From NCBI RefSeq assembly GCF_000801335.2, contig NZ_JSEH01000016.1:1-64000 (forward strand): DNA of 64,000 bases, written 5' to 3'. Position 1 is the first letter of the stretch; each line of letters begins with the position of its first letter. The notes below the pieces were generated by a model, which worked only from the letters and a program-made list of their open reading frames with translations, did not search any database and had not been told where the DNA came from. Positions 1-64,000 of this stretch are shown piece after piece. Origin of the DNA: Desulfovibrio sp. TomC (GTDB lineage Bacteria > Desulfobacterota > Desulfovibrionia > Desulfovibrionales > Desulfovibrionaceae). Both the position numbers and the translations under genes were made by a program.

Positions 1-127
1 CCCACCTTCCCCAAAAACTTTTAAAGGGGTCTTCGTAACGTCAGTACCAGAACCATTTATAAAATACCAAGCAAGGGGGGCCGGGGGGAATAATTCCCCC
101 CGGCGGGGTTCGGGGCAGCGCCCCGAT
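1..127. repeat. Partial copy of dispersed GC-rich intergenic repeat
   Basis: This stretch has no convincing gene. It begins with a CCCCAAAAACTTTTAAAGGGG-like segment and ends with nested G-run/C-run hairpins (GGGGGGAATAATTCCCCCC near 85-103, and GGGGCAGCGCCCC near 112-124). The same style of sequence recurs at 7325-7567, 20351-20420, 29401-29642 and 33884-34073. It lies just past the stop of the minus-strand acyl-CoA dehydrogenase gene, so the hairpins may also end its transcript, although no T-run follows on that strand. The left end is cut by the window. Confidence 0.5.
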
Positions 128-139
128 TTTCCCTCTCCC

Positions 140-2188
140 CTACATCGGGTAATCGAGCGCTTCGGGGATCATCACCTGGGTCAGCGCAGCGCCGGCCCGT
201 TCGCGGGCCAGGCCCAGGCCGGCCAGGGACTTGTCGAGCGCCTGGCGAAGCGGGCCAAAGGCGGCCAGATCGGCGTCGGGCGTGGCGTAGCCATGCACGA
301 GGCCGGAGCACACGCGCGAGGCTTCGCCGGCGGCGCGGGCGGCCTGCATCCGGGCGATGTCGTTAAAAAAGGCCATGTAGCCTTCCAGGCCCTCGGCCAC
401 CATGGGATTTTCCGGCCCTTTGGCGGCCAGTTCCAGCACGTCGAGGATGAAAAGGCGGCTGGCGATCAGCGGGCACAGGGCGTCGGCCAGGGGGAAGGTC
501 ACGGCTTGGCGGTTGCTGTGGTAGAGCTTTTTGCCGTCGGCGTCCTTGTTGGCGCACAGGAAGTCATAGGTCTGCTTCCACAGCCGCAGGCCGGCGGCAA
601 CCGAGGCCGCGCCGGTCTCGGGATGGGCCCCGGCCACGCGGTCCATTTCGACGATGTAGTTATCGACATAGGCCTGGAAGATGTCGCTGGCCATGGTGAT
701 GCCGAGCTGGCGGCGCTGGACGCATTCCGGGCCTTCGTAGGTGGCTTCGAGCTGGGTGTCGTTCCACTTGTGAAAGAGGAACCCGGGGCAGTCCTCGGTG
801 ATGCCGTAGCCGCCCATAAGGGCCACGGCCTCGCGCATGACGGTTGCGCCGTGCCCGGTGTTCCAGAGCTTGCAGGCCGGGCACAAGACGCCGGCTTCGG
901 CTTCGAGCGCCTGGAACTTGACCACCGGATCGGCGTCCAGGGCGGCAAAGCGGGCGGCGTCGCGTTCGGCCTCGGGAACAAAGAGCAGATTGACGTATTC
1001 GATGGCCTCGGGCTGGACCTTTTTCAGCGCCGTCATCTGGCCCCGGGCTCCAGACACGCCTTTGGCGGCCAGGGCCGCATCCTTGGCCTTTTCCGTGGGA
1101 TCGAGCTGGTCGAAAAGCCGCGCCGTGGCGAACCCGAGCGAAGCCCCGGCCTCGCCGGCCGCCCAGACGTCGGCCAAACGGATGACGGCGTCCTGCTTCT
1201 GCTGCAGGCCGAGTTCGAATTTCGCCGAACCGGCGTCGCAGGCGTCGCCGCCGCGGAAGCGGCTGCGCTGGTAGCGGATGACCGGCTCAATGGCCGAGAG
1301 GAGCTTGGCCGTGGTCATGAGCGCCACCGGCACGCGGGTGCGGTGGAACACGGCGGCAATGACTTCGGAATGGGAATAATTGGGGACGATGCAGCCGTCT
1401 TTGACGGTGTAGCCGCCGATGATGCGGCTGGCCGGCACCTTGAGGTTGAAGACCGGGTCGCGGGTGGAGGACAGCTGGTGCACCATTTTAAGCGTCGGCG
1501 CGCCGCGGTCGAACAGCCCCGGATCGGTTTCTTCCAGGATGATGATGCAGGAGGACTTGATGCGCGGATCGGCGGTGTCCACGGCAGCGGTGGCGTAGTT
1601 GGCGAAATCCATGCCGGTGATGAAACGGCCGCGCTTTTCCACGTGCAGGATCGGCTCCTGCCCCTCTTCCCAGGAATCGACCCGCACCTTGCCGGTCAGG
1701 ACGCCGGTATCGACGCCGACGTAGGGAATGGGCTCGGTCAGGGCAAACGCGCCGCGCCAGGGGGCGCGGTCCGGGGACGGGGCGCACAGGGTCATGTAAT
1801 GGTCGCGCTGCTCGGTGGTGCCGCGCTCGTGGATGGGCGACAGGGCCAGATTGTTGGCCAGGGAGCAGGTGGCTGCGCCGGCATCGACCCAGGACAGCTC
1901 GAAGGCGACCAGGGACAGGGCCATATTTTTCGGGCCTTCGATGAAACCGCCCTGGTGGGGATCGAGAAACACGGCGGTGATGCCGGCTTCGTCAAAGGCT
2001 TTGAGCAGCGAGTCCTTCTGCTCGGTCCATTCATGGGAGTGGCGCACGCCGTCGGCCACCATGCGGGCGACAACGCCCCGGGCCACGCCGCGGGCCGACT
2101 GGACGGCCATCTGGAGATCGAAGCGGTCGGCGTAGCGCCACATAATTTGCCGGACATCGTCGCCCGGGAGAGTGCGTAGGGTTTCCAT
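140..2188 (-). CDS. Acyl-CoA dehydrogenase family protein
   Basis: The 682-residue product has the layout of long bacterial acyl-CoA dehydrogenases: an alpha-helical N-terminal third, the FAD/substrate contact ALTEPIPYVG (about residues 149-158, compare ALTEP in the family), a C-terminal helical domain with GGYGITEDCPGF, and EATYEGPECVQR where the family has the catalytic YEGT-type segment. About 170 extra residues after that segment make it longer than the usual 380-residue enzymes, as in the roughly 600-residue fatty-acid clade. It is expected to oxidise an acyl-CoA to the 2-enoyl-CoA and pass electrons to ETF. No etfAB, thiolase or CoA-ligase gene is adjacent, so the substrate is unknown. 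The gene reads alone, away from the next plus-strand gene across a 235-bp AT-richer gap. The GT-to-GP change beside the glutamate is mildly unusual. Confidence 0.85.
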   Translation of the reverse strand: METLRTLPGDDVRQIMWRYADRFDLQMAVQSARGVARGVVARMVADGVRHSHEWTEQKDSLLKAFDEAGITAVFLDPHQGGFIEGPKNMALSLVAFELSWVDAGAATCSLANNLALSPIHERGTTEQRDHYMTLCAPSPDRAPWRGAFALTEPIPYVGVDTGVLTGKVRVDSWEEGQEPILHVEKRGRFITGMDFANYATAAVDTADPRIKSSCIIILEETDPGLFDRGAPTLKMVHQLSSTRDPVFNLKVPASRIIGGYTVKDGCIVPNYSHSEVIAAVFHRTRVPVALMTTAKLLSAIEPVIRYQRSRFRGGDACDAGSAKFELGLQQKQDAVIRLADVWAAGEAGASLGFATARLFDQLDPTEKAKDAALAAKGVSGARGQMTALKKVQPEAIEYVNLLFVPEAERDAARFAALDADPVVKFQALEAEAGVLCPACKLWNTGHGATVMREAVALMGGYGITEDCPGFLFHKWNDTQLEATYEGPECVQRRQLGITMASDIFQAYVDNYIVEMDRVAGAHPETGAASVAAGLRLWKQTYDFLCANKDADGKKLYHSNRQAVTFPLADALCPLIASRLFILDVLELAAKGPENPMVAEGLEGYMAFFNDIARMQAARAAGEASRVCSGLVHGYATPDADLAAFGPLRQALDKSLAGLGLARERAGAALTQVMIPEALDYPM

Positions 2189-2423
2189 AGGTCTCGCCTG
2201 GTTCGTGGTTTGAACGCGCGGGAGCGCTTTGATGCTCTGATAATAAAGTACGGGAAGCTAAAATATTCGGCCCCAGGCGTCAATCGGGCGCGGGCGCACG
2301 CCTGTGTTCCGGTTCGCCGCCGCCCGATTTCGCCCGGCCCGGGGTTGTGTAAACATCGACTGTTGGTTACGAATCGAACAATGGGGCGTATGCCCCGAAA
2401 TATTCGACAACCGGCGGGCGTCC

Positions 2424-3542
2424 ATGCCGTATGTCCTTACGTTTCATTTCGATCCCGATTTCGAACAGCGCCGGTTGCGCCCGAAAAATCGTGACGACGG
2501 AAGCGTTGACCAATTCGATCTGGGGTACGTCCAAAACGTCGCCGCAGGCCAGTCCCTGGCCGAATGGACTCCCCTGCCCCCGGGCGATGACGCCGCCAGC
2601 GCAGCCGGGGCCATTGTTTCCGAAAACACCACCTTTCCCCACGGCGAGGGCTGCCGCGTCGATCCCGACAATCCCCTGCGTCTTCTGGCCGGCGTCAACG
2701 GCCATGTCGCCTTCATCGACGGCCGCATCACCGTGCGCGAAACCCTGGCCATCGGCTGCGACATTGATTTCCATACCGGCAATATCGTGGCGGTCGGCGA
2801 CGTGCTCATCGGCGGCGACATCCGGCCCGGCTTCATGGTCATGGGCCGAAACGTCACCGTCAAAGGCTCGGTGGTTTCGGCCCGCATCCGGGCCATGGGC
2901 AACATCACCTGCCACAGCGGCATCCAGGGCGGCAACCGGACCACGCTTCGGGCCGGCAAGAGCCTGCGGGCCAAATTCTGCGAGAACGCCGTGCTCCACG
3001 CCGGCGACAACATCCTGATCGACGCCTCCTCCATGCACTGCCGGCTGTTTGCCGGCGAGAAACTGGCCGTCAAGGGACGCCTTGTCGGCGGCGAAGCCTA
3101 CTGCGGCGAAGCCGTCTACGTGGGCGAGCAACTCGGCGGCGGCGGCCAGAGCCAGACCCGGCTGCTGCTCGGCTACGACCCGGAGCGCATTCACAAGGAC
3201 CAGCATCTCAAGGCCGGTATGCGCCAGACCCTGCTCGATATCGAGACCTACCGCCTGGAAATGGGCCGCAGCGAAGACGCAGCCAAGGAATTCGGCCCGG
3301 CCCTGGAGCAGAGCCGGCAACGCCTGGAGACCTTCAAAAGGCAGCTCAAGAAACTCTGGGACAACCCCGCCGCCATGCGCCGTTTCAGCAGCTGCCGGGT
3401 CATCGTGCCCGGCCGCATCGGGGCCAATGTGGAAATTTCCATCGGCGAAGCCACCCTGGCCGTGCCCGAGGACACCCGCGACGCCGTCGTGCGCTACCAC
3501 GCCGGCGAAATCATCGTGGAACACCCGGCCCTTCGCAAATAA
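2424..3542 (+). CDS. FapA/DUF342 domain protein
   Basis: The 372-residue protein has the beta-helical FapA (DUF342) core: short repeated turns such as GDVLIGGDIRPGF, GRNVTVKGSVVSA and GEKLAVKGRLVGGEAYCGEAVYVGE, followed by a coiled-coil segment (about residues 265-325) and a last beta stretch (GRIGANVEISIGEATL). Known members bind or regulate cell-surface and flagellar assembly factors, but their biochemistry is poorly defined. I chose ATG 2424 (MPYVLTFHF) because the upstream 40 codons read like non-coding DNA; the Shine-Dalgarno sequence there is weak, so the start is only moderately secure. It is followed after 85 bp by a convergent cheW-like gene, which fits a loose motility/sensing context but proves nothing. 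Confidence 0.75.
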   Translation: MPYVLTFHFDPDFEQRRLRPKNRDDGSVDQFDLGYVQNVAAGQSLAEWTPLPPGDDAASAAGAIVSENTTFPHGEGCRVDPDNPLRLLAGVNGHVAFIDGRITVRETLAIGCDIDFHTGNIVAVGDVLIGGDIRPGFMVMGRNVTVKGSVVSARIRAMGNITCHSGIQGGNRTTLRAGKSLRAKFCENAVLHAGDNILIDASSMHCRLFAGEKLAVKGRLVGGEAYCGEAVYVGEQLGGGGQSQTRLLLGYDPERIHKDQHLKAGMRQTLLDIETYRLEMGRSEDAAKEFGPALEQSRQRLETFKRQLKKLWDNPAAMRRFSSCRVIVPGRIGANVEISIGEATLAVPEDTRDAVVRYHAGEIIVEHPALRK

Positions 3543-3627
3543 CCCGCCTTGCCTCCAGGGCCTGAAGGGGAATGCCTCCGTCCCCGGCCGCCGTCGGCAT
3601 TCTTTCCCTTCCCGCTTGCTCTCTCCG

Positions 3628-4098
3628 CTACAACTCCCCGCTGTCGGCAGATAGCTCTTCCAGAGAGAAGAGGCGGTCGGCGTCGAGGATGATGGTGAAC
3701 GTGCCTTCCAGGCTGACCAGGCCGCGCACGAACCGGGGGGGCACGGCCAGTCCCATGTCCGGGGGCGGGGCGATGTCGGCGTCGGCGATTTCCACCACCT
3801 CATGGACGGCGTCGGCCAGGGCGGCCACGGCCAGGGTGTCGCCGTCGTAGTCGCGTTCGACGATGATCAGGCAGGTGGGAGCCTTCGAACCGAACTCCAG
3901 CTCGAGCTTGCAGCCCAGATCCACCACGGTGGCGGCGTTGCCGCGCAGGTTGACCACACCGCGCAGATGGCCAGGGGCCAGGGGCACCACGGTCATCGGG
4001 GGCATGTCCAGGACCTCGGACACGAGCAGCGAGGGCAGGGCGAAGTGTTCGCCGCACAGGGTAAAGGTCAGGTATTGGTGCGTGGCGTCGTCGGCCAT
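3628..4098 (-). CDS. CheW-like chemotaxis coupling protein
   Basis: The 156-residue product is a stand-alone CheW domain: YLTFTLCGEHFALPSLLVSEVLDM at the N-terminus, the conserved GVVNLRGNAATVVDLG core (about residues 47-62), and the terminal RGLVSLEGTFTIILDADRLFS. CheW proteins couple chemoreceptors to the CheA kinase at the cytoplasmic face of the membrane. A GGAGG lies 8 bases upstream of the ATG. No receptor or cheA gene is beside it; a second CheW is at 30227-30694 and a CheA at 58771-60894. It is convergent with the FapA-type gene and diverges from the metal-transport operon. Confidence 0.88.
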   Translation of the reverse strand: MADDATHQYLTFTLCGEHFALPSLLVSEVLDMPPMTVVPLAPGHLRGVVNLRGNAATVVDLGCKLELEFGSKAPTCLIIVERDYDGDTLAVAALADAVHEVVEIADADIAPPPDMGLAVPPRFVRGLVSLEGTFTIILDADRLFSLEELSADSGEL

Positions 4099-4192
4099 GG
4101 AGGGCGCCTCCGTTTAAGGGCAATCTTCTCTCTGCATACGACAGCCCGGCCGTTCCGGCAACAGCCCGGTTCCATTGGCGATGCCGCAAGCG

Positions 4193-4221
4193 TTGACAAG
4201 ACGGCCGGCCAGGCATACACA
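4193..4221 (+). promoter_or_regulatory. Candidate sigma70-type promoter of metal-transport operon
   Basis: A perfect TTGACA (4193-4198) is followed after 17 bases by TACACA (4216-4221). If real, transcription would begin near 4228 and give a leader of roughly 495 nt before the first transporter gene, long enough to hold the two small ORFs listed below. The -10 element matches the consensus only partly. Confidence 0.4.
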
Positions 4222-4254
4222 CCCTCTCAAACTATGGAACCTTTTGAGGAAATA

Positions 4255-4320
4255 ATGGACGAGCCGTACAGTAGTAGTTGCTTTTTCCCGCACGTTTATC
4301 CGCTGACCGTTACGCGATAA
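4255..4320 (+). CDS. Possible leader peptide with acidic, proline-containing N-terminus
   Basis: A 21-codon ORF starts MDEPYSSSC and ends VYPLTVTR before TAA. TGAGGA lies four bases before its ATG, a good ribosome-binding site. An earlier in-frame ATG at 4234 would give MEPFEEI in front, also acidic and proline-containing, but without a clear Shine-Dalgarno sequence. Peptides starting with acidic residues and proline are known to destabilise translating ribosomes at low Mg2+, as in the enterobacterial leader MgtL (MEPDPTP). The position upstream of a predicted Mg2+ or divalent-metal transport operon suggests a similar sensing role. This is inference by analogy: there is no homology evidence, and an ORF of this size can arise by chance. 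Confidence 0.4.
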   Translation: MDEPYSSSCFFPHVYPLTVTR

Positions 4321-4407
4321 CGCTTCCTGCCGTCCACCGCGCCGCTGCCGCCCCATCCGGGTGCGCCAGGGTCGCCGCCGGCAGGCGGCGGCACAAGGAG
4401 GCGCCAG

Positions 4408-4575
4408 ATGAACACCTTTTTCATCGGGTCTGAAAATTTCGCCTCAGGGCTTTCCCCCCGTGCCGGCATCCGGCCCGGGGCGGCCGTACTTTTCCCTGTC
4501 TCGCGCCGGCTGTGCGCCGCCACCTCCGGCACAGCCCAGGAACCTCCCTCAGCCAGCCCCCTGCCCTCGTCGTAG
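4408..4575 (+). CDS. Possible second small leader ORF
   Basis: A 55-codon ORF (MNTFFIGSENF..., ending PLPSS) has a very good ribosome-binding site, AAGGAG seven bases before the ATG, preceded at once by a GC hairpin (GCCGCC/GGCGGC, about 4374-4389). The product is rich in Pro, Ser, Ala and Arg and has no recognisable domain. Its second half spans a perfect 8-bp inverted repeat. It may be a translated leader that couples translation to the fold of the downstream RNA, or a short unknown protein. The main support is the strength of the Shine-Dalgarno sequence and the position before the transporter operon. Confidence 0.35.
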   Translation: MNTFFIGSENFASGLSPRAGIRPGAAVLFPVSRRLCAATSGTAQEPPSASPLPSS

Positions 4576-4598
4576 GGCCGTGACGCGGCCTTGGCCGC
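4508..4598 (+). promoter_or_regulatory. Hairpin-rich 5' leader of transporter operon
   Basis: Two inverted repeats are visible: GGCTGTGC (4508-4515) with GCACAGCC (4529-4536) around a 13-base loop that contains CCACCTCC, and GCGGC/GCCGC (4585-4598) around CTTG. The loop pyrimidines could pair with either the upstream AAGGAGG or the GGGGGGAGG before the MgtE-like start. A further GGCGGCCC/GGGCCGC stem sits near 4680-4696, just before the ribosome-binding site of the first transporter gene. Attenuation or translational control is possible but not shown. No complete known riboswitch consensus was recognised. Confidence 0.35.
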
Positions 4599-4722
4599 AC
4601 AGCGTTCTCTGTCCCTTTGCGTCTGGTCGCAGCGGTGGATTGTCTGTCGTCCGCCGGTGCAAACCCTGGCGATTTGCGGGGCGGCCCTGGGCCGCGCCCG
4701 TCGCCCGGGGGGAGGCTTGGTC

Positions 4723-5997
4723 ATGAACGAACTCTATGTCAGCGCGGTGCTCGGCCGTCCGGTCATCGACCCTTCAGGGGTCGAACTCGGCCGGCTCACC
4801 GATCTTGGGCTGGTGCCCGGCAAGACCCTGCCCGTGGTGTCCGGGCTTTTCATCCGCAGCGGCGGCCGGCGGCGCTTTGTGCCCTGGAGCTGCGTCAATC
4901 TGTTCACCCCGGTGATCGTCTCGGCCGATCTTTCCGGCGAGGCCGACAGCGACACGTCCTGGACCGAGGACGAGGAAACCGGCGCTATCACCGACATCAG
5001 GCTTCGCCGCGACATCCTCGACCGCCAGATCGTGGACGTGGACGGGGCCAAGGTGGTGCGGGTCAACGACCTCAAGCTGCATTCCCGGGGAAAAAGCCTT
5101 TTTATCGAGGCCGTGGACGTCGGCATCCGGGGCATGGCCCGGCGTCTGGGCCAGCTGCGCTTCTGGAACTGGCTGGCCAAGAGCCTGGGGGTGACCCTGC
5201 CCACCCGGGAAATCGACTGGCGTTTCGTGGCCCAGCTCGATCCCAACGCCGACAAGCTGACGCTGACCGTGGCCCGGGAACGCCTAACCGACATGCACCC
5301 GGCCGACATCGCCGAGATCCTGGCCCAGCTGCCCCACAAGGAAGCCGGCACGGTCATCGGGGCGCTCGACCCGGAAACCGTGGGCGAGGCCATCGGCGAA
5401 CTCGATCCCGAGGTGGGCGGCCGGGTGATCAGCCAGCTCGACAGCGAGATGGCCTCCGACATCCTCGAAGAGATGGAGCCGGACGAAGCCGCCGATCTGC
5501 TGGCCGATCTGCCCGAGGAAAAGGTCCGGGAACTCCTTGGCCTCATGGACACCGAAGATGCGGAGATGGTCCAGGAACTGCTCGAGCACGAGGAGGATAC
5601 GGCCGGCGGCCTCATGAACAACATGTTCGCCTTCGTGCCCCCGGCCATGACCGCCGAAGAGGCGCTCAACTACATCCGCCTGGTCGGGGCCGAGATCGAA
5701 AACGTCTACTACGTCTACGTGATCCGGGCCGACGAGACGCCTCTTGGGGTGGTGACGCTCAAGCGGTTGCTCCTGTCCCCGCCCAAGACCCCGGTGGCCG
5801 AGATCATGACCGTGGGCCTCAAAGCCGTTGGCGTCGAGGACACGCCGGGGAAGGTCATGGACATCATTTCCAAGTACAATTTGTTGGCCGTGCCGGTGCT
5901 TGATGACGGGCATATGGTCGGCATCGTGCAGGCGGATGCGGTCATCGAACGCTTTCTGCCCGAATCCGTCACCCGCACGCGGTTCGCCGCCCATTAG
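4723..5997 (+). CDS. Soluble MgtE-N/CBS domain protein lacking the transport domain
   Basis: The 424-residue protein starts at ATG 4723 behind GGGGGGAGG. Residues 1-170 look like two PRC-barrel-type segments (GRPVIDPSGVELGRLTDLGLV and DRQIVDVDGAKVVRVNDLKL). Residues about 185-310 form the helical MgtE N-domain, with repeated LDPE/MEPDEAADLLADLPEEK units. Residues about 312-424 form a CBS pair (ENVYYVYVIRADETPLGVVTL; AEIMTVGLKAVGVEDTPGKV). In true MgtE Mg2+ channels these cytosolic domains sense Mg2+ and gate a five-helix membrane pore; here the protein ends after the CBS pair and no pore exists. The Nramp-family gene begins 15 bases later, so this protein probably gates or regulates that transporter in trans. 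Pairing and operon structure are seen; the regulatory role is inferred. Confidence 0.85.
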   Translation: MNELYVSAVLGRPVIDPSGVELGRLTDLGLVPGKTLPVVSGLFIRSGGRRRFVPWSCVNLFTPVIVSADLSGEADSDTSWTEDEETGAITDIRLRRDILDRQIVDVDGAKVVRVNDLKLHSRGKSLFIEAVDVGIRGMARRLGQLRFWNWLAKSLGVTLPTREIDWRFVAQLDPNADKLTLTVARERLTDMHPADIAEILAQLPHKEAGTVIGALDPETVGEAIGELDPEVGGRVISQLDSEMASDILEEMEPDEAADLLADLPEEKVRELLGLMDTEDAEMVQELLEHEEDTAGGLMNNMFAFVPPAMTAEEALNYIRLVGAEIENVYYVYVIRADETPLGVVTLKRLLLSPPKTPVAEIMTVGLKAVGVEDTPGKVMDIISKYNLLAVPVLDDGHMVGIVQADAVIERFLPESVTRTRFAAH

Positions 5998-6012
5998 ACG
6001 TTGAGGTCTGTC

Positions 6013-7290
6013 ATGCCGTTTTTCAAAAAGTTCTCGCGCAAAAATATCCTGCTCTTTTTCGCCCTGCTCGGTCCCGGCATCATCACCGCCAACGTGGACA
6101 ACGACGCCGGCGGCATCACCACCTATTCCCTGGCCGGGGCGCGCTACGGCTATTCCCTGCTGTGGATGCTCATTCCCACCACGGTCTCCCTGGTGGTCAT
6201 CCAGGAGATGTGCGCCCGCATGGGCGCGGTGACCGGCAAGGGCCTGTCCGACCTCATCCGCGAGTCGTTCGGGCTGCGCACCACGTTTTACATCATGATT
6301 GCGCTGTTTCTGACCAACCTCGGCAACACCATTTCGGAATTCGCCGGCATCGCCGCCGGACTCGAGCTTTTCGGCGTCACCAAGTACCTGTCCGTGCCCC
6401 TGGCCGCGGCCCTGGTCTGGCTGCTCATCGTCAAAGGCTCGTATCGCATTGTGGAGCGGGTCTTTTTGATCGTCTGCGTGGTCTATCTGGTCTATCCCCT
6501 GGCCGCGCTCTCGGCCGACGTGCCCTGGGGCGAGGTGGCCCGGGCCGCCGTCACCCCGACCTTTCGGGCCGACGGCGACTATGTGGCCATGATGATCGCG
6601 CTCATTGGCACCACCATTGCCCCCTGGATGCAGTTCTACCAGCAGGCGGCGGTGGTCGAGAAAGGCATCACGGCCGAGAACTACGGCTTTACCCGGCTCG
6701 ACGTCATCATCGGCTGCGTCCTGGCCGTCATCGTGGCCCTTTTTATCGTGGTGGCCTGCGCCGCCTCCATCCACCGCCAGGGCCTGCCCATCGAGACGGC
6801 GGCCGACGCGGCCATGGCCCTTGAACCGCTGGTCGGGAAATACGCCTCCTGGCTTTTTGGCGTGGGACTCATCAACGCCTCGCTCTTTGCCGCCGGCATC
6901 CTGCCGCTGTCCACGGCCTATTACATCTGCGAGGCCATGGGCTGGGAACTGGGCATCGACAAGGATTTCCGCCGCGCCCCGGAATTCTTCTGGCTCTTTA
7001 CCATCAGCGTGGTCATCGGCGCGGCCACCATCCTCATCCCCGGCATGCCGCTCATGTTCGTCATGTACGTGTCCCAGGTGGTCAACGGCGTGATGCTGCC
7101 CTTTGTCCTGATCCTCATGCTGCTCTTGATCAACAACAAGCGGCTCATGGGCAAATTCGTCAACGGGCCGATCTTTAACGCCGTGGCCTGGGTGACGGTG
7201 GCCGGCCTGATCGTTCTGACCGCAGTGATGACCATCGACACGGTCTGGCCCGGAGCCATCAGCGCCCTGGTGAAGCTGGTGGCTGGGTAG
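6013..7290 (+). CDS. Nramp-family metal transporter with non-canonical binding site
   Basis: The 425-residue protein has about eleven hydrophobic segments and aligns by eye with Nramp/SLC11 transporters (GPGIITANVDNDAGG in TM1; IALIGTTIAPWMQFYQQ in TM6). The metal-binding signatures differ from Mn/Fe transporters. DPGN of TM1 reads D31-A-G-G34, so the asparagine ligand is glycine, and MPH of TM6 reads A203-P-W205, so the metal-selecting methionine is alanine. Loss of that methionine is a reported trait of the Nramp-related Mg2+ transporters (NRMT). With the Mg2+-sensor-like gene directly upstream, I predict Mg2+ rather than Mn2+ transport. ATG 6013 was chosen over TTG 6001 because GAGG lies six bases before it. 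Confidence 0.82.
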   Translation: MPFFKKFSRKNILLFFALLGPGIITANVDNDAGGITTYSLAGARYGYSLLWMLIPTTVSLVVIQEMCARMGAVTGKGLSDLIRESFGLRTTFYIMIALFLTNLGNTISEFAGIAAGLELFGVTKYLSVPLAAALVWLLIVKGSYRIVERVFLIVCVVYLVYPLAALSADVPWGEVARAAVTPTFRADGDYVAMMIALIGTTIAPWMQFYQQAAVVEKGITAENYGFTRLDVIIGCVLAVIVALFIVVACAASIHRQGLPIETAADAAMALEPLVGKYASWLFGVGLINASLFAAGILPLSTAYYICEAMGWELGIDKDFRRAPEFFWLFTISVVIGAATILIPGMPLMFVMYVSQVVNGVMLPFVLILMLLLINNKRLMGKFVNGPIFNAVAWVTVAGLIVLTAVMTIDTVWPGAISALVKLVAG

Positions 7291-7324
7291 TTGGGGTGAG
7301 AGAAGAGTTGAGAAGAGAGAAGAT

Positions 7325-7567
7325 GCCTCCGGCGGCCGGGGGGATGATCCCCCCGGACCCCTGCAACTGAAGAAGTTTTTTAGGGGGTTCTTGGGGCTGG
7401 CTGATCATCCGGTCGGTTGTGGACCGGAAGCAGCCCAGGCAGAGGCTTGACGGGAACCACCGTTTTGTTCCGGTGGCCGGGAGAAGTTCTTCAAGCGTCG
7501 CGGCAACGCCGCCCCCCTTTACCCCTTTGGGGGGTCCGGGGGCCTCAGGCCCCCGGCCGCCGGAGGC
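7325..7567. repeat. 243-bp MITE-like repeat with 13-bp terminal inverted repeats, full copy
   Basis: The left end GCCTCCGGCGGCC (7325-7337) is the exact reverse complement of the right end (7555-7567), and homology between the ends continues inward about 37 bases through G-run/C-run hairpins to GGACCCC. The centre holds TCCGGTC-7 nt-GACCGGA (7408-7428) and CTTGACGGGAACC. A second copy of almost the same length is at 29401-29642. No ORF or target-site duplication is obvious. It lies between the convergent Nramp and MFS genes and contains the last codons of the MFS gene. Confidence 0.75.
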
Positions 7568-8744
7568 CCTCTTCCTCTTTCCCCGTCCCCAGGCCCAGGC
7601 TCAGGGCCGTGCCGGCGAAGCTGGCCACTGCCCCGACCAGCAGGAACCCGTCGTAGCCGTAGGCAGCCACGGCCGCGCCGCCGAGAATCGGGCCGAGGAA
7701 GCTGCCGCCTTGCAGCGACAGCATCATGAGGTTGGCGTTTAAGCCCTTAAACGCCGGTTCGGACAGGTCGTACATGAAGGCGTTGAGCGACGGCGACCCG
7801 ACCCCCATGCCGCAGCCGAGGAGCACCGCCGCCAGATAGGCCAGCCCCTGGGTGTGGCTGGCGTAGAGCAGCAGAAAGGTCGCGCCGGTAACAACATAGC
7901 AAAAGCGGATGAGCTGGATTTTCGGCACCACGTCGAAGATGCGGTTGGCAAAGACGCGCAGCGCGATCATGCAGCCGGTCTGGATGGAAAAAAAGAGGCC
8001 CACCCCGGCCAGCCCCCGGGCCTGGAACAGGCTCTTGGCCAGAAAAAAAAGCGAAGCAAAACTCAGGTAATACATGGCGTTGACCACAAGCAGCTGGGCC
8101 ACCGGGCGCTTGCGGGCATTTTTGGCCATGGCGGCCAGACTCGGCCGCGCCCCATGGGCATGCTCCCGGCCCCGGCTGCGTCGGCTCATGAGCGCCAGGA
8201 CCACCAGGGCCGGAGCCAGGGCCAGGGCCACCAGGGCATAGCCCTCGGGATAGCCGAGATGGGCCGGCGAGAGCCAGTCGAAAAGCGGCGGCATGGCCGA
8301 GTAGGGCAAGAGCATGGCCACGGAATAGACGCCAAAGGCCTGCCCGCTGCGGGTCGGGGGAATGATGGCCACAAGGAGCGTCATGGCCCCGGCCGAGACC
8401 AGGGCCACCCCCAGGCCGTTGGCCAGCCGCACGGCCAAGAGCGCCGCCGGCGAGGCGGCCGTCAGATACGCCCCCCCGCAACCAAGCAGCACCACAATGC
8501 CCAGGGCCGCCGCCTTGGCCGCGTTTCGCGTGGTCAGAAAGGGGCTGACGGTCAGGTAGGTGGCCATGGTGGCCAGGGAGGACGCGCCGATCAAAAGGCC
8601 GCGCCAGGACTGGGGGATGCCAAGGGTCTCAAAATAGACGTACAGGCTGTAAAAGACTGAAATATTGCAATATGATAAAAATATCAGCAGACACAGACTG
8701 ACGAATTCGAAGGAAAAAAAGCGGGTGTTTGGGGGTGTGGTCAT
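7545..8744 (-). CDS. MFS transporter
   Basis: The 399-residue product has twelve hydrophobic segments in two halves with a charged central loop (SRRSRGREHAHG, about residues 193-204), the layout of the major facilitator superfamily. NGLGVALVSAGAMTLLVAIIPPTRSGQAFGVYSV matches the TM4-TM5 region of drug/sugar efflux-type members. Substrate cannot be told from the sequence. The final residues (GLRRPGA) and the stop codon lie inside the terminal inverted repeat of the adjacent intergenic element, so the natural C-terminus was probably altered by that element. It stands alone, 175 bp from the end of the next gene, which lies on the same strand. Confidence 0.82.
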   Translation of the reverse strand: MTTPPNTRFFSFEFVSLCLLIFLSYCNISVFYSLYVYFETLGIPQSWRGLLIGASSLATMATYLTVSPFLTTRNAAKAAALGIVVLLGCGGAYLTAASPAALLAVRLANGLGVALVSAGAMTLLVAIIPPTRSGQAFGVYSVAMLLPYSAMPPLFDWLSPAHLGYPEGYALVALALAPALVVLALMSRRSRGREHAHGARPSLAAMAKNARKRPVAQLLVVNAMYYLSFASLFFLAKSLFQARGLAGVGLFFSIQTGCMIALRVFANRIFDVVPKIQLIRFCYVVTGATFLLLYASHTQGLAYLAAVLLGCGMGVGSPSLNAFMYDLSEPAFKGLNANLMMLSLQGGSFLGPILGGAAVAAYGYDGFLLVGAVASFAGTALSLGLGTGKEEEGLRRPGA

Positions 8745-8919
8745 GACCTGCCGCCGAATCGGGCCGGGTTGGACGGTGCTTGGGAAAGCACGCCGGATAC
8801 GCGGGGTCGGGGCCGAACGTCAAGGTCGGTGTTGTGACAACTATTTCTTTTGGAAACTTTTTTGTTTTTCCGGGGTCGAGACCGGGCCAGACTGTCCCTG
8901 ATCCCGACCCCGGTTCTGG

Positions 8920-10035
8920 CTACTTGTACGGCGTGGCCGTGGCCGTGGCGTCGGGGTAGGCCGGCGCGACGTTGATGGGCACGGTCTGTATGGCGCTGCC
9001 GGCGGCGGCCAGGGCCTGCTTGACGTCGACATAGTGCCAGTTTCTGTCCGTGTCGGTGTGGTAGTAGTAGCGGCTCCGGGCCACGTCGGCCACGGCGACC
9101 CACTGGGTGACGTCGAACATCGTCTCGGCGGCGTCCTTTTCGCGCACAGCGCCCTTGGGGATGTCCACGTTGCCGATAATCGTCATGGCCAGGGCCAGCC
9201 CGGCGTCAGGCCCGGTGACGGGCAGGGCGGACTGGGTCAGCGCCACCATGCGCACGAAGCGGCTGGGCGGGGTGAAGTCGCCGGGCAACCCGAGCATCCC
9301 CGACCCCTGGCCGGTCTGGCGCACGACGTAGCCGGCCAGATCCAGGGCCGGGACATTTACGGCCGAGAGATTGACGGTGTTGCTTAAAAACGTGAGCATC
9401 CAGGTGAAATCCGGGGAGTTGGTGAGTACGCCAATCGGATTGTCATGGATGCGCACCTTGCCGTCCATGTACTCCAAAACGATGCTGTCCCCGGTGGCGT
9501 CGTGGACGGTGAAGTGCAGGGGCAGGGAGCCGGCGGTCACGCCGTTTAAGGTGGTCGGTCCCTGGCACACGCGCACCTTGCCGATGTCGCGGCGCACGTC
9601 CGCGACGGTGGCGCACTGGGAGAGCAGCCAGTTGACCATTTCAAACTGGGCAATGGTGTTGCCGGCGGTGTCGGGCGAATACGGCTCGTAGCCGGCATAG
9701 CCCGGGAAGAGCAGGCCGCCGACCACCAGGCCCTTTTCATTCATGCCGTCGCTTAGGTTGTTGATGCCAAGGGCGTTCATGCCGACGAAGCCGTATTTGG
9801 CGGTGAAGGGCAGGCCCTTGGAGGTGCCGTCGGGCAGGGTGCCGACAAAGCTCGTTCCCTTGGGGATTATGGCCACCTTGGAGCCGAGGTCCTGGGCGTA
9901 TTCCATGGTCCGGGCGTAAAAAACGTCGCCGTCCGTGGTTTTGAGGCGAAAACTGGTACAGGCGCGCGACGCCTGGGCCGGGACAAGCAAGGCCCCGAGC
10001 AGGAGGGCGAAAGCGACGTGACGCAAGAGGGGCAT
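8920..10035 (-). CDS. Secreted linear amide C-N hydrolase (choloylglycine hydrolase family)
   Basis: The 371-residue precursor has a signal peptide (residues 1-25, LLLGALLVPAQASRA), and cleavage would expose Cys26 in ACTSFRLKTTDGD. An N-terminal cysteine nucleophile followed by a DG...ARTMEYA motif is the hallmark of Ntn hydrolases of the bile-salt-hydrolase/penicillin V acylase family. Later conserved parts include GMNEKGLVVGGLLFPG and a DSIVLEYMDGK segment. It probably cuts amide bonds in periplasmic substrates, perhaps N-acyl amino acids or signals; the substrate is not indicated. ATG 10035 was preferred to the upstream in-frame ATG because it starts the signal peptide and has AAGGA nine bases upstream. 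It diverges from the lipoprotein operon. Confidence 0.83.
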   Translation of the reverse strand: MPLLRHVAFALLLGALLVPAQASRACTSFRLKTTDGDVFYARTMEYAQDLGSKVAIIPKGTSFVGTLPDGTSKGLPFTAKYGFVGMNALGINNLSDGMNEKGLVVGGLLFPGYAGYEPYSPDTAGNTIAQFEMVNWLLSQCATVADVRRDIGKVRVCQGPTTLNGVTAGSLPLHFTVHDATGDSIVLEYMDGKVRIHDNPIGVLTNSPDFTWMLTFLSNTVNLSAVNVPALDLAGYVVRQTGQGSGMLGLPGDFTPPSRFVRMVALTQSALPVTGPDAGLALAMTIIGNVDIPKGAVREKDAAETMFDVTQWVAVADVARSRYYYHTDTDRNWHYVDVKQALAAAGSAIQTVPINVAPAYPDATATATPYK

Positions 10036-10276
10036 GGCGGAATCCTTTGCCGCGTGGCGGGTCGGGGGGTTGTGGGGCGGGAAACGGAAGTCGGGAAACG
10101 TGATCATACTGCTTTATGCTGTACGGAAAAGGGACAGGCAGGTCCAGGGACAGATGGAGACAGCATTTTACCTGTCAGGCCCCCCCCCGCATTGACCCCA
10201 CCCCCCCCAGGACGCTAAGGATTTTGTGCGGCCATCCCGGCCCGTACGCCATTTGGCCCCCAAGGAGGCTTTTCCC

Positions 10277-10516
10277 ATGCTACGACACTTCGCCGTCGCT
10301 GCCTCGCTGGCCCTGAGCGCCCTGGCCTTGGGCTGCGCCAGCACCGGACCCACGGCCGACAATGTGCCGCAGGAAACGGTCGATATCGACTACAGCCAAT
10401 GCCAATCCCGGGCGCTTGTTTCCACGGCGCTTATCAAATCCGCCGGCGAAGCCGAGGATCGACAGCAGGAAATCATTGACGAATGCATGAAGGAAAAGGG
10501 GTACACCGCCAAATGA
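10277..10516 (+). CDS. Small predicted lipoprotein
   Basis: The 79-residue product has a lipoprotein signal: a short hydrophobic stretch ending ALALGC, with the lipidated Cys at residue 20, followed by ASTGPTADN. The mature part is about 60 residues, acidic and helical, with two further cysteines (YSQCQS, IDECMKEKGY) that could form a disulfide. AAGGAGG lies nine bases before ATG 10277. The stop overlaps the start of the thioesterase gene (ATGA), so the two are translationally coupled and this is the first gene of a five-gene operon. No known family was recognised. Confidence 0.7.
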   Translation: MLRHFAVAASLALSALALGCASTGPTADNVPQETVDIDYSQCQSRALVSTALIKSAGEAEDRQQEIIDECMKEKGYTAK

Positions 10517-11043
10517 GCCCGCCGGAAAAACGCTCCTTGGACCCAAAGCCCGTTTCCGCCAGCCTGGTGGTCATGCCCCAGCGCATGTTGCCGTCTGACG
10601 CCAACCCCGCCGGCAACGTCCACGGCGGCGTCATCCTCAAATATATCGACACCGCCGGCGGCATCTGCGCCATACGCCATGCCCGCTCGGCCGTGGTCAC
10701 CGCCTCCATCGACCGCATGGATTTCTTGAAACCCGCCTATATCGGCGAGGTTGTCACCTTCATGGCCGCCGTCAACCTCGTGGGCGCGACCTCCATGGAA
10801 GTGGGCGTGCGGGTGGAGTGTGAAAATCCCATCACCGGCGAGACCCGCCACGCCGGTTCGGCCTACCTGACCTACGTGGCTCTGGACGCCGAACGCCGGC
10901 CCCAGGCCGTTCCGCCGCTGATCCTTGAGACGGAGTCCGACCGCCGCCGCAACCGCGAGGCCGCAGCGCGGCGCGAAGCCCGGCTCCAGGAACGTCGCCG
11001 CGAACGTGATTCCCAACTGCAACATCAGTCTGAAAACCCTTAA
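10513..11043 (+). CDS. Acyl-CoA thioesterase (hotdog fold)
   Basis: The 176-residue protein has the YciA/BACH-type hotdog domain: NPAGNVHGGVILKYIDTAGGICAI (about residues 31-54, where the family has N..G.vhGG.ll..iD), DFLKPAYIGEVV and a ladder of beta strands ending GSAYLTYVALD. Members hydrolyse short- or medium-chain acyl-CoA to free acid and CoA in the cytoplasm. A basic, Arg/Glu-rich C-terminal tail (residues 145-176) is extra to the fold. The start overlaps the lipoprotein stop as ATGA. Why a thioesterase sits in front of ThiS/ThiF-like genes is unclear. Confidence 0.85.
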   Translation: MSPPEKRSLDPKPVSASLVVMPQRMLPSDANPAGNVHGGVILKYIDTAGGICAIRHARSAVVTASIDRMDFLKPAYIGEVVTFMAAVNLVGATSMEVGVRVECENPITGETRHAGSAYLTYVALDAERRPQAVPPLILETESDRRRNREAAARREARLQERRRERDSQLQHQSENP

Positions 11044-11055
11044 CCGAGGTGCGAC

Positions 11056-11355
11056 GTGGCCGAAACTATTGATGATTTGACTGTGAATTACGAGGAAGAC
11101 GGCGTCGAGCTGACCAAAGAGCTCGACAAGGTCATCCTCACCCGCGGGGCCTGGACCACCATCATTTTCCGCTTTGTCCAGTGGGACCCCAAAAAGGATG
11201 CCTACAGTCCCGACCGCTACGCCATCCGCCGGTACAAGAAATCCGGCGATACCTACCGCGTGCAGTCCAAATTTGCCATCTCCAGCCGCGACCAGGCGCA
11301 AAAGATCGTTGCCGCCCTGTCCCGCTGGACCGAAGCCCCGGAGGGCGAAGCGTGA
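11056..11355 (+). CDS. Uncharacterised 99-residue protein in ThiS/ThiF operon
   Basis: The GTG-started product (MAETIDDLTVNYEEDGVEL...) is soluble, with a beta-rich middle (TRGAWTTIIFRFVQWDPKK; DRYAIRRYKKSGDTYRVQSKF) and a C-terminal helix (SSRDQAQKIVAALSRW). I recognise no characterised family. CGAGGT lies just upstream. Its TGA overlaps the GTG of the ThiS-like gene (GTGA), so the two are translationally coupled. The coupling suggests that it could be the acceptor or a partner of the carrier protein, but that is inference. Confidence 0.7.
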   Translation: MAETIDDLTVNYEEDGVELTKELDKVILTRGAWTTIIFRFVQWDPKKDAYSPDRYAIRRYKKSGDTYRVQSKFAISSRDQAQKIVAALSRWTEAPEGEA

Positions 11356-11582
11356 GCGATACCGTCACTATCCGTGCCCTGGCGACCCTGGCCCCCTATG
11401 CCCCTCCCGGGGGCGTGGCCTCGGTCGGCCCCGGTGAAACCGCCGGAGAACTGGCCGACCGTCTGGGCATCGAAGGCGAGGCCCTGGGCGCCGTCCTGGT
11501 AAACGGCAATCCCGCCACCCTGGAAACCCCGCTTTCCCCGGGCGACGTCGTGTCTTTCGTGCCGCCCATCACCGGGGGCTGA
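11352..11582 (+). CDS. ThiS/MoaD-like sulfur carrier protein
   Basis: The 76-residue product has the small ubiquitin-like fold pattern of ThiS/MoaD: VTIRALATLAPYAPPGG, a helix GETAGELADRLGIEGE, then VLVNGNPATLETPLSPGDVVSFVPPITGG. The last two residues are Gly-Gly, the site that E1-like enzymes adenylate and convert to thiocarboxylate. The start is GTG 11352, overlapping the stop of the previous gene. The E1-like gene follows 16 bases downstream. No thiazole, molybdopterin or cysteine-synthase genes are near, so the final sulfur acceptor is unknown. Confidence 0.82.
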   Translation: MSDTVTIRALATLAPYAPPGGVASVGPGETAGELADRLGIEGEALGAVLVNGNPATLETPLSPGDVVSFVPPITGG

Positions 11583-11598
11583 GCCAAGGCCGGACGCC

Positions 11599-12447
11599 AT
11601 GCCCGACACCGCGCTCCTTGCCGCTTTGCGCAAGGCCAGTTGCCAGCGGCCCTATCCTGACGGCCGCCCCGGCTGGTTCCTCGACGCCCCGGCCGTGGCC
11701 GGGCTGGCCCGGGACTTTGCCCTGGCCCCGCGCCGGGTGGAGATCGCGGCCCTTTCCGGCGGCATCTGCCCCCTGCGCTACGCCCGCAACCTGACGGCCT
11801 TTTCCATGGCCGAGCAGGCCCGGCTGCTGGCCTCCAAGGCGGCCCTGGTCGGCCTTGGCGGTCTGGGCGGCGGGGTGCTGGAAAATCTCGTGCGGGCCGG
11901 GGTGGGATGCATTCACGCCGCTGACGGCGACGTGTTCGAGGAAACCAACCTCAACCGCCAGCTGCTCTCGCGCCTGGACGCCCTTGGCCGGCCCAAGGCC
12001 GAGCTTGCCGCCGAGCGGGCCGCTGCCGTCAACCCGTCCGTGGAATGTGTCGCGCACAACCAGTTTCTCGACCGGGCCGGCATGGAGGCGCTCCTTGCCG
12101 GGGCGCAGGTGGCCGTGGACGCCCTGGGCGGTCTGGTCGACCGTCCGGCCCTGACCGCCGCTGCCGCCGGGCTTGGCATCCCCCTCGTCACCGGGGCCGT
12201 GGCCGGCTACACCGCCATTGTGGCCACGGTGTTGCCGGGCGGTCCTTCCCCGGCTGATTTGTTTGGCGGGGGCAGCGGGAAGGCAGCCGAGGACGTGCTG
12301 GGCTGTCCGTCGCCGGCGGTCATGGCCGTGGCCGCGCTTGAGGCCGCCGAGGCCATCCGCCTGCTGGCCGGCCGCCCCGCCGCGTTGGTCGGCAAGGCCC
12401 TTATTATCGATCTCGAAACCATGCGCTTTGAGACTGTCGCCTTCTGA
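11599..12447 (+). CDS. ThiF/MoeB/HesA-family E1-like adenylyltransferase
   Basis: The 282-residue protein carries the E1 Rossmann motif VGLGGLGGGVLENLVRAGVG (about residues 83-102), the acidic D-x(7)-TNLNRQ motif (ADGDVFEETNLNRQLL) and the terminal segment LGCPSPAVMAVAALEAAEAIRLL, which matches GCxGPxxGxxxxxQAxExI of MoeB/ThiF. It should activate the C-terminal glycine of the ThiS-like protein encoded just before it. About 75 residues precede the Rossmann fold, more than in MoeB, and the paired CxxC zinc motifs of MoeB are not evident. It ends the five-gene operon that begins at 10277. Confidence 0.85.
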   Translation: MPDTALLAALRKASCQRPYPDGRPGWFLDAPAVAGLARDFALAPRRVEIAALSGGICPLRYARNLTAFSMAEQARLLASKAALVGLGGLGGGVLENLVRAGVGCIHAADGDVFEETNLNRQLLSRLDALGRPKAELAAERAAAVNPSVECVAHNQFLDRAGMEALLAGAQVAVDALGGLVDRPALTAAAAGLGIPLVTGAVAGYTAIVATVLPGGPSPADLFGGGSGKAAEDVLGCPSPAVMAVAALEAAEAIRLLAGRPAALVGKALIIDLETMRFETVAF

Positions 12448-12537
12448 CGCCGAATGCAGGCAGGGTGACAAGGAGGCCCTGGACGCGATATACGGGCACA
12501 AGGCGTGCCCCGCGCGCCAAATCCTCAAGGAAGCGTC

Positions 12538-13830
12538 ATGACCCTCAAAGCGGATTCCTGCTATCTGGCCACGCCCCTCCAGCTCATGGGCTGCGATCCC
12601 CGCGAGCGACTGCTCAATATTATCGGTTCCGCCCCGGAAGCCGTGCGGGTGGCCATCACCGACCTCATGCACTCCATCAAGACCTCCCTGGACGTTTTGC
12701 CCATCATGCCGTCCTTGGGCGACCCGGACCGGCCGGTTGCGGACTGGGAGTCGCTTCTCACCTCGCTGACCGCCTTTCGCCGCGAACTCGACGTGCTCAA
12801 GGCCTCGAAGATCGAGGGCCTGCGCCGGGCCAACCCGGGCTTTTCCCAGCTTGAGCACCGCTATGGGCTGCTCAAAAAAGCCCACGAAAAAGCCAAGCTC
12901 ATGCTTGAGATCCTCTACGAGCTGATAAACGCCGGCCAGGATTTCCAGACTGCCGGTGAAATTCTTGAGCAAAGCGCCGAAGTCATGCTCAAGGAACTCA
13001 AAGGGGACCTGTACGTGTGCCGCCTGCGCGACGAGGACGGCAACTGGGTCAATATCGCGGCCAACACCCACACCGGCCGGGCCACCCCGATTTTCGTCAA
13101 GTTCATGGAAGAGACGCTGCCCCACCATCCGGTCATGCGCTCGGTCAACAATCCCAAGACCCTTTTTGTGGTGTCCAACAACCTGCTTGGCCCGGAGCGC
13201 GGCGGCGAGTCCATCGACTGCGTGCCCTATCTCGAAGGCTACCGCTGCCGGCTGTCCTTTTTCCTGCGCGAGCCGGCCGGCAAGGCCTTTGGCCTCATGA
13301 TGCTCTATTCCCGCAAGACCCGGTTTTTCGACCGCTATGAGACCGACTTCCTGGCTGACTGCGCCCGGGTGGTGTCGCTGACCGTGGGACGCCGCCTGGA
13401 ACTGGGCCGCGACACCCTGGCCAAGGCGGCCGGCGGCATGGCCCACGTCGGCAACAACGTGCTGGCCATCATGAAGAACGGCGCGGAACTGATCCTTGAA
13501 GACTACGAGGACTTTCTCGACCACGAAGACGAGATCGGCACCGGGCTGATCGCCGAGGCCATCCAGCTCGTCCCCGGTCCCTGGCCCAATCTGGCCCCGG
13601 CGGCCATGCGCCATCTGATCGGCCTGACCATTGAGCGCATGGAGGTCGAAAAAAAGATGCAGTACGTCAATCTCATCGTCGAGAATATCAACCGCCTCAA
13701 AGGGGCCATCAGCAACCTGCTCAAGGCCGTGGAAAACCCCATCTTCATGCCCTATGTCGGCGGCGAGGAAGTGCTCGATCTCGAACCGGCGGAACACGAC
13801 GAGCGCGAGGTCTACCGGCAGACGTCCTAG
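12538..13830 (+). CDS. GAF-domain protein with vestigial histidine-kinase segment
   Basis: The 430-residue protein has an N-terminal helical part (1-105), a coiled coil (about 105-140), and a GAF-like sensory domain (about 140-300, with GDLYVCRLRDEDGNWVNIA and FGLMMLYSRKTRFFDRYETDFL). A segment AKAAGGMAHVGNNVLAIMKNGAELI follows that closely resembles the H-box of phosphoacceptor domains (GGxAHDFNN). No HATPase domain follows; instead there is a helical stretch rich in Met and Glu. It may therefore be a phosphorelay intermediate, a degenerate kinase or a binding partner of another kinase. ATG 12538 has AAGGAAG six bases upstream. It follows the ThiF-like gene by 90 bp and may be transcribed separately. 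Confidence 0.7.
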   Translation: MTLKADSCYLATPLQLMGCDPRERLLNIIGSAPEAVRVAITDLMHSIKTSLDVLPIMPSLGDPDRPVADWESLLTSLTAFRRELDVLKASKIEGLRRANPGFSQLEHRYGLLKKAHEKAKLMLEILYELINAGQDFQTAGEILEQSAEVMLKELKGDLYVCRLRDEDGNWVNIAANTHTGRATPIFVKFMEETLPHHPVMRSVNNPKTLFVVSNNLLGPERGGESIDCVPYLEGYRCRLSFFLREPAGKAFGLMMLYSRKTRFFDRYETDFLADCARVVSLTVGRRLELGRDTLAKAAGGMAHVGNNVLAIMKNGAELILEDYEDFLDHEDEIGTGLIAEAIQLVPGPWPNLAPAAMRHLIGLTIERMEVEKKMQYVNLIVENINRLKGAISNLLKAVENPIFMPYVGGEEVLDLEPAEHDEREVYRQTS

Positions 13831-13900
13831 CCCGGGCTTCGAATCGTCGGCCCCCGTCTGCTCCGCCGACAGGCCGCATCAGGCGGGTTTCCGGCGGGCG

Positions 13901-13980
13901 CAGCTGGGCCGCCCAAGCCGCAGTGATCCCTCTGCCCGGGCTGCTTCCGGTCCACAACCGACCGGAGTATCAGCCAGCGG
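13901..13980. repeat. Central module of the dispersed repeat, isolated copy
   Basis: This 232-bp gap holds no gene. Read on the minus strand, 13901-13980 matches the middle of the element at 7325-7567, including the inverted repeat TCCGGTC-7 nt-GACCGGA (13946-13966) and the flanking CAGCCCGGGCAGAGG versus CAGCCCAGGCAGAGG. The GCCTCCGGCGGCC ends are absent. It is therefore either a decayed copy or a separate repeat unit that also occurs inside the larger element. Confidence 0.6.
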
Positions 13981-14038
13981 CAGCGACCGGGAGGCACACC
14001 GCAGAAACCCGCTTCTTGAGGCGTGAAACGAGTCGGCC

Positions 14039-14068
14039 GGGACGCGCGACAGGCGTCCCGGCTTATTT
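14039..14068 (+). terminator. Possible terminator hairpin after GAF gene
   Basis: GGGACGC (14039-14045) pairs with GCGTCCC (14053-14059) around a 7-base loop, followed on the plus strand by GGCTTATTTT. The U-tract is short and interrupted, and the hairpin is 200 bp past the plus-strand stop and next to the stop of the minus-strand transglycosylase gene, so the assignment is weak. Confidence 0.35.
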
Positions 14069-16303
14069 TCCACCGGGATAGAGCCGCTTGTAGAGCATGG
14101 CGTTGGTGGTGATGCGGCGCACGTAGTCCCGGGTTTCGGTGTAGGGAATAAATTCCGTAAAAAGCTCCTCGCCAAGCCGCCCGAAGCCGGCGTTCCACAC
14201 CGCCACCCGGTTTTGCCCGGCATTGTAGGAGGCAAGCGTGGCCGGGAGCGTCCCCTCCTGGCCCAGCCGCTCCCGGAAAAAAGCCACCCCGAGCCGGATA
14301 TTGATCACCGGATTGAACAGATCCGCCCGGTTGGGCCGGATGCCGATCTTCTTGCCCATGGCCTTGGCCGTCTCCGGCATAAGCTGCATAAGCCCCACCG
14401 CGCCGGCCCCGGACACGGCCTTGGGATCGAAAAAACTCTCCTGGCGGATCAGCGAATAGATGATGTCCGGGTCAATGCCCGATCCGGCCAGGGCGGCCGT
14501 CACATCGCCGCTGTAGGCCCGGGGATAGAGGGCGTCGCGCAGCGGCCCCAACTCGGCCGGCGTGCCGCGCAGCAGGCAGGCCCCGAAGGTGCGCCAGGCC
14601 GTGCGCATGGCCGCCGTGCGCCGCCCGGACTCCATGGCCGCGCGGATATGGGCCATGGCCAGATCGGCCCGGTCCGGGGCGGCCTTGGCGGCAAATTCCA
14701 GCGCCATCTCGGCCAGGGCCGGCAACCCGGCGTCGGACAGGGCGTAAGCCTTGCCCAAGGCGGCGGCAACGGCCGGCGACGGCGGCGCGGCCGCGTCCGG
14801 ACAGCGGGGCGGGGTGGTCGGCGACGAGGCCACCACCCGCTCTCCCACATCCCCGGCCCCGGACAGGGCTGCCGCCGCCCGTCCGCCGTAATAGGTGTTC
14901 GGACGGGCCGCAGCCACCTCCATCCAGGCGGTGGCCGCCTCCTGGGAACGCCCCAGCCCGACCAGGGCGCGCCCGCGCCAGTAGCGCGCCCCGTCCGCCC
15001 AGTCGTCCTCGGGAAACCGCCCGGCAAAGGCGGCCAGATCCGCTTCGGCCCCGGCAAAATCCCCGACGACATAGCGCAAAAGGGCGGTGAGCGAGGCTCC
15101 CTGGGCGGCCAGATCAGGGCCGACGGCCAGGCCTTTGAGCTGCCCGGCCGCTTCCAGGGCCTCGGCAAAACGACCCCGTTCAGCCAACAGCAAGGCCAGA
15201 TGCCGGGCCGCCGCCTCACGCAGGGGATCGTCGCGCCCAGGCCCGGCCAACACCTCGCGCAACAGCGCCTCCATGCGCCCGCCATCCTCCGGTTCAAGGG
15301 AGCGCCACAGGCAGCGGGCCTGATGGTAGCGGGCCCAGCCGGCCAGGGAGGCGGCGGGGTCAACGGGAATGGCCTTGGCAAAGGCGTCAAACGCAGCCTT
15401 GGGCCGGCGCAGACGATAGAGCGCCTTGCCCCGGACATAGTCGGCCCGGGCGGCCTGGGCCGGACTCCAGCCGGTACGGCCGTCAAGCAGCGTCAGGGCG
15501 GCCTCGGCCCCGCCCTTCTCCACCAGCGCCTCGGCCAGAAGCAACACCGTGTCCGGGGCGTCGGGATCAAAGCCGCCGGCCCCGCCCGGTTCGGCCAACA
15601 GCCGCCGGGCCAGGGCCGTGCCGGCTGCGGCGGATTTGGAAACCGGAAAGGTCAGGACCAGATGGCGCAAAAAATCCTGGGATTTTTGCCGCTCCCCCAG
15701 ATTGGCCGCAGCCGCGGCCGCCCGCAGCCAGACTTCCGGGGCCAGCGACGGCTCGGCGTCGGCCAGCCAGGCCTCGGCCAGGGCCAGGGTCCGGTCGTGG
15801 CGGCCGGCCCGGGCCGCACTTTCCATGGCCAGATACAGGGCGTCGCGGCCCAAAAAGGAATTGGCCGCGTGGGCGCTCAACCCGTCCAGGGCGGCCAGGG
15901 CGGCCGGGGCGTCGTCGGCCAGATAGAGGCCAAGGCCCTGGTAATAGGCGGCCACGTCGGCCTGGTCCCCGGCCTTGGGCAGGACCGCCGCCAGCCGGGC
16001 CGCGCCCTGGCGATGGTTGCCGGCCAGGACCTCGGACACGCCAAGGACCAGTTCGCGCATGGCCTCGCTGGCCCCGGCCGGGGTTTTGACGGCCCGCGCC
16101 GCCGGCAGGCTGTCCTCGCTGACCCCGAGCCGGGCCGAACGCGGCAGGGGCGCGGCCTCGGGCCGGGCCGGCGGCTGCCAGGGTTCGGGGGCGGCAGCCC
16201 AGGCCGCCTGAAAAGCGCTGGCCACCAGAAACACCAGAAACAGGTTGGCGGCCAAGACCGCACCAAATTGATCGGAGAAGGAGAGTAATCCCGGTCTCTG
16301 CAT
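14063..16303 (-). CDS. Slt70-like lytic murein transglycosylase
   Basis: The 746-residue precursor has an N-terminal signal/anchor segment (VLAANLFLVFLVASAFQAAWA), about 550 residues of alpha-helical, TPR-like repeats, and a C-terminal SLT catalytic domain. In that domain IYSLIRQESFFDPKAVSGAGAVGLMQLMPETA contains the catalytic glutamate of the RQES motif, and LASYNAGQNRVAVW is the second conserved block. It cleaves peptidoglycan between MurNAc and GlcNAc with formation of the 1,6-anhydro end, in the periplasm. The long helical region corresponds to the doughnut-shaped U/L domains of Slt70. It diverges from the tmc operon across a 190-bp shared regulatory region. Confidence 0.88.
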   Translation of the reverse strand: MQRPGLLSFSDQFGAVLAANLFLVFLVASAFQAAWAAAPEPWQPPARPEAAPLPRSARLGVSEDSLPAARAVKTPAGASEAMRELVLGVSEVLAGNHRQGAARLAAVLPKAGDQADVAAYYQGLGLYLADDAPAALAALDGLSAHAANSFLGRDALYLAMESAARAGRHDRTLALAEAWLADAEPSLAPEVWLRAAAAAANLGERQKSQDFLRHLVLTFPVSKSAAAGTALARRLLAEPGGAGGFDPDAPDTVLLLAEALVEKGGAEAALTLLDGRTGWSPAQAARADYVRGKALYRLRRPKAAFDAFAKAIPVDPAASLAGWARYHQARCLWRSLEPEDGGRMEALLREVLAGPGRDDPLREAAARHLALLLAERGRFAEALEAAGQLKGLAVGPDLAAQGASLTALLRYVVGDFAGAEADLAAFAGRFPEDDWADGARYWRGRALVGLGRSQEAATAWMEVAAARPNTYYGGRAAAALSGAGDVGERVVASSPTTPPRCPDAAAPPSPAVAAALGKAYALSDAGLPALAEMALEFAAKAAPDRADLAMAHIRAAMESGRRTAAMRTAWRTFGACLLRGTPAELGPLRDALYPRAYSGDVTAALAGSGIDPDIIYSLIRQESFFDPKAVSGAGAVGLMQLMPETAKAMGKKIGIRPNRADLFNPVINIRLGVAFFRERLGQEGTLPATLASYNAGQNRVAVWNAGFGRLGEELFTEFIPYTETRDYVRRITTNAMLYKRLYPGGK

Positions 16304-16351
16304 GGTGGAATTTCCTACCTTAGAGCGTCATATCCCGCAGTTTTACTGGAT

Positions 16352-16402
16352 GTATTTAAAAAATACCCCCCCTTGACTTCATCGGCAAATCGTGACTAAC
16401 GT
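16352..16402 (+). promoter_or_regulatory. Palindrome and candidate promoter upstream of tmc operon
   Basis: In the 190-bp divergent gap, GTATTT-AAA-AAATAC (16352-16366) is a perfect short palindrome in otherwise GC-rich DNA. Downstream, TTGACT (16373-16378) and TAACGT (16397-16402) are 18 bases apart, a weak sigma70-like pair about 90 bp before the tmcD start. The palindrome could be an operator for either direction. Both calls rest on pattern alone. Confidence 0.3.
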
Positions 16403-16493
16403 GCGGGAGTTCACAAACTGTCCGTTTCCCTAGCCAGGGCGTGCGATCCCGGACGCCTGCCCTGCGTGCCTTCCACCCGTCAAGGAGGTCGAT

Positions 16494-17762
16494 ATGTCCT
16501 TCGCGCAGTCCTGGGATTTCACGCCGGGCGCCCGCGTCGTTCTCGACGATATGCGGCAATGCTCCCGTGAATACGAATGGTTGGAGGAACCCCACGTCTC
16601 GCCCGACGGCGAACACGTGGCCATGGTCGCAGCCCTGCCGGATCCCGCGTTTTCCGTGGCGGTCAACGGCGAAGTCTGGGAAGCGACCTTTGACAAGGTT
16701 TGGTATCCCCGGTTTTCGCCCGATGGCCGCCTGACGGTCCTGGCCCAGACCGACGGCGAGTGGACCATGGTGGTCGACGGCGAACCCTGGGACGAGCAGT
16801 ACGCCTACATCTGGGGCACGCTTTTTTCGGCCAACGGCGACATCATTGCCGCGCCGATCCAGCAGGACGGCAAGTACGGTTTGTCCGTCAACGGCACGCC
16901 CTGGGACACGCTCTATGACAACGCCAACCAGGTGACGCTCTCGCGCGACGGCAGCGCCGCCGCCGCCGTGGTCCAGGTCAAGGCCCCGGCCCAGGCCGAC
17001 ATCGCGGCCTTCCAGGAAGGCATTTTCAGCGTGGCCGTCAATGGAGTCGCCTGGGACTCGATTTTCGTCAACTGCTGGGCGCCGACCTTTGATCCGGCCG
17101 GAAAAAATGTGGCCACGACCATCCGCCGCTCTCTCTACGACTATTCCATTGCCGTCAACGGCAAGGCCTGGGCCGGCTCGTACGCCTGCGCCTGGGGACC
17201 GGCCTTCAACCCGGCCACGGGCGCGGTCGCCGCGCCGGTGCGCAAGGCCGGGGCCTGGGGCATGGCCATCGACGACGCCATGGCCTGGGACATCCGCTAC
17301 GGCCAGCTGTGGCATCAGGCCTTCTCGCCCGACGGTTCCAAGCTCGCGGCCATTGCCGCCGTGCGGTTTGGCGACTTCACCGTGGTGGTGGACAACACCC
17401 CCTGGGACATCGTCTTCCCGGTGGTGACCGACCTGACCCCGAGCCCGGTCGGCAACCGCTTCGCCGCCCTGGCCAGCAACCACAATACGGATTTCGCCAT
17501 CCTGTGCGACGGCAAGGTCTGGGACGGCCGCTACGACATGGCCTACCCCCCGGTGTGGAGCCCTGACGCCGCCCATCTGGCCGTGGCCGTGGAGAAAGCC
17601 GGTCGGTTCACCGTAGTGGTGGACGGCAAGGCCTATCCCAAGAGCTTTGACAAGTGTTTTGCCCCGGCCTTTTCCCCGGACGGAGCTTACGTGCTCATCC
17701 GGGCCGTGGCCGATGGCAAGTGTCACCGCATCGTGGCCCCGGTCGCCGCCTTCACCGGCTAG
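16494..17762 (+). CDS. tmcD: Tmc complex subunit TmcD, beta-propeller-like
   Basis: The 422-residue soluble protein consists of about nine repeats of a V-x-V-[ND]-G-x-x-W motif (VAVNGEVWEATF, MVVDGEPWDEQY, LSVNGTPWDTLY, VAVNGVAWDSIF, IAVNGKAWAGSY, MAIDDAMAWDIRY, VVVDNTPWDIVF, ILCDGKVWDGRY, VVVDGKAYPKSF), alternating with SPDG turns as in WD40/TolB-like propellers. TmcD is the tryptophan-rich, cofactor-less subunit of the transmembrane Tmc complex of Desulfovibrio. AAGGAGG lies seven bases before the ATG. Its stop is 10 bases before tmcC, whose ribosome-binding site overlaps the stop. The assignment rests on the repeat pattern and on three unmistakable tmc neighbours. Confidence 0.87.
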   Translation: MSFAQSWDFTPGARVVLDDMRQCSREYEWLEEPHVSPDGEHVAMVAALPDPAFSVAVNGEVWEATFDKVWYPRFSPDGRLTVLAQTDGEWTMVVDGEPWDEQYAYIWGTLFSANGDIIAAPIQQDGKYGLSVNGTPWDTLYDNANQVTLSRDGSAAAAVVQVKAPAQADIAAFQEGIFSVAVNGVAWDSIFVNCWAPTFDPAGKNVATTIRRSLYDYSIAVNGKAWAGSYACAWGPAFNPATGAVAAPVRKAGAWGMAIDDAMAWDIRYGQLWHQAFSPDGSKLAAIAAVRFGDFTVVVDNTPWDIVFPVVTDLTPSPVGNRFAALASNHNTDFAILCDGKVWDGRYDMAYPPVWSPDAAHLAVAVEKAGRFTVVVDGKAYPKSFDKCFAPAFSPDGAYVLIRAVADGKCHRIVAPVAAFTG

Positions 17763-17772
17763 GAGGTTCTCC

Positions 17773-18432
17773 ATGCACGCCCTGTTTGATCTCGCCGTCG
17801 GCCCCCTGGCCTGGCTGGCGTTTGCCCTGTTCATCCTCGGCTCGGCCTACCGGCTCATGGCCATGCGCGCCCTGGCCTTTAAAAAAGACGCCACGTTTGT
17901 GGCCTACATCAGCTGGCCCCATGCGCTTAAATCCCTGGCCCACTGGATCACCCCGTTCGGGGCGCTGGGCTGGCGGGAAAACCCCGGCATCACCATTGTC
18001 ACCTTTGCCTTCCACATCTGCCTCATTGTCGCCCCCCTGTTCCTCATGGGACACATTGCCCTGTTTGACGCCTTCCGCGGCTGGTCCTGGCCGGCGCTGC
18101 CCGGCACTGTGGCCGACACCCTGTCTATCGTCGTCGTGCTCGCCTGCCTCTATTTCCTGTGGCGGCGTCTGTCCGTCCCGGAAGTCCGCTTCGTCACCCG
18201 CACGCATGACTGGCTGGTTTTGGCCCTGGTCGGCGCGACCTTTTTGACCGGCGTCCTGGCCTATCACCGCATCGGCGACAATCTCTTCGTGACCACGCTG
18301 CACATCCTGTGCGGCGAGGCCATGCTCGTCGCCATTCCGTTTACGAGGCTTTCCCACATGCTGTTCGGATTTTTCAGCCGTGGCTACATCGCCTCGGAAT
18401 TCGGGTCCGTCAGACACGCCAAGGACTGGTAA
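17773..18432 (+). CDS. tmcC: Tmc complex membrane cytochrome b-type subunit TmcC
   Basis: The 219-residue protein has five or six hydrophobic segments and several histidines within or next to membrane helices (WPHALKSLAHW, FAFHICLIVAP, LAYHRIG, TTLHILCGEA), as in the heme-b anchor NarI/DsrM family. It would accept or donate quinone-level electrons at the inner membrane and link periplasmic TmcA to cytoplasmic TmcB. ATG 17773 follows AGGAGG, which overlaps the tmcD stop. The longer upstream frame was rejected because it lies inside tmcD. Confidence 0.9.
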   Translation: MHALFDLAVGPLAWLAFALFILGSAYRLMAMRALAFKKDATFVAYISWPHALKSLAHWITPFGALGWRENPGITIVTFAFHICLIVAPLFLMGHIALFDAFRGWSWPALPGTVADTLSIVVVLACLYFLWRRLSVPEVRFVTRTHDWLVLALVGATFLTGVLAYHRIGDNLFVTTLHILCGEAMLVAIPFTRLSHMLFGFFSRGYIASEFGSVRHAKDW

Positions 18433-18447
18433 CCGCCGGAGGATGTC

Positions 18448-19767
18448 ATGAAAACCATTGCCGATCGTCTTATCGAGGACGTGGGGCTCAGACGCGGCGT
18501 CGACCGCCTGACCCCGGAGAAAATACAGAAGGTCTTCAAAGAACTCGTGGCCGGCGAATGCGGCGCGCGGATGAAGACCTACATGGAAACCTGCGTGCGC
18601 TGCGGCATGTGCGCCAAGGCCTGCCATTACTACCTGTCGCACAAGGACCCGAGCTATTCCCCGGTGGCCAAGGTCAGCCAGACCATCTGGCGGCTGTTTG
18701 ACAACGACGGGAAAGTCGATCCCGCGCTCATCTACGAGTGCGCCCAGGTCGCCTACACCGAGTGCAACCTCTGCCGCCGCTGCATCCACTACTGTCCGCT
18801 GGGCATCGACACCGGCTACATCATAAGCGTCGTCAGACGCCTGTGCCACAAGCTTGGCGTCACCCCCCAGTACATCCAGGACACCGCCCACAGCCACTCG
18901 GCCACCATGAACCAGATGTGGGTCAAAGACGACGAATGGCCCGACACCCTGCAGTGGCAGGAAGAGGAAGCCCGCGAGGAATTCCCGGGGCTGCGCATTC
19001 CCCTCGACGTCGAGGGTGCGGACTTCATGTATTCCGTCATCGCCCCGGAACCCAAGTTCCGCACCCAGCTCATTTATCAGGCCGCGGCCATCTTCCACGC
19101 CGCCGGGGTTTCCTGGACCATGCCCGCCACCCCGGGCTGGGACAACTCCAACATGGCCATGTTCACCGGCGACTCGGAAATCATGGCCCGCATCGAACGC
19201 GCCCACTACGAAGCGGCCCAGCGCCTGCGCGTCAAACGCATCGTCATGGGCGAGTGCGGCCACGCCTTCCGGGCCGTCTACGACGTCGGCAACCGCTGGC
19301 TCGGCTGGAAATGGCATCCCGTGCCGGTGGTCCACTCCGTGGACTTCTTCTGGCAACTCATCCAGGAAGGCCGCATCAAACTGACCCACAAGTTTGCCGA
19401 GCCCGTCACCATCCACGACCCCTGCAACATCATCCGGGGCCGGGGGCTGATGGACAAGCTGCGCGAGGTCGTCCACTTCCTGTGCGACAACGTGGTGGAA
19501 ATGACCCCCAACCGCGAGCACAACCTGTGTTGCTGCGCCGGCGGCGGCGTCATCAACTGCGGACCTCCCTTTAAAAACGTCCGCATCGTCGGCAACTCCG
19601 TCAAAGCCGAGCAGCTGAAAGCCACCGGCGTCCACTGGTGCATCGCCCCCTGCCATAACTGCCACGGCGGCCTGGACGACATCATCAGCAAGTTCGGCCT
19701 GGAAATGCACACCAAGTTCCTGGGCGACCTCATCTATGAACTCATGGAGAAGCCCGAGGCCGAGTAA
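18448..19767 (+). CDS. tmcB: Tmc complex iron-sulphur subunit TmcB
   Basis: The 439-residue protein resembles HdrD/DsrK. Two [4Fe-4S] ferredoxin-type motifs lie in the first third (C49-VRC-GMC-AKAC and CNLCRRCIHYCP), and the C-terminal half carries the CCG domain (NLCCCAGGG, then WCIAPCHNCHGG), which in HdrB/DsrK holds a special catalytic cluster. It is the cytoplasmic-side redox subunit of Tmc and is thought to pass electrons from TmcA to the cytoplasmic sulfate-reduction pathway. GGAGG is seven bases before the ATG, and tmcA follows 23 bases after the stop. Confidence 0.93.
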   Translation: MKTIADRLIEDVGLRRGVDRLTPEKIQKVFKELVAGECGARMKTYMETCVRCGMCAKACHYYLSHKDPSYSPVAKVSQTIWRLFDNDGKVDPALIYECAQVAYTECNLCRRCIHYCPLGIDTGYIISVVRRLCHKLGVTPQYIQDTAHSHSATMNQMWVKDDEWPDTLQWQEEEAREEFPGLRIPLDVEGADFMYSVIAPEPKFRTQLIYQAAAIFHAAGVSWTMPATPGWDNSNMAMFTGDSEIMARIERAHYEAAQRLRVKRIVMGECGHAFRAVYDVGNRWLGWKWHPVPVVHSVDFFWQLIQEGRIKLTHKFAEPVTIHDPCNIIRGRGLMDKLREVVHFLCDNVVEMTPNREHNLCCCAGGGVINCGPPFKNVRIVGNSVKAEQLKATGVHWCIAPCHNCHGGLDDIISKFGLEMHTKFLGDLIYELMEKPEAE

Positions 19768-19790
19768 CCCGGCGCGCAGGAGAAACCGAC

Positions 19791-20186
19791 ATGAAACGAT
19801 CGCCCCTTATATCCTTGGCGCTGCTGGTCCTTGTCGCCGCCGTCCTCCTGGCGGCTCCGGCCATGAGCCAGCAGGACATGACCACCGTGCCGACCGAAGG
19901 GTTTCAAAAAACCACCCGGCTGCCGGTGGCCTTTGCCCACGACGCCCATAACGAAAAAGCCGGGCTGACCGACTGCACGGCCTGCCACCACGGCGAAAAA
20001 GACGGCAAGCGGGACAACACCGCCGACACCGCCGGCATCCCCTGCTCGGATTGCCACACCGCCGTGGCCGCGCCCGGCAAGACGCCGCTCATGCGGGCCT
20101 TCCACCGCCAGTGCATGGGCTGCCACATGACCCAGAAAAAAGGTCCGGTCACCTGCGGCGACTGCCACAAACCGGCCAAGAAGTAG
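19791..20186 (+). CDS. tmcA: Type II tetraheme cytochrome c3 TmcA
   Basis: The 131-residue precursor has a signal peptide (residues 1-26, LALLVLVAAVLLAAPAMS) and exactly four CxxCH heme c sites: C62-TAC-H66, C85-SDC-H89, C108-MGC-H112 and C122-GDC-H126. Additional histidines (VAFAHDAHN, CHHGEK, FHRQC) can serve as distal ligands. This is the periplasmic acceptor of hydrogenase-derived electrons. It is the last gene of the tmcDCBA cluster and is followed by a strong intrinsic terminator at 20220-20251. Confidence 0.95.
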   Translation: MKRSPLISLALLVLVAAVLLAAPAMSQQDMTTVPTEGFQKTTRLPVAFAHDAHNEKAGLTDCTACHHGEKDGKRDNTADTAGIPCSDCHTAVAAPGKTPLMRAFHRQCMGCHMTQKKGPVTCGDCHKPAKK

Positions 20187-20219
20187 CCCGCCTGTCCGGG
20201 GCTTGACGCACACGCCCAA

Positions 20220-20251
20220 GGCGCGGCCGGGAAACCGGTCGCGCCTTTTTT
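20220..20251 (+). terminator. Rho-independent terminator of tmc operon
   Basis: GGCGCG-G-CCGG-GAAA-CCGG-T-CGCGCC followed by TTTTTT: a ten-base-pair GC stem with a GNRA-type tetraloop and a six-T tract, 34 bases after the tmcA stop. This is the clearest terminator in the window. Confidence 0.9.
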
Positions 20252-20350
20252 GCGCCAATGGTCAGGCACCCCCTGGCGACGTGCGCCCATCAAGGGCCTG
20301 CGGCGCCTGACGGGTATTGCGCGCAGCCCACTCGCGCTTCGGTTCGTGCC

Positions 20351-20420
20351 CAAAACCCCTTCAAAAACTTCCCCCATCAAGGGGGTCCGGGGGGGATTAT
20401 CCCCCCCGGCCGCCGGAGGC
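20351..20420. repeat. Partial copy of the dispersed repeat (one end)
   Basis: The 318-bp gap between the terminator and the next gene carries one end of the repeat: AAAACCCCTTCAAAAACTTCCCCC, then GGGGGTCCGGGGGGG-ATTAT-CCCCCCC, then the end sequence GGCCGCCGGAGGC (20408-20420). It matches, in reverse complement, the left part of the full copy at 7325. No matching opposite end was found upstream. The remainder of the gap (20421-20568) is pyrimidine-rich, with TTTCCAACTCCCGCC and TTTCCAACTCCCACC in near-direct repeat, and holds nothing else I can name. Confidence 0.65.
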
Positions 20421-20568
20421 TTTTTTCCCCTTTCCAACTCCCGCCTCCGGCCGCCCGAGACACTCTTTCCCCTTTCCAACTCCCACCCCCGGTCACCGGG
20501 GCCTCTTTTCAGAAACACCACATTGGAATCATTCTTGCTTGTCCCTGCGGCAAACCCAGGAAGGCCCC

Positions 20569-21516
20569 ATGCCCAAATCGCTTCTCGCGCTCCTTGCCGG
20601 CCTGTTCGTGGTCGCCGGCTCCCTGGCCCCGGCCCTGGCCCAGCAACGGCCCTGGTCTGCCGCCCAGGCGGCATCCTCGTATGGGCCGCCGCCTTCGCCA
20701 GTCCCATCCCCGGGCGAGACCGCCCGGCCCGCTGCCGCGCCCGCTGCGGCCACGACTCCTGCGGCCGGCCCGGACAGCCCGGAGGTGCGGCGTCAGGTTT
20801 CCGGCGCTCACGCCCTGTCGGCCGCGTCCACCTGTTTCTACGGTCCCCACATCGATCAGGGACAGGCCAAGCGGCTGTGCCGCTATCAGGCCCGGGGCAA
20901 ACTGCTCGACACCGCTGCCAGCCAACTGGCCGGCGACCCGGCCGTGGCCCGGGCCGGGCTGTCCGGGCCGGATCTGCGGGCCTTTGTCGACAGCCTGCTG
21001 GCCGTGTCCGTGACCGACGAGGAGGTCCGCCCGGTACCGGACGGGCTGGCCGTGCGCCTGACGCTTCGGGCCGAGACCGAACCCGGCACGCTGGAACAAC
21101 GCCTGGCTTCCTTTGCCGGCAATCCCGAACTGCGCGCCGCCGCCCTGGCCGAGACCGCCGTGCGCGACCGGCAGGCCGGCGAGGCCCGCATGGCGGCCGT
21201 GCCTTTTGGGGCGGACCGTGAATTTCGGGCCAAGGAAATAGAGAACGAAATGGGGCAGGACGCCGCTTTTGCCGAACGGCGTCTGGTTCCGGGCATGTCG
21301 ATCAAACAGGTCAAGGAATTGCTTGGCGACCCGGCCGCCGTCAAACAAGCCGTCCTTGGTCCGGAAAGCTATCTTTGCGCCAGCTATGGCCGCATCTGGG
21401 TGGTGTTCCGGGACGGCGTGGTCAGCTGCCTGCGCAGCCGGCTCGATTACGTGCGCCGCTACGACACGGATTGCCACTGCGCCGGAAACTATTCCACGAT
21501 TCTTAAAAACGACTAG
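20569..21516 (+). CDS. Secreted protein with BamE-like C-terminal motif
   Basis: The 315-residue precursor has a signal peptide (MPKSLLALLAGLFVVAGSLAPALAQ), a Pro/Ala-rich linker (about 25-65), a middle helical region, and a C-terminal block RLVPGMSIKQVKELLGDPAAVKQAV...YGRIWVVFRDGVV. This resembles the GMTxxxVxxxLGxP...W.Y...G.V pattern of BamE/SmpA-type small domains. Six cysteines are spread through the mature part, including DCHC near the end. Function is unknown; a periplasmic or envelope role is likely. AGGAAGG lies four bases before ATG 20569. Confidence 0.65.
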   Translation: MPKSLLALLAGLFVVAGSLAPALAQQRPWSAAQAASSYGPPPSPVPSPGETARPAAAPAAATTPAAGPDSPEVRRQVSGAHALSAASTCFYGPHIDQGQAKRLCRYQARGKLLDTAASQLAGDPAVARAGLSGPDLRAFVDSLLAVSVTDEEVRPVPDGLAVRLTLRAETEPGTLEQRLASFAGNPELRAAALAETAVRDRQAGEARMAAVPFGADREFRAKEIENEMGQDAAFAERRLVPGMSIKQVKELLGDPAAVKQAVLGPESYLCASYGRIWVVFRDGVVSCLRSRLDYVRRYDTDCHCAGNYSTILKND

Positions 21517-21529
21517 GCGTTAGCCTGCC

Positions 21530-21559
21530 TTGACAGCCAGGGCGGCCGGCCGCTAGAAA
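21530..21559 (+). promoter_or_regulatory. Candidate promoter of orphan receiver gene
   Basis: TTGACA (21530-21535) and TAGAAA (21554-21559) are 18 bases apart, in the 107-bp gap before the receiver gene at 21624. A perfect -35 and a four-of-six -10 make this a plausible sigma70-type promoter. Confidence 0.45.
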
Positions 21560-21623
21560 CACCAATGGCTGCATATACATCAACCCTCGACGTTTCCCGC
21601 TCACCCACCCCGCCGGAGGAATC

Positions 21624-22040
21624 ATGAGGGCGCTCATTGTCGATGACGACTTTTACAGCAGAAGCTTTCTCGAATACATTTTGCACCCCTACGCCCAGTG
21701 CGACGCGGCCGTGAACGGCGAGGACGCCATCATGGTCTTCCAGAAAGCCCTGGAAGAGGGCAAGCCCTATGCCCTGGTCTTCATGGACCTGCTCATGCCG
21801 GTCATCGACGGTCCCCGGGCACTGAAAGAAATGCGCGAGATCGAAAAAGACTTCGGCCTCACCCACGAGACCTGCTGCAAGGTGGTCATCACCTCGGTGC
21901 TCGAAGACGGCGAGGACACCCACAACGCCATGTATCTGGGCGGGGCCACCTCGTTTCTGCAAAAACCGGTGGATGAAAAATCCATCATGGCCGAACTGCG
22001 CCGCCTCCACTGCCTGCCGCCCGAAGCCGACGAGCCCTGA
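21624..22040 (+). CDS. Stand-alone CheY-like response regulator
   Basis: The 138-residue protein is a single receiver domain: acidic pocket IVDDD (6-10), phosphoacceptor Asp55 in FMDLLMP, Thr/Ser switch VVITS, and the conserved lysine in FLQKPVDEKSI. There is no output domain, so it works by protein contact, like CheY or Spo0F. GGAGG lies six bases before the ATG. No kinase gene is adjacent; the CheA and Hpt proteins at 57609-60894 are possible but unproven partners. Confidence 0.9.
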   Translation: MRALIVDDDFYSRSFLEYILHPYAQCDAAVNGEDAIMVFQKALEEGKPYALVFMDLLMPVIDGPRALKEMREIEKDFGLTHETCCKVVITSVLEDGEDTHNAMYLGGATSFLQKPVDEKSIMAELRRLHCLPPEADEP

Positions 22041-22098
22041 TCCCCGCTTTTTTCCCGCCCCGCCTTCCCGTCGCCGCAGCCTTGGCGTAGAGTAGGCC

Positions 22099-23292
22099 AT
22101 GTTCAAAAAACGCCTTATCCTGGCTGGCGGCGGCCATGTCCATCTGCCTGTCCTGGCCCGGCTGGCCGATTTCCGGGCGGCCGGCATCGATATCCTGTGC
22201 ATCGCCCCGGGGCCGTATCTGGCCTATTCCGGCATGGGGCCGGGTCTTTTGACCGGCCGGTATACCCTGCCCGAGGTACGCTTCCCCATCGCCGCCAGAC
22301 TAGCCCGGCCCGGGGGGACCTTTGTGCGCGGCACGGTGTCGGCCATCGACCCGGCCGCCCGTCGCCTTTTTCTCCGGGATGGGCGGCATTTTTCCTATGA
22401 CGCGGTCAGCTTCGGCATCGGCAGCCGGGTCGTGCCGGATTTTCCGGTCGCCAGCACGCCCGGCCTACCCGGCGCGACCGTCTATCCGGTCAAACCCATT
22501 GAAAATCTACTCCTGGCCCGCCAGGAGCTCCTGGCCCGGACGGCGGCTGGCGAAACGGCGCGGGTACTGGTGGTTGGCGGCGGGGCGGCTGGTTTCGAGG
22601 TGGCGGCGGGGGTGCTGGGCCTTGCGGCCGCTGCGGGACTGGACAGAACGACGGTGGCCGTTGCCGCGCCCCGGGGCCTGCTCCCGGGCTGGCCCGAACG
22701 GGCCGTCGAGCTGGCCGGGGAGTCGCTGGCCCGGCGCGGGGCGACCGTCATCCCGGCCCGGGTAGTCGGTCTGTGCGGCCAGACGGCGCAGTTTTCCGAC
22801 GCCACGGCACGCCCCTGCGACATCGTCTTCGTGGCCACCGGAACCCAGCCGCCCGGCCTTTTCACCAACTGCGGCCTGTCGGTTGGCCCGGGCGGCGGCC
22901 TGACCGTTTCGGCCTGTCTGCAAAGCCCGTTTCATCCGGAAATCTTCGGCGGCGGCGACTGCATCCACTTCGGCCCCACACCGCTCCCCAGGGCCGGGGT
23001 CTATGCCGTGCGCCAGGGGCCGGTGTTGGCCCGCAACCTGCTGGCCTTTCTCACCGGAGACCGGCTTCGGCCCTTTTGCGACACCGACCGCAACTTCCTG
23101 GCGCTCCTCAACTGCGGCGACGGCCGGGCCATCCTGCGCAAGGGGCCGTTTGTGGCCGAAGGAGCCTGGGCCATGGGGCTTAAGGATTGGATCGACCGGC
23201 GGTTTATGCGGTCGTTTCCGCTTCGGCCGTCGTCTCGCTCGCCTGGACCGGACACGGGGGGACCGCGTGGGTCGGCGCACCCACCACGGTGA
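22099..23292 (+). CDS. FAD-dependent pyridine nucleotide-disulfide oxidoreductase
   Basis: The 397-residue protein has two nucleotide-binding sites: an N-terminal LAGGGHVHLPVLARL (FAD) and a central VLVVGGGAAGFEVAAG (NAD(P)H). An ATG-type motif (FVATGTQPP) and the terminal FAD-contact block EIFGGGDCIHFG follow. The GGGHVH start is typical of the oxidoreductase group related to NDH-2 and to the domain often fused to SelD. It has no CxxC redox disulfide at the usual place, so it probably transfers electrons to a quinone or an unknown acceptor. The last 30 codons overlap the convergent PEP-synthase-like gene by 89 bp and encode a low-complexity Arg/Pro/Ser tail. Confidence 0.75.
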   Translation: MFKKRLILAGGGHVHLPVLARLADFRAAGIDILCIAPGPYLAYSGMGPGLLTGRYTLPEVRFPIAARLARPGGTFVRGTVSAIDPAARRLFLRDGRHFSYDAVSFGIGSRVVPDFPVASTPGLPGATVYPVKPIENLLLARQELLARTAAGETARVLVVGGGAAGFEVAAGVLGLAAAAGLDRTTVAVAAPRGLLPGWPERAVELAGESLARRGATVIPARVVGLCGQTAQFSDATARPCDIVFVATGTQPPGLFTNCGLSVGPGGGLTVSACLQSPFHPEIFGGGDCIHFGPTPLPRAGVYAVRQGPVLARNLLAFLTGDRLRPFCDTDRNFLALLNCGDGRAILRKGPFVAEGAWAMGLKDWIDRRFMRSFPLRPSSRSPGPDTGGPRGSAHPPR

Positions 23293-25879
23293 CCAGATCG
23301 TCCAGAATTTTCTGCTTGTAGCTTTGCACCATGGGCTCGTTGTGCATGATCATGTCGAGCTGGCGGGTGTGCATGAGCATGTAGCCGATAACAGTCAGGG
23401 CCTGCTGCATCTCCTCCTGGGGGCCGCCGCTGACCCGGGCGAAGGAGGCGTCTTCCGTCACCTCCACCACAAAGCCATGGATCTCCAGGATCTCGCCCAC
23501 GAACTGGGCCCGGCGGCGACGCCGGGTATATTCCGCTGCCCCGCCCTTGAACTGGAAACTCACGTAGTTTTCCGACGGCCGGTCGCCCACCATGGCCTCC
23601 ACGGTGCAGAAGTGGAACCCGAAGCGGGAACTTAAGCACATGTAATTGCTCGAAACCATGAAATAATTGCGCTCGGAAAAAGACGAATGGGAGGCCGCCT
23701 CCAGTTGCGGGTTGGTCGAGGCCTGGATAATGATCGACATCAGTCCCCGGCCGTCCACCGGCGGCGGCCCCTGCCAGGGGATGGCGATGATGCCGTCCCA
23801 CAAGGCCCCGACCGGAATCGAGCAGATTTCCTCCAGCTTGACGTATTTGCCCGGCACTTCGTGGGTGAAGCCGTCGTCGAGGTTGATAAACCACCACTTC
23901 ATGGCCGTGCCCTTGTACTTGAGCTGCTTGGCCGCCCGCTTGGAGAAGTGGAACTCCTGGCCGAAATTGAACATCTCGGACACGGACTTTTCGTGGCAAA
24001 ACCGGGTGACGTCGTGGAGCGAAGCGCAGTTTTCCGGGGCAAAGGCCGGCACATTGGGATCGATGAGATGCAGCGGCGTGATCTGGTCCATGACCCGGCG
24101 CAAAATGGCATGCATGGGCGTGATGCGCTCCGGCGCGGGCTGGCGCTGGGCAGCGGCCTCGTCGAGCAGCTCCTGGAGCCGGCCCGGATAGACCGCCCGG
24201 CCGTCGGCATCCACCGTGACCTCGGTCTCCGGGGCCAAAAGACTGGTCGCCCCGGCCAGCCCCATGATGGACGGCACCCGAAACTCCCGGGCCACATTGG
24301 CCAGATGGCCGGCCGCGCCGCCTTTTTCCGTAATAATGGCCGAGGCCATGTCAATGACCGAGGCATAGCGCGGCGGGGCCTCGACCGCGACCAGCACGCC
24401 GCCCCGGGGAAAGCGCAGCAGGTCGGCCTCCCGGCGCACCACAAACACCGGGCCGCAGCCCGCCCCCGGACTGGCCGTCACCCCGCCCGAGGCCAGCGGC
24501 GTGCCGTACACCCGGCTCTCCCCGCCCCCGGACTGGCTTGGCAACTGCACCAGCTCCCGGCACTGCAAAAACCAGATGGCCCCGGCCCCGTCCACGGCCC
24601 ATTCCACATCGACCGGCGCGCCGTACATGGCCTCCAGCGTCACGGTGGCCTCAGCCAGGGACGTGGCCGTCTCGTCGGAAATACTCGGTTCCATGGCCCG
24701 CTGGCCGGTCGTTTCGGTGCGGCACACGCCCTCCCCGGGCAGACACATAAACTCCTGGTCCTTGCGCCGGATATGGCGCTCGGACAAACGCGGCGGCGTT
24801 TCCCGGACGAACACGAACTCGTCGGTGCCAACCGAGCCGTCGACCACGGACTTGGCCAGGCCGAAGGCGCTGTGGATATGGATGGAGTCGTCGCGGATAT
24901 CCAGGGGATTTCGGGAGTAGATGACCCCGCCGGCCACCGCGTCGACCATGGCCATGACGCCCACGCACATGGCCACGTCCTCATCCGGGATGCCCCGGTT
25001 GAAGCGGTAGGTCATGGCTTGCGGGCTGTACTTGCTGGCCACGATCTCCTTGTAGCACTGGAGGATGTCCTCGGGACCGACGTTGAGCTTGGAGGAAAAC
25101 TGGCCGGCAAAGGTCTGCCCGGCCTCATCCTCGCCCAGGGCCGAGCTGCGCAGCGACACCGGCATCGGACGGCCAAAGGGCGCGCACAGGGTGTCGTAGG
25201 CCGCCAGAATGGCCTTGGCCACATCCTCCGGCACCGTGGTCTCGGTGATCTTGTTGCGGATCTGCGAGCTTAAGATCATCAGGTTGCGCTGATCGTCGGG
25301 ACCGGCCGACTGGAGCAGACGGTAAATCTCATCCTTGAGGTCGTTGTCCCCGATGAGCCGGTGATAGGCCCTGGCTGTGATGGCGAAGCCCGGCGGCACG
25401 GGCAGTCCGGTGCGGCGCACGATCTCGCCGAGGCCGGCCATCTTGCCGCCCACCAGATCGGCCAGATCGCGCCCGGCCTTGCCCATGGGGATGACCAGAT
25501 CGGCCGGGGTGTCCTGGGTGCAGGAGGCGGCCAGGCATTCGCCGATGCGCCGCTGGATGTCTTTGATGCGGTTGTAGAGTTCCGCATACCGGCCCGGGGC
25601 GATGGCGTTTAGGTGCTCGACGATCTTGTAGACATTGACCGATACGGCCGTGGAATGGGCTCGAATGAAGGCCATGCCGAAGGTGCGGCGGCCGTTTAAA
25701 GCCTCCTCCATCTCGGTCATCAGTTCCAGGGCCTTTTTGTTGGCCGTCAAGAGCAGCTTGAAATGGTGGTAGCGTTTCTTGAATTCGGTCTGTATCTGCT
25801 CTTCGGTCAGTCCCTGGGGGACATCCGACTGGCTGTCGGAAAAAAAGCTCTTCACCGCACGCGCGAGTTTGCCGAACAC
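23204..25879 (-). CDS. PEP/pyruvate-binding (PEP-synthase-like) protein
   Basis: The protein (891 residues from GTG 25879) has a helical N-terminus (1-130), a PPDK-type ATP-grasp region (about 140-470: GGKMAGLGEIVRRTGLPVPPGFAIT; PVSLRSSALGEDEAGQTFAGQF), and the PEP-utilising swivel domain with ITEKGGAAGHLANVAREFRVPSIMG, where the histidine of GGxxGH is the phospho-carrier. The C-terminal 290 residues are not the pyruvate/PEP-binding TIM barrel of PpsA or PPDK but an uncharacterised domain (FGQEFHFSKRAAKQLKYKGTAMKWWFINLDDGF). It may be a dikinase with a different acceptor. The upstream frame extends to 26035, but those 52 codons look non-conserved and GTG 25879 begins the recognisable VFGKLARAVKSFF; the start is uncertain. 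Confidence 0.75.
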   Translation of the reverse strand: MFGKLARAVKSFFSDSQSDVPQGLTEEQIQTEFKKRYHHFKLLLTANKKALELMTEMEEALNGRRTFGMAFIRAHSTAVSVNVYKIVEHLNAIAPGRYAELYNRIKDIQRRIGECLAASCTQDTPADLVIPMGKAGRDLADLVGGKMAGLGEIVRRTGLPVPPGFAITARAYHRLIGDNDLKDEIYRLLQSAGPDDQRNLMILSSQIRNKITETTVPEDVAKAILAAYDTLCAPFGRPMPVSLRSSALGEDEAGQTFAGQFSSKLNVGPEDILQCYKEIVASKYSPQAMTYRFNRGIPDEDVAMCVGVMAMVDAVAGGVIYSRNPLDIRDDSIHIHSAFGLAKSVVDGSVGTDEFVFVRETPPRLSERHIRRKDQEFMCLPGEGVCRTETTGQRAMEPSISDETATSLAEATVTLEAMYGAPVDVEWAVDGAGAIWFLQCRELVQLPSQSGGGESRVYGTPLASGGVTASPGAGCGPVFVVRREADLLRFPRGGVLVAVEAPPRYASVIDMASAIITEKGGAAGHLANVAREFRVPSIMGLAGATSLLAPETEVTVDADGRAVYPGRLQELLDEAAAQRQPAPERITPMHAILRRVMDQITPLHLIDPNVPAFAPENCASLHDVTRFCHEKSVSEMFNFGQEFHFSKRAAKQLKYKGTAMKWWFINLDDGFTHEVPGKYVKLEEICSIPVGALWDGIIAIPWQGPPPVDGRGLMSIIIQASTNPQLEAASHSSFSERNYFMVSSNYMCLSSRFGFHFCTVEAMVGDRPSENYVSFQFKGGAAEYTRRRRRAQFVGEILEIHGFVVEVTEDASFARVSGGPQEEMQQALTVIGYMLMHTRQLDMIMHNEPMVQSYKQKILDDLVTVVGAPTHAVPPCPVQASETTAEAETTA

Positions 25880-26052
25880 GTCGCCCCCGCCTGGCCGGAC
25901 CGGGTCCGGGTTTCGGTTCTTGGCCTGATTGTCCTTGTATCGTTTGGGTACAAGGAAGGCAATGGAGCGCCGTTGGAAGGCCGCAGGTTCCAGACCAGGC
26001 TTTGCAGGCCGCCCGCTTTGCAGCATGGTGCGCAAAACAGATGGAGCCGCCC

Positions 26053-27462
26053 ATGCTTTCGCCCTCGCCCCCTGCCGCCCCGGCCATGACCCCGCCCCAG
26101 CGTCTGGCCCTGGCCGCCGTTCTCCTGACCGCCATGGTCCTTTTCCAGCCGTTTGTCGTTATTGACAATCAGCTCCGGGTCGCGGCGGCGATCCTCTTGT
26201 CCATCGGCCTGTGGACCACCGGCTGGCTGCCGCCGTGGCTGACCGCCATCGTCTTTTTCACCCTGTGCATGGCCGGCAAGCTGGCTCCGGCCAGCACTGT
26301 CTTTGCCGGGTTTGCCTCCTCGGCGGTCTGGCTGGTCTTCTCCGGGGCGGTCCTGGGCGAAGCCATCCGCCACACCGGCCTGGGCGACCGGCTGGCCCGG
26401 CGGCTGGCCCCGGCCCTGACGCGCTCGTATACCCGGGCCGTGGCCGGGGTGACGCTTTTTTCCGCAGCGCTGCTCTTTGTCATGCCCTCGTCCATGGGCC
26501 GGGTCATGCTGCTGCTGCCCATCCTGGCCTCCCTGGCCGACCGGTTGGGCTACCTGCCCGGCCGCAAGGGCCGCCACGGGCTTTTCCTCGGCGGCCTGCT
26601 TGGCACCTATCTGCCCGCTACCGCCGTGCTGCCGGCCAACATTCCCAACAATGTCCTGGCCGGGGCCATGGAATCCGTACTCGGCGCAGCCCCTTCCTAC
26701 GCCACCTATTTCCTGCTCCACTTCCCCATCCTCGGGGCCTTGCGCCTGGGCATCCTCATTGCCCTATTGGCCGTGCTCTACCGCGACACCCCCCGCCCCG
26801 CCGATCCGGCCACGGCCGAAGGCCCGGACCAGACCCCAGCCACCGCGCTCCAGAAACGCCTGGGGCTGGTGCTGGTCCTGGCCGTGGCCCTGTGGTCAAG
26901 CGACAGCTGGCACCACATACCGGCCGCCTGGACCGGAATGCTGGCGGCGCTGGTCTGCCTGTATCCGGGCAGCGGCCTGCTCCCGGCCAATGCCTTTGGG
27001 ACGCTTCGGTTCGAGGCGATTTTTTACGTGGCCGGCATTGTGAGTCTGGGCGCGGTGGCCGACCACAGCGGCCTGGGCAGCAGTCTGGCCCGGATGGCCA
27101 TTGCCGCACTGCCGCTTTCGCCCGAGGCCCCGGGATTGGCCTTCGGGCTGCTGACGGGTCTGTCCACCCTGGTGGGGCTGGCGGTAACGCTGCCCGGCGT
27201 GCCGCCGGTCATGACGCCGCTTGTGCCGGATCTGGCCGCAGCCGTCGGCTGGTCGCCTCTGGCCGTGGCCATGACCCAGGTGGTGGCGTTCTCGTCGGTG
27301 ATCCTGCCCTATCAGGCCCCGCCCCTGGTGGTGGCCATCCAGGCCGGCTACGTGCCGGGCCGGGATGTGACGCGGCTGTGCCTCATAACCGCCGCCATCA
27401 CCATCATTGGCCTATGGCCGCTTACGTACTGGTGGTGGCGCGTGCTTGGGATCATCGGCTAG
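26053..27462 (+). CDS. SLC13/DASS-family permease
   Basis: The 469-residue protein has about twelve hydrophobic segments and the pattern of the divalent anion/sodium symporter (SLC13) family: TTGWLPPWLTAIVFFTLCMAGKLAP near TM2-3, FVMPSSMGRVMLLLPI in the first half and a matching PGVPPVMTPLVPDLAAAVGWSP in the second, the two inverted-repeat substrate loops. Likely cargo is a dicarboxylate or other small anion; which one cannot be told. ATG 26053 has GGAG six bases upstream; in-frame ATGs at 26041 and 26086 are alternatives. Its end overlaps the convergent GGDEF gene by 51 bp. Confidence 0.75.
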   Translation: MLSPSPPAAPAMTPPQRLALAAVLLTAMVLFQPFVVIDNQLRVAAAILLSIGLWTTGWLPPWLTAIVFFTLCMAGKLAPASTVFAGFASSAVWLVFSGAVLGEAIRHTGLGDRLARRLAPALTRSYTRAVAGVTLFSAALLFVMPSSMGRVMLLLPILASLADRLGYLPGRKGRHGLFLGGLLGTYLPATAVLPANIPNNVLAGAMESVLGAAPSYATYFLLHFPILGALRLGILIALLAVLYRDTPRPADPATAEGPDQTPATALQKRLGLVLVLAVALWSSDSWHHIPAAWTGMLAALVCLYPGSGLLPANAFGTLRFEAIFYVAGIVSLGAVADHSGLGSSLARMAIAALPLSPEAPGLAFGLLTGLSTLVGLAVTLPGVPPVMTPLVPDLAAAVGWSPLAVAMTQVVAFSSVILPYQAPPLVVAIQAGYVPGRDVTRLCLITAAITIIGLWPLTYWWWRVLGIIG

Positions 27463-28497
27463 GACGGCGGGAGCCTCCTCCCCCAGGCTGCCGGCCATGC
27501 GCCAGCCGTTTCGACCGGCGTTCTTGGCGGCGTACATGGCCGCATCGGCCAGCCGCAGCAGTTCCCCGCCGCGCACGGCGTCGTCCGGGAAAAAAGCCAC
27601 CCCGACGCTGGCCCCAAGCCGGCACGTCGCCCCGCGGACCAGAAACGGCTCGCGCAGGGCCGCCACCATCTTCCCGGCGATGGCCGCCGCATGCGTCGTT
27701 TCGCCGATACCCGGGGTCAGGGCCACAAACTCGTCGCCGCCAAGCCGGGCCACGGTGTCGGAACGGCGCACGCAATGCACCAGACGCTGGGCCGCCTGGG
27801 CCAGCACCGCATCCCCTGTCTCATGGCCGTGCTGGTCGTTGACGTCCTTGAAATGGTCCAGATCGATGAAATACACGGCTGCCCGCTCATTGTGGCGCTC
27901 GGCCAGGGCAATCGTCTGGCGCAGCCGGTCCATGTACAGCGCCCGTCCGGGCAGGCCGGTCAGCCCGTCGTGCAGGGACAAACGGGTGAAAAGCTCCTCG
28001 GCCCGCTTGCGTTCGGTGATGTCGTTGACAATGCCGTCGTAGGCCACAAGCTGTCCGGCGGCATCGCGGTGCAGCACCGGGGTGTTGCGCACATGACGGA
28101 TGGTGCCGTCCTTGTGGACAATGCGGTGCTCTAGCGGCCCGGCGTCCTCCCCGGCCAGCAAGCGGGCGGCATGTTCCAGCACGGCCGGCCGATCCTCCGG
28201 CGGCACCATGGTCAGCCACAAGAGCGGACTGTCGTGGTACTCCTGCGCCGTATATCCGGTCACGGCCAGACAGTTGGCCCCATGATCCGTGGCCACAGGC
28301 CGACCGTCGCGCACCACCACGGTGTAGACATAGTCCGTGACCGACTCAAGCAGCCGGCGGTATCGGTCCTCGCCCTGGCGCAAGACCCGCTCCACTTCCA
28401 TATACCGCTCGCGCTCGGCCTCAAGATCGGCCACGCGCCGCTGCAAAACCCCAACCTCCAGCAGCAGGTCCTTCCGGGTCCGGGAATCGGCGTCCAT
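27412..28497 (-). CDS. PAS-GGDEF diguanylate cyclase
   Basis: The 361-residue cytoplasmic protein has a short coiled coil (1-40), a PAS domain with a PAC-type end (about 42-168, DGTIRHVRNTPVLHRDAAGQLVAYDGIVNDITERK) and a GGDEF domain (about 170-330, HDGLTGLPGRALYMDRL; ARLGGDEFVAL). The RRSD five residues before GGDEF fits the RxxD inhibitory site, so the enzyme is probably active and feedback-controlled, making cyclic di-GMP from two GTP. GGAGG lies six bases before the ATG. The PAS ligand is not evident. Confidence 0.92.
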   Translation of the reverse strand: MDADSRTRKDLLLEVGVLQRRVADLEAERERYMEVERVLRQGEDRYRRLLESVTDYVYTVVVRDGRPVATDHGANCLAVTGYTAQEYHDSPLLWLTMVPPEDRPAVLEHAARLLAGEDAGPLEHRIVHKDGTIRHVRNTPVLHRDAAGQLVAYDGIVNDITERKRAEELFTRLSLHDGLTGLPGRALYMDRLRQTIALAERHNERAAVYFIDLDHFKDVNDQHGHETGDAVLAQAAQRLVHCVRRSDTVARLGGDEFVALTPGIGETTHAAAIAGKMVAALREPFLVRGATCRLGASVGVAFFPDDAVRGGELLRLADAAMYAAKNAGRNGWRMAGSLGEEAPAVLADDPKHAPPPVRKRP

Positions 28498-28627
28498 GGC
28501 GCACCTCCTTGCCAGGCTCCTCCAACCTAGCCAATATCCGGTGCTTTGTCATGGCCCCGCCGCTTGCCAAGCAACTGCCCAAGGCGTACCAGCAATCCAT
28601 GGCAAACCGCAGCCCTGGAGCGCACCC

Positions 28628-29374
28628 ATGACCATCGGGTCCGAATTCGCCGACGACCTCAAACACGAAGTATTATGCGAGATGGCAGACAGCTTTTTCT
28701 CCCGCCGCTGCCGCCTCGACGAACGCCTGGAAAATTTCGAATCCCTGCGAAAACGCGTCATCAGCCGGTCCGCCCCGGCCGTCGATGCCGTCCATACCCT
28801 GCGCCGCCTGCTCCTTGACCACCCCGGGGCCGATGCCTTCCTGGCCAGTCTCGGCCTTGATCCGGCCGCCTTGCCTCCGGTCAAGCAGCTTCGTCCCATC
28901 GCCCGTCCCATGGCCCTCACCGCCGCCGGCCGCTACCGCAAGGCCGTGCGTCGCGCCTACGAGACCATGCAACGGGAAATCAAGCAATACAACGACGGCG
29001 GCTATACAGCCGACCCCAGACAGCCCGGCCGCATGATGCCCGTCCCCGGGTACGACCTCCTCCATAGCGTGGCCGAGAAGATCAACGCCGAGATCGAAGC
29101 CATCAACGCCTGCCAATCCCCCTCGGATATGCTCCGCTTCACCAAGTCCCTGGACCCCGCCGGCCTGGAACAGGCCAGCGCCTGCGGCGTTGTCGGCGAC
29201 GCCTGCCGGATCAATGACGAACTGGCCTTCACGCGGCTTGACCCCGACCACTTCGGCGTGCCCCATCTGCCAACGCCGCCCGCCCCGGACGCCATGGAAG
29301 CGCTCCTCGACGAACTGGCCGACAACGTGCGCGCCAGCGACCCGAATAAAGCGGATGCCGTCTTCTTCGGATGA
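28628..29374 (+). CDS. Uncharacterised 248-residue cytoplasmic protein
   Basis: The product (MTIGSEFADDLKHEVL...) is hydrophilic and mostly helical, without signal peptide or membrane segment. A central stretch SAGRYRKAVRRAYETMQREIKQYNDG-like and NAEIEAINACQSPSDMLRFTKSLDP suggest paired helices. I recognise no family. It has CTGGAG eight bases before ATG 28628 and a codon bias like the neighbouring genes, which supports it as real. The next 26 bases lead into a full copy of the dispersed repeat. Confidence 0.65.
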   Translation: MTIGSEFADDLKHEVLCEMADSFFSRRCRLDERLENFESLRKRVISRSAPAVDAVHTLRRLLLDHPGADAFLASLGLDPAALPPVKQLRPIARPMALTAAGRYRKAVRRAYETMQREIKQYNDGGYTADPRQPGRMMPVPGYDLLHSVAEKINAEIEAINACQSPSDMLRFTKSLDPAGLEQASACGVVGDACRINDELAFTRLDPDHFGVPHLPTPPAPDAMEALLDELADNVRASDPNKADAVFFG

Positions 29375-29400
29375 AGGGGGGAGAAGAGGAGGCAGAAGAT

Positions 29401-29642
29401 GCCTCCGGCGGCGGGGGATGATCCCCCCGGACCCCTGCAACGGGAAAAGTTTTCAAAGGGTTCTTGGCGTTGGCCGGCAAGGCGGTCGGCTGTGGACCAG
29501 GGCGCGCAGTTGCCAGCACTTGACGGGAACCGCCGTCTCAAAGGCCTGAAGTGAGCCCGGGCCGCTTGCGACTCTCCCGCCCCCCTTAACCCCTGTCAGG
29601 GTGGGTCCGGGAGGGGGTTACCCCCTCCCGGCCGCCGGAGGC
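29401..29642. repeat. 242-bp MITE-like repeat, second full copy
   Basis: It starts GCCTCCGGCGGCGGGGG (29401) and ends GGCCGCCGGAGGC (29630-29642), inverted relative to each other except for one missing C on the left. The interior repeats features of the 7325-7567 copy in the same order: G-run/C-run hairpin, GGACCCCTGCAAC, AAAAGTTTT, GGTTCTTGG, GTCGGCTGTGGACC, CTTGACGGGAACC, and the right-hand hairpin. It fills the 340-bp gap between the unknown gene and the next minus-strand gene. Flanks on both sides are GAAGAG/CTCTTC-rich. Confidence 0.75.
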
Positions 29643-29714
29643 AGCTCTACTCTATGCCCCTCTTCACTCCTCTTCGCATCTCGTCTCTGTACACACCCCT
29701 GACGCCTGCTCCCC

Positions 29715-30032
29715 CTACTGGCACTGCAAGCCATTTTCCAGCATCCAGAGCCGCTTGCCGGCGATGGTCACCTGGCACAGCTTGTCCGGCCCGCACTGGA
29801 CGTCTTCCGCTGTGCCCTGGGGGATGACCACAACGCCTGTCGCCCGCAGGGAGCTTAGGCCATTGTCATCGGCGGCATCGGTCATGGCCTGGGCCTTGGC
29901 CAGCAGTTCGGGAGTTTGAGCGGCCGGGTAGCCGCCGACAAACGAGCAGGGAGGAGCGCCTGCGGCCTGGGCAACAAGAGCCACTGCGCCCAGCAGGGCG
30001 GCGATGGTCAACATTCGGACGGCATGGAGCAT
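29715..30032 (-). CDS. Small secreted protein of unknown function
   Basis: The 105-residue precursor has a signal peptide (MLTIAALLGAVALVAQAAGA after six leading residues). The mature part of about 80 residues has four cysteines (PPCSF, DVQCGPDKLCQVT, LQCQ at the very end), which suggests disulfides. No domain recognised. GAGG lies seven bases before the ATG, within a GACCT/AGGTC inverted repeat (about 30037-30051). It diverges from the cheW-like gene. Confidence 0.6.
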   Translation of the reverse strand: MLHAVRMLTIAALLGAVALVAQAAGAPPCSFVGGYPAAQTPELLAKAQAMTDAADDNGLSSLRATGVVVIPQGTAEDVQCGPDKLCQVTIAGKRLWMLENGLQCQ

Positions 30033-30226
30033 GACAGACCTCTTTTAGGTCGTATCCTGCCTGATTTTGTGTATTCCGAAAAGGGGAGGCGCGTATCGCG
30101 GCCCCAAGCCCCCCCAGTCCAGGCCCCGGCCCTCAAACAGATAATTGAAGACATGAAAACGGAAAGTGGGTCTAATGCCTCAGCCATCCCCTCCGGCCCA
30201 AAACCGCCTTGCCTCGGGAGAGCCTC

Positions 30227-30694
30227 ATGAGCGAACCGACCACGATGAAGCAGGAAAACGAACTCCTCCAACTCGTCACCTTCGGGATCGGCGACGAAGA
30301 ATTCGGCATCGACATTCTCAAAGTGCAGGAAATCATCCGCACGATGGCCATCACGAAGGTGCCCAATTCCCCTCCCTATGTCGAAGGGGTCATCAACCTG
30401 CGGGGGAAGGTGATTCCCGTCATTGATTTACGCAGCCGATTCAACATGGACTATCATCCGCATGACAACCAGACCCGGATCATCGTCATCGAACTCCACG
30501 GAATGATTATCGGGTTTGTTGTCGACGGCGTGTCCGAAGTCCTGCGCATCCAATCGAACACGGTCGAGCCGCCGCCGCCCGTCGTTTCCGGGATAGAATC
30601 CGAATACATCAAGGGCGTGGGCAAACTCGACGACCGGTTGCTCATCCTGCTCGACCTGGACAAGCTTATCCCGGTGGAAGAATTGACCCGCTGA
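30227..30694 (+). CDS. cheW: CheW chemotaxis coupling protein
   Basis: The 155-residue protein is a canonical CheW: LVTFGIGDEEFGIDILKVQEIIRTM at the N-terminus, YVEGVINLRGKVIPVIDLRSRF (about residues 52-73), and KGVGKLDDRLLILLDLDKLI near the end. It is closer to the textbook CheW than the copy at 3628-4098. ATG 30227 follows CGGGAG; an in-frame TTG at 30209 is less likely. A strong terminator follows within 25 bases, so it is monocistronic. Confidence 0.93.
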   Translation: MSEPTTMKQENELLQLVTFGIGDEEFGIDILKVQEIIRTMAITKVPNSPPYVEGVINLRGKVIPVIDLRSRFNMDYHPHDNQTRIIVIELHGMIIGFVVDGVSEVLRIQSNTVEPPPPVVSGIESEYIKGVGKLDDRLLILLDLDKLIPVEELTR

Positions 30695-30716
30695 CCTGCT
30701 CGGAAAAGACGCAACG

Positions 30717-30757
30717 AAAGCCCGCGCCCTCCAGACAAACGAGGACGCGGGCTTTTC
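30717..30757. terminator. Bidirectional intrinsic terminator between cheW and asnB-like gene
   Basis: AAAGCCCGCG (30717-30726) pairs with CGCGGGCTTT (30746-30755), and inner CCTC/GAGG extends the stem. The A-run on one side and T-run on the other let it serve both convergent genes. Confidence 0.88.
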
Positions 30758-30784
30758 CATTATGCAGGCGCGAGTGCCTTGCGC

Positions 30785-32698
30785 TCAGCGGGCCGCAAAA
30801 AAGCGGCGCAGCCACAGCTCCAGCATGACCAGGGCGAAAATGCGTTTGCCGTGGTCGGCCCGGCCGGCGGCGTGGGCGTCGAGTATAGCTGCGACGGCCT
30901 CGGGGCGGGCGACGTCGCGGGCAACCCGGCCGTTGGTCAGCAGATCGCCTGCAAATTCGCGCAGCGGGCCGCGGAACCAGCCGGTCACCGGCAGGCCGAA
31001 GCCGCGCTTGGACTGGTTGGCGATCCCCGGCGGCAGGCAATCGGCAAAGGCCCGGCGCAGCAGGTACTTGCCGGTCAGGCCCCGCAGCTTGAGGCGCACG
31101 GGCAGCCGGGCGGCGAAGGCGGCCAACTCCGTATCGAGCAGCGGCGAACGCCCTTCCAGGCCGCTCGCCATGGCCATGCGGTCGGCTTTGACCAGCAGGT
31201 CTCCGGGCAGATAGATGGCGGCGTCGGCAAAAAGGCTGGCGTCCAGAGCGGCGTCGGCCTTGGATGCGGCAGCCGTGTATTCGTAGAGGGCCACGGAATC
31301 GGCCGGGCCGGCAGCCTTGGCGAATTCCGGGCGCAGTAAGGCCAGGCGGTCGGTTGGCGAGAAGTACGAGCCCCAGCGCACGAGGCTGGCGGCGCGGGGA
31401 AGACTCACGGCCTGGGCCAGCCGTTTGAGGCCGGCGCGCCAGTCGGCCTCGACCGGCACATCCCCCCGGGCCGGGATTTTATCGGCCAACCAGGGGACCA
31501 GACGACGGGTCAGGATCCGGGGCAGACGGGCATAGGCATCGGCCAGGGGATCGAGCCAGTAGCGCTGGTAGCCGGCAAACATCTCATCGCCGCCGTCGCC
31601 GTTTAAGGCCACGGTGACATGCTCCCGCGTCAGCCGGCACAGGTGCCAGGCAGCCAGGGCCGAGGGATCGGCAAAGGGCATGTCCGTGGCCGCGACCACC
31701 GCTTCCATGACGCTTCGGGCCTCGTCAAAGCCGACGATAAATTCCGTGTGCCGCGTGCCAAAGCGTTCGGCCACGGCCCGGGCCTTGGGGGTTTCGCTGA
31801 AGGCTTCCTCGGCAAAGCCGATGGAAAAGGTGCGCACGGGCTGGTCGGTCAGCCCGGCCATGACAGCGGTCACAATGGCCGAGTCCACCCCGCCGGACAG
31901 ATGCGCCCCAAGCGGCACATCGGCCACCAGGCGCAGGCGCACGGCCTCGGTCACCCGCTCTCGCAGTTCGGCGGCCAGGGCGTCCACAGAACCGGTCAGC
32001 TTGGGCTGGTACTCCAACCGAAAAAAGCGTTCGATATGGGTCCGGCCGTCGCGCCGCAGCAGGGTATGCCCGGCAGGCAGGCTGGCGACGCCGATAAAGC
32101 CGGTCGAAGGCTCGGGCACGTGCTGGAGCGTCAGGTAATGGGCCACGGCCTCGGCATCCAGCCGGGCGGTCACGGCCGGATGGGTGAGCACCGCCTTGGG
32201 TTCCGAGCCAAAGGCCAGACCACCCGGGATGGCGGCGTAATAGAGCGGCTTTTTGCCAAAGGGATCGCGGGCCAGAAAAAGCTCACGGCGGGCGCTGTCC
32301 CAGATGGCCAGGGCAAACATGCCGCGAAGCCGGGCCACGCAGGCCGGTCCGAGCTCCTCGTAGAGGTGGATGATGACCTCGGTGTCGCTGCGGCTGGCGA
32401 ACACGTGGCCCTTGGCCAGCAGTTCCTGGCGAAGCTCCTGAAAATTGTAGATTTCGCCGTTAAAAACAATGGTCAGCGTGCGCGTTTCGTTAAAAAGCGG
32501 CTGGTCGCCGGTCACAAGGTCGATAATGGCCAGCCGGCGATGGCCCAGGGCCGCGCCGCCGCCCTGGGGAAAGGCGTCGCAAAAAAGGCCCTCGCCGTCC
32601 GGGCCGCGATGGGCCAGCCGCCCGTTCATGGCGGCCAGGATGTTGGCCAGCGTCTCGGGGCTGCCCTGGTCGGTCAAAAAGCCGCAGATGCCACACAT
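30785..32698 (-). CDS. Asparagine-synthase-like glutamine amidotransferase
   Basis: The 637-residue protein begins MCGICGF, so Cys2 is the glutaminase nucleophile after Met removal. It carries the class II amidotransferase blocks HRGPDGEG, GHRRLAIIDL and NGEIYNF, and a C-terminal synthetase domain with the ATP P-loop LSGGVDSAI. Full-length AsnB is about 550 residues; the longer form here is the type found in polysaccharide and exosortase-linked clusters, where it is thought to amidate a sugar acid or acyl group rather than aspartate. It is the last gene of the twelve-gene minus-strand run and ends at the shared terminator. A second, distinct copy is at 34844-36718. Confidence 0.85.
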   Translation of the reverse strand: MCGICGFLTDQGSPETLANILAAMNGRLAHRGPDGEGLFCDAFPQGGGAALGHRRLAIIDLVTGDQPLFNETRTLTIVFNGEIYNFQELRQELLAKGHVFASRSDTEVIIHLYEELGPACVARLRGMFALAIWDSARRELFLARDPFGKKPLYYAAIPGGLAFGSEPKAVLTHPAVTARLDAEAVAHYLTLQHVPEPSTGFIGVASLPAGHTLLRRDGRTHIERFFRLEYQPKLTGSVDALAAELRERVTEAVRLRLVADVPLGAHLSGGVDSAIVTAVMAGLTDQPVRTFSIGFAEEAFSETPKARAVAERFGTRHTEFIVGFDEARSVMEAVVAATDMPFADPSALAAWHLCRLTREHVTVALNGDGGDEMFAGYQRYWLDPLADAYARLPRILTRRLVPWLADKIPARGDVPVEADWRAGLKRLAQAVSLPRAASLVRWGSYFSPTDRLALLRPEFAKAAGPADSVALYEYTAAASKADAALDASLFADAAIYLPGDLLVKADRMAMASGLEGRSPLLDTELAAFAARLPVRLKLRGLTGKYLLRRAFADCLPPGIANQSKRGFGLPVTGWFRGPLREFAGDLLTNGRVARDVARPEAVAAILDAHAAGRADHGKRIFALVMLELWLRRFFAAR

Positions 32699-32701
32699 GG
32701 C

Positions 32702-33979
32702 TTACGCTCCTGTCCCGGCGCAAAGCGCCGCATAGCGCTCGGCCACGCTTTGCCAGGAATACTCCCGCACCACCCGCTCCCGCCCGGCCGCGCCCATCCG
32801 GCGGCAAAGGCCTGGGTCGGCCAACAGCCGGGCCAGGGCATGAGCCAGGGCCGGCGCATCGTCGGGAGGGACCAGAAAGCCGGTCTCGCCGTCGCCAACC
32901 AGCTCCTCGTTGCCGGAAATCCGCGTGGCCACCACCGGCAGCCCCGAGGCCATGGCTTCCAGCACGGCATTGGGCATCCCCTCGTCCCGGGAGGGAAAAA
33001 CAAACAGGTCAGCCCCGCCAAGCAGCCCCGGCATGGCCTCACGCGCCGCCCAACCGGCAAAGGCCACCCGGTCGGCCAGGCCCAGGCCGGCGGCCCGCTC
33101 GGCCAGTTCCGGCCGCAGCGGCCCGTCGCCGACAATGGTCAGCCGATAGTCAAGCTCGGCCGGCAGCCGGGACAGGGCGTCGAGCAGCACATCAAGGCCC
33201 TTTTGGCGCACCACCCGGCCGACGAACACCAGACGCACGGGACCGGCCGCCCCAGATTCCCCGACCGCCCCGGCCGCCCCAGATTCCCCGGCCGGCCGGA
33301 ACCGCTCGGTGTCCACGCCGTTTGGGATCATCAAAATGGGCGTCTCCCCGGCCGACTGCCGGGCCAGTCCGGCCAGCCCCCGGCTGTTGGCCACGACCTG
33401 GGCGGCATGACGCCACAAAAAACGGATGAGCGGCGAGGTCACGCGGTGGTAGCCGGCCAGATCGTAGGGCTGAAACCCCGGCACATCGCCGCCGCGAAGC
33501 GACACCACATAGGGCACGCCGCAAAGCACCTTGAGCAGCCAGGCGGCCGGGCCACAGGGGATGCCGAAAAAGCAGATGCAGGCATCGGCCTTGAACTGCC
33601 GCTGCATGACCGGCAGAGCCAGCCCGGCGCTGGCCAGAAACGTGAGCATCTCCAGCGGAGAACAGTGGTCGGCATGTCGCCGCACAGCCGCAACGCGCCA
33701 CAGCTCGTAGCCGTCCACAACCTCCCGCTTCGCCTGCCCGGCAAAGGCGGCCGTCACCACCCGCACCCGGTGCCCCAAGGAGGCCAGCTCCCGGGCCATG
33801 TTGGCCGTGGCATTCCCCGCCCCGCCGCCTATGGGCGGATATTCGTAGTTGAGGAGGAGGAGATGGAGAGAAGACAGAATGCGAGAGGGGAACCCTTTTT
33901 GGGAAAAAGGGTTTCCCTCTCGCGCTCTCCCTTCCCCAAAACTTTCAATGGGGGTGTCGGCGGCGTTGGTTCCACTCAT
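32702..33979 (-). CDS. GT4 family glycosyltransferase
   Basis: The 425-residue product is a GT-B fold enzyme: HLLLLNYEYPPIGGGAGNATANMAREL at the start of the fold, PNGVDTERFRP in the middle, VFVGRVVRQKGLDVLLDAL, and the donor-binding FPSRDEGMPNAVLEAMASGLPVVAT. It would transfer a sugar from a nucleotide donor in the cytoplasm. The first 37 residues (EGRAREGNPFSQKGFPSR...) are encoded by the intergenic repeat at 33884-34073, not by family sequence. ATG 33979 overlaps the methyltransferase stop (ATGA). A duplicated GESGAAG occurs near residue 240. The true start could lie near residue 37 with a non-ATG codon. Confidence 0.85.
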   Translation of the reverse strand: MSGTNAADTPIESFGEGRAREGNPFSQKGFPSRILSSLHLLLLNYEYPPIGGGAGNATANMARELASLGHRVRVVTAAFAGQAKREVVDGYELWRVAAVRRHADHCSPLEMLTFLASAGLALPVMQRQFKADACICFFGIPCGPAAWLLKVLCGVPYVVSLRGGDVPGFQPYDLAGYHRVTSPLIRFLWRHAAQVVANSRGLAGLARQSAGETPILMIPNGVDTERFRPAGESGAAGAVGESGAAGPVRLVFVGRVVRQKGLDVLLDALSRLPAELDYRLTIVGDGPLRPELAERAAGLGLADRVAFAGWAAREAMPGLLGGADLFVFPSRDEGMPNAVLEAMASGLPVVATRISGNEELVGDGETGFLVPPDDAPALAHALARLLADPGLCRRMGAAGRERVVREYSWQSVAERYAALCAGTGA

Positions 33980-34073
33980 GCGCGGTCACCCCCAGTCGGG
34001 GGGGTCCGGGGGGACGCAGTCCCCCCGGTGGGGTGGTCCAGGAGGGGCAACGCCCCTCCTGGCCGCCGGAGGC
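33884..34073. repeat. Repeat copy straddling a gene junction
   Basis: On the plus strand it comprises an inverted repeat GAGAGGGGAACCC/GGGTTTCCCTCTC around TTTTTGGGAAAAA (33884-33922), CCCCAAAACTTTCAATGGGG, then GGGGGGTCCGGGGGGAC and GTCCCCCC, AGGAGGGGCAACGCCCCTCCT, and the end sequence GGCCGCCGGAGGC (34061-34073). It is the same family as the elements at 7325 and 29401 but rearranged. It provides the C-terminal tail of the methyltransferase and the N-terminal segment of the GT4 enzyme. Confidence 0.65.
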
Positions 34074-34854
34074 ACACCAACGTCGCCTGGATAATATTTA
34101 GCATATCAGGATCGCGGTCCTGAAAGTCGGGGTGGAGGCGGTCGGCTATGGCGGCAAAGCCGTCTTCGTCGCGCTCGTAATCAAGGACCGAGACGTCAAA
34201 ACCGGCCTGGGCCAGGGCGCCGGCATGGTCGTCGTAGCGCCAGCGGGGCAGATCGCCGGGGTTTAGAAACCAGTTCCAGGTCCGCTTGGAATAGAGCAGG
34301 AACTGGAAGGGATATTTGAAGAAATGGTCGCGGTAATCGACCCGGTGGACCATGACCCCGCCCGGAGCCAGCAGCCGGGCCAGATCAGCAAAAAGGGCCT
34401 GGGTATCGGCCACGTGCTCCAGGACCGAATTGGACACGATGATGTCGGCCGAGGCATCGGGCAGGCCGGCCAGGGTGGCGACCCGGCGCACCACGGAAAA
34501 TTTCACGCTGGGATGGCGGATGACCTGGGCCTCCAGGTGCTTGGCGTCCAGGCCCACGTCGTGGAGGGCATAGGGCTCGTGGCAGACAACCGAGGCCGCG
34601 CCCCTGGCGGCCAGGGCGTAGCCGGCACCATTGGCCGAGCCGCAACCGATCTCGATCACACGCTTGCCCGCCACGTCCACCCCCAGGCGGCCAAGGTCGG
34701 CGGCGTAGGCTGTGGCAATGGCGGTCGGGTCGGTCACGCCCTGGTTGACCCGGTAGTATGGCAGCCGGCTGCCCCAGGCGGCCAGCCGCTTTTCCGTGAA
34801 AAAAAACCGGCGCAGCACCCGAAGGCCCGCATATTCAATGCTGTCAAAGTGCAA
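33976..34854 (-). CDS. SAM-dependent methyltransferase
   Basis: The 292-residue class I methyltransferase has the SAM motif VIEIGCGSANGAGYAL (about residues 65-80), SADIIVSNSVLEHVADTQALFADLARLLAPGG (motifs II-III) and HRVDYRDHFFKYPFQFL. I start it at TTG 34854 (LHFDSIEYAGLRVLRRFFF), because GGGGGGAGG lies five bases before it and the upstream frame is inside the amidotransferase gene; it overlaps that gene by 11 bp. The last about 30 residues (CLRRPGGALPLLDHPTGG...) come from the intergenic repeat. The acceptor is unknown, probably a sugar or lipid made by this cluster. Confidence 0.82.
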   Translation of the reverse strand: MHFDSIEYAGLRVLRRFFFTEKRLAAWGSRLPYYRVNQGVTDPTAIATAYAADLGRLGVDVAGKRVIEIGCGSANGAGYALAARGAASVVCHEPYALHDVGLDAKHLEAQVIRHPSVKFSVVRRVATLAGLPDASADIIVSNSVLEHVADTQALFADLARLLAPGGVMVHRVDYRDHFFKYPFQFLLYSKRTWNWFLNPGDLPRWRYDDHAGALAQAGFDVSVLDYERDEDGFAAIADRLHPDFQDRDPDMLNIIQATLVCLRRPGGALPLLDHPTGGTASPRTPPTGGDRA

Positions 34855-36718
34855 GACGGCCTCCCCCCAGGTCCATATGGCGAAGGACCCAGCAATTCCA
34901 GAGAAACAGGCGATGATCGGCCCGGCCGGCCCGGTGCTGGGCGATGCGGGCCTCGATGGCGGTCGTGTTGAGGCCGGCTTCCAGCGGCGAAGCCGGTCCC
35001 ATGGGCAATGCACCACCGGCCAGCCAGCGGCCGATGGGCACGCCGAAGCCCTGCTTTTTGCGGTAGATGATGCTCGACGGCAAGACTGCTTCCAGGGCCT
35101 TTTTGAGAATGTATTTGGTGATGCCCCGATGATACTTAAGCCCGGCCGGAATGGTGCGCACGTAATCGACCAGCTCGATGTCCAAAAACGGGGCGCGCAC
35201 TTCCAGGGAATGCATCATGCCGGCCCGGTCGGTTTTGACCAGGATGTCGTCTTGCAGATAGAGCCGGGTGTAAAATTCCATGGTGCGGTCGATCATATCC
35301 GTGGACCGGCAGGACTCATAGATCTCGATCGCCTCACTGTAGAGGTCTTCTGGATCCACGGGTTCGGCGAACACGTCGGCGATCTCTTCCGGGGCCAGCG
35401 GCCCGAGCCAGACCGGATTCCACAAGGGCTTGGGCTGGGACAGGCCGCGCAGGAAGCGGTTTATTTTAAAACTGGCGGCCATGTAGCCGTGACCGACCGG
35501 CAGCCGGGCCGCCAAGAGGGCCAGGGCCTGGTGGATGGGCCGGGGCGTCAGCCGGCTGTACCATTCGGCCGCCCGCACGGCCCGGAAGGGATCGTAGCCG
35601 GCAAAGAGTTCGTCGGCACCGTCGCCGCCCAGGGCCACCGTGACGTGCCGGCGGGTCTCGCGGCACAAAAGCGCCGTGGGAATAAGCGACACATCGCCCA
35701 TGGGTTCGTCCAGGCGGCCAACGATCTCCGGCATGAGGGCGAGCGCCGTTTCCAGGGTGAGCCGGGCCGTATGGCGGGGAACACCCAACGCCTCGGCGGC
35801 TTCCCGGCTCTTGGCCGATTCGTCAAAGGCCGGATCGTCAAAGCCAATGGAAAAGGCGCGGATGCCGCTGTCGTGGCGGGCGGCCAGGGCGGTGACGGCC
35901 GAGGAGTCGACCCCGCCGGACAGGAAAATGCCGAGCGGCACGTCGGACATGAGCCGCCGGGCCACGGCCGCCTCCAAAAGCTCCAGAACGCGCCCGGCCA
36001 CGGCCGCCTGGGGGGCCTGGGCCAGCCGCTGGTCCGGCTCCAGGCGAAACGTCCACCACCGGCGCGGCTGCGCCTTCGGATCGTCCACGTCCAGGAGCAG
36101 ATTGCAGCCGCCAGGGAGCTTATGCGTGCCGACGTACAGGGCGTTTGGGGCCGGAATGAATCCGTAGGCGAAATATTTGCGCAGACTGGCGCGGGACACG
36201 GCCCGGTCGGCCAGCTTCGGATGGGCCATGAGGCTCGACAGTTCCGAGGAAAAGGCAAAAAATCCCCCACCCGCAGCATAAAAAAAAGGCTTTTTGCCGA
36301 AGCGGTCGCGGGAGCAGAAGAGCTGTCCCCGGGCCGTATCGTAGAGGGCGAAGGCCCACATGCCGTTTAGGCGTTCGGGCAGGCCTTCGCCCCACTCCCG
36401 CCAGCCGTGGAGGAGAATCTCAGTGTCGCTGTGGTCCGAGACGAAGCGGTGGCCCCGGGCGGAAAGCTCCCGGCGCAGTTCGAGATGGTTATAAATCTCG
36501 CCGTTGTAGGTGACGACCAGCTGTCCATCGGCCGTGGCCATGGGCTGGGCTCCGCCTTCCAGGTCGATGATGGCCAGCCGGCGATGAGCCAGATAGACCC
36601 CGCGCCGGGCATCCATAAAACGCCCTTCCCCGTCCGGACCGCGCCGGGCCAGGGCCGCATTCATGGCGGCCAGCTCCCCTGCCCCGCCTGGGCCAATGAA
36701 ACCGCAGATGCCGCACAC
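34844..36718 (-). CDS. Second asparagine-synthase-like amidotransferase
   Basis: The 624-residue protein starts with GTG and reads MCGICGFIGPGG, with Cys2 as glutaminase nucleophile, RRGPDGEG, AHRRLAIIDLEGG, YNGEIYNHLEL, and the synthetase P-loop IFLSGGVDSSAV. It differs clearly from the copy at 30785-32698, so it is not a recent duplicate. In surface-polymer clusters such enzymes add amide nitrogen from glutamine to a carboxyl group. It lies 8 bases after the GT2 gene and overlaps the methyltransferase, so it is part of the same transcript. Confidence 0.85.
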   Translation of the reverse strand: MCGICGFIGPGGAGELAAMNAALARRGPDGEGRFMDARRGVYLAHRRLAIIDLEGGAQPMATADGQLVVTYNGEIYNHLELRRELSARGHRFVSDHSDTEILLHGWREWGEGLPERLNGMWAFALYDTARGQLFCSRDRFGKKPFFYAAGGGFFAFSSELSSLMAHPKLADRAVSRASLRKYFAYGFIPAPNALYVGTHKLPGGCNLLLDVDDPKAQPRRWWTFRLEPDQRLAQAPQAAVAGRVLELLEAAVARRLMSDVPLGIFLSGGVDSSAVTALAARHDSGIRAFSIGFDDPAFDESAKSREAAEALGVPRHTARLTLETALALMPEIVGRLDEPMGDVSLIPTALLCRETRRHVTVALGGDGADELFAGYDPFRAVRAAEWYSRLTPRPIHQALALLAARLPVGHGYMAASFKINRFLRGLSQPKPLWNPVWLGPLAPEEIADVFAEPVDPEDLYSEAIEIYESCRSTDMIDRTMEFYTRLYLQDDILVKTDRAGMMHSLEVRAPFLDIELVDYVRTIPAGLKYHRGITKYILKKALEAVLPSSIIYRKKQGFGVPIGRWLAGGALPMGPASPLEAGLNTTAIEARIAQHRAGRADHRLFLWNCWVLRHMDLGGGRLAL

Positions 36719-36726
36719 GACAAGGC

Positions 36727-37680
36727 CTATTCCTTGCAGTTTCGGGTGCAGTCAACAATGTAGGTCGGCTTGTCCTGCGACTCGTGGTAGGTGCGCATCA
36801 AGATTTCCGCAATAAGGCCCATAAAGATGGCCATGATGCCGATAAGCATAAACATGACCACGCCAAGCGGCAGCGGCGTTTCTATGAAGCTCTTATTGAG
36901 AAAGAACTTGCAATAGAGCATAAAGAAAAAGAAGAACATGGAAACGGCAATACTGGCTAGGCCGAAGCCGCCAAAGAGGTACATGGGTTTCTGGGCGTAC
37001 TTGTCCATGAACTTGACGGTCATGAGATCGAGGATGACCTTGATGGTCCGCTCCATACCGTACTTGGATTCGCCGTGAATACGCGGATGGTGGGTGACGC
37101 CCACTTCGGTCACCCGCGCTCCCTGCCAAGCGGCATGGATGGGAATGAACCGGTGCATCTCGCCGTAGAGCTTGACCCCCTTGATGATGTCGCGGCGATA
37201 GGCCTTAAGCGAACAGCCGTAGTCGTGGAGATGCACACCGGAAATAAACGAGATGAGCCAGTTGGCCATTCTGCTTGGCAGATTGCGCTTGATGGGATTG
37301 TCTTTGCGATCCTTGCGCCAGCCTGAAACGACGTCAAAGCCCTCGTCGAGCTTGGCCAGGAGCTTGGGGATGTCGGCCGGATCGTTTTGCAGATCACCGT
37401 CCATGGGGATAAGAATATGCCCCCGGGCCATGTCGATGCCGGCCATCATGGCCGGGGTCTGGCCGAAATTGCGCCGCAGATGGACCACGCGCACCCGGTC
37501 GTCGCGCGCGGCCAGGGCGTCGATGCGCTCCCGGGTGGCGTCGGCCGAGCCGTCATTGACCAGAATGATCTCGTAGGGCTGGCCCAGGGTGGGCATGATG
37601 GCGTCGAGCTTGGTGTAAAGCGGCTCGATATTATCCTGCTCATTATAAAGCGGGATGATGATGGAAAGCATATGCGGCAT
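36727..37680 (-). CDS. GT2 glycosyltransferase, dolichol-phosphate-mannose-synthase/ArnC type
   Basis: The 317-residue protein has the GT2 motifs LSIIIPLYNEQDNIEPLY, ILVNDGSADAT, PMDGDLQNDPADIPKLL and DYGCSLKAYRRDI, and two C-terminal membrane helices (GGFGLASIAVSMFFFFFMLYC; VVMFMLIGIMAIFMGLIAEILMRTY) as in ArnC/GtrB. Such enzymes charge a polyprenyl phosphate with a sugar for use by GT-C transferases on the other side of the membrane. Two polytopic candidates for that partner are encoded nearby (37735-39387 and 47556-49214). A 54-bp gap separates it from the gene before it in the operon. Confidence 0.9.
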   Translation of the reverse strand: MPHMLSIIIPLYNEQDNIEPLYTKLDAIMPTLGQPYEIILVNDGSADATRERIDALAARDDRVRVVHLRRNFGQTPAMMAGIDMARGHILIPMDGDLQNDPADIPKLLAKLDEGFDVVSGWRKDRKDNPIKRNLPSRMANWLISFISGVHLHDYGCSLKAYRRDIIKGVKLYGEMHRFIPIHAAWQGARVTEVGVTHHPRIHGESKYGMERTIKVILDLMTVKFMDKYAQKPMYLFGGFGLASIAVSMFFFFFMLYCKFFLNKSFIETPLPLGVVMFMLIGIMAIFMGLIAEILMRTYHESQDKPTYIVDCTRNCKE

Positions 37681-37734
37681 GGTTCCCGCCGTGTTGTGGA
37701 GGTTACAGGCTCAGGGACGGCGTGCGGTGGCCCG

Positions 37735-39387
37735 TCAGGGCGGGGTGCCCGCGTCGGGTCGCACATCCACAAGGCGCACCCCCGGCTCGGGGCTGGTATA
37801 GGGAAAATTCGCGCCGTCGAGAAGGGCGAAATTGCCGGGCTGACCGGCCAGCTCCCGGATGTGCGCGTCAAAGGGGGCGAAAAGCGGCCCCCGGGTCATG
37901 GCCGCCGGGGTCAGATCAGCTTCGCGCACCACCATGTACGACACGCCGTAGGCTCGGGCGAATTCCCGTACCACGCTGGCATCCTTGGCATAGTAGGCTT
38001 CGGCCTGATGGGCCAGACGGGGCAGCATGACCTTCCAGGCCCCGACACTCCAGGGATGGGCCAACTCGAAGGAGGCCACCACGTTTCGCCGGCCAAAGGT
38101 CAGCACATTGTCCATATCCTTGGCATTGCCGGCCAGGACAGCGTCCTTGGGCAGGGCGGCGAGGGCGGCAAAAAGCGGCGCATCAACCCGGTAGTCGTAC
38201 AGCCCGACGCCAGTAAGCCGCCAGGACCCTAGGGCCACAGCCGCCAGGACCAAGGCGGCGGCCATGCCCCGGCGGGCCAGCAAACCGGCCAGGGCGTGGC
38301 GCAGGCACACGGCCAGGGCCAGGGCGTAGAGCAGATTGATGGTGTAGGAGATGTAGCGGTCCGGCACGAACAGGACCAGGGCAATGGCCCGGGCCAGAAG
38401 GTAGAGGCCAAGCGACCCGGCCAGGAGCATGGCCGCCGGCCGGGCCTTGGCGGCCAGATCCCGCCAGGGCGCGCGGCGCGCCCCGAAGACGAGGATGGGG
38501 GCCAGGACAATGAGGCTCACGATGCCCGGCACAAGGCCCCATTCGAGAAACAGGCCGATGCTCTCAAAAGGCCAATAGATCAAATCAAAAAACGGATTGG
38601 GCAGCGGAAAAAGTTCCAGACGTCCGGCAGCGGTGAATTCCGCGCCAGCGGCCAGGGCGGCCCGCCCGACCAGGGGGCCGTAGCCCTGGGCGGTCATAGA
38701 CTGATTCATGGCATAGACCGCCATGCCTGCCGCCGCCAGGACCAGACCATGGACCGGCCGGGACGGAAACGGGGCCGCCGGCCGATCGGTCAGCCGGGCC
38801 AGCAAGGCATCCAGGCAGGCGCAGCCGGCGCACAGGATGGCGATGTAGGGAATAACGGCGGCTTCCAGCAGCAGCACCCAGGCCATACCCCGGCCGGACC
38901 GGCGCATCCAGGCCAGGAGAAAAAGGGCCAGCAGCGGCCCGGCAAACCCCCGGGACAGGCCGCCGGAGATGTTCTTGAGAAAATAGGGCATGAGCCAGGC
39001 CATGGACGCGGCAAACCAGCCCAGCACCGGCCCTTCGAGAGTCGCGCCCAGGCCGAACAGGGCCAGGGCCAAAACGAGGAAAAGCCCCCCGGTCAGCAGC
39101 TTGGAAAAGACAATGGGATCCAGGCCAAAACCGGCCGCTGCCGCAAAGTACAGGGCCTTGACCCCGGCCGGCACATAGGCGGCGGCATAGGCGGACAGGA
39201 AGTCGGGCGGATACAGGGCAGGATCAAGCCAACGGGCCATCCAGAAGAGCTGCTGGCGCACGTCGTCGTTGACGACATACGGCGAGGCCAGCCCCAGCCT
39301 GTGGGCCACGGCGTAGACAACCAGGGTGCACAGGGAGACCAGCAGCCAATCCGAGCGACGGATCGGCCGATCAGACAGCCCGGTCAT
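37735..39387 (-). CDS. Polytopic membrane protein, possible GT-C glycosyltransferase
   Basis: The 550-residue product has about ten hydrophobic segments, then a soluble C-terminal domain of some 120 residues (ALPKDAVLAGNAKDMDNVLTFGRRNVVASFE...YGVSYMVVREADL). An early loop contains YVVNDDVRQQLFWMARW, which could hold the acidic pair typical of GT-C enzymes (LASPYVVNDD). I do not recognise a precise family. ATG 39387 (MTGLSDRPIRRSDW) overlaps the GNAT-like gene by 17 bp, so the two are coupled. A role in transferring lipid-linked sugar across the membrane is inferred only. Confidence 0.65.
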   Translation of the reverse strand: MTGLSDRPIRRSDWLLVSLCTLVVYAVAHRLGLASPYVVNDDVRQQLFWMARWLDPALYPPDFLSAYAAAYVPAGVKALYFAAAAGFGLDPIVFSKLLTGGLFLVLALALFGLGATLEGPVLGWFAASMAWLMPYFLKNISGGLSRGFAGPLLALFLLAWMRRSGRGMAWVLLLEAAVIPYIAILCAGCACLDALLARLTDRPAAPFPSRPVHGLVLAAAGMAVYAMNQSMTAQGYGPLVGRAALAAGAEFTAAGRLELFPLPNPFFDLIYWPFESIGLFLEWGLVPGIVSLIVLAPILVFGARRAPWRDLAAKARPAAMLLAGSLGLYLLARAIALVLFVPDRYISYTINLLYALALAVCLRHALAGLLARRGMAAALVLAAVALGSWRLTGVGLYDYRVDAPLFAALAALPKDAVLAGNAKDMDNVLTFGRRNVVASFELAHPWSVGAWKVMLPRLAHQAEAYYAKDASVVREFARAYGVSYMVVREADLTPAAMTRGPLFAPFDAHIRELAGQPGNFALLDGANFPYTSPEPGVRLVDVRPDAGTPP

Positions 39388-40510
39388 AGAGACGGAACAC
39401 CTTGTAGCGTTCGCCGCCAAAATCCATCAGCGTCTTGTTCCACTGGTCCAGGGATTCCGGGATAAGCGAACAGTCGCAGTATTCCATATTCGGATGATTA
39501 TTGAGGAAATTGACGATGATATTGATGATGATGGCGTGGTGGAGCCGCTTCCACTGATGGGTCCGGGACACGCCCATGATGATCGCCCGGCAGTGGGTCA
39601 ACGGTTTGACCCGGCAGTCCCAGAGCAGTTGGAGCTTTTGCCACAGCCCGAACTTGCCGTTGAATTTTTTGACCGAGCGGTTCATGTCCGGCGACACCAC
39701 GGCAAAGGCCACAATCTCGTCGCCGTCGAGGATCATGCTCTCCAGATCCGGACGCACCAGCGGCTGCAGCGTGACGAACAGGTCCTCGTACTGGCGGTCG
39801 GTCAGCGGCACATGGCCCCAGTTCTTGCTCCAGATGTCGTTAAAAAGCTCTTTGATCTGGGGGCCGCGCTTGGCGAATTCCTTGCGGGGGATGGGCTGTA
39901 TGGTACACTTCTGACGGGCCAGGATGGAATCGCGCAGCTTGGCCAGCTTGACCGCATCCATGCCGGGCTTGCGGCTGATGCGGTAGGCATACCAGTCGTA
40001 GGTCTTGGCAAAACCCCAGTTCGTAACGAGCGTTTCGTAATACGGCGGATTGTGGGTCTGCATCATGGACGGCGGCGAATCAAAGCCTTCGACCAAAAGC
40101 CCTACTTCGTCGTAAATCCCAAAGCACAGCGGCCCGTGGATACGAATCTTGCCGTGGCCGCGCACCCAGGCCGCCGCAGCCTCAAAGAGGGCGTTGGCCG
40201 TCTCCTGGTTGTTCTCGGACTCGAAAAAACCGAAAAACCCGGTTTCCGAATCATGGTACTGCTCGTAAAGGCCGTTGGTGTGCGCCGAAATGCGCCCCAC
40301 CACCACGCCGCCACGGCGGGCCAGATAGTACTCGGCCTGACCGAACTCAAAAAACGGACCTTTCTCCCGATCCAGGAAATCCCGCTGCATGGGAATGAGC
40401 GGCGGCACCCACATGGGATCGTTGCGATAGATTTCCCAGGGGAAACGGATAAAGGCGTCGAGGTCAGCTGCGGAGCCGACAGCCTCGATCACGAGGGGAG
40501 CATGCATCAT
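39371..40510 (-). CDS. GNAT-fold acyltransferase, bacterial ceramide-synthase-like
   Basis: The 379-residue protein is a long GNAT-type enzyme. It starts with RFPWEIYRNDPMWVPPLI, has GPFFEFGQAEYYLARRGGVVVGRISA (acyl-CoA binding beta4/alpha3 region), GFFGFFESENN, IHGPLCFGIYDEVGLLVEGF, and a second GNAT half with FNDIWSKNWGHVPLT. This architecture is that of the family that, as I recall it, includes the Caulobacter ceramide synthase, which N-acylates a sphingoid base. The presence of an SPT-like gene in the same operon supports that reading. Other acyl acceptors remain possible, and the family match is from memory. The tandem ATGs at 40510 and 40507 are both possible starts. Confidence 0.68.
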   Translation of the reverse strand: MMHAPLVIEAVGSAADLDAFIRFPWEIYRNDPMWVPPLIPMQRDFLDREKGPFFEFGQAEYYLARRGGVVVGRISAHTNGLYEQYHDSETGFFGFFESENNQETANALFEAAAAWVRGHGKIRIHGPLCFGIYDEVGLLVEGFDSPPSMMQTHNPPYYETLVTNWGFAKTYDWYAYRISRKPGMDAVKLAKLRDSILARQKCTIQPIPRKEFAKRGPQIKELFNDIWSKNWGHVPLTDRQYEDLFVTLQPLVRPDLESMILDGDEIVAFAVVSPDMNRSVKKFNGKFGLWQKLQLLWDCRVKPLTHCRAIIMGVSRTHQWKRLHHAIIINIIVNFLNNHPNMEYCDCSLIPESLDQWNKTLMDFGGERYKVFRLYDRAV

Positions 40511-40515
40511 GGAAC

Positions 40516-41463
40516 CTACTTACCGGGCTGAATGGTGATCTGACCTTTGAGACCTTCTTTCAGCTCGGCATCCGGGTTCGGAATGGTCAGCTCGATCTCG
40601 TAATACGACGGCTGCTGCAAGGCGGCCGGGATGGGCGCCCAGGGAATACGCGACACCGACGCAGCAAATTTTTTGCCGGGGATGGAATCGAACGTCACCA
40701 CTGCCGCTTCGCCGTCCTTGAGCTTCTGGGCCTCGATCTCGTGGACCTGGGCCCGAATGATCATGGGGTTGAGCGAACCGACCTGAAACAGTTCCGCTTC
40801 CTTGGCCAGTTTGACCCCGGCGCGCAGTTCCGGGTTCATCCACATGACGAAACCGTCGTTGGGGGCCTTGATGATGCCGTCTTTGGGCACCTTGCCAACG
40901 CCAACGCCTTTGCCGAAGTGGTCCTCGGCCAGTTCCACCCGGTCGCCGAGGAGGTCCCGGGCCAGGGACAATTGCTCGCTGACGGCCGCCTTGTCTTTCC
41001 GATAAACGTCGATTTCCTTGGCGTTCATGGACATGGCCTGCTGCGAGGTCATGTTGCGCTGGCTCATGGCCTCCAACTCGCGGCCCTTGGCGGTGAGGCG
41101 GTCGATTTCCTTGTCGGCCACGGCCAGCTTGTGTTCGAGATCCTTGATGTTGGCCGGCGAGAGCTTGGTCTTCTCATCCATCCGGGTTTCCAGCGGGATC
41201 TCGTAGGTGGCCAGGACGTCGCCGCGCTTGACCTTCTGCCCGATCTGCCCGGAAAGGCTTAGGATTTTGGCATTGTACGGCAGGAAGACCGAGAGTTTGA
41301 CCGGGCTGTAGAGCTTGCCGGAAAAGGTGATTTCCGCAGGCCGGAACGAGGCCCGCTCAGCGGTTTCCGCCTGGGGAGCCGGCGTGGCCGGAGCCTGGGC
41401 CAGGGTGGCGCAAGGTCCGGCCAACACAAGACCGGCCGCCAGAAGCGCGGCACGAAGTATCAT
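40516..41463 (-). CDS. HlyD-like periplasmic adaptor (membrane fusion) protein
   Basis: The 315-residue precursor has a signal peptide (MILRAALLAAGLVLAGPCATLA), a biotinyl/lipoyl half (SLSGQIGQKVKRGDVLATYEI), a coiled-coil hairpin (about 85-160, IKDLEHKLAVADKEIDRLTAKGREL), the returning half (GIIKAPNDGFVMWMNPELRAGVKL) and a beta-barrel domain. It should join the MacB-like ABC permease to the TolC-like protein encoded just upstream. The stop of the TolC-like gene is one base from this ATG, so translation is coupled. It is shorter than MacA (about 370), with a short hairpin. Confidence 0.82.
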   Translation of the reverse strand: MILRAALLAAGLVLAGPCATLAQAPATPAPQAETAERASFRPAEITFSGKLYSPVKLSVFLPYNAKILSLSGQIGQKVKRGDVLATYEIPLETRMDEKTKLSPANIKDLEHKLAVADKEIDRLTAKGRELEAMSQRNMTSQQAMSMNAKEIDVYRKDKAAVSEQLSLARDLLGDRVELAEDHFGKGVGVGKVPKDGIIKAPNDGFVMWMNPELRAGVKLAKEAELFQVGSLNPMIIRAQVHEIEAQKLKDGEAAVVTFDSIPGKKFAASVSRIPWAPIPAALQQPSYYEIELTIPNPDAELKEGLKGQITIQPGK

Positions 41464-41464
41464 G

Positions 41465-43138
41465 TTAGATGCTCTCCATAACTGTGGCATTGATGTAGCG
41501 ATCCTGGAACTCACCCGAAATAGAGCGAACTTCGAGCATGGCCGAGTCGCGTTCGTACTGTTTGACCAGCAGGCTCTGCTTGCTGTCCAGGTACGCGCCC
41601 ATGGCCGTGACAATCGCGTCGTATTCCACCTGGCCGGAATCAAAGCGGAACTGGGCCTGCTGCACGGTGAGCTTTTGCAGTTCCACCGAGGATTCGGCAA
41701 ACTTGACTTCGGAAACAGCCGAACGCAGCTTGGCCAGCGCCTGCTGGAACTGGCTCATGAGCGAGAATTCCAGGTTGCGGCCTTCCACGTTCATCTGGGC
41801 CATCTTTTTGTACTGCCGGCTGACGTCACGTCCCTTTGTCCACCAGTCGAAGGGGAAATTGAGCGTCAGGTTGGGATACATGAAGGGCAGGGTCGAGGTG
41901 TCTTCTTTGTAGCTGGTGTTGTTCAGCGTGGACACCGAGGTGAAGCCAAAAGAGAACGTCGGCAGGAAGTGGATGTAGGACAGGGAGATGTTCTTTTTCT
42001 GCAAAGCCTTTTCGTATTCATGGATACGAAGGGCAAAGGAATGCTTCTTGAGTTTCTCGTCGGTGATGGTGGACGGATTGAAATCCTCAAGCACCTGCGA
42101 CGGGGCATTGGCGAGCGACAGTTCGACCTTCTGGACAAAAGGCACGCCCAAAATGAACTTCAATTCGTCCAGAAGCACGGACTTGTTGGTGCGCATTTTT
42201 TCGGCTTCGGTGCGGGCCAGATTGACCTTGGTCTCGGCGATGCGCACATCCAGCTGGGCGCCCTGGCCAAGCCCGGCGCGGGTCTTGACGTATTCGAGAT
42301 TTTTAAGCGCCAGATCTTCTTTTTCCTTGGCCATGCTGATCATGGCATCGGTCACGCCGAGCTGGAGATAGTTGGTCCCCAGACGCTTGAGGCCCTGATC
42401 AATGACCTTGAGGTGGGACAGAACGGCAATATTGGCCATTTCCTTTTTGGCCTGGACATCAAAAGCGGTCAGCAGCGGGTTCCAGGCCCCGGTGGAAAAG
42501 TTCAGGTCGTATTTCTTGCGGTTGCGGTTGGAGGAGTTGCCGGCATAGACGGCGTTGGCCGCCGAAATGGAGTTGGCCAGGTTCTGGGTCGCTTCCGAGG
42601 AAGCATTTTCCAGCACGGAGGAGTAGGCCGAGGGCGCGACGGCGTTTTTATACTCCGGCAGGCGCAGGTAAAACGTCGTGCTCATGACGATGGTCGGGAT
42701 ATACTGGGAATAGGCGTCCCCGACATCGAGCCGCTTGGACTCGATTTCGATGGAACTTTTGGTCAGAAGCGGCGACTGGGCCAGGGTCACGCGCACACAC
42801 TCGTTGAAATCGGCCGGAGACTTGAGCTGGGTGGATCCAAGAGCCAAGGAGCCGGCGGCCTTGGAAAAACTGGGGGCCGGGTCGTCAGCGGCCGGCGCAG
42901 CCGGCGCAGCGGCAGCCGGGGCCTTGGGCTCCGAAGCGGCCGGGGCAACGCCGCCCTTGACCTTATCCTTGGTGTAGCGGTCGCCGGGCGCAGCAAAGCC
43001 CGACACCGCACTCCCGAACAGCACGGCGCACACGACTGCGACGGTAAAAAGACGCATCACCCCCGCCGCGCTCACGCAGCCCGCGACATCCCCCCCGGAC
43101 GCCGACACCCCCTGCCGAAAGGACAGTTTCCTGGCCAT
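41465..43138 (-). CDS. TolC-like outer membrane efflux protein
   Basis: The 557-residue precursor has an internal signal segment (MRLFTVAVVCAVLFGSAVSGFA, after about 25 leading residues), an Ala/Pro linker, and the long helical repeats of the OEP family (IGAYLQLGVTDAMISMAKEKEDLALKNLEYVKTRAGLGQGAQLDV-type pattern; the second half with QAQFRFDSGQVEYDAIVTAMGAYLDSKQSLL). It should form the outer-membrane channel-tunnel of a tripartite exporter with the adaptor and ABC genes. ATG 43138 has GGGGAGGAG four bases upstream. It is somewhat longer than TolC (about 470). Confidence 0.83.
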   Translation of the reverse strand: MARKLSFRQGVSASGGDVAGCVSAAGVMRLFTVAVVCAVLFGSAVSGFAAPGDRYTKDKVKGGVAPAASEPKAPAAAAPAAPAADDPAPSFSKAAGSLALGSTQLKSPADFNECVRVTLAQSPLLTKSSIEIESKRLDVGDAYSQYIPTIVMSTTFYLRLPEYKNAVAPSAYSSVLENASSEATQNLANSISAANAVYAGNSSNRNRKKYDLNFSTGAWNPLLTAFDVQAKKEMANIAVLSHLKVIDQGLKRLGTNYLQLGVTDAMISMAKEKEDLALKNLEYVKTRAGLGQGAQLDVRIAETKVNLARTEAEKMRTNKSVLLDELKFILGVPFVQKVELSLANAPSQVLEDFNPSTITDEKLKKHSFALRIHEYEKALQKKNISLSYIHFLPTFSFGFTSVSTLNNTSYKEDTSTLPFMYPNLTLNFPFDWWTKGRDVSRQYKKMAQMNVEGRNLEFSLMSQFQQALAKLRSAVSEVKFAESSVELQKLTVQQAQFRFDSGQVEYDAIVTAMGAYLDSKQSLLVKQYERDSAMLEVRSISGEFQDRYINATVMESI

Positions 43139-43158
43139 GCGCTCCTCCCCGTCGAGCG

Positions 43159-43863
43159 TTACCCGTTTAAATACCCGTCCGTCAGGACGCATTTTCTCGT
43201 ACAATGTTCAGCGGTCATGTTATCGTGGGTGACCACGACCATGGCCGTCCTGGCTTCTTCCGTAATCTTCGTAAAGTACTCTAATACACGGAGGCTGTTT
43301 TCCCGGTCAAGCTGCCCGGTCGGCTCATCCGCCAAAATAAACTCCGGTTCGTTGACCAGAGCCCGGGCAATGGACACCCGCTGCCGCTCGCCGCCCGAGA
43401 GCCGGTTGGACGGCTGGGTGATCCGGTGTTCCAGGTTGACCATGCGCAGGGCCTCGCGAATCCGGTCGGGCCGCTCCCTGCGGCGCACGCCGGCGTAGAT
43501 CAACGGCAACTCCAGGTTCTCGTACACGGTCGAGTTTTCGAGCAGGTCACAGGTCTGAAAAACAAATCCGAGCATTTCCCGGCGAAAGATGGCCTGCTGG
43601 TCACGCGACAGGGACAAGACGTCCACCCCGGCCACCTTGTAGCCGCCGGTGCTTGGCGGCTGAAACAGCCCGAGGATGAACAGCAAGGTGGATTTACCCG
43701 ACCCGGACGGCCCCATGACCGCCACCATCTCGCCCCGGCGCACATGGAGGTTGACGTCTTTTAAGACCGTGATGTCGCCCGCGCCGGTATTATAGTTCTT
43801 TGTCAGATGATTGATGTCGATGACAAGGGCATTGTCGTCGGCGATGTCGTAGACGTTACTCAT
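43159..43863 (-). CDS. LolD/MacB-type ABC transporter ATPase
   Basis: The 234-residue protein has Walker A GPSGSGKST, the Q-loop (FVFQTCDLL), signature LSGGERQRVSIARAL, Walker B FILADEPTG and the H-loop THD. This is the pattern of the LolD/MacB ATPases that serve four-helix mechanotransmission permeases. ATG 43863 overlaps the permease stop by 8 bp. It pairs with the permease at 43856-45109 to power export, predicted here to move a lipid or glycolipid. Confidence 0.93.
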   Translation of the reverse strand: MSNVYDIADDNALVIDINHLTKNYNTGAGDITVLKDVNLHVRRGEMVAVMGPSGSGKSTLLFILGLFQPPSTGGYKVAGVDVLSLSRDQQAIFRREMLGFVFQTCDLLENSTVYENLELPLIYAGVRRRERPDRIREALRMVNLEHRITQPSNRLSGGERQRVSIARALVNEPEFILADEPTGQLDRENSLRVLEYFTKITEEARTAMVVVTHDNMTAEHCTRKCVLTDGYLNG

Positions 43864-45109
43864 AGCGCATGGCATCCACGACCTGCATCCGGCTGGCCCG
43901 GATGGAGGGATAAAGGCCGGCCCCGACGCCAAGGACGGCGGCGAAGCCCAGTCCCATGAGCAAACAGATCACGAACAGGCCCTCGGGCGGACTGGAGCCG
44001 AGCATCCGGCTCATGTATTCGATGCCGATGCGCCCCAGGATGACGCCGAAAACCGACGAGGACAGGGTCACGCACAGGGCCTCGAAAAGAAACTGGTAGA
44101 GGATGTCGGAGTCAAGCGCGCCCATGGCCTTTTTGAGCCCGATTTCCCGGGTACGGCTGGTCACGGTGGCCATCATGATGTTCCAGATGCCAAAGCCGCC
44201 GAGGATCATGGTGGCGACGATGGAGCTGTAAATGAAAAGCTCCACCCACCAAAAAATCCGCTGCACCTGCTTCAGCGGCTCCCAGGCCACGTTGACCCGA
44301 AGTCCCCGATCCGTCTGGTTGGCCCTGACCACGCCGGGGATGGCCGCCGAAACCGGGGCCACGTCATCCCAGGTGGCGCAGCGAATATAGGCGCTGTAGG
44401 GCTGGGAGATGCCGACCACCCTGGCCCGGGCCGTGGTGATGGGCAAAAAGACGAACTGGCTGCGGTCGCCGGCGCGCACGCCGCCGAGGATGCCGACCAC
44501 GGAGTAGAGATTGTCGTCGATGGACAGCGTCTGGCCGAGACCTTCCTTTTCTCCGCCGAAAATCTGACGGGCCAGATCCGCGCCGACCACGCACACCCGG
44601 GCGCCTTCGTCCACGTCCCGCTGGTCCAGCAGACGCCCGACCGCGGCGTTAAACGAAAAGACCTTCCAATAGTTGGCCTCGCAGCCGACGAGGTTGAACC
44701 CGTAGAGCCGGTCGTGCCAGGTGGTCACCGCCCCGGCCTTGAGCGCCACCTTGGTCGTGTCGGTCACCCCGGGAATACGGCCGATGGCCTCCAGGGTGCG
44801 CGGACGGAACCATTCCTGGCGTTCGAGCTGGGCCTGCTCGAACATGGAGTTGATGATGGTCGCGCCGCCGAGCAGGTCAAGGTCGTTGTTGAAGTTCTTT
44901 TTCAGGTCGTTGCCCATGGTGATGATGACGATGAATCCCGCCATGCCCAGGGCAATGGAGGCAAGGACGCCGATGTAGCGGCGACGCTTGCGCAAAACCT
45001 CGCGCACGCTGACGCGCACGAGATCATAGTACCGAAGCGGACCAGCTCCGCGACGGCGGATACGGTCGAGCTCGGCAACAGTGATTTTTTTCCGTTTTCC
45101 TATGGCCAT
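43856..45109 (-). CDS. MacB/FtsX-type ABC permease
   Basis: The 417-residue protein has one N-terminal membrane helix (IGVLASIALGMAGFIVIITMG), a large periplasmic domain (about 75-275, MacB-PCD-like with VTDTTKVALKAG and GEKEGLGQTLSIDDNLYSVVGIL), and three C-terminal helices including TSRTREIGLKKAMGAL, the conserved FtsX coupling loop. This is the MacB/LolCE topology, which pushes substrates from the periplasm or outer leaflet outward. It is followed by its ATPase gene and lies 63 bp after the SPT-like gene. Confidence 0.88.
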   Translation of the reverse strand: MAIGKRKKITVAELDRIRRRGAGPLRYYDLVRVSVREVLRKRRRYIGVLASIALGMAGFIVIITMGNDLKKNFNNDLDLLGGATIINSMFEQAQLERQEWFRPRTLEAIGRIPGVTDTTKVALKAGAVTTWHDRLYGFNLVGCEANYWKVFSFNAAVGRLLDQRDVDEGARVCVVGADLARQIFGGEKEGLGQTLSIDDNLYSVVGILGGVRAGDRSQFVFLPITTARARVVGISQPYSAYIRCATWDDVAPVSAAIPGVVRANQTDRGLRVNVAWEPLKQVQRIFWWVELFIYSSIVATMILGGFGIWNIMMATVTSRTREIGLKKAMGALDSDILYQFLFEALCVTLSSSVFGVILGRIGIEYMSRMLGSSPPEGLFVICLLMGLGFAAVLGVGAGLYPSIRASRMQVVDAMRYE

Positions 45110-45172
45110 ATCAAATCGCCCGGACGCAGGGCGTCCAGATCATAAACATCCCCTCGCGCCGGGACGTCTCGC

Positions 45173-46456
45173 TTACAAGTAAGACATTTTGGCCTTGGCC
45201 CCGGCTTCGCCTTCCTCGTCGCCTGCGGCATAGGTCGGCTCGTCGTCGAGGTCGCATTCCCGGATGCGGAATTGCTTGGCCAGCTTTTCCAGGACGTCAA
45301 GCACGAAATCGAGCTGACGGTCCTGGTGGGTGCTCATATAGGCGGTGCGGATCAGGGCCTGGCCGCGCGGCACGGCCGGGTACACGGCCGGCAAGGCAAA
45401 GACCCCGGCTTCAAACAGGGCCTGGGAGAACTGGAAGGCCTTCTCATCGGAGCCGATGATGATGGGGATGATCGGCGACGACGAGGCCCCGATGCGCAGA
45501 CCGATAGACTTGTAGGCCTGGCGCATGCGTCCGGTGACTTCGTGGAGCCGGTCCACGCGCTCGGGTTCGCGCTCAAGGATGTCCAGGCAGGTGAGTACGG
45601 CCACGGTGTTGGCCGCCGGCAGGGCGGCAGAGAAAATCTGGGTGCGCGACTGGTAGCGCAGATAGCGCAGCATGTCCTCGTCGTCGGAAGCGATAAATCC
45701 GCCGATGGAGGCCATGGACTTGCTAAACGTGCCCATGATGAAATCGACCTTGTCCGTGATGCGGAAATGATCGGCGCTGCCGCGTCCGCCCCGGCCGAAC
45801 ACGCCCAGGCCATGGGCGTCGTCGAGGTAGAAGATCACGTCGGGATGGGCGTCTTTGACTGCGGCGATTGCATCCAGGGGGGCCAGCTCGCCGGACATGC
45901 TGAACACGCCCTCGGTGACCAGGAACAGGTCGTTGTCCGGGCGGTTCGCCTTGATGGCCTCCACCCGCGCCAGAGCGTGGGCGGCGTCGTTGTGGGCGAA
46001 AGTGGCCAGCCGGGCCTTGGTGTTTTTCACGCCCTCGAAAATACTGGCGTGGTTCTCCCGGTCGCACAGCACGGTGTCGCTCGGCATGACCAACACGCCC
46101 AGGACGCCCAGGTTGGTGCTGAAACCGGTGACATGGACCACGGCGTTGCGCTTGCCCACAAAGGCGGCCAGACGTTCTTCCAGCAGGTGGTGCAGCACCA
46201 TGTTGCCGCTTAAAAAGCGGGAGCCGCCAGGACCGGTGCCCCATTGGTAGACGGCCTTGGCCGAGGCGTCCATGACCCTGGGATCATGGCTGAAGCCTAA
46301 ATAGTCGTTGGAGCCGATCATGACCAGGCGCTGGCCGGCAATCTCGACCTCGGCGCCCCAGGACTTGGCAATGGGGCGAAAATAGGGATTGATGCCCTGG
46401 GCCGAAATCTGGGAGTGCAGGGCATTGAATTGATCGCAGCGTTGGCGCAGTCTCAT
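45173..46456 (-). CDS. Serine-palmitoyltransferase-like alpha-oxoamine synthase
   Basis: The 427-residue PLP enzyme has the alpha-oxoamine synthase signatures: NYFRP-type start (INPYFRPIAK), GSNDYLGFSHDP, GTGPGGSRFLSGN, His136 in CDRENHASIFEG, Asp212 and His215 in LDDAHGLGVFG, and the PLP lysine Lys246 in IMGTFSKSMASIGGF. FSKS...GGF is the pattern of serine palmitoyltransferases, whereas glycine-acetyltransferase and BioF have GKA-type motifs. It should condense an amino acid, probably serine, with a long-chain acyl thioester. A 40-residue acidic tail extends beyond the fold. It is the first gene of the operon. BioF- or CqsA-like chemistry cannot be excluded from sequence alone. Confidence 0.82.
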   Translation of the reverse strand: MRLRQRCDQFNALHSQISAQGINPYFRPIAKSWGAEVEIAGQRLVMIGSNDYLGFSHDPRVMDASAKAVYQWGTGPGGSRFLSGNMVLHHLLEERLAAFVGKRNAVVHVTGFSTNLGVLGVLVMPSDTVLCDRENHASIFEGVKNTKARLATFAHNDAAHALARVEAIKANRPDNDLFLVTEGVFSMSGELAPLDAIAAVKDAHPDVIFYLDDAHGLGVFGRGGRGSADHFRITDKVDFIMGTFSKSMASIGGFIASDDEDMLRYLRYQSRTQIFSAALPAANTVAVLTCLDILEREPERVDRLHEVTGRMRQAYKSIGLRIGASSSPIIPIIIGSDEKAFQFSQALFEAGVFALPAVYPAVPRGQALIRTAYMSTHQDRQLDFVLDVLEKLAKQFRIRECDLDDEPTYAAGDEEGEAGAKAKMSYL

Positions 46457-46542
46457 GGCGTTCGTTGATTCCTCGCGTGGTTTGGAAACGACGGCTCGGG
46501 TTGGGCAGAAATCGCCAGCCGTATCGTCGGCCTTTTGGCCAT

Positions 46543-46575
46543 GCCGGTTCCCGCATATCGGCCGGGAACAACGGC
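46543..46575. other. Inverted repeat between membrane-protein gene and SPT-like gene
   Basis: GCCGGTTCCCG (46543-46553) pairs with CGGGAACAACGGC (46563-46575), with a two-base AA bulge and a nine-base loop. It lies in the 126-bp gap at the upstream edge of the SPT operon. No T-run follows on either strand, so it is not a classical terminator; it may be an operator or a processing hairpin. Confidence 0.35.
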
Positions 46576-46582
46576 CAATACG

Positions 46583-47119
46583 TCAAAGATCAGGGCTTTG
46601 CAAGCCTCGGCGGGCAGCCGCGGCCGACCGGGCGGCCAGGGCCTCGCGCACCCGGGAGGCCAGCTGCCCAAGCAGCTTGCCGCCGGCCAGCCGGGCCCGG
46701 CCCAATTGGCCGGGATTTTGGCGGGTGAAATAGATCTCGTCGTCCGGGGCGGCCAGCTCCAGGCTGTAGTTGCGAAGCCACTGGCCCCGCTTCTTGCTCC
46801 ACTCCAGGTACACCCAGTAAAAGGTCGTGGACCCGTCCGCCGCCTTGCACCGGGCCGCTCCCCAGGCATAGGCCTCGCCGCCGCGCGCCACTTCCCGGTA
46901 CTTGAGAAAATCGAAGTCCTCAAAGGCCAGCCCGTCGGTGGCGGTCATGCCCCGGGCGGCAATATCCATGGCCTGGCGGTAGCCGTCCTTGGGAATGCCG
47001 GCCAGCCCCAGGGCCGGATAGTACCAGGCTCCGAACCAGATGAGCGCCCCGACGCCGGCCAGGACCACGGCCACGGCACACAGGGAAAAAATGCGCAGGA
47101 TGCGCCCGAAAAGACTCAC
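46583..47119 (-). CDS. Single-helix membrane-anchored protein of unknown function
   Basis: The 178-residue product has one N-terminal hydrophobic helix (FSLCAVAVVLAGVGALIWFGAWYY) and a soluble remainder, presumably periplasmic, with GSTTFYWVYLEWSKKRGQWLRNYSLELAAPDDEIYFTRQ. I recognise no family. Its start overlaps the stop of the next small gene by 4 bp, so the three genes 46583-49214 form one unit. Its position between an ArnT-like enzyme and the SPT operon is the only functional hint. Confidence 0.65.
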   Translation of the reverse strand: MSLFGRILRIFSLCAVAVVLAGVGALIWFGAWYYPALGLAGIPKDGYRQAMDIAARGMTATDGLAFEDFDFLKYREVARGGEAYAWGAARCKAADGSTTFYWVYLEWSKKRGQWLRNYSLELAAPDDEIYFTRQNPGQLGRARLAGGKLLGQLASRVREALAARSAAAARRGLQSPDL

Positions 47120-47559
47120 GGCCGGCCCTCCCCGGCCGGGGGGCAGGACAGGAGGCCCATGCGCCAGCCGGCGGCTTCCAGGCGTCTGGCCCGCTCAAGT
47201 TTTTCCATGGCCCGCAGTTCGTCGTCGGTCGCCCTGGCCCGGGTGGCCTCGTCCTTGCGGATGGCCCGCACGAGCGACTCCTCGGACACCAGGGACCCCG
47301 GGGCCGGCTTATACAGGCCCAAGCGCAGTTCCTCCAGGCGGACCCGGACCGCCTTGTCCGTGGCTTCCAGCACGTCGCGGTGGCGCTCCTTCATGATGGC
47401 GGTATTTTCGCCGTCGTTGACCAGCCCGTCAAAAAAAGACTTTGGCGTCAGATGGCTGGCCGCCTCGGGCGTCTTCATGAAGCCTTTGTAGATGGTGCCG
47501 CCCAGGGCCAGGAGGAGCAGCAGGCGCACGATGGTCTCGCGGGACAGGGGGAACCTCAC
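47116..47559 (-). CDS. Small membrane-anchored protein of unknown function
   Basis: The 147-residue product has an N-terminal hydrophobic segment (IVRLLLLLALGGTIYKGF) and a charged helical remainder (ENTAIMKERHRDVLEATDKAVRVRLEELRLGLY; DEATRARATDDELRAMEKLERARRLEAAGW) that could form a coiled coil. It overlaps both neighbours by 4 bp, a sign of tight translational coupling. No family recognised. Confidence 0.65.
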   Translation of the reverse strand: MRFPLSRETIVRLLLLLALGGTIYKGFMKTPEAASHLTPKSFFDGLVNDGENTAIMKERHRDVLEATDKAVRVRLEELRLGLYKPAPGSLVSEESLVRAIRKDEATRARATDDELRAMEKLERARRLEAAGWRMGLLSCPPAGEGRP

Positions 47560-49214
47560 TTGGAAGCCTCCTTGCGCCGCCAGATCTCCAGCTCCTTTTG
47601 CGGAGCCTCCACCGGGATGAAATAATGATGGTTGGGGTCGTCGGTGCGGTTGCCGAAGGTCTCGTCCGGGAAGGGCAAGGGCACGCGCTCATAGTCGCGG
47701 GCAAAATCCAGGGTGTCGGTGAACTCCCTGGCCCCGAACAGGAACCGGTCGCGGTTGACCCGGACCACCCGGCGACGCAGCACCCAGTCCGGGCGCGTGT
47801 CCGGCGGCACCGGCCCCTGCAGGCCGCCGAGCACCCGAACGCCGGTCAGGGCAAATTGCAGGGGCAGGTCGCCGTATTCGGCCACGATGGTCTGCCCGGG
47901 CTGCGCATGCGCTGCAAAAAAACCGGTGATGGCCGTGTTGACGTCGGGATAGCCGCACACCAGTTCGGTGACGAAGAGCTTGATCGGGAAATTGTCCGAG
48001 GTGAGCATCCGGAAATCGTTTTGCCAGGGCCGGTTGACGATTTTCAGCCGTTCCATGGGATAGACGGCCAGCCAGTTGGTCAGGGCCAACAGGAAAAAGA
48101 GCATGGCCGCCGAGACTTTGGAAAAATCCCACAGCCGGCGCACGCAAAACGCCAGCAAAATGGCGCACAGCGGCAGCAGATGGGCGATGTAGCGGAAAAA
48201 GCGCTGGGGCACGATGCCAAGGAAAAGCAGGCTCAGGATGATAAGGACGGCGGAAAAAAGCACGAACCGCTCGCCCGGATCGGCCGGACGCTCCAGGCGG
48301 GTGAAAAACCGCCGCCAGCGCCAGGCCAGATAGGCCGAGACCGGGAGCGGGATGCAAAACATCGACAGGTCGGCGAAATAGAGCATGAGGTTTTCCGGCA
48401 CGAGCAAAATGTCGAACATGCCGCTTTGCCGGCCGATGCGATAGAGCAGGATGCCCGGGACCACCGCCACGGCCAGGGTGGCCCCGGTGAGGACGGCCAG
48501 CCGGCGCAGATGGAACTTCTCCGGGAAAACGAACAGGGCCGCAGCCAGGGCCGTTGGTGCAAAACTTAAAAAAAGCAGATAGTTGGCATGAAAAAGCAGA
48601 ATCATGCCGACAAACATGGCCACAAGCGGCCCGGTGCGGCGCTGCCAGTCGGAAAGAAAGGCGTCCAGCGTCCACAGGACAAAGAGCGTCCCCGGGGCGT
48701 AGTAGCGGGCCTGTCGGCCGATGAGCAGATAGGGCACGCACAGCGTCAAAAGGGTTGCGGCCAAAAGCGCCCAGGTGCGGTCGCCGAAATGGCGGGCCAC
48801 CAGCCGGTAGGTCCAGAAGACGGCCAGCAGGGCGGCCAGGGCAAAGGGCGCCCGGCCGGCGGCGGCGTTCAGGCCGCCCACGGTGAAGCCGGCTGCCTGC
48901 ATATAGATCTGAATCCAGGGGGACCAGCGCCAGAGGTAGCCGCCGACCTTGTCGAACTCGCGTTCCTCTTCCTGGGACACGACGTTTATGCCGTCGCTCG
49001 CGTAGGGCAGACCGGTGGCCAGGACATTTTTGGCCAGACAGGCCGTCTCGGCCTCGTCCTGCCAAAAGGGCCGCTGCCCGAGATTGAAGAACAAAAGGAA
49101 AGCGGCCAGGGCCAGCACGGCAGCCAGTCCCCAGTTCATTTGAAAACCGTGTGCGGAGGGGCCAAAGGCCGGTTCGACCGGAATCGGTCCGGCTGTCGTC
49201 TGGGTATGCGGCAT
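47556..49214 (-). CDS. ArnT/GT39-like membrane glycosyltransferase
   Basis: The 552-residue protein has about eleven hydrophobic segments and an early loop RPFWQDEAETACLAKNVLATGLPYAS, the D-E-A motif of the GT-C/ArnT (protein O-mannosyltransferase-like) family, with a C-terminal soluble domain (about residues 420-552). GT-C enzymes use polyprenyl-phosphate sugars to glycosylate lipid A, proteins or other lipids on the periplasmic side. The GT2 enzyme at 36727-37680 could make its donor. ATG 49214 was chosen (MPHTQTTAG); ATG 49139 (MNWGLAAVL) is an alternative. The upstream frame lies inside the next gene. Confidence 0.78.
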   Translation of the reverse strand: MPHTQTTAGPIPVEPAFGPSAHGFQMNWGLAAVLALAAFLLFFNLGQRPFWQDEAETACLAKNVLATGLPYASDGINVVSQEEEREFDKVGGYLWRWSPWIQIYMQAAGFTVGGLNAAAGRAPFALAALLAVFWTYRLVARHFGDRTWALLAATLLTLCVPYLLIGRQARYYAPGTLFVLWTLDAFLSDWQRRTGPLVAMFVGMILLFHANYLLFLSFAPTALAAALFVFPEKFHLRRLAVLTGATLAVAVVPGILLYRIGRQSGMFDILLVPENLMLYFADLSMFCIPLPVSAYLAWRWRRFFTRLERPADPGERFVLFSAVLIILSLLFLGIVPQRFFRYIAHLLPLCAILLAFCVRRLWDFSKVSAAMLFFLLALTNWLAVYPMERLKIVNRPWQNDFRMLTSDNFPIKLFVTELVCGYPDVNTAITGFFAAHAQPGQTIVAEYGDLPLQFALTGVRVLGGLQGPVPPDTRPDWVLRRRVVRVNRDRFLFGAREFTDTLDFARDYERVPLPFPDETFGNRTDDPNHHYFIPVEAPQKELEIWRRKEASK

Positions 49215-49254
49215 GGCCCGCCTTCGGTACTGAAGCCCGGCCGTCTTGTAAAGC

Positions 49255-50964
49255 CTAGCCGTGCGCCCCGGGGTCCAGGCGGCTGCAATTCTTGCCGGCG
49301 GCCTTGGCGGCATAGAGCGCCCGATCGGCGGCGGCGAAGAGGTCCTTTTCCGCATCCACCCCCGCGTCTGCCTCGGCCAACCCCAGACTGACGGTGCAAC
49401 GGAGCGACTCGCGGCCAAACGGGACCGTCAGCCCGGCCACGGCCAGACGCACCCGTTCGGCCACCTGGAAGCCCTGGCCGCTGGCGGTGGCCGGCAGCAC
49501 CAGGGCAAATTCCTCGCCCCCCACCCGGTAGGCCTCGTCCACGTCGCGCAGGGTCTCCCCCAGGGTCTGGCCCAGGGCGCGCAGCACCGCGTCGCCCGCG
49601 CTGTGGCCGCAGCTATCGTTTATCTGCTTGAAGTCGTCGATATCCAGGATGGCCAGGGAAAACGGCGTGCCGTAGCGGCGCAGGCGGGCCATCTCGTCCC
49701 GCAGCCGCTCAAAAAAGCAATGGCGGTTGCGCAGTCCCGTCAGCTCGTCGTAATCCGCCCGCCGCGTCAGTTCCTCCTTGGCCTGGCGCAACGCTTCCAC
49801 AGCCCTGGCCAAGGCATCGCGTTCCAGGCCGAGGCTGGTCATGGCCGCGGCCAGATGCTCATTTTTTTCATGCAGGGATAAGGACATCTCCACCATGCGC
49901 CGGCCAAGCTGGGCGATCTCATCCGTTCCGAAACGCGGCGGCAGCAGGCAGACCCGGTCCTGGCCCAGGGAGGCGGCAAAGCCGGCCAGCACGGTCAGCC
50001 GGTTGACGATGGCCGCCCGGCACAACACCGCAGCCAGCAACACGGCCAGGACGACAGACCCGGCCGAGACAGCCGCCGTGGCCAACATCCGGTCGCGGGC
50101 CTCCTCCAGGGCCTGGGGCATGGGGATACCGACGAACATGACGCCGTAGGGGTCTGCCGCCCCCTTGCCCAGATGCAGGATCTTGTAGGCGTAAAGCGTC
50201 TCGACCCCGTCCGGACTGGGAATGACAAAGGAACCGGAATCCTGCTGCCAGGAAAACTGGCCCTGAAAGAGGGCCTCAAAGCGATCCCCGGACTGGATGG
50301 ATTGCGTCGGCGGAAAGCGGGCCAGGAGCACGCCCGCAACATCGAAAAAGGCCAGAAAGGCCCCACTGGGCACGTCAAGGGTCCCAAAGAGCTGCTGATA
50401 CCAGGCAAGGGGCACGGCCACGCCCAGGACTCCGACCACCTGGCCGGACCGATTTCTGATAGGCTGGGCAAAATGGATGGACGGGCCGCCCGACACTCGG
50501 GCCACGGCAAAATCGCCGGCCACAAACCCGCCCTGGCGCAAGGCCTCAAGAAAATACCGGCGGCGGTCGGAACGTACGCCGGCAAACGGTTTTTTGGCCG
50601 AAGCCGTCACATTGCCGGCCAGATCACAGACAAAGGCATTGCCGATGGCCGACGTCTCTTCGACCAGACGCTGCAACACGGCATCGGCAGCGTCCATGTC
50701 CATGGCCATAAGGGCTGGCTCGGCCGCAGCATCGGACAAGAGCTGACGCAACTGCCCGGCCACGGCATCCTGGCCGGCCGCAGCATCCGAGGCGGCTCGA
50801 TGCAGCAGACTGCGCCCATGCTCCAGGGCATCATGGCGCATGGCGACTGAAAGCCAGATCTGGACAAGGACCAACGGCACAATGGCCACCAGAAAGACGG
50901 CCATTATTTTGGAATATATGCCATTTAAAAATGAAATTCTCGACATGAAAGAGTAGAGCTCCAT
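49255..50964 (-). CDS. dCache-GGDEF membrane diguanylate cyclase
   Basis: The 569-residue protein has a membrane helix (KIMAVFLVAIVPLVLVQIWLSVAM), a periplasmic dCache-type sensor (about 45-280, FVCDLAGNVTASAKKPFAGVRSDRRRYFLEALRQGG; GPSIHFAQPI), a second helix (AVSAGSVVLAVLLAAVLC), a HAMP-like linker and coiled coil, and a GGDEF domain with AYRVGGEEFALVLP. RDVD five residues before GGEEF fits an RxxD I-site. It should make cyclic di-GMP in response to a periplasmic ligand. The start may be ATG 50964 or 50946; neither has an ideal ribosome-binding site. Confidence 0.9.
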   Translation of the reverse strand: MELYSFMSRISFLNGIYSKIMAVFLVAIVPLVLVQIWLSVAMRHDALEHGRSLLHRAASDAAAGQDAVAGQLRQLLSDAAAEPALMAMDMDAADAVLQRLVEETSAIGNAFVCDLAGNVTASAKKPFAGVRSDRRRYFLEALRQGGFVAGDFAVARVSGGPSIHFAQPIRNRSGQVVGVLGVAVPLAWYQQLFGTLDVPSGAFLAFFDVAGVLLARFPPTQSIQSGDRFEALFQGQFSWQQDSGSFVIPSPDGVETLYAYKILHLGKGAADPYGVMFVGIPMPQALEEARDRMLATAAVSAGSVVLAVLLAAVLCRAAIVNRLTVLAGFAASLGQDRVCLLPPRFGTDEIAQLGRRMVEMSLSLHEKNEHLAAAMTSLGLERDALARAVEALRQAKEELTRRADYDELTGLRNRHCFFERLRDEMARLRRYGTPFSLAILDIDDFKQINDSCGHSAGDAVLRALGQTLGETLRDVDEAYRVGGEEFALVLPATASGQGFQVAERVRLAVAGLTVPFGRESLRCTVSLGLAEADAGVDAEKDLFAAADRALYAAKAAGKNCSRLDPGAHG

Positions 50965-51526
50965 GCCTCATGAAAGAATATGCCGCCTGCCACACCGTTG
51001 AACCTCGGCCTTGTACATGTTTCCATTGGAACGAACAAGCATTTTATCGCAATACTGCCCTACTCTTTGCGAAATACTTTCTTTTTGACATTACATTTAA
51101 AAATAAACTATTTCCACAGCTCTGCACTTACAGCTCTGAACCCCAAGTTGCATCCACGCCGCCAACGCGGCACAGCTCCCGCCCCTCCGGCTGTTGCCAA
51201 TCGGACAAACTGGCCGGGTCACGATGCCGGCGCTCAAGACATTGAAAGCAGACAGGGGGAGACAGGGCGGGCGAAAGTCCGGAGTCATCCCGGAGAATGC
51301 CCGCGCCGCCCGGCAGAGACGGGCAGGACAGGAAATTTCAGCACAACGGCAACCAGCCGGAATTGCACGCCCCCCGGCCCTGTTTTGCGCCAATCTCCCG
51401 CCGACGACAGTTGACAGGCCACCCAATTTCAGGATTAGTTCCACGTTTGGCCGCGAACACTCATTTCATCGCGGCGCATCCCGCCGTTTCGCCCTCGATT
51501 CGGCGACCCCCCTGGAGCGAACGCCC
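50965..51526. other. 562-bp AT-rich intergenic region
   Basis: This is the longest gap in the second half of the window and its first 200 bases are far more AT-rich than the surroundings (for example ACATTTAAAAATAAACTATTTCC near 51091-51113). It separates the divergent GGDEF gene and GT2 gene. Small frames inside it (for instance 50980-51414) have no Shine-Dalgarno sequence or recognisable domain and look spurious. The composition suggests promoter DNA or a short acquired segment. Confidence 0.5.
51085..51114 (+). promoter_or_regulatory. Candidate promoter of GT2 gene
   Basis: A perfect TTGACA (51085-51090) is followed after 18 bases by TATTTC (51109-51114) in strongly AT-rich DNA. It is about 410 bp upstream of the GT2 start, so the leader would be long. 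The -10 element is weak. Confidence 0.3.
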
Positions 51527-52339
51527 ATGATGAACGGAAAAAAAGTGGTGGTGGTCATGCCCGCCTACAATGCGGCCTCCACCCTGGAACGTACCTACGC
51601 CGAGGTGCCCAAGGACATTGTGGACGAGGTCATCCTCGTTGACGACTGCAGCCGGGACAGCACCATCGACCAGGCCAAGGCCCTTGGTCTGCGCTGCTTT
51701 CGCCACCAGCAAAACTGGGGCTACGGCCGCAACCAGAAGACCTGCTACGTCGAGGCCCTTAAAACCGGCGCGGACGTGGTCATCATGGTCCACCCCGACT
51801 ACCAGTACACGCCGAAAATCATCCCGGCCATGGCCAACCTCATCACCTGCGGCGAATACGACGTGGCCATTGCCTCGCGCATTCTCGGCGGCACGGCCCT
51901 TGGCGGCGGGATGCCCCTTTACAAGTACGTCGCCAACCGCTTCCTGACCCTGTCCCAGAACCTGCTCATGTCGGCCAAGCTGTCGGAATACCACACCGGC
52001 TACCGGGCTTTTTCCCGGGAAGTGCTGGAGAAGCTGCCTTTGTGGGAAAATTCCGACGACTTCGTCTTCGACAACCAGATGCTGGCCCAGTCGGTCTATT
52101 TCGGCTTCCGCATCGGCGAGGTGTCCTGCCCGACGAAGTACTTCGAGGAAGCCTCGTCCATCAACTTCCGCCGCAGCTGCACCTACGGCATCGGCGTCCT
52201 TGAGACCTCGATGCAGTTCCGCCTGCAAAAACTCGGCTACAAGCAGTACGCCATCTTCGACAAGAACGGCCGCGGCCTGTCTAGCCCCAATCCCGAGTAC
52301 TATTCCGACGAGACTCCGGGCTGCACGCCGGCCAACTAA
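51527..52339 (+). CDS. GT2 family glycosyltransferase (stand-alone)
   Basis: The 270-residue protein has the GT2 start [46 protein letters not shown] in place of the usual DADLQ block, [25 protein letters not shown] and a [11 protein letters not shown] acceptor motif. It lacks the C-terminal membrane helices of ArnC-type enzymes. It probably adds a sugar to a lipid or polymer at the cytoplasmic face. ATG 51527 follows CTGGAG. Its last 59 bp overlap the convergent deacetylase-like gene. Confidence 0.85.
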
Positions 52340-53294
52340 AGCCCGGTCCGGCCAGTTCGCCCAGGGTCGTCCCCGTCACCTCGAAGGTCCGTCGCAGCCA
52401 TCCGGCAAAGCGGCGGACCTTCGCCACAAAGGCGTCCACTGCCGCCCGGTCCGGGAAATGCGGGCTGCCGCCCGGGAGCAGTTCCGAGGAATGCCAGAAC
52501 AGGGTGAGCACCCGCCCGCCGCGCCGGGCATGGGCCAGGGCGGCCAAACGCATGGTGGCCTCAGGCATCCAGACCGGATTGACCCCCAGGACCAGTGTTT
52601 TCATAAAGCCGCCCAAGAGGGCGTCGCGCCAGGCCGGCAGCCGCCCGGCCAGGGCGTAGGCCAGCCCAGGACTGCCGGGCACCAGCGGCGCCTGGGTGGT
52701 CGGGGCTTCAAGCAGTCGCGGGGCGTCGGGATCTTCCGGAGCGCCGGGGCGCACCCAGTAGGGATCGCACGGGGCCAGAAAATGGTCCGGCCCGCCCGGC
52801 ACATGGCGCAGGGGGGCAACGCTGGAATCGACCAGAAAGCCGGCCCCGGGCAGTTCGGCCATGGCCCGGCGAAACAGATTCCAGCGGCCCATGCGAAACG
52901 ACACGGCCGGCTGGCCGGCAAAGTCCCGCACCGCCGCTTGCAGGCTGTCAAGCTTGGCCCGGAAGAGTCCAGTCGGCATGACGGCCGTGCTCACCGGTTC
53001 GGGCCAGGGCAGGTCGGGAAAGGGCGGCGTGTTCCAGGGATGCAGATGCGCCCCGAGTTCCCCGCCGTGGCGGGCGAGAAGCCCGGCCAGGATGTCGCGG
53101 CTTGGCCCGTCGGACAGCACCGGATAATCGCACAGATAGGTCAGCGGCAGCCCGAAGGCGTCGGGAAGAAATTCCAGACGTTTTAACTCGACAATATTGG
53201 ACAGGCCCGCGCCCTCCCGGGGATAGGTTCCGGAAAAAAGGCCCTCTTCCTCCACATCGAGGCTTATGACGACAGCAAGCGGTTTCTTTCCCAT
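52281..53294 (-). CDS. Polysaccharide-deacetylase-like protein
   Basis: The 337-residue protein starts [18 protein letters not shown] and contains [29 protein letters not shown] (His-x-His like the metal site of CE4 deacetylases) and [10 protein letters not shown]. The acidic DVEEE at the start and the HLH motif resemble the WalW/NodB-like group often found in glycan clusters. It probably removes an acetyl group from a sugar, but the full set of CE4 catalytic residues is not certain. AAGGAG lies six bases before the ATG. It shares its end with the GT2 gene, so the two may act on the same glycan. Confidence 0.68.
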
Positions 53295-53488
53295 GGGTGC
53301 TCCTTGCGGCCTATTCTAGCGGCAGGGGGGCCGGGGCGCAGCAACAATCTCAGCCCCGCGTCAGGCTGGCGTCATCCTTGCATGGCCGGCCTGACGGCGA
53401 GAGTCTTTGGCTTTTCCTTGACATTTTTCTTCCAGGACTTTTTGTTAACATGACGACAGGACCGCTGTGACCAGGACCGAGCCAGCCC

Positions 53489-54778
53489 ATGAAGCAACGC
53501 CTTTCCCTTGATGCCCTGCGGCCGGATATGCGGCTGGCCGAAGACCTTCGCCGCGACGACGGCATTCTGCTGTTGCCGCGCGGCACGATCCTCACCCTGC
53601 GCCATGTGGCCCTGTTGCCGTCCTGGCGGGTGCTTGACGGCGTGGCCTGGGTCGCCTTGTCCAGCCAGGACGAGCCGGACCAGATGACGGAAAACCTCGC
53701 CCAGCCGCCCGAGGACACGCCCCTTGACCTCAGCGCCGCCGCCAAGGCCCTGGCCCCGCGCTTTGCCCGTACCGATCTTGAGGAAACCGGCCAGGCGGCC
53801 CTTTTTTCCGTGGCCCTGCCCCGGGCCGCCGGCCTACTGGCCTGTCGCGGCCCCCATTGTCTGGATCTGCCCGGTCCCGTGGACCCGGAGACCCTGCCGC
53901 CGGCGCCGGATACCCCGGCCCCCGGGCCCATGGCCATCATCGAATCCGACCCCAAGCTGACCTCCCTGCCCGACGTCTTCGTGCGCATAAGCGATGTGCT
54001 GCACGACCCCAACAGCACGGCCAAGGAAGCGGCCGACGCCATCGGCAAGGACGTGAGCCTTTCGGCCAAACTGCTGCAACTGGTCAACAGCGCCTTTTAC
54101 GGCTTTCCTGTCAAAGTGGACACCCTGTCCCGGGCCGTGACCATTGTCGGCAGCCGCCAGCTGACCACCCTGGCCCTTGGCATCTCGGTCATCGGCATTT
54201 TCAAGGATCTGCCCGAAAGGCTGGTGGAGATGCGGTCGTTTTGGAAGCACAGCATCGGCTGCGGCATCATCGCCTCCAACCTCGTGCCGGCCACGGCCGA
54301 CAACGGGGCCGATCTGGAAGTGGAGCGGCTGTTTGTCGCCGGGCTGCTCCATGACGTGGGCCGGCTGGTGCTCTACCGCAACCTGCCCCGCCATGCCGCC
54401 CATGTCCTGGCCAAAGCCCGCAACGAGGGCATCGCCCTGCGTGACGCCGAACGGGCCATGCTCGGCTTTGACCACGCCACCCTCGGCGGGATGCTGCTGC
54501 GGCGCTGGCGTTTCCCGGAAAACCTGGAACGGGCCGTGCGCCATCACCACGGCGGGGCCACGCCCATGGGCCAGCTCATGCCGGCCATGATCCACGTCGC
54601 CGACGCCGCGACCAACGCCCTGCTTCTTGGCTCCAGCGGCGAAGTCTACGTGCCGCCCCTGTCGCCGCCGGCCTGGGTCACGCTGGGCCTGACCCAGGAA
54701 CGCCTGGGGAAGGCCGTGGCCGCCGCCGACATCCAGGCCACCGAGCTCATCAACGTGTTCCTGCCAGACGAGGCCTGA
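53489..54778 (+). CDS. HDOD-domain signalling protein
   Basis: The 429-residue protein has an unassigned N-terminal part (1-145, Pro/Ala-rich linker at about 125-150) and an HDOD domain: LTSLPDVFVRISDVLHDPNSTAKEAADAIGKDVSLSAKLLQLVNSAFYGFPVKVDTLSRAV-type start, SIGCGIIASNL, and FVAGLLHDVGRLVLY. The His-Asp of the HD motif is kept, unlike in many HDOD proteins, so hydrolase activity is possible. HDOD proteins act in motility, cyclic di-GMP and stress circuits. A TTGACA at 53418 without a clear -10 lies upstream. The gene is followed by a strong hairpin. Confidence 0.87.
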   Translation: MKQRLSLDALRPDMRLAEDLRRDDGILLLPRGTILTLRHVALLPSWRVLDGVAWVALSSQDEPDQMTENLAQPPEDTPLDLSAAAKALAPRFARTDLEETGQAALFSVALPRAAGLLACRGPHCLDLPGPVDPETLPPAPDTPAPGPMAIIESDPKLTSLPDVFVRISDVLHDPNSTAKEAADAIGKDVSLSAKLLQLVNSAFYGFPVKVDTLSRAVTIVGSRQLTTLALGISVIGIFKDLPERLVEMRSFWKHSIGCGIIASNLVPATADNGADLEVERLFVAGLLHDVGRLVLYRNLPRHAAHVLAKARNEGIALRDAERAMLGFDHATLGGMLLRRWRFPENLERAVRHHHGGATPMGQLMPAMIHVADAATNALLLGSSGEVYVPPLSPPAWVTLGLTQERLGKAVAAADIQATELINVFLPDEA

Positions 54779-54930
54779 GCCGGCCGGAAGGCCCAGGGCC
54801 GGCAACCGGCCGCATCGTCTCGCCCAAAGCCCAGCCGGCCGCCGCCGCTTGGCCCGGCACGTCGCGCGCCTCCCAGACGACCAGCCGCTGTCCCGGCCAG
54901 GCCCGTCCGGGCGCTTCCCCCAAACGACAA

Positions 54931-54971
54931 ACGCCCCGGCCGGCTCCACAACAGGGAGCCGGCCGGGGCGT
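54931..54971. terminator. Perfect 17-bp hairpin between convergent genes
   Basis: ACGCCCCGGCCGGCTCC (54931-54947) is exactly reverse-complemented at 54955-54971 around the 7-base loop ACAACAG. It lies in the 221-bp gap between the convergent HDOD gene and the minus-strand membrane-protein gene. On the minus strand TTTGTCGTTTGG follows, a weak U-tract, so it most likely terminates that gene and may stop both. Confidence 0.65.
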
Positions 54972-54999
54972 ACAATCCACCAGGATTCGAACAACGCCG

Positions 55000-55464
55000 C
55001 TAGACGATGCTCGAATTGCCGTCGCGCAGTTTGCCCACAAGAAAACCGATGGCAATGCCGAGAATGCAGCTGCCAATACAGCTCACCCCGAAAATGGCCA
55101 CCAGATCATTGACGTTGCCGATGATCTTGCGGCCAAACAGGATATGGAAAAAGCCGTAGCCCACCCACAGGATCATCCCGGCGTGGAACCCGAAAAAAAG
55201 GCCGTCCATCATCCGGTCGTGCACTTCCACCGACTCGATGTACTTGTAACAAATGATCTGGGCCACCACGCCAAAGAGCGTAATGGAGCCGAAGGAAGCC
55301 AAGAGCTGAATGGCCATGACCACGGCCGTGGCGTGCCAGGGATCGCCCTTGCGCAGGGAGACGATAAGCCCGGGCAAAAGGCTTATAACCCACAGGGCGA
55401 CGATGCCGAGGCCCTGATGCCGTTTGATCACAAACTTCCAAAACCGTTCCAAACCGTCTTGCAT
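55000..55464 (-). CDS. Four-helix membrane protein of unknown function
   Basis: The 154-residue protein has four hydrophobic segments (LGIVALWVISLLPGLIVSL; AVVMAIQLLASFGSITLFGVVAQIICY; LFFGFHAGMILWVGYGFFHILFG; VAIFGVSCIGSCILGIAIGFLVGKL) with short loops. Two histidines lie in or near helices (FHAGM, FFHIL) but no heme pattern is clear. I recognise no family. GAGG lies seven bases before the ATG. It stands alone between two plus-strand signalling genes. Confidence 0.7.
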   Translation of the reverse strand: MQDGLERFWKFVIKRHQGLGIVALWVISLLPGLIVSLRKGDPWHATAVVMAIQLLASFGSITLFGVVAQIICYKYIESVEVHDRMMDGLFFGFHAGMILWVGYGFFHILFGRKIIGNVNDLVAIFGVSCIGSCILGIAIGFLVGKLRDGNSSIV

Positions 55465-55600
55465 TGTCCGCCTCGTGTCGGGCCGTCCGGGCCGGCCGTC
55501 CCGGGTCTTGATGACGCCGGAAGACCGCCAACAAAAAGGACGCCGGCCTCGTTGTCAAGCGTCCCGGAAAACGTCATACTGGTTGACAGGTTGTGAGGCA

Positions 55601-56806
55601 ATGCGTTTTGCAGAAACCAGCGCGCCGCCCGCAGCGGGCGTCCCCGACCGGACAGACATGAAAAACCAGCTTATCGGGGCGCAGGCCGCTGCCCGGCCGC
55701 CCCGAGTCCTCATTATTGACGACGAGACGATCAACGTCGAAACCCTGGCCTGGATGCTCAAGGAGGCCGGGTTCACGCCGCTTCGCGCTTCGTCCGGTCC
55801 CATGGGGCGTGCGCTGGCCGCCCGGGAGCAACCCGCCCTCATCATCCTCGACATCATGATGCCCGGCGAATCCGGCTTTGAAACCTGCACCCGGCTCACG
55901 GCCGATCCGGCCACCACCGATATCCCCATTATTTTTATTTCGGGCCTCGACGACGTGGAAAACAAGGTCCGGGGACTCAAGCTCGGGGCGGTCGACTATG
56001 TCGCCAAGCCCTTTGCCCGGGAGGAGGTGCTGGCCCGGGTCAAGATCCATATCCGCCTGCGCCAGGGCCTGCGGGCGCTTCTGGCCGAACAGGCGGCCAA
56101 ACTGGCCCAGATCCGCGACGCCCAGCAATCCATTCTCGTCTCCCCCGCAGACATCCCGGAAGCCAATTTCGCCGTCCGCTACGTGCCGGTCCTGGAGGCC
56201 GGGGGGGATTTCTACGACGTGTTTCCCTGGAGCGACGCAGAAATGGTCTATTTCGTGGCCGACATTTCAGGCCACGATCTCGGCGCTTCGTTTGTCACCT
56301 CCTCGCTCAAGGCCCTGGTGCGCCAGAACGCCAACCCGCTCTATTCCCCGGTGGAGACGCTTAAAAACATGAACAGCGTCCTTACCACCCTCCTGCGCGA
56401 CGGCAAACATCTCACCGCCGCCCTGGTTTTCGTAAACCGCACCCGTTCCCGCCTGACCCTGGTCAACGCCGCCCATCCCGCCCCCATCCTCGTGACCGGC
56501 CCGGGCGAGGCCGAACTGCTGGTCGCCGACGGCGACGTGCTCGGGGTGTTCGAGGCGGTCCAATGCGGCCAGATCGAGCGCGCCGTGTCGCCCGGCGACC
56601 GCCTGTTTCTCTATACCGACGGATTGATCGAACGCTTTGGCGAGAACGCCCGGGGCCGCAGCCAAGGTCTGGCCGCCCTGGTCGCCGCCTGCCGGGACAC
56701 CGCCCATCTGCCTCTTGACGCTGCTGTGGACGCCATCGCCAACACCACGCTCGAAGGAGCCGGCCGCCCCCAGGACGACGTCGTCCTCATGGGCATCGAG
56801 GTCTGA
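55601..56806 (+). CDS. Receiver-PP2C (RsbU-like) phosphatase
   Basis: The 401-residue protein has a CheY-like receiver (about 35-155; acidic pair Asp40/Asp41, phosphoacceptor Asp84 in LIILDIMMP, YVAKPF lysine) and a PP2C/SpoIIE phosphatase domain (about 190-400: GGDFYDVFPW, ADISGHDLGASF, LFLYTDGLIE, DDVVLMGIEV). Such proteins dephosphorylate STAS anti-anti-sigma factors after phosphorylation of their receiver. The HATPase-STAS gene follows 5 bases later and supplies the expected partner. ATG 55601 has TGAGG three bases before it; ATG 55658 is an alternative. Confidence 0.92.
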   Translation: MRFAETSAPPAAGVPDRTDMKNQLIGAQAAARPPRVLIIDDETINVETLAWMLKEAGFTPLRASSGPMGRALAAREQPALIILDIMMPGESGFETCTRLTADPATTDIPIIFISGLDDVENKVRGLKLGAVDYVAKPFAREEVLARVKIHIRLRQGLRALLAEQAAKLAQIRDAQQSILVSPADIPEANFAVRYVPVLEAGGDFYDVFPWSDAEMVYFVADISGHDLGASFVTSSLKALVRQNANPLYSPVETLKNMNSVLTTLLRDGKHLTAALVFVNRTRSRLTLVNAAHPAPILVTGPGEAELLVADGDVLGVFEAVQCGQIERAVSPGDRLFLYTDGLIERFGENARGRSQGLAALVAACRDTAHLPLDAAVDAIANTTLEGAGRPQDDVVLMGIEV

Positions 56807-56811
56807 CGGCC

Positions 56812-57591
56812 ATGTTCGAAATCGAATCCTTCCCGGGAGGCCGCACCTTCCGCTTCTCGGCCAGCTTGGCGCTGCTGGATCGGGCCGTGGACGAAACCGT
56901 GCGGTTCATTACCGGCAGAAACGTCTCGGGGAGCCTTTTCGACGTCAAACTGCTCTTGCGCGAAGCCCTGCTCAACGCCGTCATCCATGGCAACCGCTCC
57001 GATCCCCTGCGCCAGGTGACCCTCGACGTCACCGCCGCCGACGGCCGTCTCACCATCACCGTGGCCGACCAGGGACCGGGCTTCGACTGGCGCTCGGGCC
57101 TGGCCAAACCGCCCCCGCCCGAAGCCACCAGCGGCCGGGGACTCACCATCCTGACCCTTTACGCCGACGACGTGCGTTTCAATGCCGCCGGCAACCAGGT
57201 GACCCTGACCAAGGCCGTCTCCGGCCTGCGGGGTCCCGCCACCCCCCCCAAAGACGCCGGGGACAACACCGCTTGGAGCCCGCCCATGCACGACATCAGT
57301 ATCAGCGACGGCTGCACCATCCTGACGCCGGCCGGAGACATCGTGGCCTCTGTGGCCGATGACTTGCGGGCGCGCTGCAAGGAAATCATGCAGCAGCTCA
57401 CCGGCCCCCTGGTCATTGATCTGACCCGGGTGGAACTCGTCGACTCCGTTGGCATCGGCCTTTTGATTGCCGTGCACAACACCCTGTCCAAAAAAGGCGA
57501 ACGGCTTATCCTGGCCCATGTCAGCCCGGATCTGGCCACGCTGTTGCGCACCATGCGCCTGGACAAACATTTTTCCATCCAACCGGCGTAA
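56812..57591 (+). CDS. Fusion of anti-sigma-type HATPase and STAS domain
   Basis: The 259-residue protein joins an RsbW-type HATPase (about 1-140: LLLREALLNAVIHGNRSD N-box, VADQGPGFDW G1 box, SGRGLTILTLYAD G2 box) to a STAS domain (about 160-259: ISDGCTILTPAGDIVASVADDLRARC; VIDLTRVELVDSVGIGLLIAVHNTL). The serine in DSVGIG is at the place phosphorylated in RsbV/SpoIIAA. In most systems the kinase and its antagonist are separate proteins; here they are one chain, so the partner switch may be intramolecular, or the sigma factor may be replaced by another target. It sits between its likely phosphatase and the Hpt/CheA genes. Confidence 0.88.
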   Translation: MFEIESFPGGRTFRFSASLALLDRAVDETVRFITGRNVSGSLFDVKLLLREALLNAVIHGNRSDPLRQVTLDVTAADGRLTITVADQGPGFDWRSGLAKPPPPEATSGRGLTILTLYADDVRFNAAGNQVTLTKAVSGLRGPATPPKDAGDNTAWSPPMHDISISDGCTILTPAGDIVASVADDLRARCKEIMQQLTGPLVIDLTRVELVDSVGIGLLIAVHNTLSKKGERLILAHVSPDLATLLRTMRLDKHFSIQPA

Positions 57592-57608
57592 CAACGCCCG
57601 GAGACGCC

Positions 57609-58781
57609 ATGGACCAGATGGATGACGAAATCCTTGCCATGTTCATCGAGGACACCCGGGAGCACCTTGCCAATATCGAAACGGCCCTCATGGATATGGA
57701 CCGGCTCGGAGCCGACATCGACGAGGAGCTCGTCAACACCGTCTTTCGCGCTGCCCATTCCATCAAGGGCGGCGCGGGGTTTTTAAATCTCAACAACACC
57801 CGCGACCTGTCCCATCGCCTGGAAAATCTCCTGCACATGATCCGCAGCCGCGAGATCGTCCCGGAAACCCGGATCATCAACCAGCTCCTGACCGGCTTTG
57901 ACCGGCTGCTCGCCCTGGTCGAGGCCGGACCGGCCAGCGACGCCGAAGACATCAGCGAACTCCTGGCCAGCCTGTCCGGCATCGCCACCGAACATCTTTC
58001 CACCGAACAGCGGGCCGAGGCCGTGTCCATCGTGCCCGTCGCCCTGCCCGGCGGCGAAGTCATCTTCGAACTGGATGCGCTGACCCTGCGCCAGGGAGCA
58101 AGCGGCGGCAAAAATCTCTACCTCGTCGAATACGACCTCATCCACGACGTCCAGGCCCGGGGGAAAACCCCCTTTGACGTCATCGCCACCATGGAATCGA
58201 GCGGCCTGATCGTCGATTGCCGCATGGAACTGGCCGCCGTCGGCGACCTCGACGCCCCGCCGGTCAACCGCATTCCCTTTTACGTGCTCTACGCCTCCAT
58301 CGTCGAGCCGGACATCATCGGCTACCTGTTTGCCCTGGACGTCAGCCGCATCCACCCCTTCCCGCTGCCTGAACCACCGGCCGCGCCCGTCCCGGCCGGG
58401 GTTGCCGCGGCCCAGGATTTCGGTCCCTGGCAGCTGTCCCTGGACCTGGACACGGCCTCCCTGCGCCTTGGTTCCGGGCAGGCCCCGGACGCGGGGACGG
58501 CCCGCGAGGCCTTGCTGGCCGCCCTCTCCCAAGGGTTGCCCACCACCATTGACTGGGGCGCGCCCCCGTCCTGCGATCTGGCCATGCTCCAGGTGCTGGT
58601 CGCCGCCGCCCGGACCTATGCCGCCCGGGGACTGGACCTGACCCATGTCGCCTGTTCCCCGGTCGTGACCAGCACTGCCGCACGGGCCGGGATCACCCCC
58701 GCGGCCCTGGCCGCAGCCGGCCTGCCCGGCCACCTGTTTGCCGCCTGCCCAGGCGTTCCCGGAGGACCGGATGGCATTTGA
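57609..58781 (+). CDS. Hpt-domain protein without kinase domain
   Basis: The 390-residue protein starts with an Hpt/CheA-P1 domain with phosphoacceptor His50 in VFRAAHSIKGGAGFLNL. The middle (about 130-260) resembles the CheA-associated region with YLVEYDLIHDVQARGKTPFDVIATMESSG, which is found in long CheA proteins. The last part (LSLDLDTASLRLGSG...LTHVACSPVV) ends without HATPase or CheW domains, and recalls a degenerate STAS-like fold. It overlaps cheA by 11 bp, so the two are made together. It probably receives phosphate from CheA or passes it to receivers. Confidence 0.8.
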   Translation: MDQMDDEILAMFIEDTREHLANIETALMDMDRLGADIDEELVNTVFRAAHSIKGGAGFLNLNNTRDLSHRLENLLHMIRSREIVPETRIINQLLTGFDRLLALVEAGPASDAEDISELLASLSGIATEHLSTEQRAEAVSIVPVALPGGEVIFELDALTLRQGASGGKNLYLVEYDLIHDVQARGKTPFDVIATMESSGLIVDCRMELAAVGDLDAPPVNRIPFYVLYASIVEPDIIGYLFALDVSRIHPFPLPEPPAAPVPAGVAAAQDFGPWQLSLDLDTASLRLGSGQAPDAGTAREALLAALSQGLPTTIDWGAPPSCDLAMLQVLVAAARTYAARGLDLTHVACSPVVTSTAARAGITPAALAAAGLPGHLFAACPGVPGGPDGI

Positions 58782-60894
58782 CGCCGAGACCCACGCCCTG
58801 TTCCAGGAAGAAGTCTCCGAAACCCTCGCCGAACTCGACGGGGCCTTGCTCGAACTGGAAAAAAATCCCGCCGACAAAAACCTGGTCGACCGGGTTTTTC
58901 GCGCCGTCCATACCCTTAAAGGGGCCTGCGACATGTTCGGCATCACCCCGGTGGTGTCTTTGGCCCACAACCTGGAGTCCCTGTTCGACCATGTCCGCAG
59001 CGGCTGGAGGGTGGTGAGCAAGGAACTGCTCGACACCGCCTTTGCCGCCAAGGACCGCTTCGCCACCATGCTGGCCGAAGGAGCCGACCCGGCCGCCCTG
59101 GAAGACCCGCAGCTTTTGGACCGGCTCAGGCAATTGCTGCGCACGCCGGATGCGCCGCAGGAGGCCGTCGTGCCCGAACCAAGCCCCCAGGCCGCCCCGG
59201 ACGACGCGTCAAACCTGGGCCAAAACGATCCCGAAGGCACGGCCGCCCAGGCCACGGCCACCTGGAGCGTCACCCTGTCGCCGTCCGATCCCGGCTTCCT
59301 GTCCCGTAGCGACCCGCTGCCGCTCCTCGACGAACTTCGGGGCCTGGGCCAGGCCACAGTGACCTGCGACGTCTCCGGGGTGCCGGATCTGGCCGAACTC
59401 GACCCGGCCGATTGCCGGCTGCGCTTTCACGTCTGCCTGACCGCCGACACCGCCACGGTCCCGGACGCCAACACCCTGCGCGATGTCTTTTTATTCCTGG
59501 ACAACCAAGCCGACGTCGTTGTCACTCCGGGCAACGGCCCGCTTCCGGTCTTTCCGGCCGCCGGGGCCGAAGGCGTCCCGGCCCAGGCCCGACCGGCAGC
59601 CCAGCCGGCCGCGTCGACGGCAGCCGCCAAGCCCGTGCAGCCGCCCGCTGCCCCGCCATCCCCCCCGGTTGCGGCCACGGCCAAGGCAGCCTCCCCCCCG
59701 GCCGGCGAGGCCAGACCCCAGGCCGCCAAGAAAGAAACCATGCAGAGCCTGCGGGTGGATGCCGGCAAGCTCGACGATCTGGTCAACCTTGTGGGCGAAC
59801 TGGTCATTGCCCAGGCCCGGCTCACCCAGCTGGCCGCCAGTCTGACCCATCCGGCGCTCATCAGCGTGGCCGAGGAAATCGAACGGCTTTCCAACGAACT
59901 GCGCGACAATACGCTTGGCATCCGGATGCTGCCCATTGGCACCACCTTCAGCCGGTTCCGCCGGCTGGTGCGCGATTTGTCCTCGGAAATGCAGAAATCC
60001 ATCGAGCTGGTCACCGAGGGCGGGGAAACCGAGCTGGACAAAACGGTCATCGAGCAGCTCAACGACCCGCTGGTCCACCTGCTGCGCAACAGCATCGACC
60101 ATGGCATCGAATCCCCGGAGGAACGGCTGGCCGCCGGCAAGCCCGAAGCCGGCACAATCGTTATCTCGGCCGAACACGCCGGCGGCGAGGTGGTGATCAA
60201 CATCACCGACGACGGCAAAGGCATGTCCGCCGAACGGATTCGGGCCAAGGCCGTGGAAAAGGGGCTGGTCGCGCCCGATACCCGTCTGACCGAGAGCGAA
60301 TGCTTCAACCTGATTTTCCTGCCCGGCTTTTCCACGGCGGAAAAGATCACCAACATCTCGGGCCGGGGCGTGGGCATGGACGTGGTCAAACGCAGCATGG
60401 ACGCGCTTCGCGGCAAGATCGACGTGCAAAGCGAGCCGGGCAAAGGGACGCGCATCACCATCAAGCTGCCGCTCACCCTGGCCATCATCGACGGCCTCCA
60501 GATCAAGGCCGGCGAGGACCAGTACATCATCCCGCTGTCGCTGGTGGAGGAATGCGTGGAACTGCCGCGCGACCGGGCCGAGGCCTCGGGCCGGGGCCGC
60601 ACCATCCAGCTGCGCGGCGAAATCGTGCCGTTTATCCGGCTGCGCGAGGCCTTTGAACTCGACGGCCAGCCGCCGGCCATCGAACAGATCGTGGTCACCC
60701 GCTTCGAGGGCGAACGGGCCGGCATTGCCGTGGATCAGGTGCTTGGCCAGCAGCAGACCGTGATCAAGAGTCTTGGCAACTACATCGGTTCGGTGTCGGG
60801 CATCTCCGGGGCCACCATCAACGGCGACGGCACCATGTCGCTGATTCTCGACGTGCCGACCCTGGTGGCCTCGGTCAAGCGGGTGGCTGCGTGA
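58771..60894 (+). CDS. cheA: CheA chemotaxis-type histidine kinase
   Basis: The 707-residue protein has P1 with phosphoacceptor His47 (VFRAVHTLKGACDMFG), a variable middle with the same P2-like type region as the upstream gene, a Pro/Ala linker (about 270-320), P3 dimerisation (MQSLRVDAGKLDDLVNLVGELVIAQARL), P4 ATPase (HLLRNSIDHGIE, DDGKGM, GRGVGMDVV) and a CheW-like P5. All nucleotide-binding boxes are intact. GGAGG lies five bases before ATG 58771. It ends an operon of receiver-phosphatase, HATPase-STAS and Hpt genes rather than a flagellar chemotaxis operon, so it may run a non-chemotactic pathway. Confidence 0.95.
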   Translation: MAFDAETHALFQEEVSETLAELDGALLELEKNPADKNLVDRVFRAVHTLKGACDMFGITPVVSLAHNLESLFDHVRSGWRVVSKELLDTAFAAKDRFATMLAEGADPAALEDPQLLDRLRQLLRTPDAPQEAVVPEPSPQAAPDDASNLGQNDPEGTAAQATATWSVTLSPSDPGFLSRSDPLPLLDELRGLGQATVTCDVSGVPDLAELDPADCRLRFHVCLTADTATVPDANTLRDVFLFLDNQADVVVTPGNGPLPVFPAAGAEGVPAQARPAAQPAASTAAAKPVQPPAAPPSPPVAATAKAASPPAGEARPQAAKKETMQSLRVDAGKLDDLVNLVGELVIAQARLTQLAASLTHPALISVAEEIERLSNELRDNTLGIRMLPIGTTFSRFRRLVRDLSSEMQKSIELVTEGGETELDKTVIEQLNDPLVHLLRNSIDHGIESPEERLAAGKPEAGTIVISAEHAGGEVVINITDDGKGMSAERIRAKAVEKGLVAPDTRLTESECFNLIFLPGFSTAEKITNISGRGVGMDVVKRSMDALRGKIDVQSEPGKGTRITIKLPLTLAIIDGLQIKAGEDQYIIPLSLVEECVELPRDRAEASGRGRTIQLRGEIVPFIRLREAFELDGQPPAIEQIVVTRFEGERAGIAVDQVLGQQQTVIKSLGNYIGSVSGISGATINGDGTMSLILDVPTLVASVKRVAA

Positions 60895-60953
60895 GGCCGG
60901 ACCGTGGCGGGCCGGCAGCGTCGCCAGCTCGCTGGGGCATTTTTCCCCACACA

Positions 60954-60982
60954 TTGACCCCTTGCCCCGAGGCCGCTACAAT
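60954..60982 (+). promoter_or_regulatory. Sigma70-type promoter of fur-like gene
   Basis: TTGACC (60954-60959) and TACAAT (60977-60982) are 17 bases apart, near the consensus on both sides, 34 bp before the ATG at 61016. This is the best promoter match in the window. No Fur-box palindrome was obvious around it. Confidence 0.7.
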
Positions 60983-61015
60983 CGCCGAAATCCGTGGGAC
61001 GAGGACCCTTGCCGC

Positions 61016-61459
61016 ATGAAAGATCCGTACGACCTGTTTGCCGATTTCGTGGCGCGCCAAAAGCTCAAGATGACGCCCCAGCGGCGGCAGATTCTTGACG
61101 TTTTTCTGGCCGAAAAAGGCCATGTCACGTCTGAAGAACTCTACCAGAAGGTCAAGGCCGAGTTCCCGTCCATCGGACAGGCCACGGTCTACCGCACGCT
61201 CAAGCTCCTGGCCGATTCCGGGCTGGCCAAGGCCGTGGAATTCGGCGACGGGGCCATGCGCTATGAGATCCTCTATGGCCAAAGCCACCACGACCACCTC
61301 ATCTGCGAGTCCTGCGGCGTCAACGTCGAGGTCGTGGACCCGGCCATCGAGCAGTTGCAGGAAGACGTGGCCCGACGCCACGGCTTTGCCCTGACCGGCC
61401 ACAAACTCTACCTCTACGGCCTGTGCCCGGAGTGCCGCAAAAAGCGCTCCGTGGCCTAG
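61016..61459 (+). CDS. Fur-family metal-responsive repressor
   Basis: The 147-residue protein has a winged-helix DNA-binding half (MTPQRRQILDVFLAEKGHVTSEELYQKV; QATVYRTLKLLADSGL) and the Fur dimerisation half with HHDH (91-94), C97-ESC100 and C137-PEC140, the two CxxC pairs that hold structural zinc. Whether it answers to iron (Fur) or peroxide (PerR) cannot be fixed by eye. It is monocistronic with its own promoter and lies next to no iron-uptake genes. GAGGA lies ten bases before ATG 61016. Confidence 0.92.
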   Translation: MKDPYDLFADFVARQKLKMTPQRRQILDVFLAEKGHVTSEELYQKVKAEFPSIGQATVYRTLKLLADSGLAKAVEFGDGAMRYEILYGQSHHDHLICESCGVNVEVVDPAIEQLQEDVARRHGFALTGHKLYLYGLCPECRKKRSVA

Positions 61460-61698
61460 GCTGGCCTGCCGCAACACTACGGTCGTTTTTTTGAGGGGAA
61501 AGAGCCCTCCTTGCCTGGTGTCCGGCCTGCCGGCCGAAGCGAATTACCCGGCCGCCGCTCGGGATTCCTCCCGGTCGGTGCGCGGTTGCCCCGGGCTAAT
61601 TCCGTCTTTGTCCCATCGGACGTTGTGGGTCCTCTCCCGGCCGGTTCGCGGCTGTCTCGGGCGGTTCTCCGGTCCGTCGCCTCTCCGTCCGCCCGGCC
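61460..61698. repeat. Intergenic region with imperfect 27-nt direct repeats
   Basis: The gap between the convergent fur-like and SulP genes has two related stretches beginning CCCGGTCGGTGCGCGG (61570-61596) and CCCGGCCGGTTCGCGG (61636-61662), each 27 nt, 66 bp apart, with five mismatches. Pyrimidine-rich DNA follows. No gene or clear terminator is visible. Confidence 0.4.
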
Positions 61699-63573
61699 TT
61701 AGTCCGGCTCTCCAGTCGTTCCTGCGGTCCCGGCCGACCCCTCCCTGCTTCGGCTGCGCCCTGCCCCGGACCCAGCCGCCCAGCCGCCCGGCCGCGTGGC
61801 GCACTCGGCAAAAACCCGGGCCGGACAGCAGGCGCAGCGTTCCGGGTCGAGCCGCTCCACAATGCCGGCAATGGCCGATTCCTTGTCCGGAAAGACGTTT
61901 TGCCTGCCGATGCGGTCCAGACAGCCACCCCGCTCCAGCAGCTCCAGCACCTCCCTCTTGAGTGAACAAAAAAAGATCTCCCGCCCCGACAACTTCATGG
62001 CTCCGGCCTCGTGAAAGAGCATGTGGCAGCCGCCGGCGTCGATAAAATTGATGCCCGAACCGAGGATCAGAATGTGGCACTGCTCGGGGCTCCTGGCCAC
62101 GAGACGGTGCAATTCCTCGGCGATATGGTTGACGGCCCCGAAGAAAATCGAGCCGTCCAGGCGCAGAATCTTCAGCTGCGGGCACTCGGCCAGGGGCTTT
62201 CGCCGCACATTGGTCAGGGCGCGGTGGGCCGAATCCGGATTCGGGGCCAGGGTGATGAAATGCGGGTGGCTGGTGCGGCGCAGGTAGAGCAGAAGCGACA
62301 GCATGACCCCGGCATAGATGGCAAATTCCAGGGCCACAAAGAGCGTGGCCAGGAAGGTCGCCCCCAACACCCCGGCTTCCGAGCGGTCCGTGTGCAGGAT
62401 ATGGCGGATGGCCTTGCCATTGACCAGCCCGGCCGCCACCAGCACGATGACCCCGGCCATGGCCGGTATGGGCAGATAGGCCGTGGCCGGGGCAACAAGC
62501 AGCACCACCGCGGCCAAAAACAGGGCCGAAAAGACCGCTGCCAGCGGCGTCTTGGCCCCGGCGTCGAAATTGACCCCGGTGCGGGTGAACGACCCGGACG
62601 AGGCATAGCCCGACAAAAAGCCGCCGACCAGATTGGCCAGCCCCTGGCCGATAAATTCCTGGCTGTTGTCGATGGTCTGCTCCGAGCGCACGGCCACGGC
62701 CCGGGCAATGGACACGGCCTCGGCCAGGCCAAGCATGGCTACGGCCAGGGCTCCGGGGAAAAGCACCCGGAAAGTGCCGAGATCAAATTCCGGCAGGGAC
62801 AGGGGCGGCAGACTGGACGGCAAGGCCCCGACCAGCTTGGCCCCGTGTCCGGCCCCGTCCACCAGCTGGCAGACCAGACTGCCGCCGACAAGGGCCAGGA
62901 GCAGGGCCGGGGAACGCGGCCAGAGCCGGCGAAGAAGGATGGCCAGGACCAGCGTGGACCCGGCAATGAGCGCCACCGTCCCGTTTATGGCCGGGAGCTG
63001 CCCCAAAAAAGCGAACCAGGTTTCCAGAAACGAGCCGCCGCGCGGCAGCGTGACCCCGAAAAAATGCCCCAGCTGGCTGGTGGCGATCAGGATGGCCGCA
63101 CCGGCCGTAAAGCCCGTCACCACCGAATGGGACACAAAATTGACCACCCCGCCCAGGCGGGCCAGTCCCAGGCCGAACTGCACCAGCCCGCACAGGGCGG
63201 TCAGGGCCAACACGAGGCGGATATAGTCCGGCGACCCCGGCAGGGCCAGCTGGCTGACATTGGCGTAGACGACCAGGGAGATGGCCGTGGTCGGGCCGGA
63301 GATGAGGTGCCAGGAGGAACCGAACAGGGCAGCCACGATGACCGGGGCCATGGCGGCGTAGAGACCGTACTGGGGCGGCAGCCCGGCAATGGCGGCAAAG
63401 GCCACGCCCTGGGGCAGGACAATGACCGCGCCGGTCAGCCCGGCCCACAGGTCGGCGGACAGCGTGCGGCGGTTGACCCGCGGCCACCAGCCAAGAAACG
63501 GCAGGAACCGGGGCAGGGTCTTTTTAAGCGCGTCCAGGGACGTCGGACGTCGGGGCAGTTCACAGCGTTCCAT
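61699..63573 (-). CDS. SulP-family anion transporter with STAS domain
   Basis: The 624-residue protein has about eleven membrane segments with SulP motifs (LTGAVIVLPQGVAFAAIAGLPPQYGLYAAM; SGPTTAISLVV; GGFLSGYASSGSFTRTGVNFDAGAKT), then a STAS domain (about 455-570, LKILRLDGSIFFGAVNHIAEEL; GSGINFIDAGGCHMLF). SulP proteins move sulfate, bicarbonate or other anions; in a sulfate reducer sulfate uptake is attractive but unproven. After the STAS domain comes a cysteine cluster (CACCPARVFAEC) and a low-complexity Gly/Ser/Arg tail. ATG 63573 has GGAG seven bases upstream; longer frames upstream look non-coding. Confidence 0.85.
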   Translation of the reverse strand: MERCELPRRPTSLDALKKTLPRFLPFLGWWPRVNRRTLSADLWAGLTGAVIVLPQGVAFAAIAGLPPQYGLYAAMAPVIVAALFGSSWHLISGPTTAISLVVYANVSQLALPGSPDYIRLVLALTALCGLVQFGLGLARLGGVVNFVSHSVVTGFTAGAAILIATSQLGHFFGVTLPRGGSFLETWFAFLGQLPAINGTVALIAGSTLVLAILLRRLWPRSPALLLALVGGSLVCQLVDGAGHGAKLVGALPSSLPPLSLPEFDLGTFRVLFPGALAVAMLGLAEAVSIARAVAVRSEQTIDNSQEFIGQGLANLVGGFLSGYASSGSFTRTGVNFDAGAKTPLAAVFSALFLAAVVLLVAPATAYLPIPAMAGVIVLVAAGLVNGKAIRHILHTDRSEAGVLGATFLATLFVALEFAIYAGVMLSLLLYLRRTSHPHFITLAPNPDSAHRALTNVRRKPLAECPQLKILRLDGSIFFGAVNHIAEELHRLVARSPEQCHILILGSGINFIDAGGCHMLFHEAGAMKLSGREIFFCSLKREVLELLERGGCLDRIGRQNVFPDKESAIAGIVERLDPERCACCPARVFAECATRPGGWAAGSGAGRSRSREGSAGTAGTTGEPD

Positions 63574-63830
63574 GCCGGTCTCCAGGGCTGGGCGTATGCT
63601 AGCGACCATACCCGGGAAGCCGGCAGGGTCAAGCCGGCTGGTCTGCAGCAGACGACGCCCTCGCCCTCCGCGCCCATCGCTCCCACGCCCCCTTGCCACG
63701 ACGGGGAAAGCGTCTTACAGTTTCATTCCTTTCCTCCACGGACGGAGCCGGTCCCCGATTGATGCGGGGCCGCGAGGGCAGGCACGCTCGTGTCCCCGCC
63801 GCGCAGCGCTTTTGCGCCCGGAGTCCGCCC

Positions 63831-64000
63831 ATGGCCGCCATTGCCGCCACATCCCCCATCGGGGCCTATCAGCGCGAGGCGTCTCGCCTGGCTTCGGCTG
63901 TGCCCAACGTCGGCGGCAAGATCGTCAACCGCGAGGCCGGGTTCAACGTCGGCCCGTTTTCCGTGCGCTATACCGCCACGGACTATGAATTCGACCTCAC
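63831..64000 (+). CDS. Start of an uncharacterised gene cut by the window end
   Basis: An open frame begins MAAIAATSPIGAYQ and runs on to the end of the window without a stop (56 codons seen). GGAG lies eight bases before the ATG. The visible part includes AGFNVGPFSVRYTATDYEFDL, a soluble, beta-like stretch with no recognised domain. It diverges from the SulP gene across 257 bp that hold nothing else I can name. Confidence 0.55.
   Translation, partial: MAAIAATSPIGAYQREASRLASAVPNVGGKIVNREAGFNVGPFSVRYTATDYEFDL

Follow-up and report, generated by a model that had tools for sequence, protein, structure and literature searches.

A pore-less MgtE-type protein encoded beside an Nramp-related Mg2+ transporter, downstream of a putative two-ORF leader

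The window, the whole 64,000-nucleotide stretch of DNA analysed here from a host that appears to be a sulfate-reducing bacterium, carries two genes on the + strand with 15 bases between the stop of protein 1 and the ATG of protein 2, preceded by a putative leader (Table 1). The two genes and their spacing agree with an earlier reading of the letters alone (the sequence-only reading). Its description of protein 1 as an MgtE_N and CBS protein with no membrane pore also holds: the MgtE pore domain PF01769 was found by Pfam neither in protein 1 nor in the genome, and no 19-residue window of protein 1 reached a hydropathy of 1.6 (maximum 1.34). The Pfam CBS match itself spans residues 358-409, and Pfam found no DNA-binding domain in protein 1.

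Table 1. Features of the locus (positions in the window).
Feature	Position	Strand	Details
Candidate -35 box of the leader, TTGACA	4193..4198	+	Invariant in 7 aligned upstream regions
Leader ORF-A	4255..4320	+	21 aa, MDEPYSSSCFFPHVYPLTVTR; preceded by GAGGAAA
CGCTTCCT, right after the ORF-A stop	4321..4328	+	Predicted partner of 4396-4403 (minimum-energy fold, energy-based only)
Shine-Dalgarno of ORF-B, AAGGAGG	4395..4401	+	Predicted sequestered (fold prediction)
Leader ORF-B	4408..4575	+	Predicted; 55 aa, ends EPPSASPLPSS
Protein 1, pore-less MgtE-type sensor	4723..5997	+	424 aa; PRC-type N part, MgtE_N, CBS pair
PRC-barrel	4723..4902	+	Protein 1 residues 1-60; Pfam PF05239, 25.6 bits, cut-off 21.2
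MgtE_N domain	5293..5598	+	Protein 1 residues 191-292; Pfam
CBS pair	5599..5958	+	Protein 1 residues 293-412; aligned to TtMgtE up to native residue 253
Short C-terminal tail	5959..5994	+	PESVTRTRFAAH; replaces the MgtE plug helix
Protein 2, Nramp-related Mg2+ transporter (NRMT)	6013..7290	+	425 aa

Fold matches of protein 1 to the MgtE channel TtMgtE (2yvy/2zy9) started at E 3.6e-18, the two sharing the N domain, the CBS pair and the residues of sites Mg6 and Mg7; the Mg6 residue D95 was kept in 108/108 sequences and the Mg7 position was acidic in 107/108. Unlike TtMgtE, protein 1 has an extra PRC-type front part, no pore and no acidic plug helix, so that the plug residues of Mg2 and Mg3 are absent, and its Mg4 and Mg5 sites are each altered on one or both sides. 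Two positions occupied by Asp in 20/20 canonical MgtEs are changed here (247 to Ala and 250 to Glu), while the change at position 226 of site Mg5 says little because 10/20 canonical MgtEs of the same phylum have Asn there. ATP sensing of the TtMgtE type is unsupported in protein 1, where most site residues differ, a result that in turn says little because that site also differs in the 20 canonical MgtEs from this phylum. In place of the acidic plug helix, protein 1 and its relatives end in a short tail that is mostly basic, though barely so (+1) in the window's own protein. A role for protein 1 as a trans regulator of a full-length MgtE was ruled out by the absence of an MgtE pore from the genome.

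The Nramp domain of protein 2 covers residues 35-385 (Pfam, E 2e-101), and its best solved relative was 7qia (E 2.1e-115, 402 residues aligned; next chain 8.2e-27), EleNRMT, described as an NRMT structure in PMC9606685. Protein 2 carries the NRMT signature of DxxG in TM1 and TxxA/T in TM6 (Ramanadane et al. 2022, PMC8806188), reading DNDAGG and TTIAPW in place of the canonical DPGN and MPH, with the methionine ligand absent; the signature loss that the sequence-only reading had noted is thus real. Motifs were read, from the 132 frames collected, for the loci from L083 on together with L004, L010 and the window. In a tree that lacked sequences from C. acetobutylicum and A. capsulatum, the separation of canonical MntH had a support of 100/100 and the window fell in a 12-row clade (100/100) that also takes in members with an M-box riboswitch, while EleNRMT, on a long branch, shared a 34-row clade with the window (support 91/82, not starred). 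Protein 2 therefore groups with NRMT and apart from the canonical Mn/Fe Nramps, so that the grouping with the latter, which the sequence-only reading had named as speaking against it, was not what was found. Protein 2 stayed below the cut-off of the NCBIfam MntH model (142 of 430 bits), though it passed the general Nramp model NF037982 (75.5, cut-off 50). A canonical Mn/Fe Nramp (MntH) identity was ruled out by motif and tree; the host genome encodes a canonical MntH with DPGN/MPH elsewhere, along with two CorA and no MgtE pore. As regards EleNRMT, no MgtE-like partner is described in the passages of PMC8806188 considered here, and the words "operon" and "genomic" are absent from its main text.

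Protein 1 adjoined protein 2 in 75/80 related loci, the other 5 ending at a contig edge on that side. In a phylum sample of 198 genomes, for which at most nine candidates per genome were scored so that protein 1 was possibly missed in some, all 45 genomes with protein 1, from 19 families, also held protein 2 (45/45), and protein 1 without protein 2 was not found. The two were neighbours in 40/45 genomes, in three gene arrangements; they lay on separate contigs with no sign of adjacency in 4/45 (G060, G097, G125 and G152), and the pair was convergent in 6 genomes, which therefore have no shared operon there. No row joined the two in a single chain: at no more than 677 aa, every open frame among the 45 protein-1 rows is too short for both. 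The pair was also found on plasmids of Bacillota, Actinomycetota and Enterobacterales. Chance neighbourhood was ruled out by this co-occurrence across loci and genomes. A pair not kept together in related genomes, the second outcome that would have spoken against the sequence-only reading, was not what was found. Pore-bearing MgtE occurred in 3/45 protein-1 genomes versus 114/153 of the others (p 6.5e-17; within-family permutation 0/20000). This was mirrored in a family sample of 149 genomes scored for protein 1 alone (2/22 versus 103/127), and the pair seems to replace pore-bearing MgtE in many related genomes.

An M-box (ykoK riboswitch, RF00380) was located 65-382 bases upstream of protein 1 in 37/80 close relatives; it also precedes the pair in L088-L090, in L132 and on Alicyclobacillus and Mycolicibacterium plasmids. 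Of the 80 loci searched, those of Desulfovibrio type gave no M-box. Nor did the window, where its presence was ruled out by Rfam and by a model built from five relatives. Taken together, the riboswitch in relatives, the exclusion with MgtE and the separate canonical MntH point to Mg2+ as the metal concerned.

The same two side-by-side genes, with the same transporter group, were described as the mgtE-nramp operon, with a riboswitch in some members, by Shin et al. (2014, PMC4072509), who reported that the cytoplasmic domain of MgtE is encoded next to most NrmT genes and suggested a feedback. The window belongs to this group, the neighbour of its transporter gene being a homologue of the N-terminal cytoplasmic domain of MgtE, and its membership stands because the M-box is an optional feature there; it differs in having a two-ORF leader and no riboswitch. 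The sequence-only reading had proposed a two-protein Mg2+ uptake system distinct from MgtE, CorA and MntH. NRMT identity, conserved pairing and genomic hints of Mg2+ speak for such a system; its novelty does not hold, both the adjacency and the feedback idea being in the 2014 paper. The main text of that paper is without the words PRC and CBS, and a basic tail, MgtE exclusion and other gene orders are unmentioned in its passages considered here. An Mg2+ importer with a trans cytosolic Mg2+ sensor is therefore a kind of system already known, and the new part at this locus would be the putative leader.

In that leader, ORF-A begins with M-D-[DE]-P in 12/12 distinct upstream sequences of loci whose protein 1 is at least 77% identical, and in 6/17 distinct more distant ones, a count outside which stand the Geobacteraceae or Desulfuromonadales loci L011, L012, L014 and L015 (no ORF-A). 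Matches to the ORF-A pattern were confined to this operon (11 in 149 genomes), and pS clearly exceeded pN in the reading frame only. ORF-B and its Shine-Dalgarno were present in the same 12/12 sequences, with a pooled dN/dS of 0.66. Every leader with an ORF-A except L172 was folded (17 of 18). The alifold z-scores, -7.72 and -7.84, were obtained by shuffling columns and overstate the signal, and the ORF-B hairpin can gain no backing from covariation, since all 12 aligned sequences are identical on its Shine-Dalgarno side. A sigma-70 scan gave no promoter-like site, which leaves the -35 box a candidate. The leader resembles those of mgtL and mgtQ in Escherichia coli and Salmonella, small ORFs with early acidic residues and proline (EPDP; Asp2, Pro4, Glu5) before a Mg2+ transporter gene, of which mgtQ has a ribosome site hidden by RNA structure and does not need the proline codon itself (PMC11282234, PMC8092293). 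The likeness lies in these features rather than in any demonstrated sequence kinship, and the window's leader differs in having two ORFs, in preceding a two-gene NRMT operon and in having a predicted function only.

These observations are best explained, and in our view probably so, by a Mg2+ uptake module in which an NRMT carrier is damped by a trans-acting cytosolic MgtE-type sensor, with a two-ORF leader as a further control in the window's genus. Protein 2 would import Mg2+, probably uncoupled from protons, which is the published view of NRMTs. Protein 1 would be the MgtE cytosolic sensor cut from its channel, binding Mg2+ through its N and CBS domains in a replete cytosol and then damping uptake by contact in trans; its tail could touch the carrier or the membrane. 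At low Mg2+, ribosomes that have just begun ORF-A (M-D-E-P) would tend to drop off; this would alter whether the ORF-B ribosome site is buried in the hairpin, and with it the expression of the pair. We propose more tentatively, at rather less than even chances, that in the window's lineage a convergent translational Mg2+ sensor replaced the riboswitch, with drop-off on ORF-A controlling, by way of an anti-Shine-Dalgarno helix, the translation of ORF-B and subsequently of the pair. Mg2+ would in that case be sensed by the operon at two levels: in synthesis by the ribosome, and in activity by the detached MgtE sensor, which would act in trans on a carrier of the Nramp fold. Counted against the best explanation were the A. 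capsulatum results, the partner-free C. acetobutylicum NrmT, the altered Asp sites, the non-adjacent or convergent genomes, the missing M-box and the tail of +1.

Some of these points lead to other explanations. In the Acidobacterium capsulatum pair, the transporter Acp2977 behaved mainly as a Mn2+ importer and rescued a Mn2+ transport mutant, and co-expression of the MgtE-like gene gave no better Mg2+ rescue (PMC4072509). As was proposed for that pair, and with no M-box at the window's operon, the present genes could encode an importer of Mn2+ (a transition metal) together with an MgtE-like partner that responds to Mn2+, which we consider quite unlikely here given that the genome already holds a canonical MntH, that protein 2 is without the methionine ligand, that close relatives carry an M-box ahead of the pair and that the pair and pore-bearing MgtE exclude each other. 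Protein 1 might also act elsewhere than as a gate, as a Mg2+ buffer or chaperone, in carrier assembly or turnover, or as a regulator of gene expression. A chaperone role was the alternative named by Shin et al., whose C. acetobutylicum NrmT functions without a partner (PMC4072509), and the loss of the plug helix and the PRC-type front part, missing from the aligned TtMgtE chains, could be accommodated in the same way. However, strict co-occurrence with the carrier and two retained Mg2+ sites in the N and CBS domains fit a sensor, and a DNA-binding domain is wanting in Pfam, so that we hold a non-gating role to be unlikely. A purely historical neighbourhood of the genes, without any shared function, would suit the 4/45 non-adjacent genomes but is scarcely credible in view of the 45/45 co-occurrence over 19 families and three arrangements, and of the plasmid-borne pairs.

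What the MgtE-like gene does beside NrmT was not settled in 2014 (PMC4072509). The strict co-occurrence, the MgtE exclusion and the change from an acidic plug to a mostly basic tail open the idea of a trans sensor to direct tests, and the locus offers a case of a sensor domain detached from one transporter fold and travelling with another, unrelated fold. Should the leader function in the way suggested here, sensing of Mg2+ by the ribosome would be a recurrent solution rather than an enterobacterial speciality, and one that can replace a riboswitch at the same operon.

In addition to the MgtE-type domains, protein 1 has a PRC-type N-terminal part of about 180 aa ahead of MgtE_N which, like the conserved upstream leader, was absent from the sequence-only reading. 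Its predicted structure (mean pLDDT 75.7, pTM 0.38) was used for domain order only because of its modest quality, and suggests that a second beta-rich, PRC-like stretch may lie at about residues 92-141. A FliG_M match (Pfam, 32.7 bits, cut-off 25) falls inside the MgtE_N stretch.

The two genes (table below) belong to an already known kind of predicted two-gene Mg2+ module, a reading well supported as such, with a putative mechanism in trans between a pore-less MgtE-type sensor (protein 1) and an Nramp-related Mg2+ transporter (NRMT; protein 2). The core idea of the sequence-only reading was already in print, since Shin et al. 2014 (PMC4072509) reported that most members of the group have a homologue of the MgtE cytoplasmic domain encoded next to them, and raised cytoplasmic feedback or a chaperone role as its possible function. 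The same paper reported, from complementation, that NrmT of C. acetobutylicum transports Mg2+; the A. capsulatum transporter was found to act mainly on Mn2+, with Mg2+ rescue not improved by adding its MgtE-like gene. No later test of the MgtE-like partner was found in a literature search that was thin on subscription papers.

Features of the sensor–transporter locus and its leader
Feature	Positions	Length	Description
ORF-A	4255-4320		leader ORF, own Shine-Dalgarno
ORF-B	4408-4575		leader ORF, own Shine-Dalgarno
Protein 1	4723-5997	424 aa	Pfam: PRC 1-60, MgtE_N 191-292, CBS 358-409
Protein 2	6013-7290	425 aa	Nramp by Pfam

The solved chain closest to protein 2 was 7qia, which we take to be EleNRMT of Eggerthella lenta (E 2.1e-115; runner-up chain, E 8.2e-27). 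This entry is named as an NRMT structure in PMC9606685, and Ramanadane et al. 2022 (PMC8806188) define NRMTs by DxxG and TxxA/T; protein 2 read DNDAGG and TTIAPW. Among the transporters whose motifs were read, every protein-1-linked one with TM1 covered had DNDAGG, and TM6 was TTIAPW or TTVAPW except at L093 (TTITPW), L119 (ATVAPW), and L121 and L122 (TSITPW). The window transporter fell in a 12-row clade (100/100) that included members with an M-box (the Mg2+ riboswitch ykoK, RF00380), in a tree whose deep joins are unsure because of long branches, including EleNRMT. The named relatives closest to the window locus were Desulfovibrio sp. DV and Solidesulfovibrio, from which the host is probably a sulfate reducer. 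Its genome carries a separate canonical MntH-type Nramp with DPGN and MPH (L004 1354-2640) and two CorA.

That protein 1 has MgtE_N and CBS domains but no membrane pore, as proposed from sequence, was borne out by Pfam, which detected no pore domain (and matched FliG_M inside the MgtE_N stretch), and by hydropathy, which showed no membrane segment. The TIGR00400 MgtE model scored 145.7 bits, under its cut-off of 232.75, and matched over model positions 22-249 of 450 only. The cytosolic domain of the Mg2+ channel TtMgtE aligned with residues 183 to 412. The predicted model (mean pLDDT 75.7, pTM 0.38) had its first 165 residues mostly in beta strand, followed by helices and the CBS pair, and its best ten fold matches were MgtE-type chains (E from 3.6e-18).

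Residues of the cytosolic Mg2+ sites Mg4-Mg7 of TtMgtE, taken from PMC5882242 and PMC5529423, were compared (TtMgtE numbering) over 108 distinct protein-1 relatives and 20 canonical MgtEs of the phylum. In the relatives, D95 (Mg6) was kept in 108/108, the E59 position (Mg7) was acidic in 107/108, the Mg4 residues D91 and D247 were each kept in 84/108, and the Mg5 residues D226 and D250 in 37/108 and 16/108, respectively; the canonical MgtEs kept D91, D247 and D250 in 20/20 and D226 in 10/20. Protein 1 of the window had E, D and D at 59, 91 and 95, and A, N and E at 247, 226 and 250. Plug residues E258 and D259 have no counterpart. After position 253, the relatives had a median tail of 9 residues, with a net charge of at least +2 in 84, 0 or +1 in 19 (the window's being +1) and negative in 5; the first 12 residues there were net negative in 20/20 canonical MgtEs.

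The pairing of the two genes was upheld by their joint conservation in relatives. Among the best 80 of 506 protein-2 matches in named genomes, protein 1 adjoined protein 2 at 75 loci, the other five (L018, L051, L053, L080, L081) ending at a contig end on the protein-1 side. In a phylum sample of 198 genomes, protein 1, PRC part included, was detected in 45 (E at most 1.5e-79; contig ends truncated three of the rows) and a protein-2 match in 47 (E at most 1e-30), the 45 being a subset of the 47; the copies read in the remaining two (G005 and G119) had DDDPSG and DDDPAC, not DNDAGG. Protein 1 preceded protein 2 on the same strand in 30/45 genomes and in a 31st at a contig end (G137), the pair was convergent in six (G027, G064, G099, G154, G174, G179), protein 2 came first in three (G042, G185, G192), and the genes lay on different contigs in five (G060, G097, G125, G152 and G127, where both end at contig ends); 32-745 bases separated the matched stretches. 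At six convergent loci (L126-L130, L136) the link was kept without a shared operon, and transporter-first order was seen at L131, L132, L135 and L141. Four genomes of families f23 and f54 kept both genes on separate contigs (L118-L123), two of their transporters reading TSITPW. Plasmids of Alicyclobacillus, Mycolicibacterium and Citrobacter also carry the pair, and by coordinates alone the two matches adjoin in Leifsonia, Serratia, Arthrobacter and Streptomyces clavuligerus records; a Paraburkholderia plasmid relative reads DNDAGA, with no partner found in the 11 kb covered. On a Mycolicibacterium plasmid a second Nramp relative (L139 627-2054; DDDPSG/TTITPY) lies beside the pair, near an annotated MgtC/SapB family protein.

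Pore-bearing MgtE (a PF01769 match over cut-off) occurred in 3/45 pair genomes, all of genus g10, vs 114/153 others of the phylum sample (Fisher p 6.5e-17); in pair genome G108 the match was under cut-off. When MgtE was shuffled within families over the 180 genomes with a listed family (18 unlisted left out), 0/20000 shuffles were as low (Mantel-Haenszel chi-square 21.4), and none of the 8 families mixing pair and MgtE genomes had both in one genome. An own-family sample scored for protein 1 and MgtE, sharing a few genomes with the phylum sample, gave 2/22 vs 103/127 (p 8.7e-11), the two being G255 and G276 of genus g172, with the G276 match a fragment at a contig end. Co-occurrence was seen in few genomes of two genera only, g10 (L161, genome G007) and g172, and no MgtE pore was found in the own genome.

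An M-box lay 65-382 bases upstream of protein 1 in 37 of the 80 named loci (best 80 of 506), and also preceded the pair in L088, L089, L090, L138, L139, with one small ORF between, and L132, with protein 2 first. Five loci (L021, L030, L132, L138 and L139), initially picked up by Rfam among 13 loci searched, served to build the M-box model R1 and so match it by construction. Neither Rfam nor R1 found an M-box in the window.

Upstream of protein 1, the window has a lineage-specific leader of putative function; the literature search turned up no report of it and no description of a comparable one from Desulfovibrio. The leader follows a divergent gene starting at 4098, which we read as CheW-like, and the sequence between that gene and protein 1 is conserved across the genus. 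The stretch 4193-4722 holds two ORFs, ORF-A with M-D-[DE]-P and ORF-B with a Pro-rich end, and the ribosome site of ORF-B is predicted to be covered by a hairpin; the searches detected no M-box in this lineage. ORF-A resembles the mgtL and mgtQ leaders in motif and place only; according to PMC11282234 and PMC8092293, early acidic residues and proline in mgtL (EPDP) and mgtQ (Asp2, Glu5, conserved Pro4) act via ribosome destabilisation, the proline codon itself not being needed in mgtQ.

Both ORFs, each with a Shine-Dalgarno, were present in 12/12 distinct upstream sequences whose protein 1 was at least 77% identical, and ORF-A in 6/17 distinct loci from less closely related members of the family or order. 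A frame that we presume to be tatA-like ended 51-161 bases upstream of protein 1 in 8 of the 11 distant loci without ORF-A and 540-554 bases upstream in 3 of the 6 with it. The leader appeared as a module of ~390 bases, present or absent between the tatA-like gene and the sensor gene (L171, L173, L077 vs L178, L179, L060, L043, L066, L183). Pattern GAGGAAANNATGGAYGANCC matched 11/149 family genomes, once each and by coordinates always upstream of protein 1, and the control had no match in the 149. In frame, pN and pS were 0.289 and 0.480 for ORF-A (shifted frames, 0.323/0.318 and 0.333/0.363) and 0.294 and 0.397 for ORF-B (0.330/0.348 and 0.345/0.261), figures that are rough, and for ORF-B weak, because pairs were pooled without a tree. 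When the inter-ORF sequence was folded by minimum energy, 5 or more of the 6 bases of the ORF-B AGGAGG were paired in 17/17 sequences; their partner lay 3-8 bases past the ORF-A stop codon in nine and 33-62 bases past it in eight.
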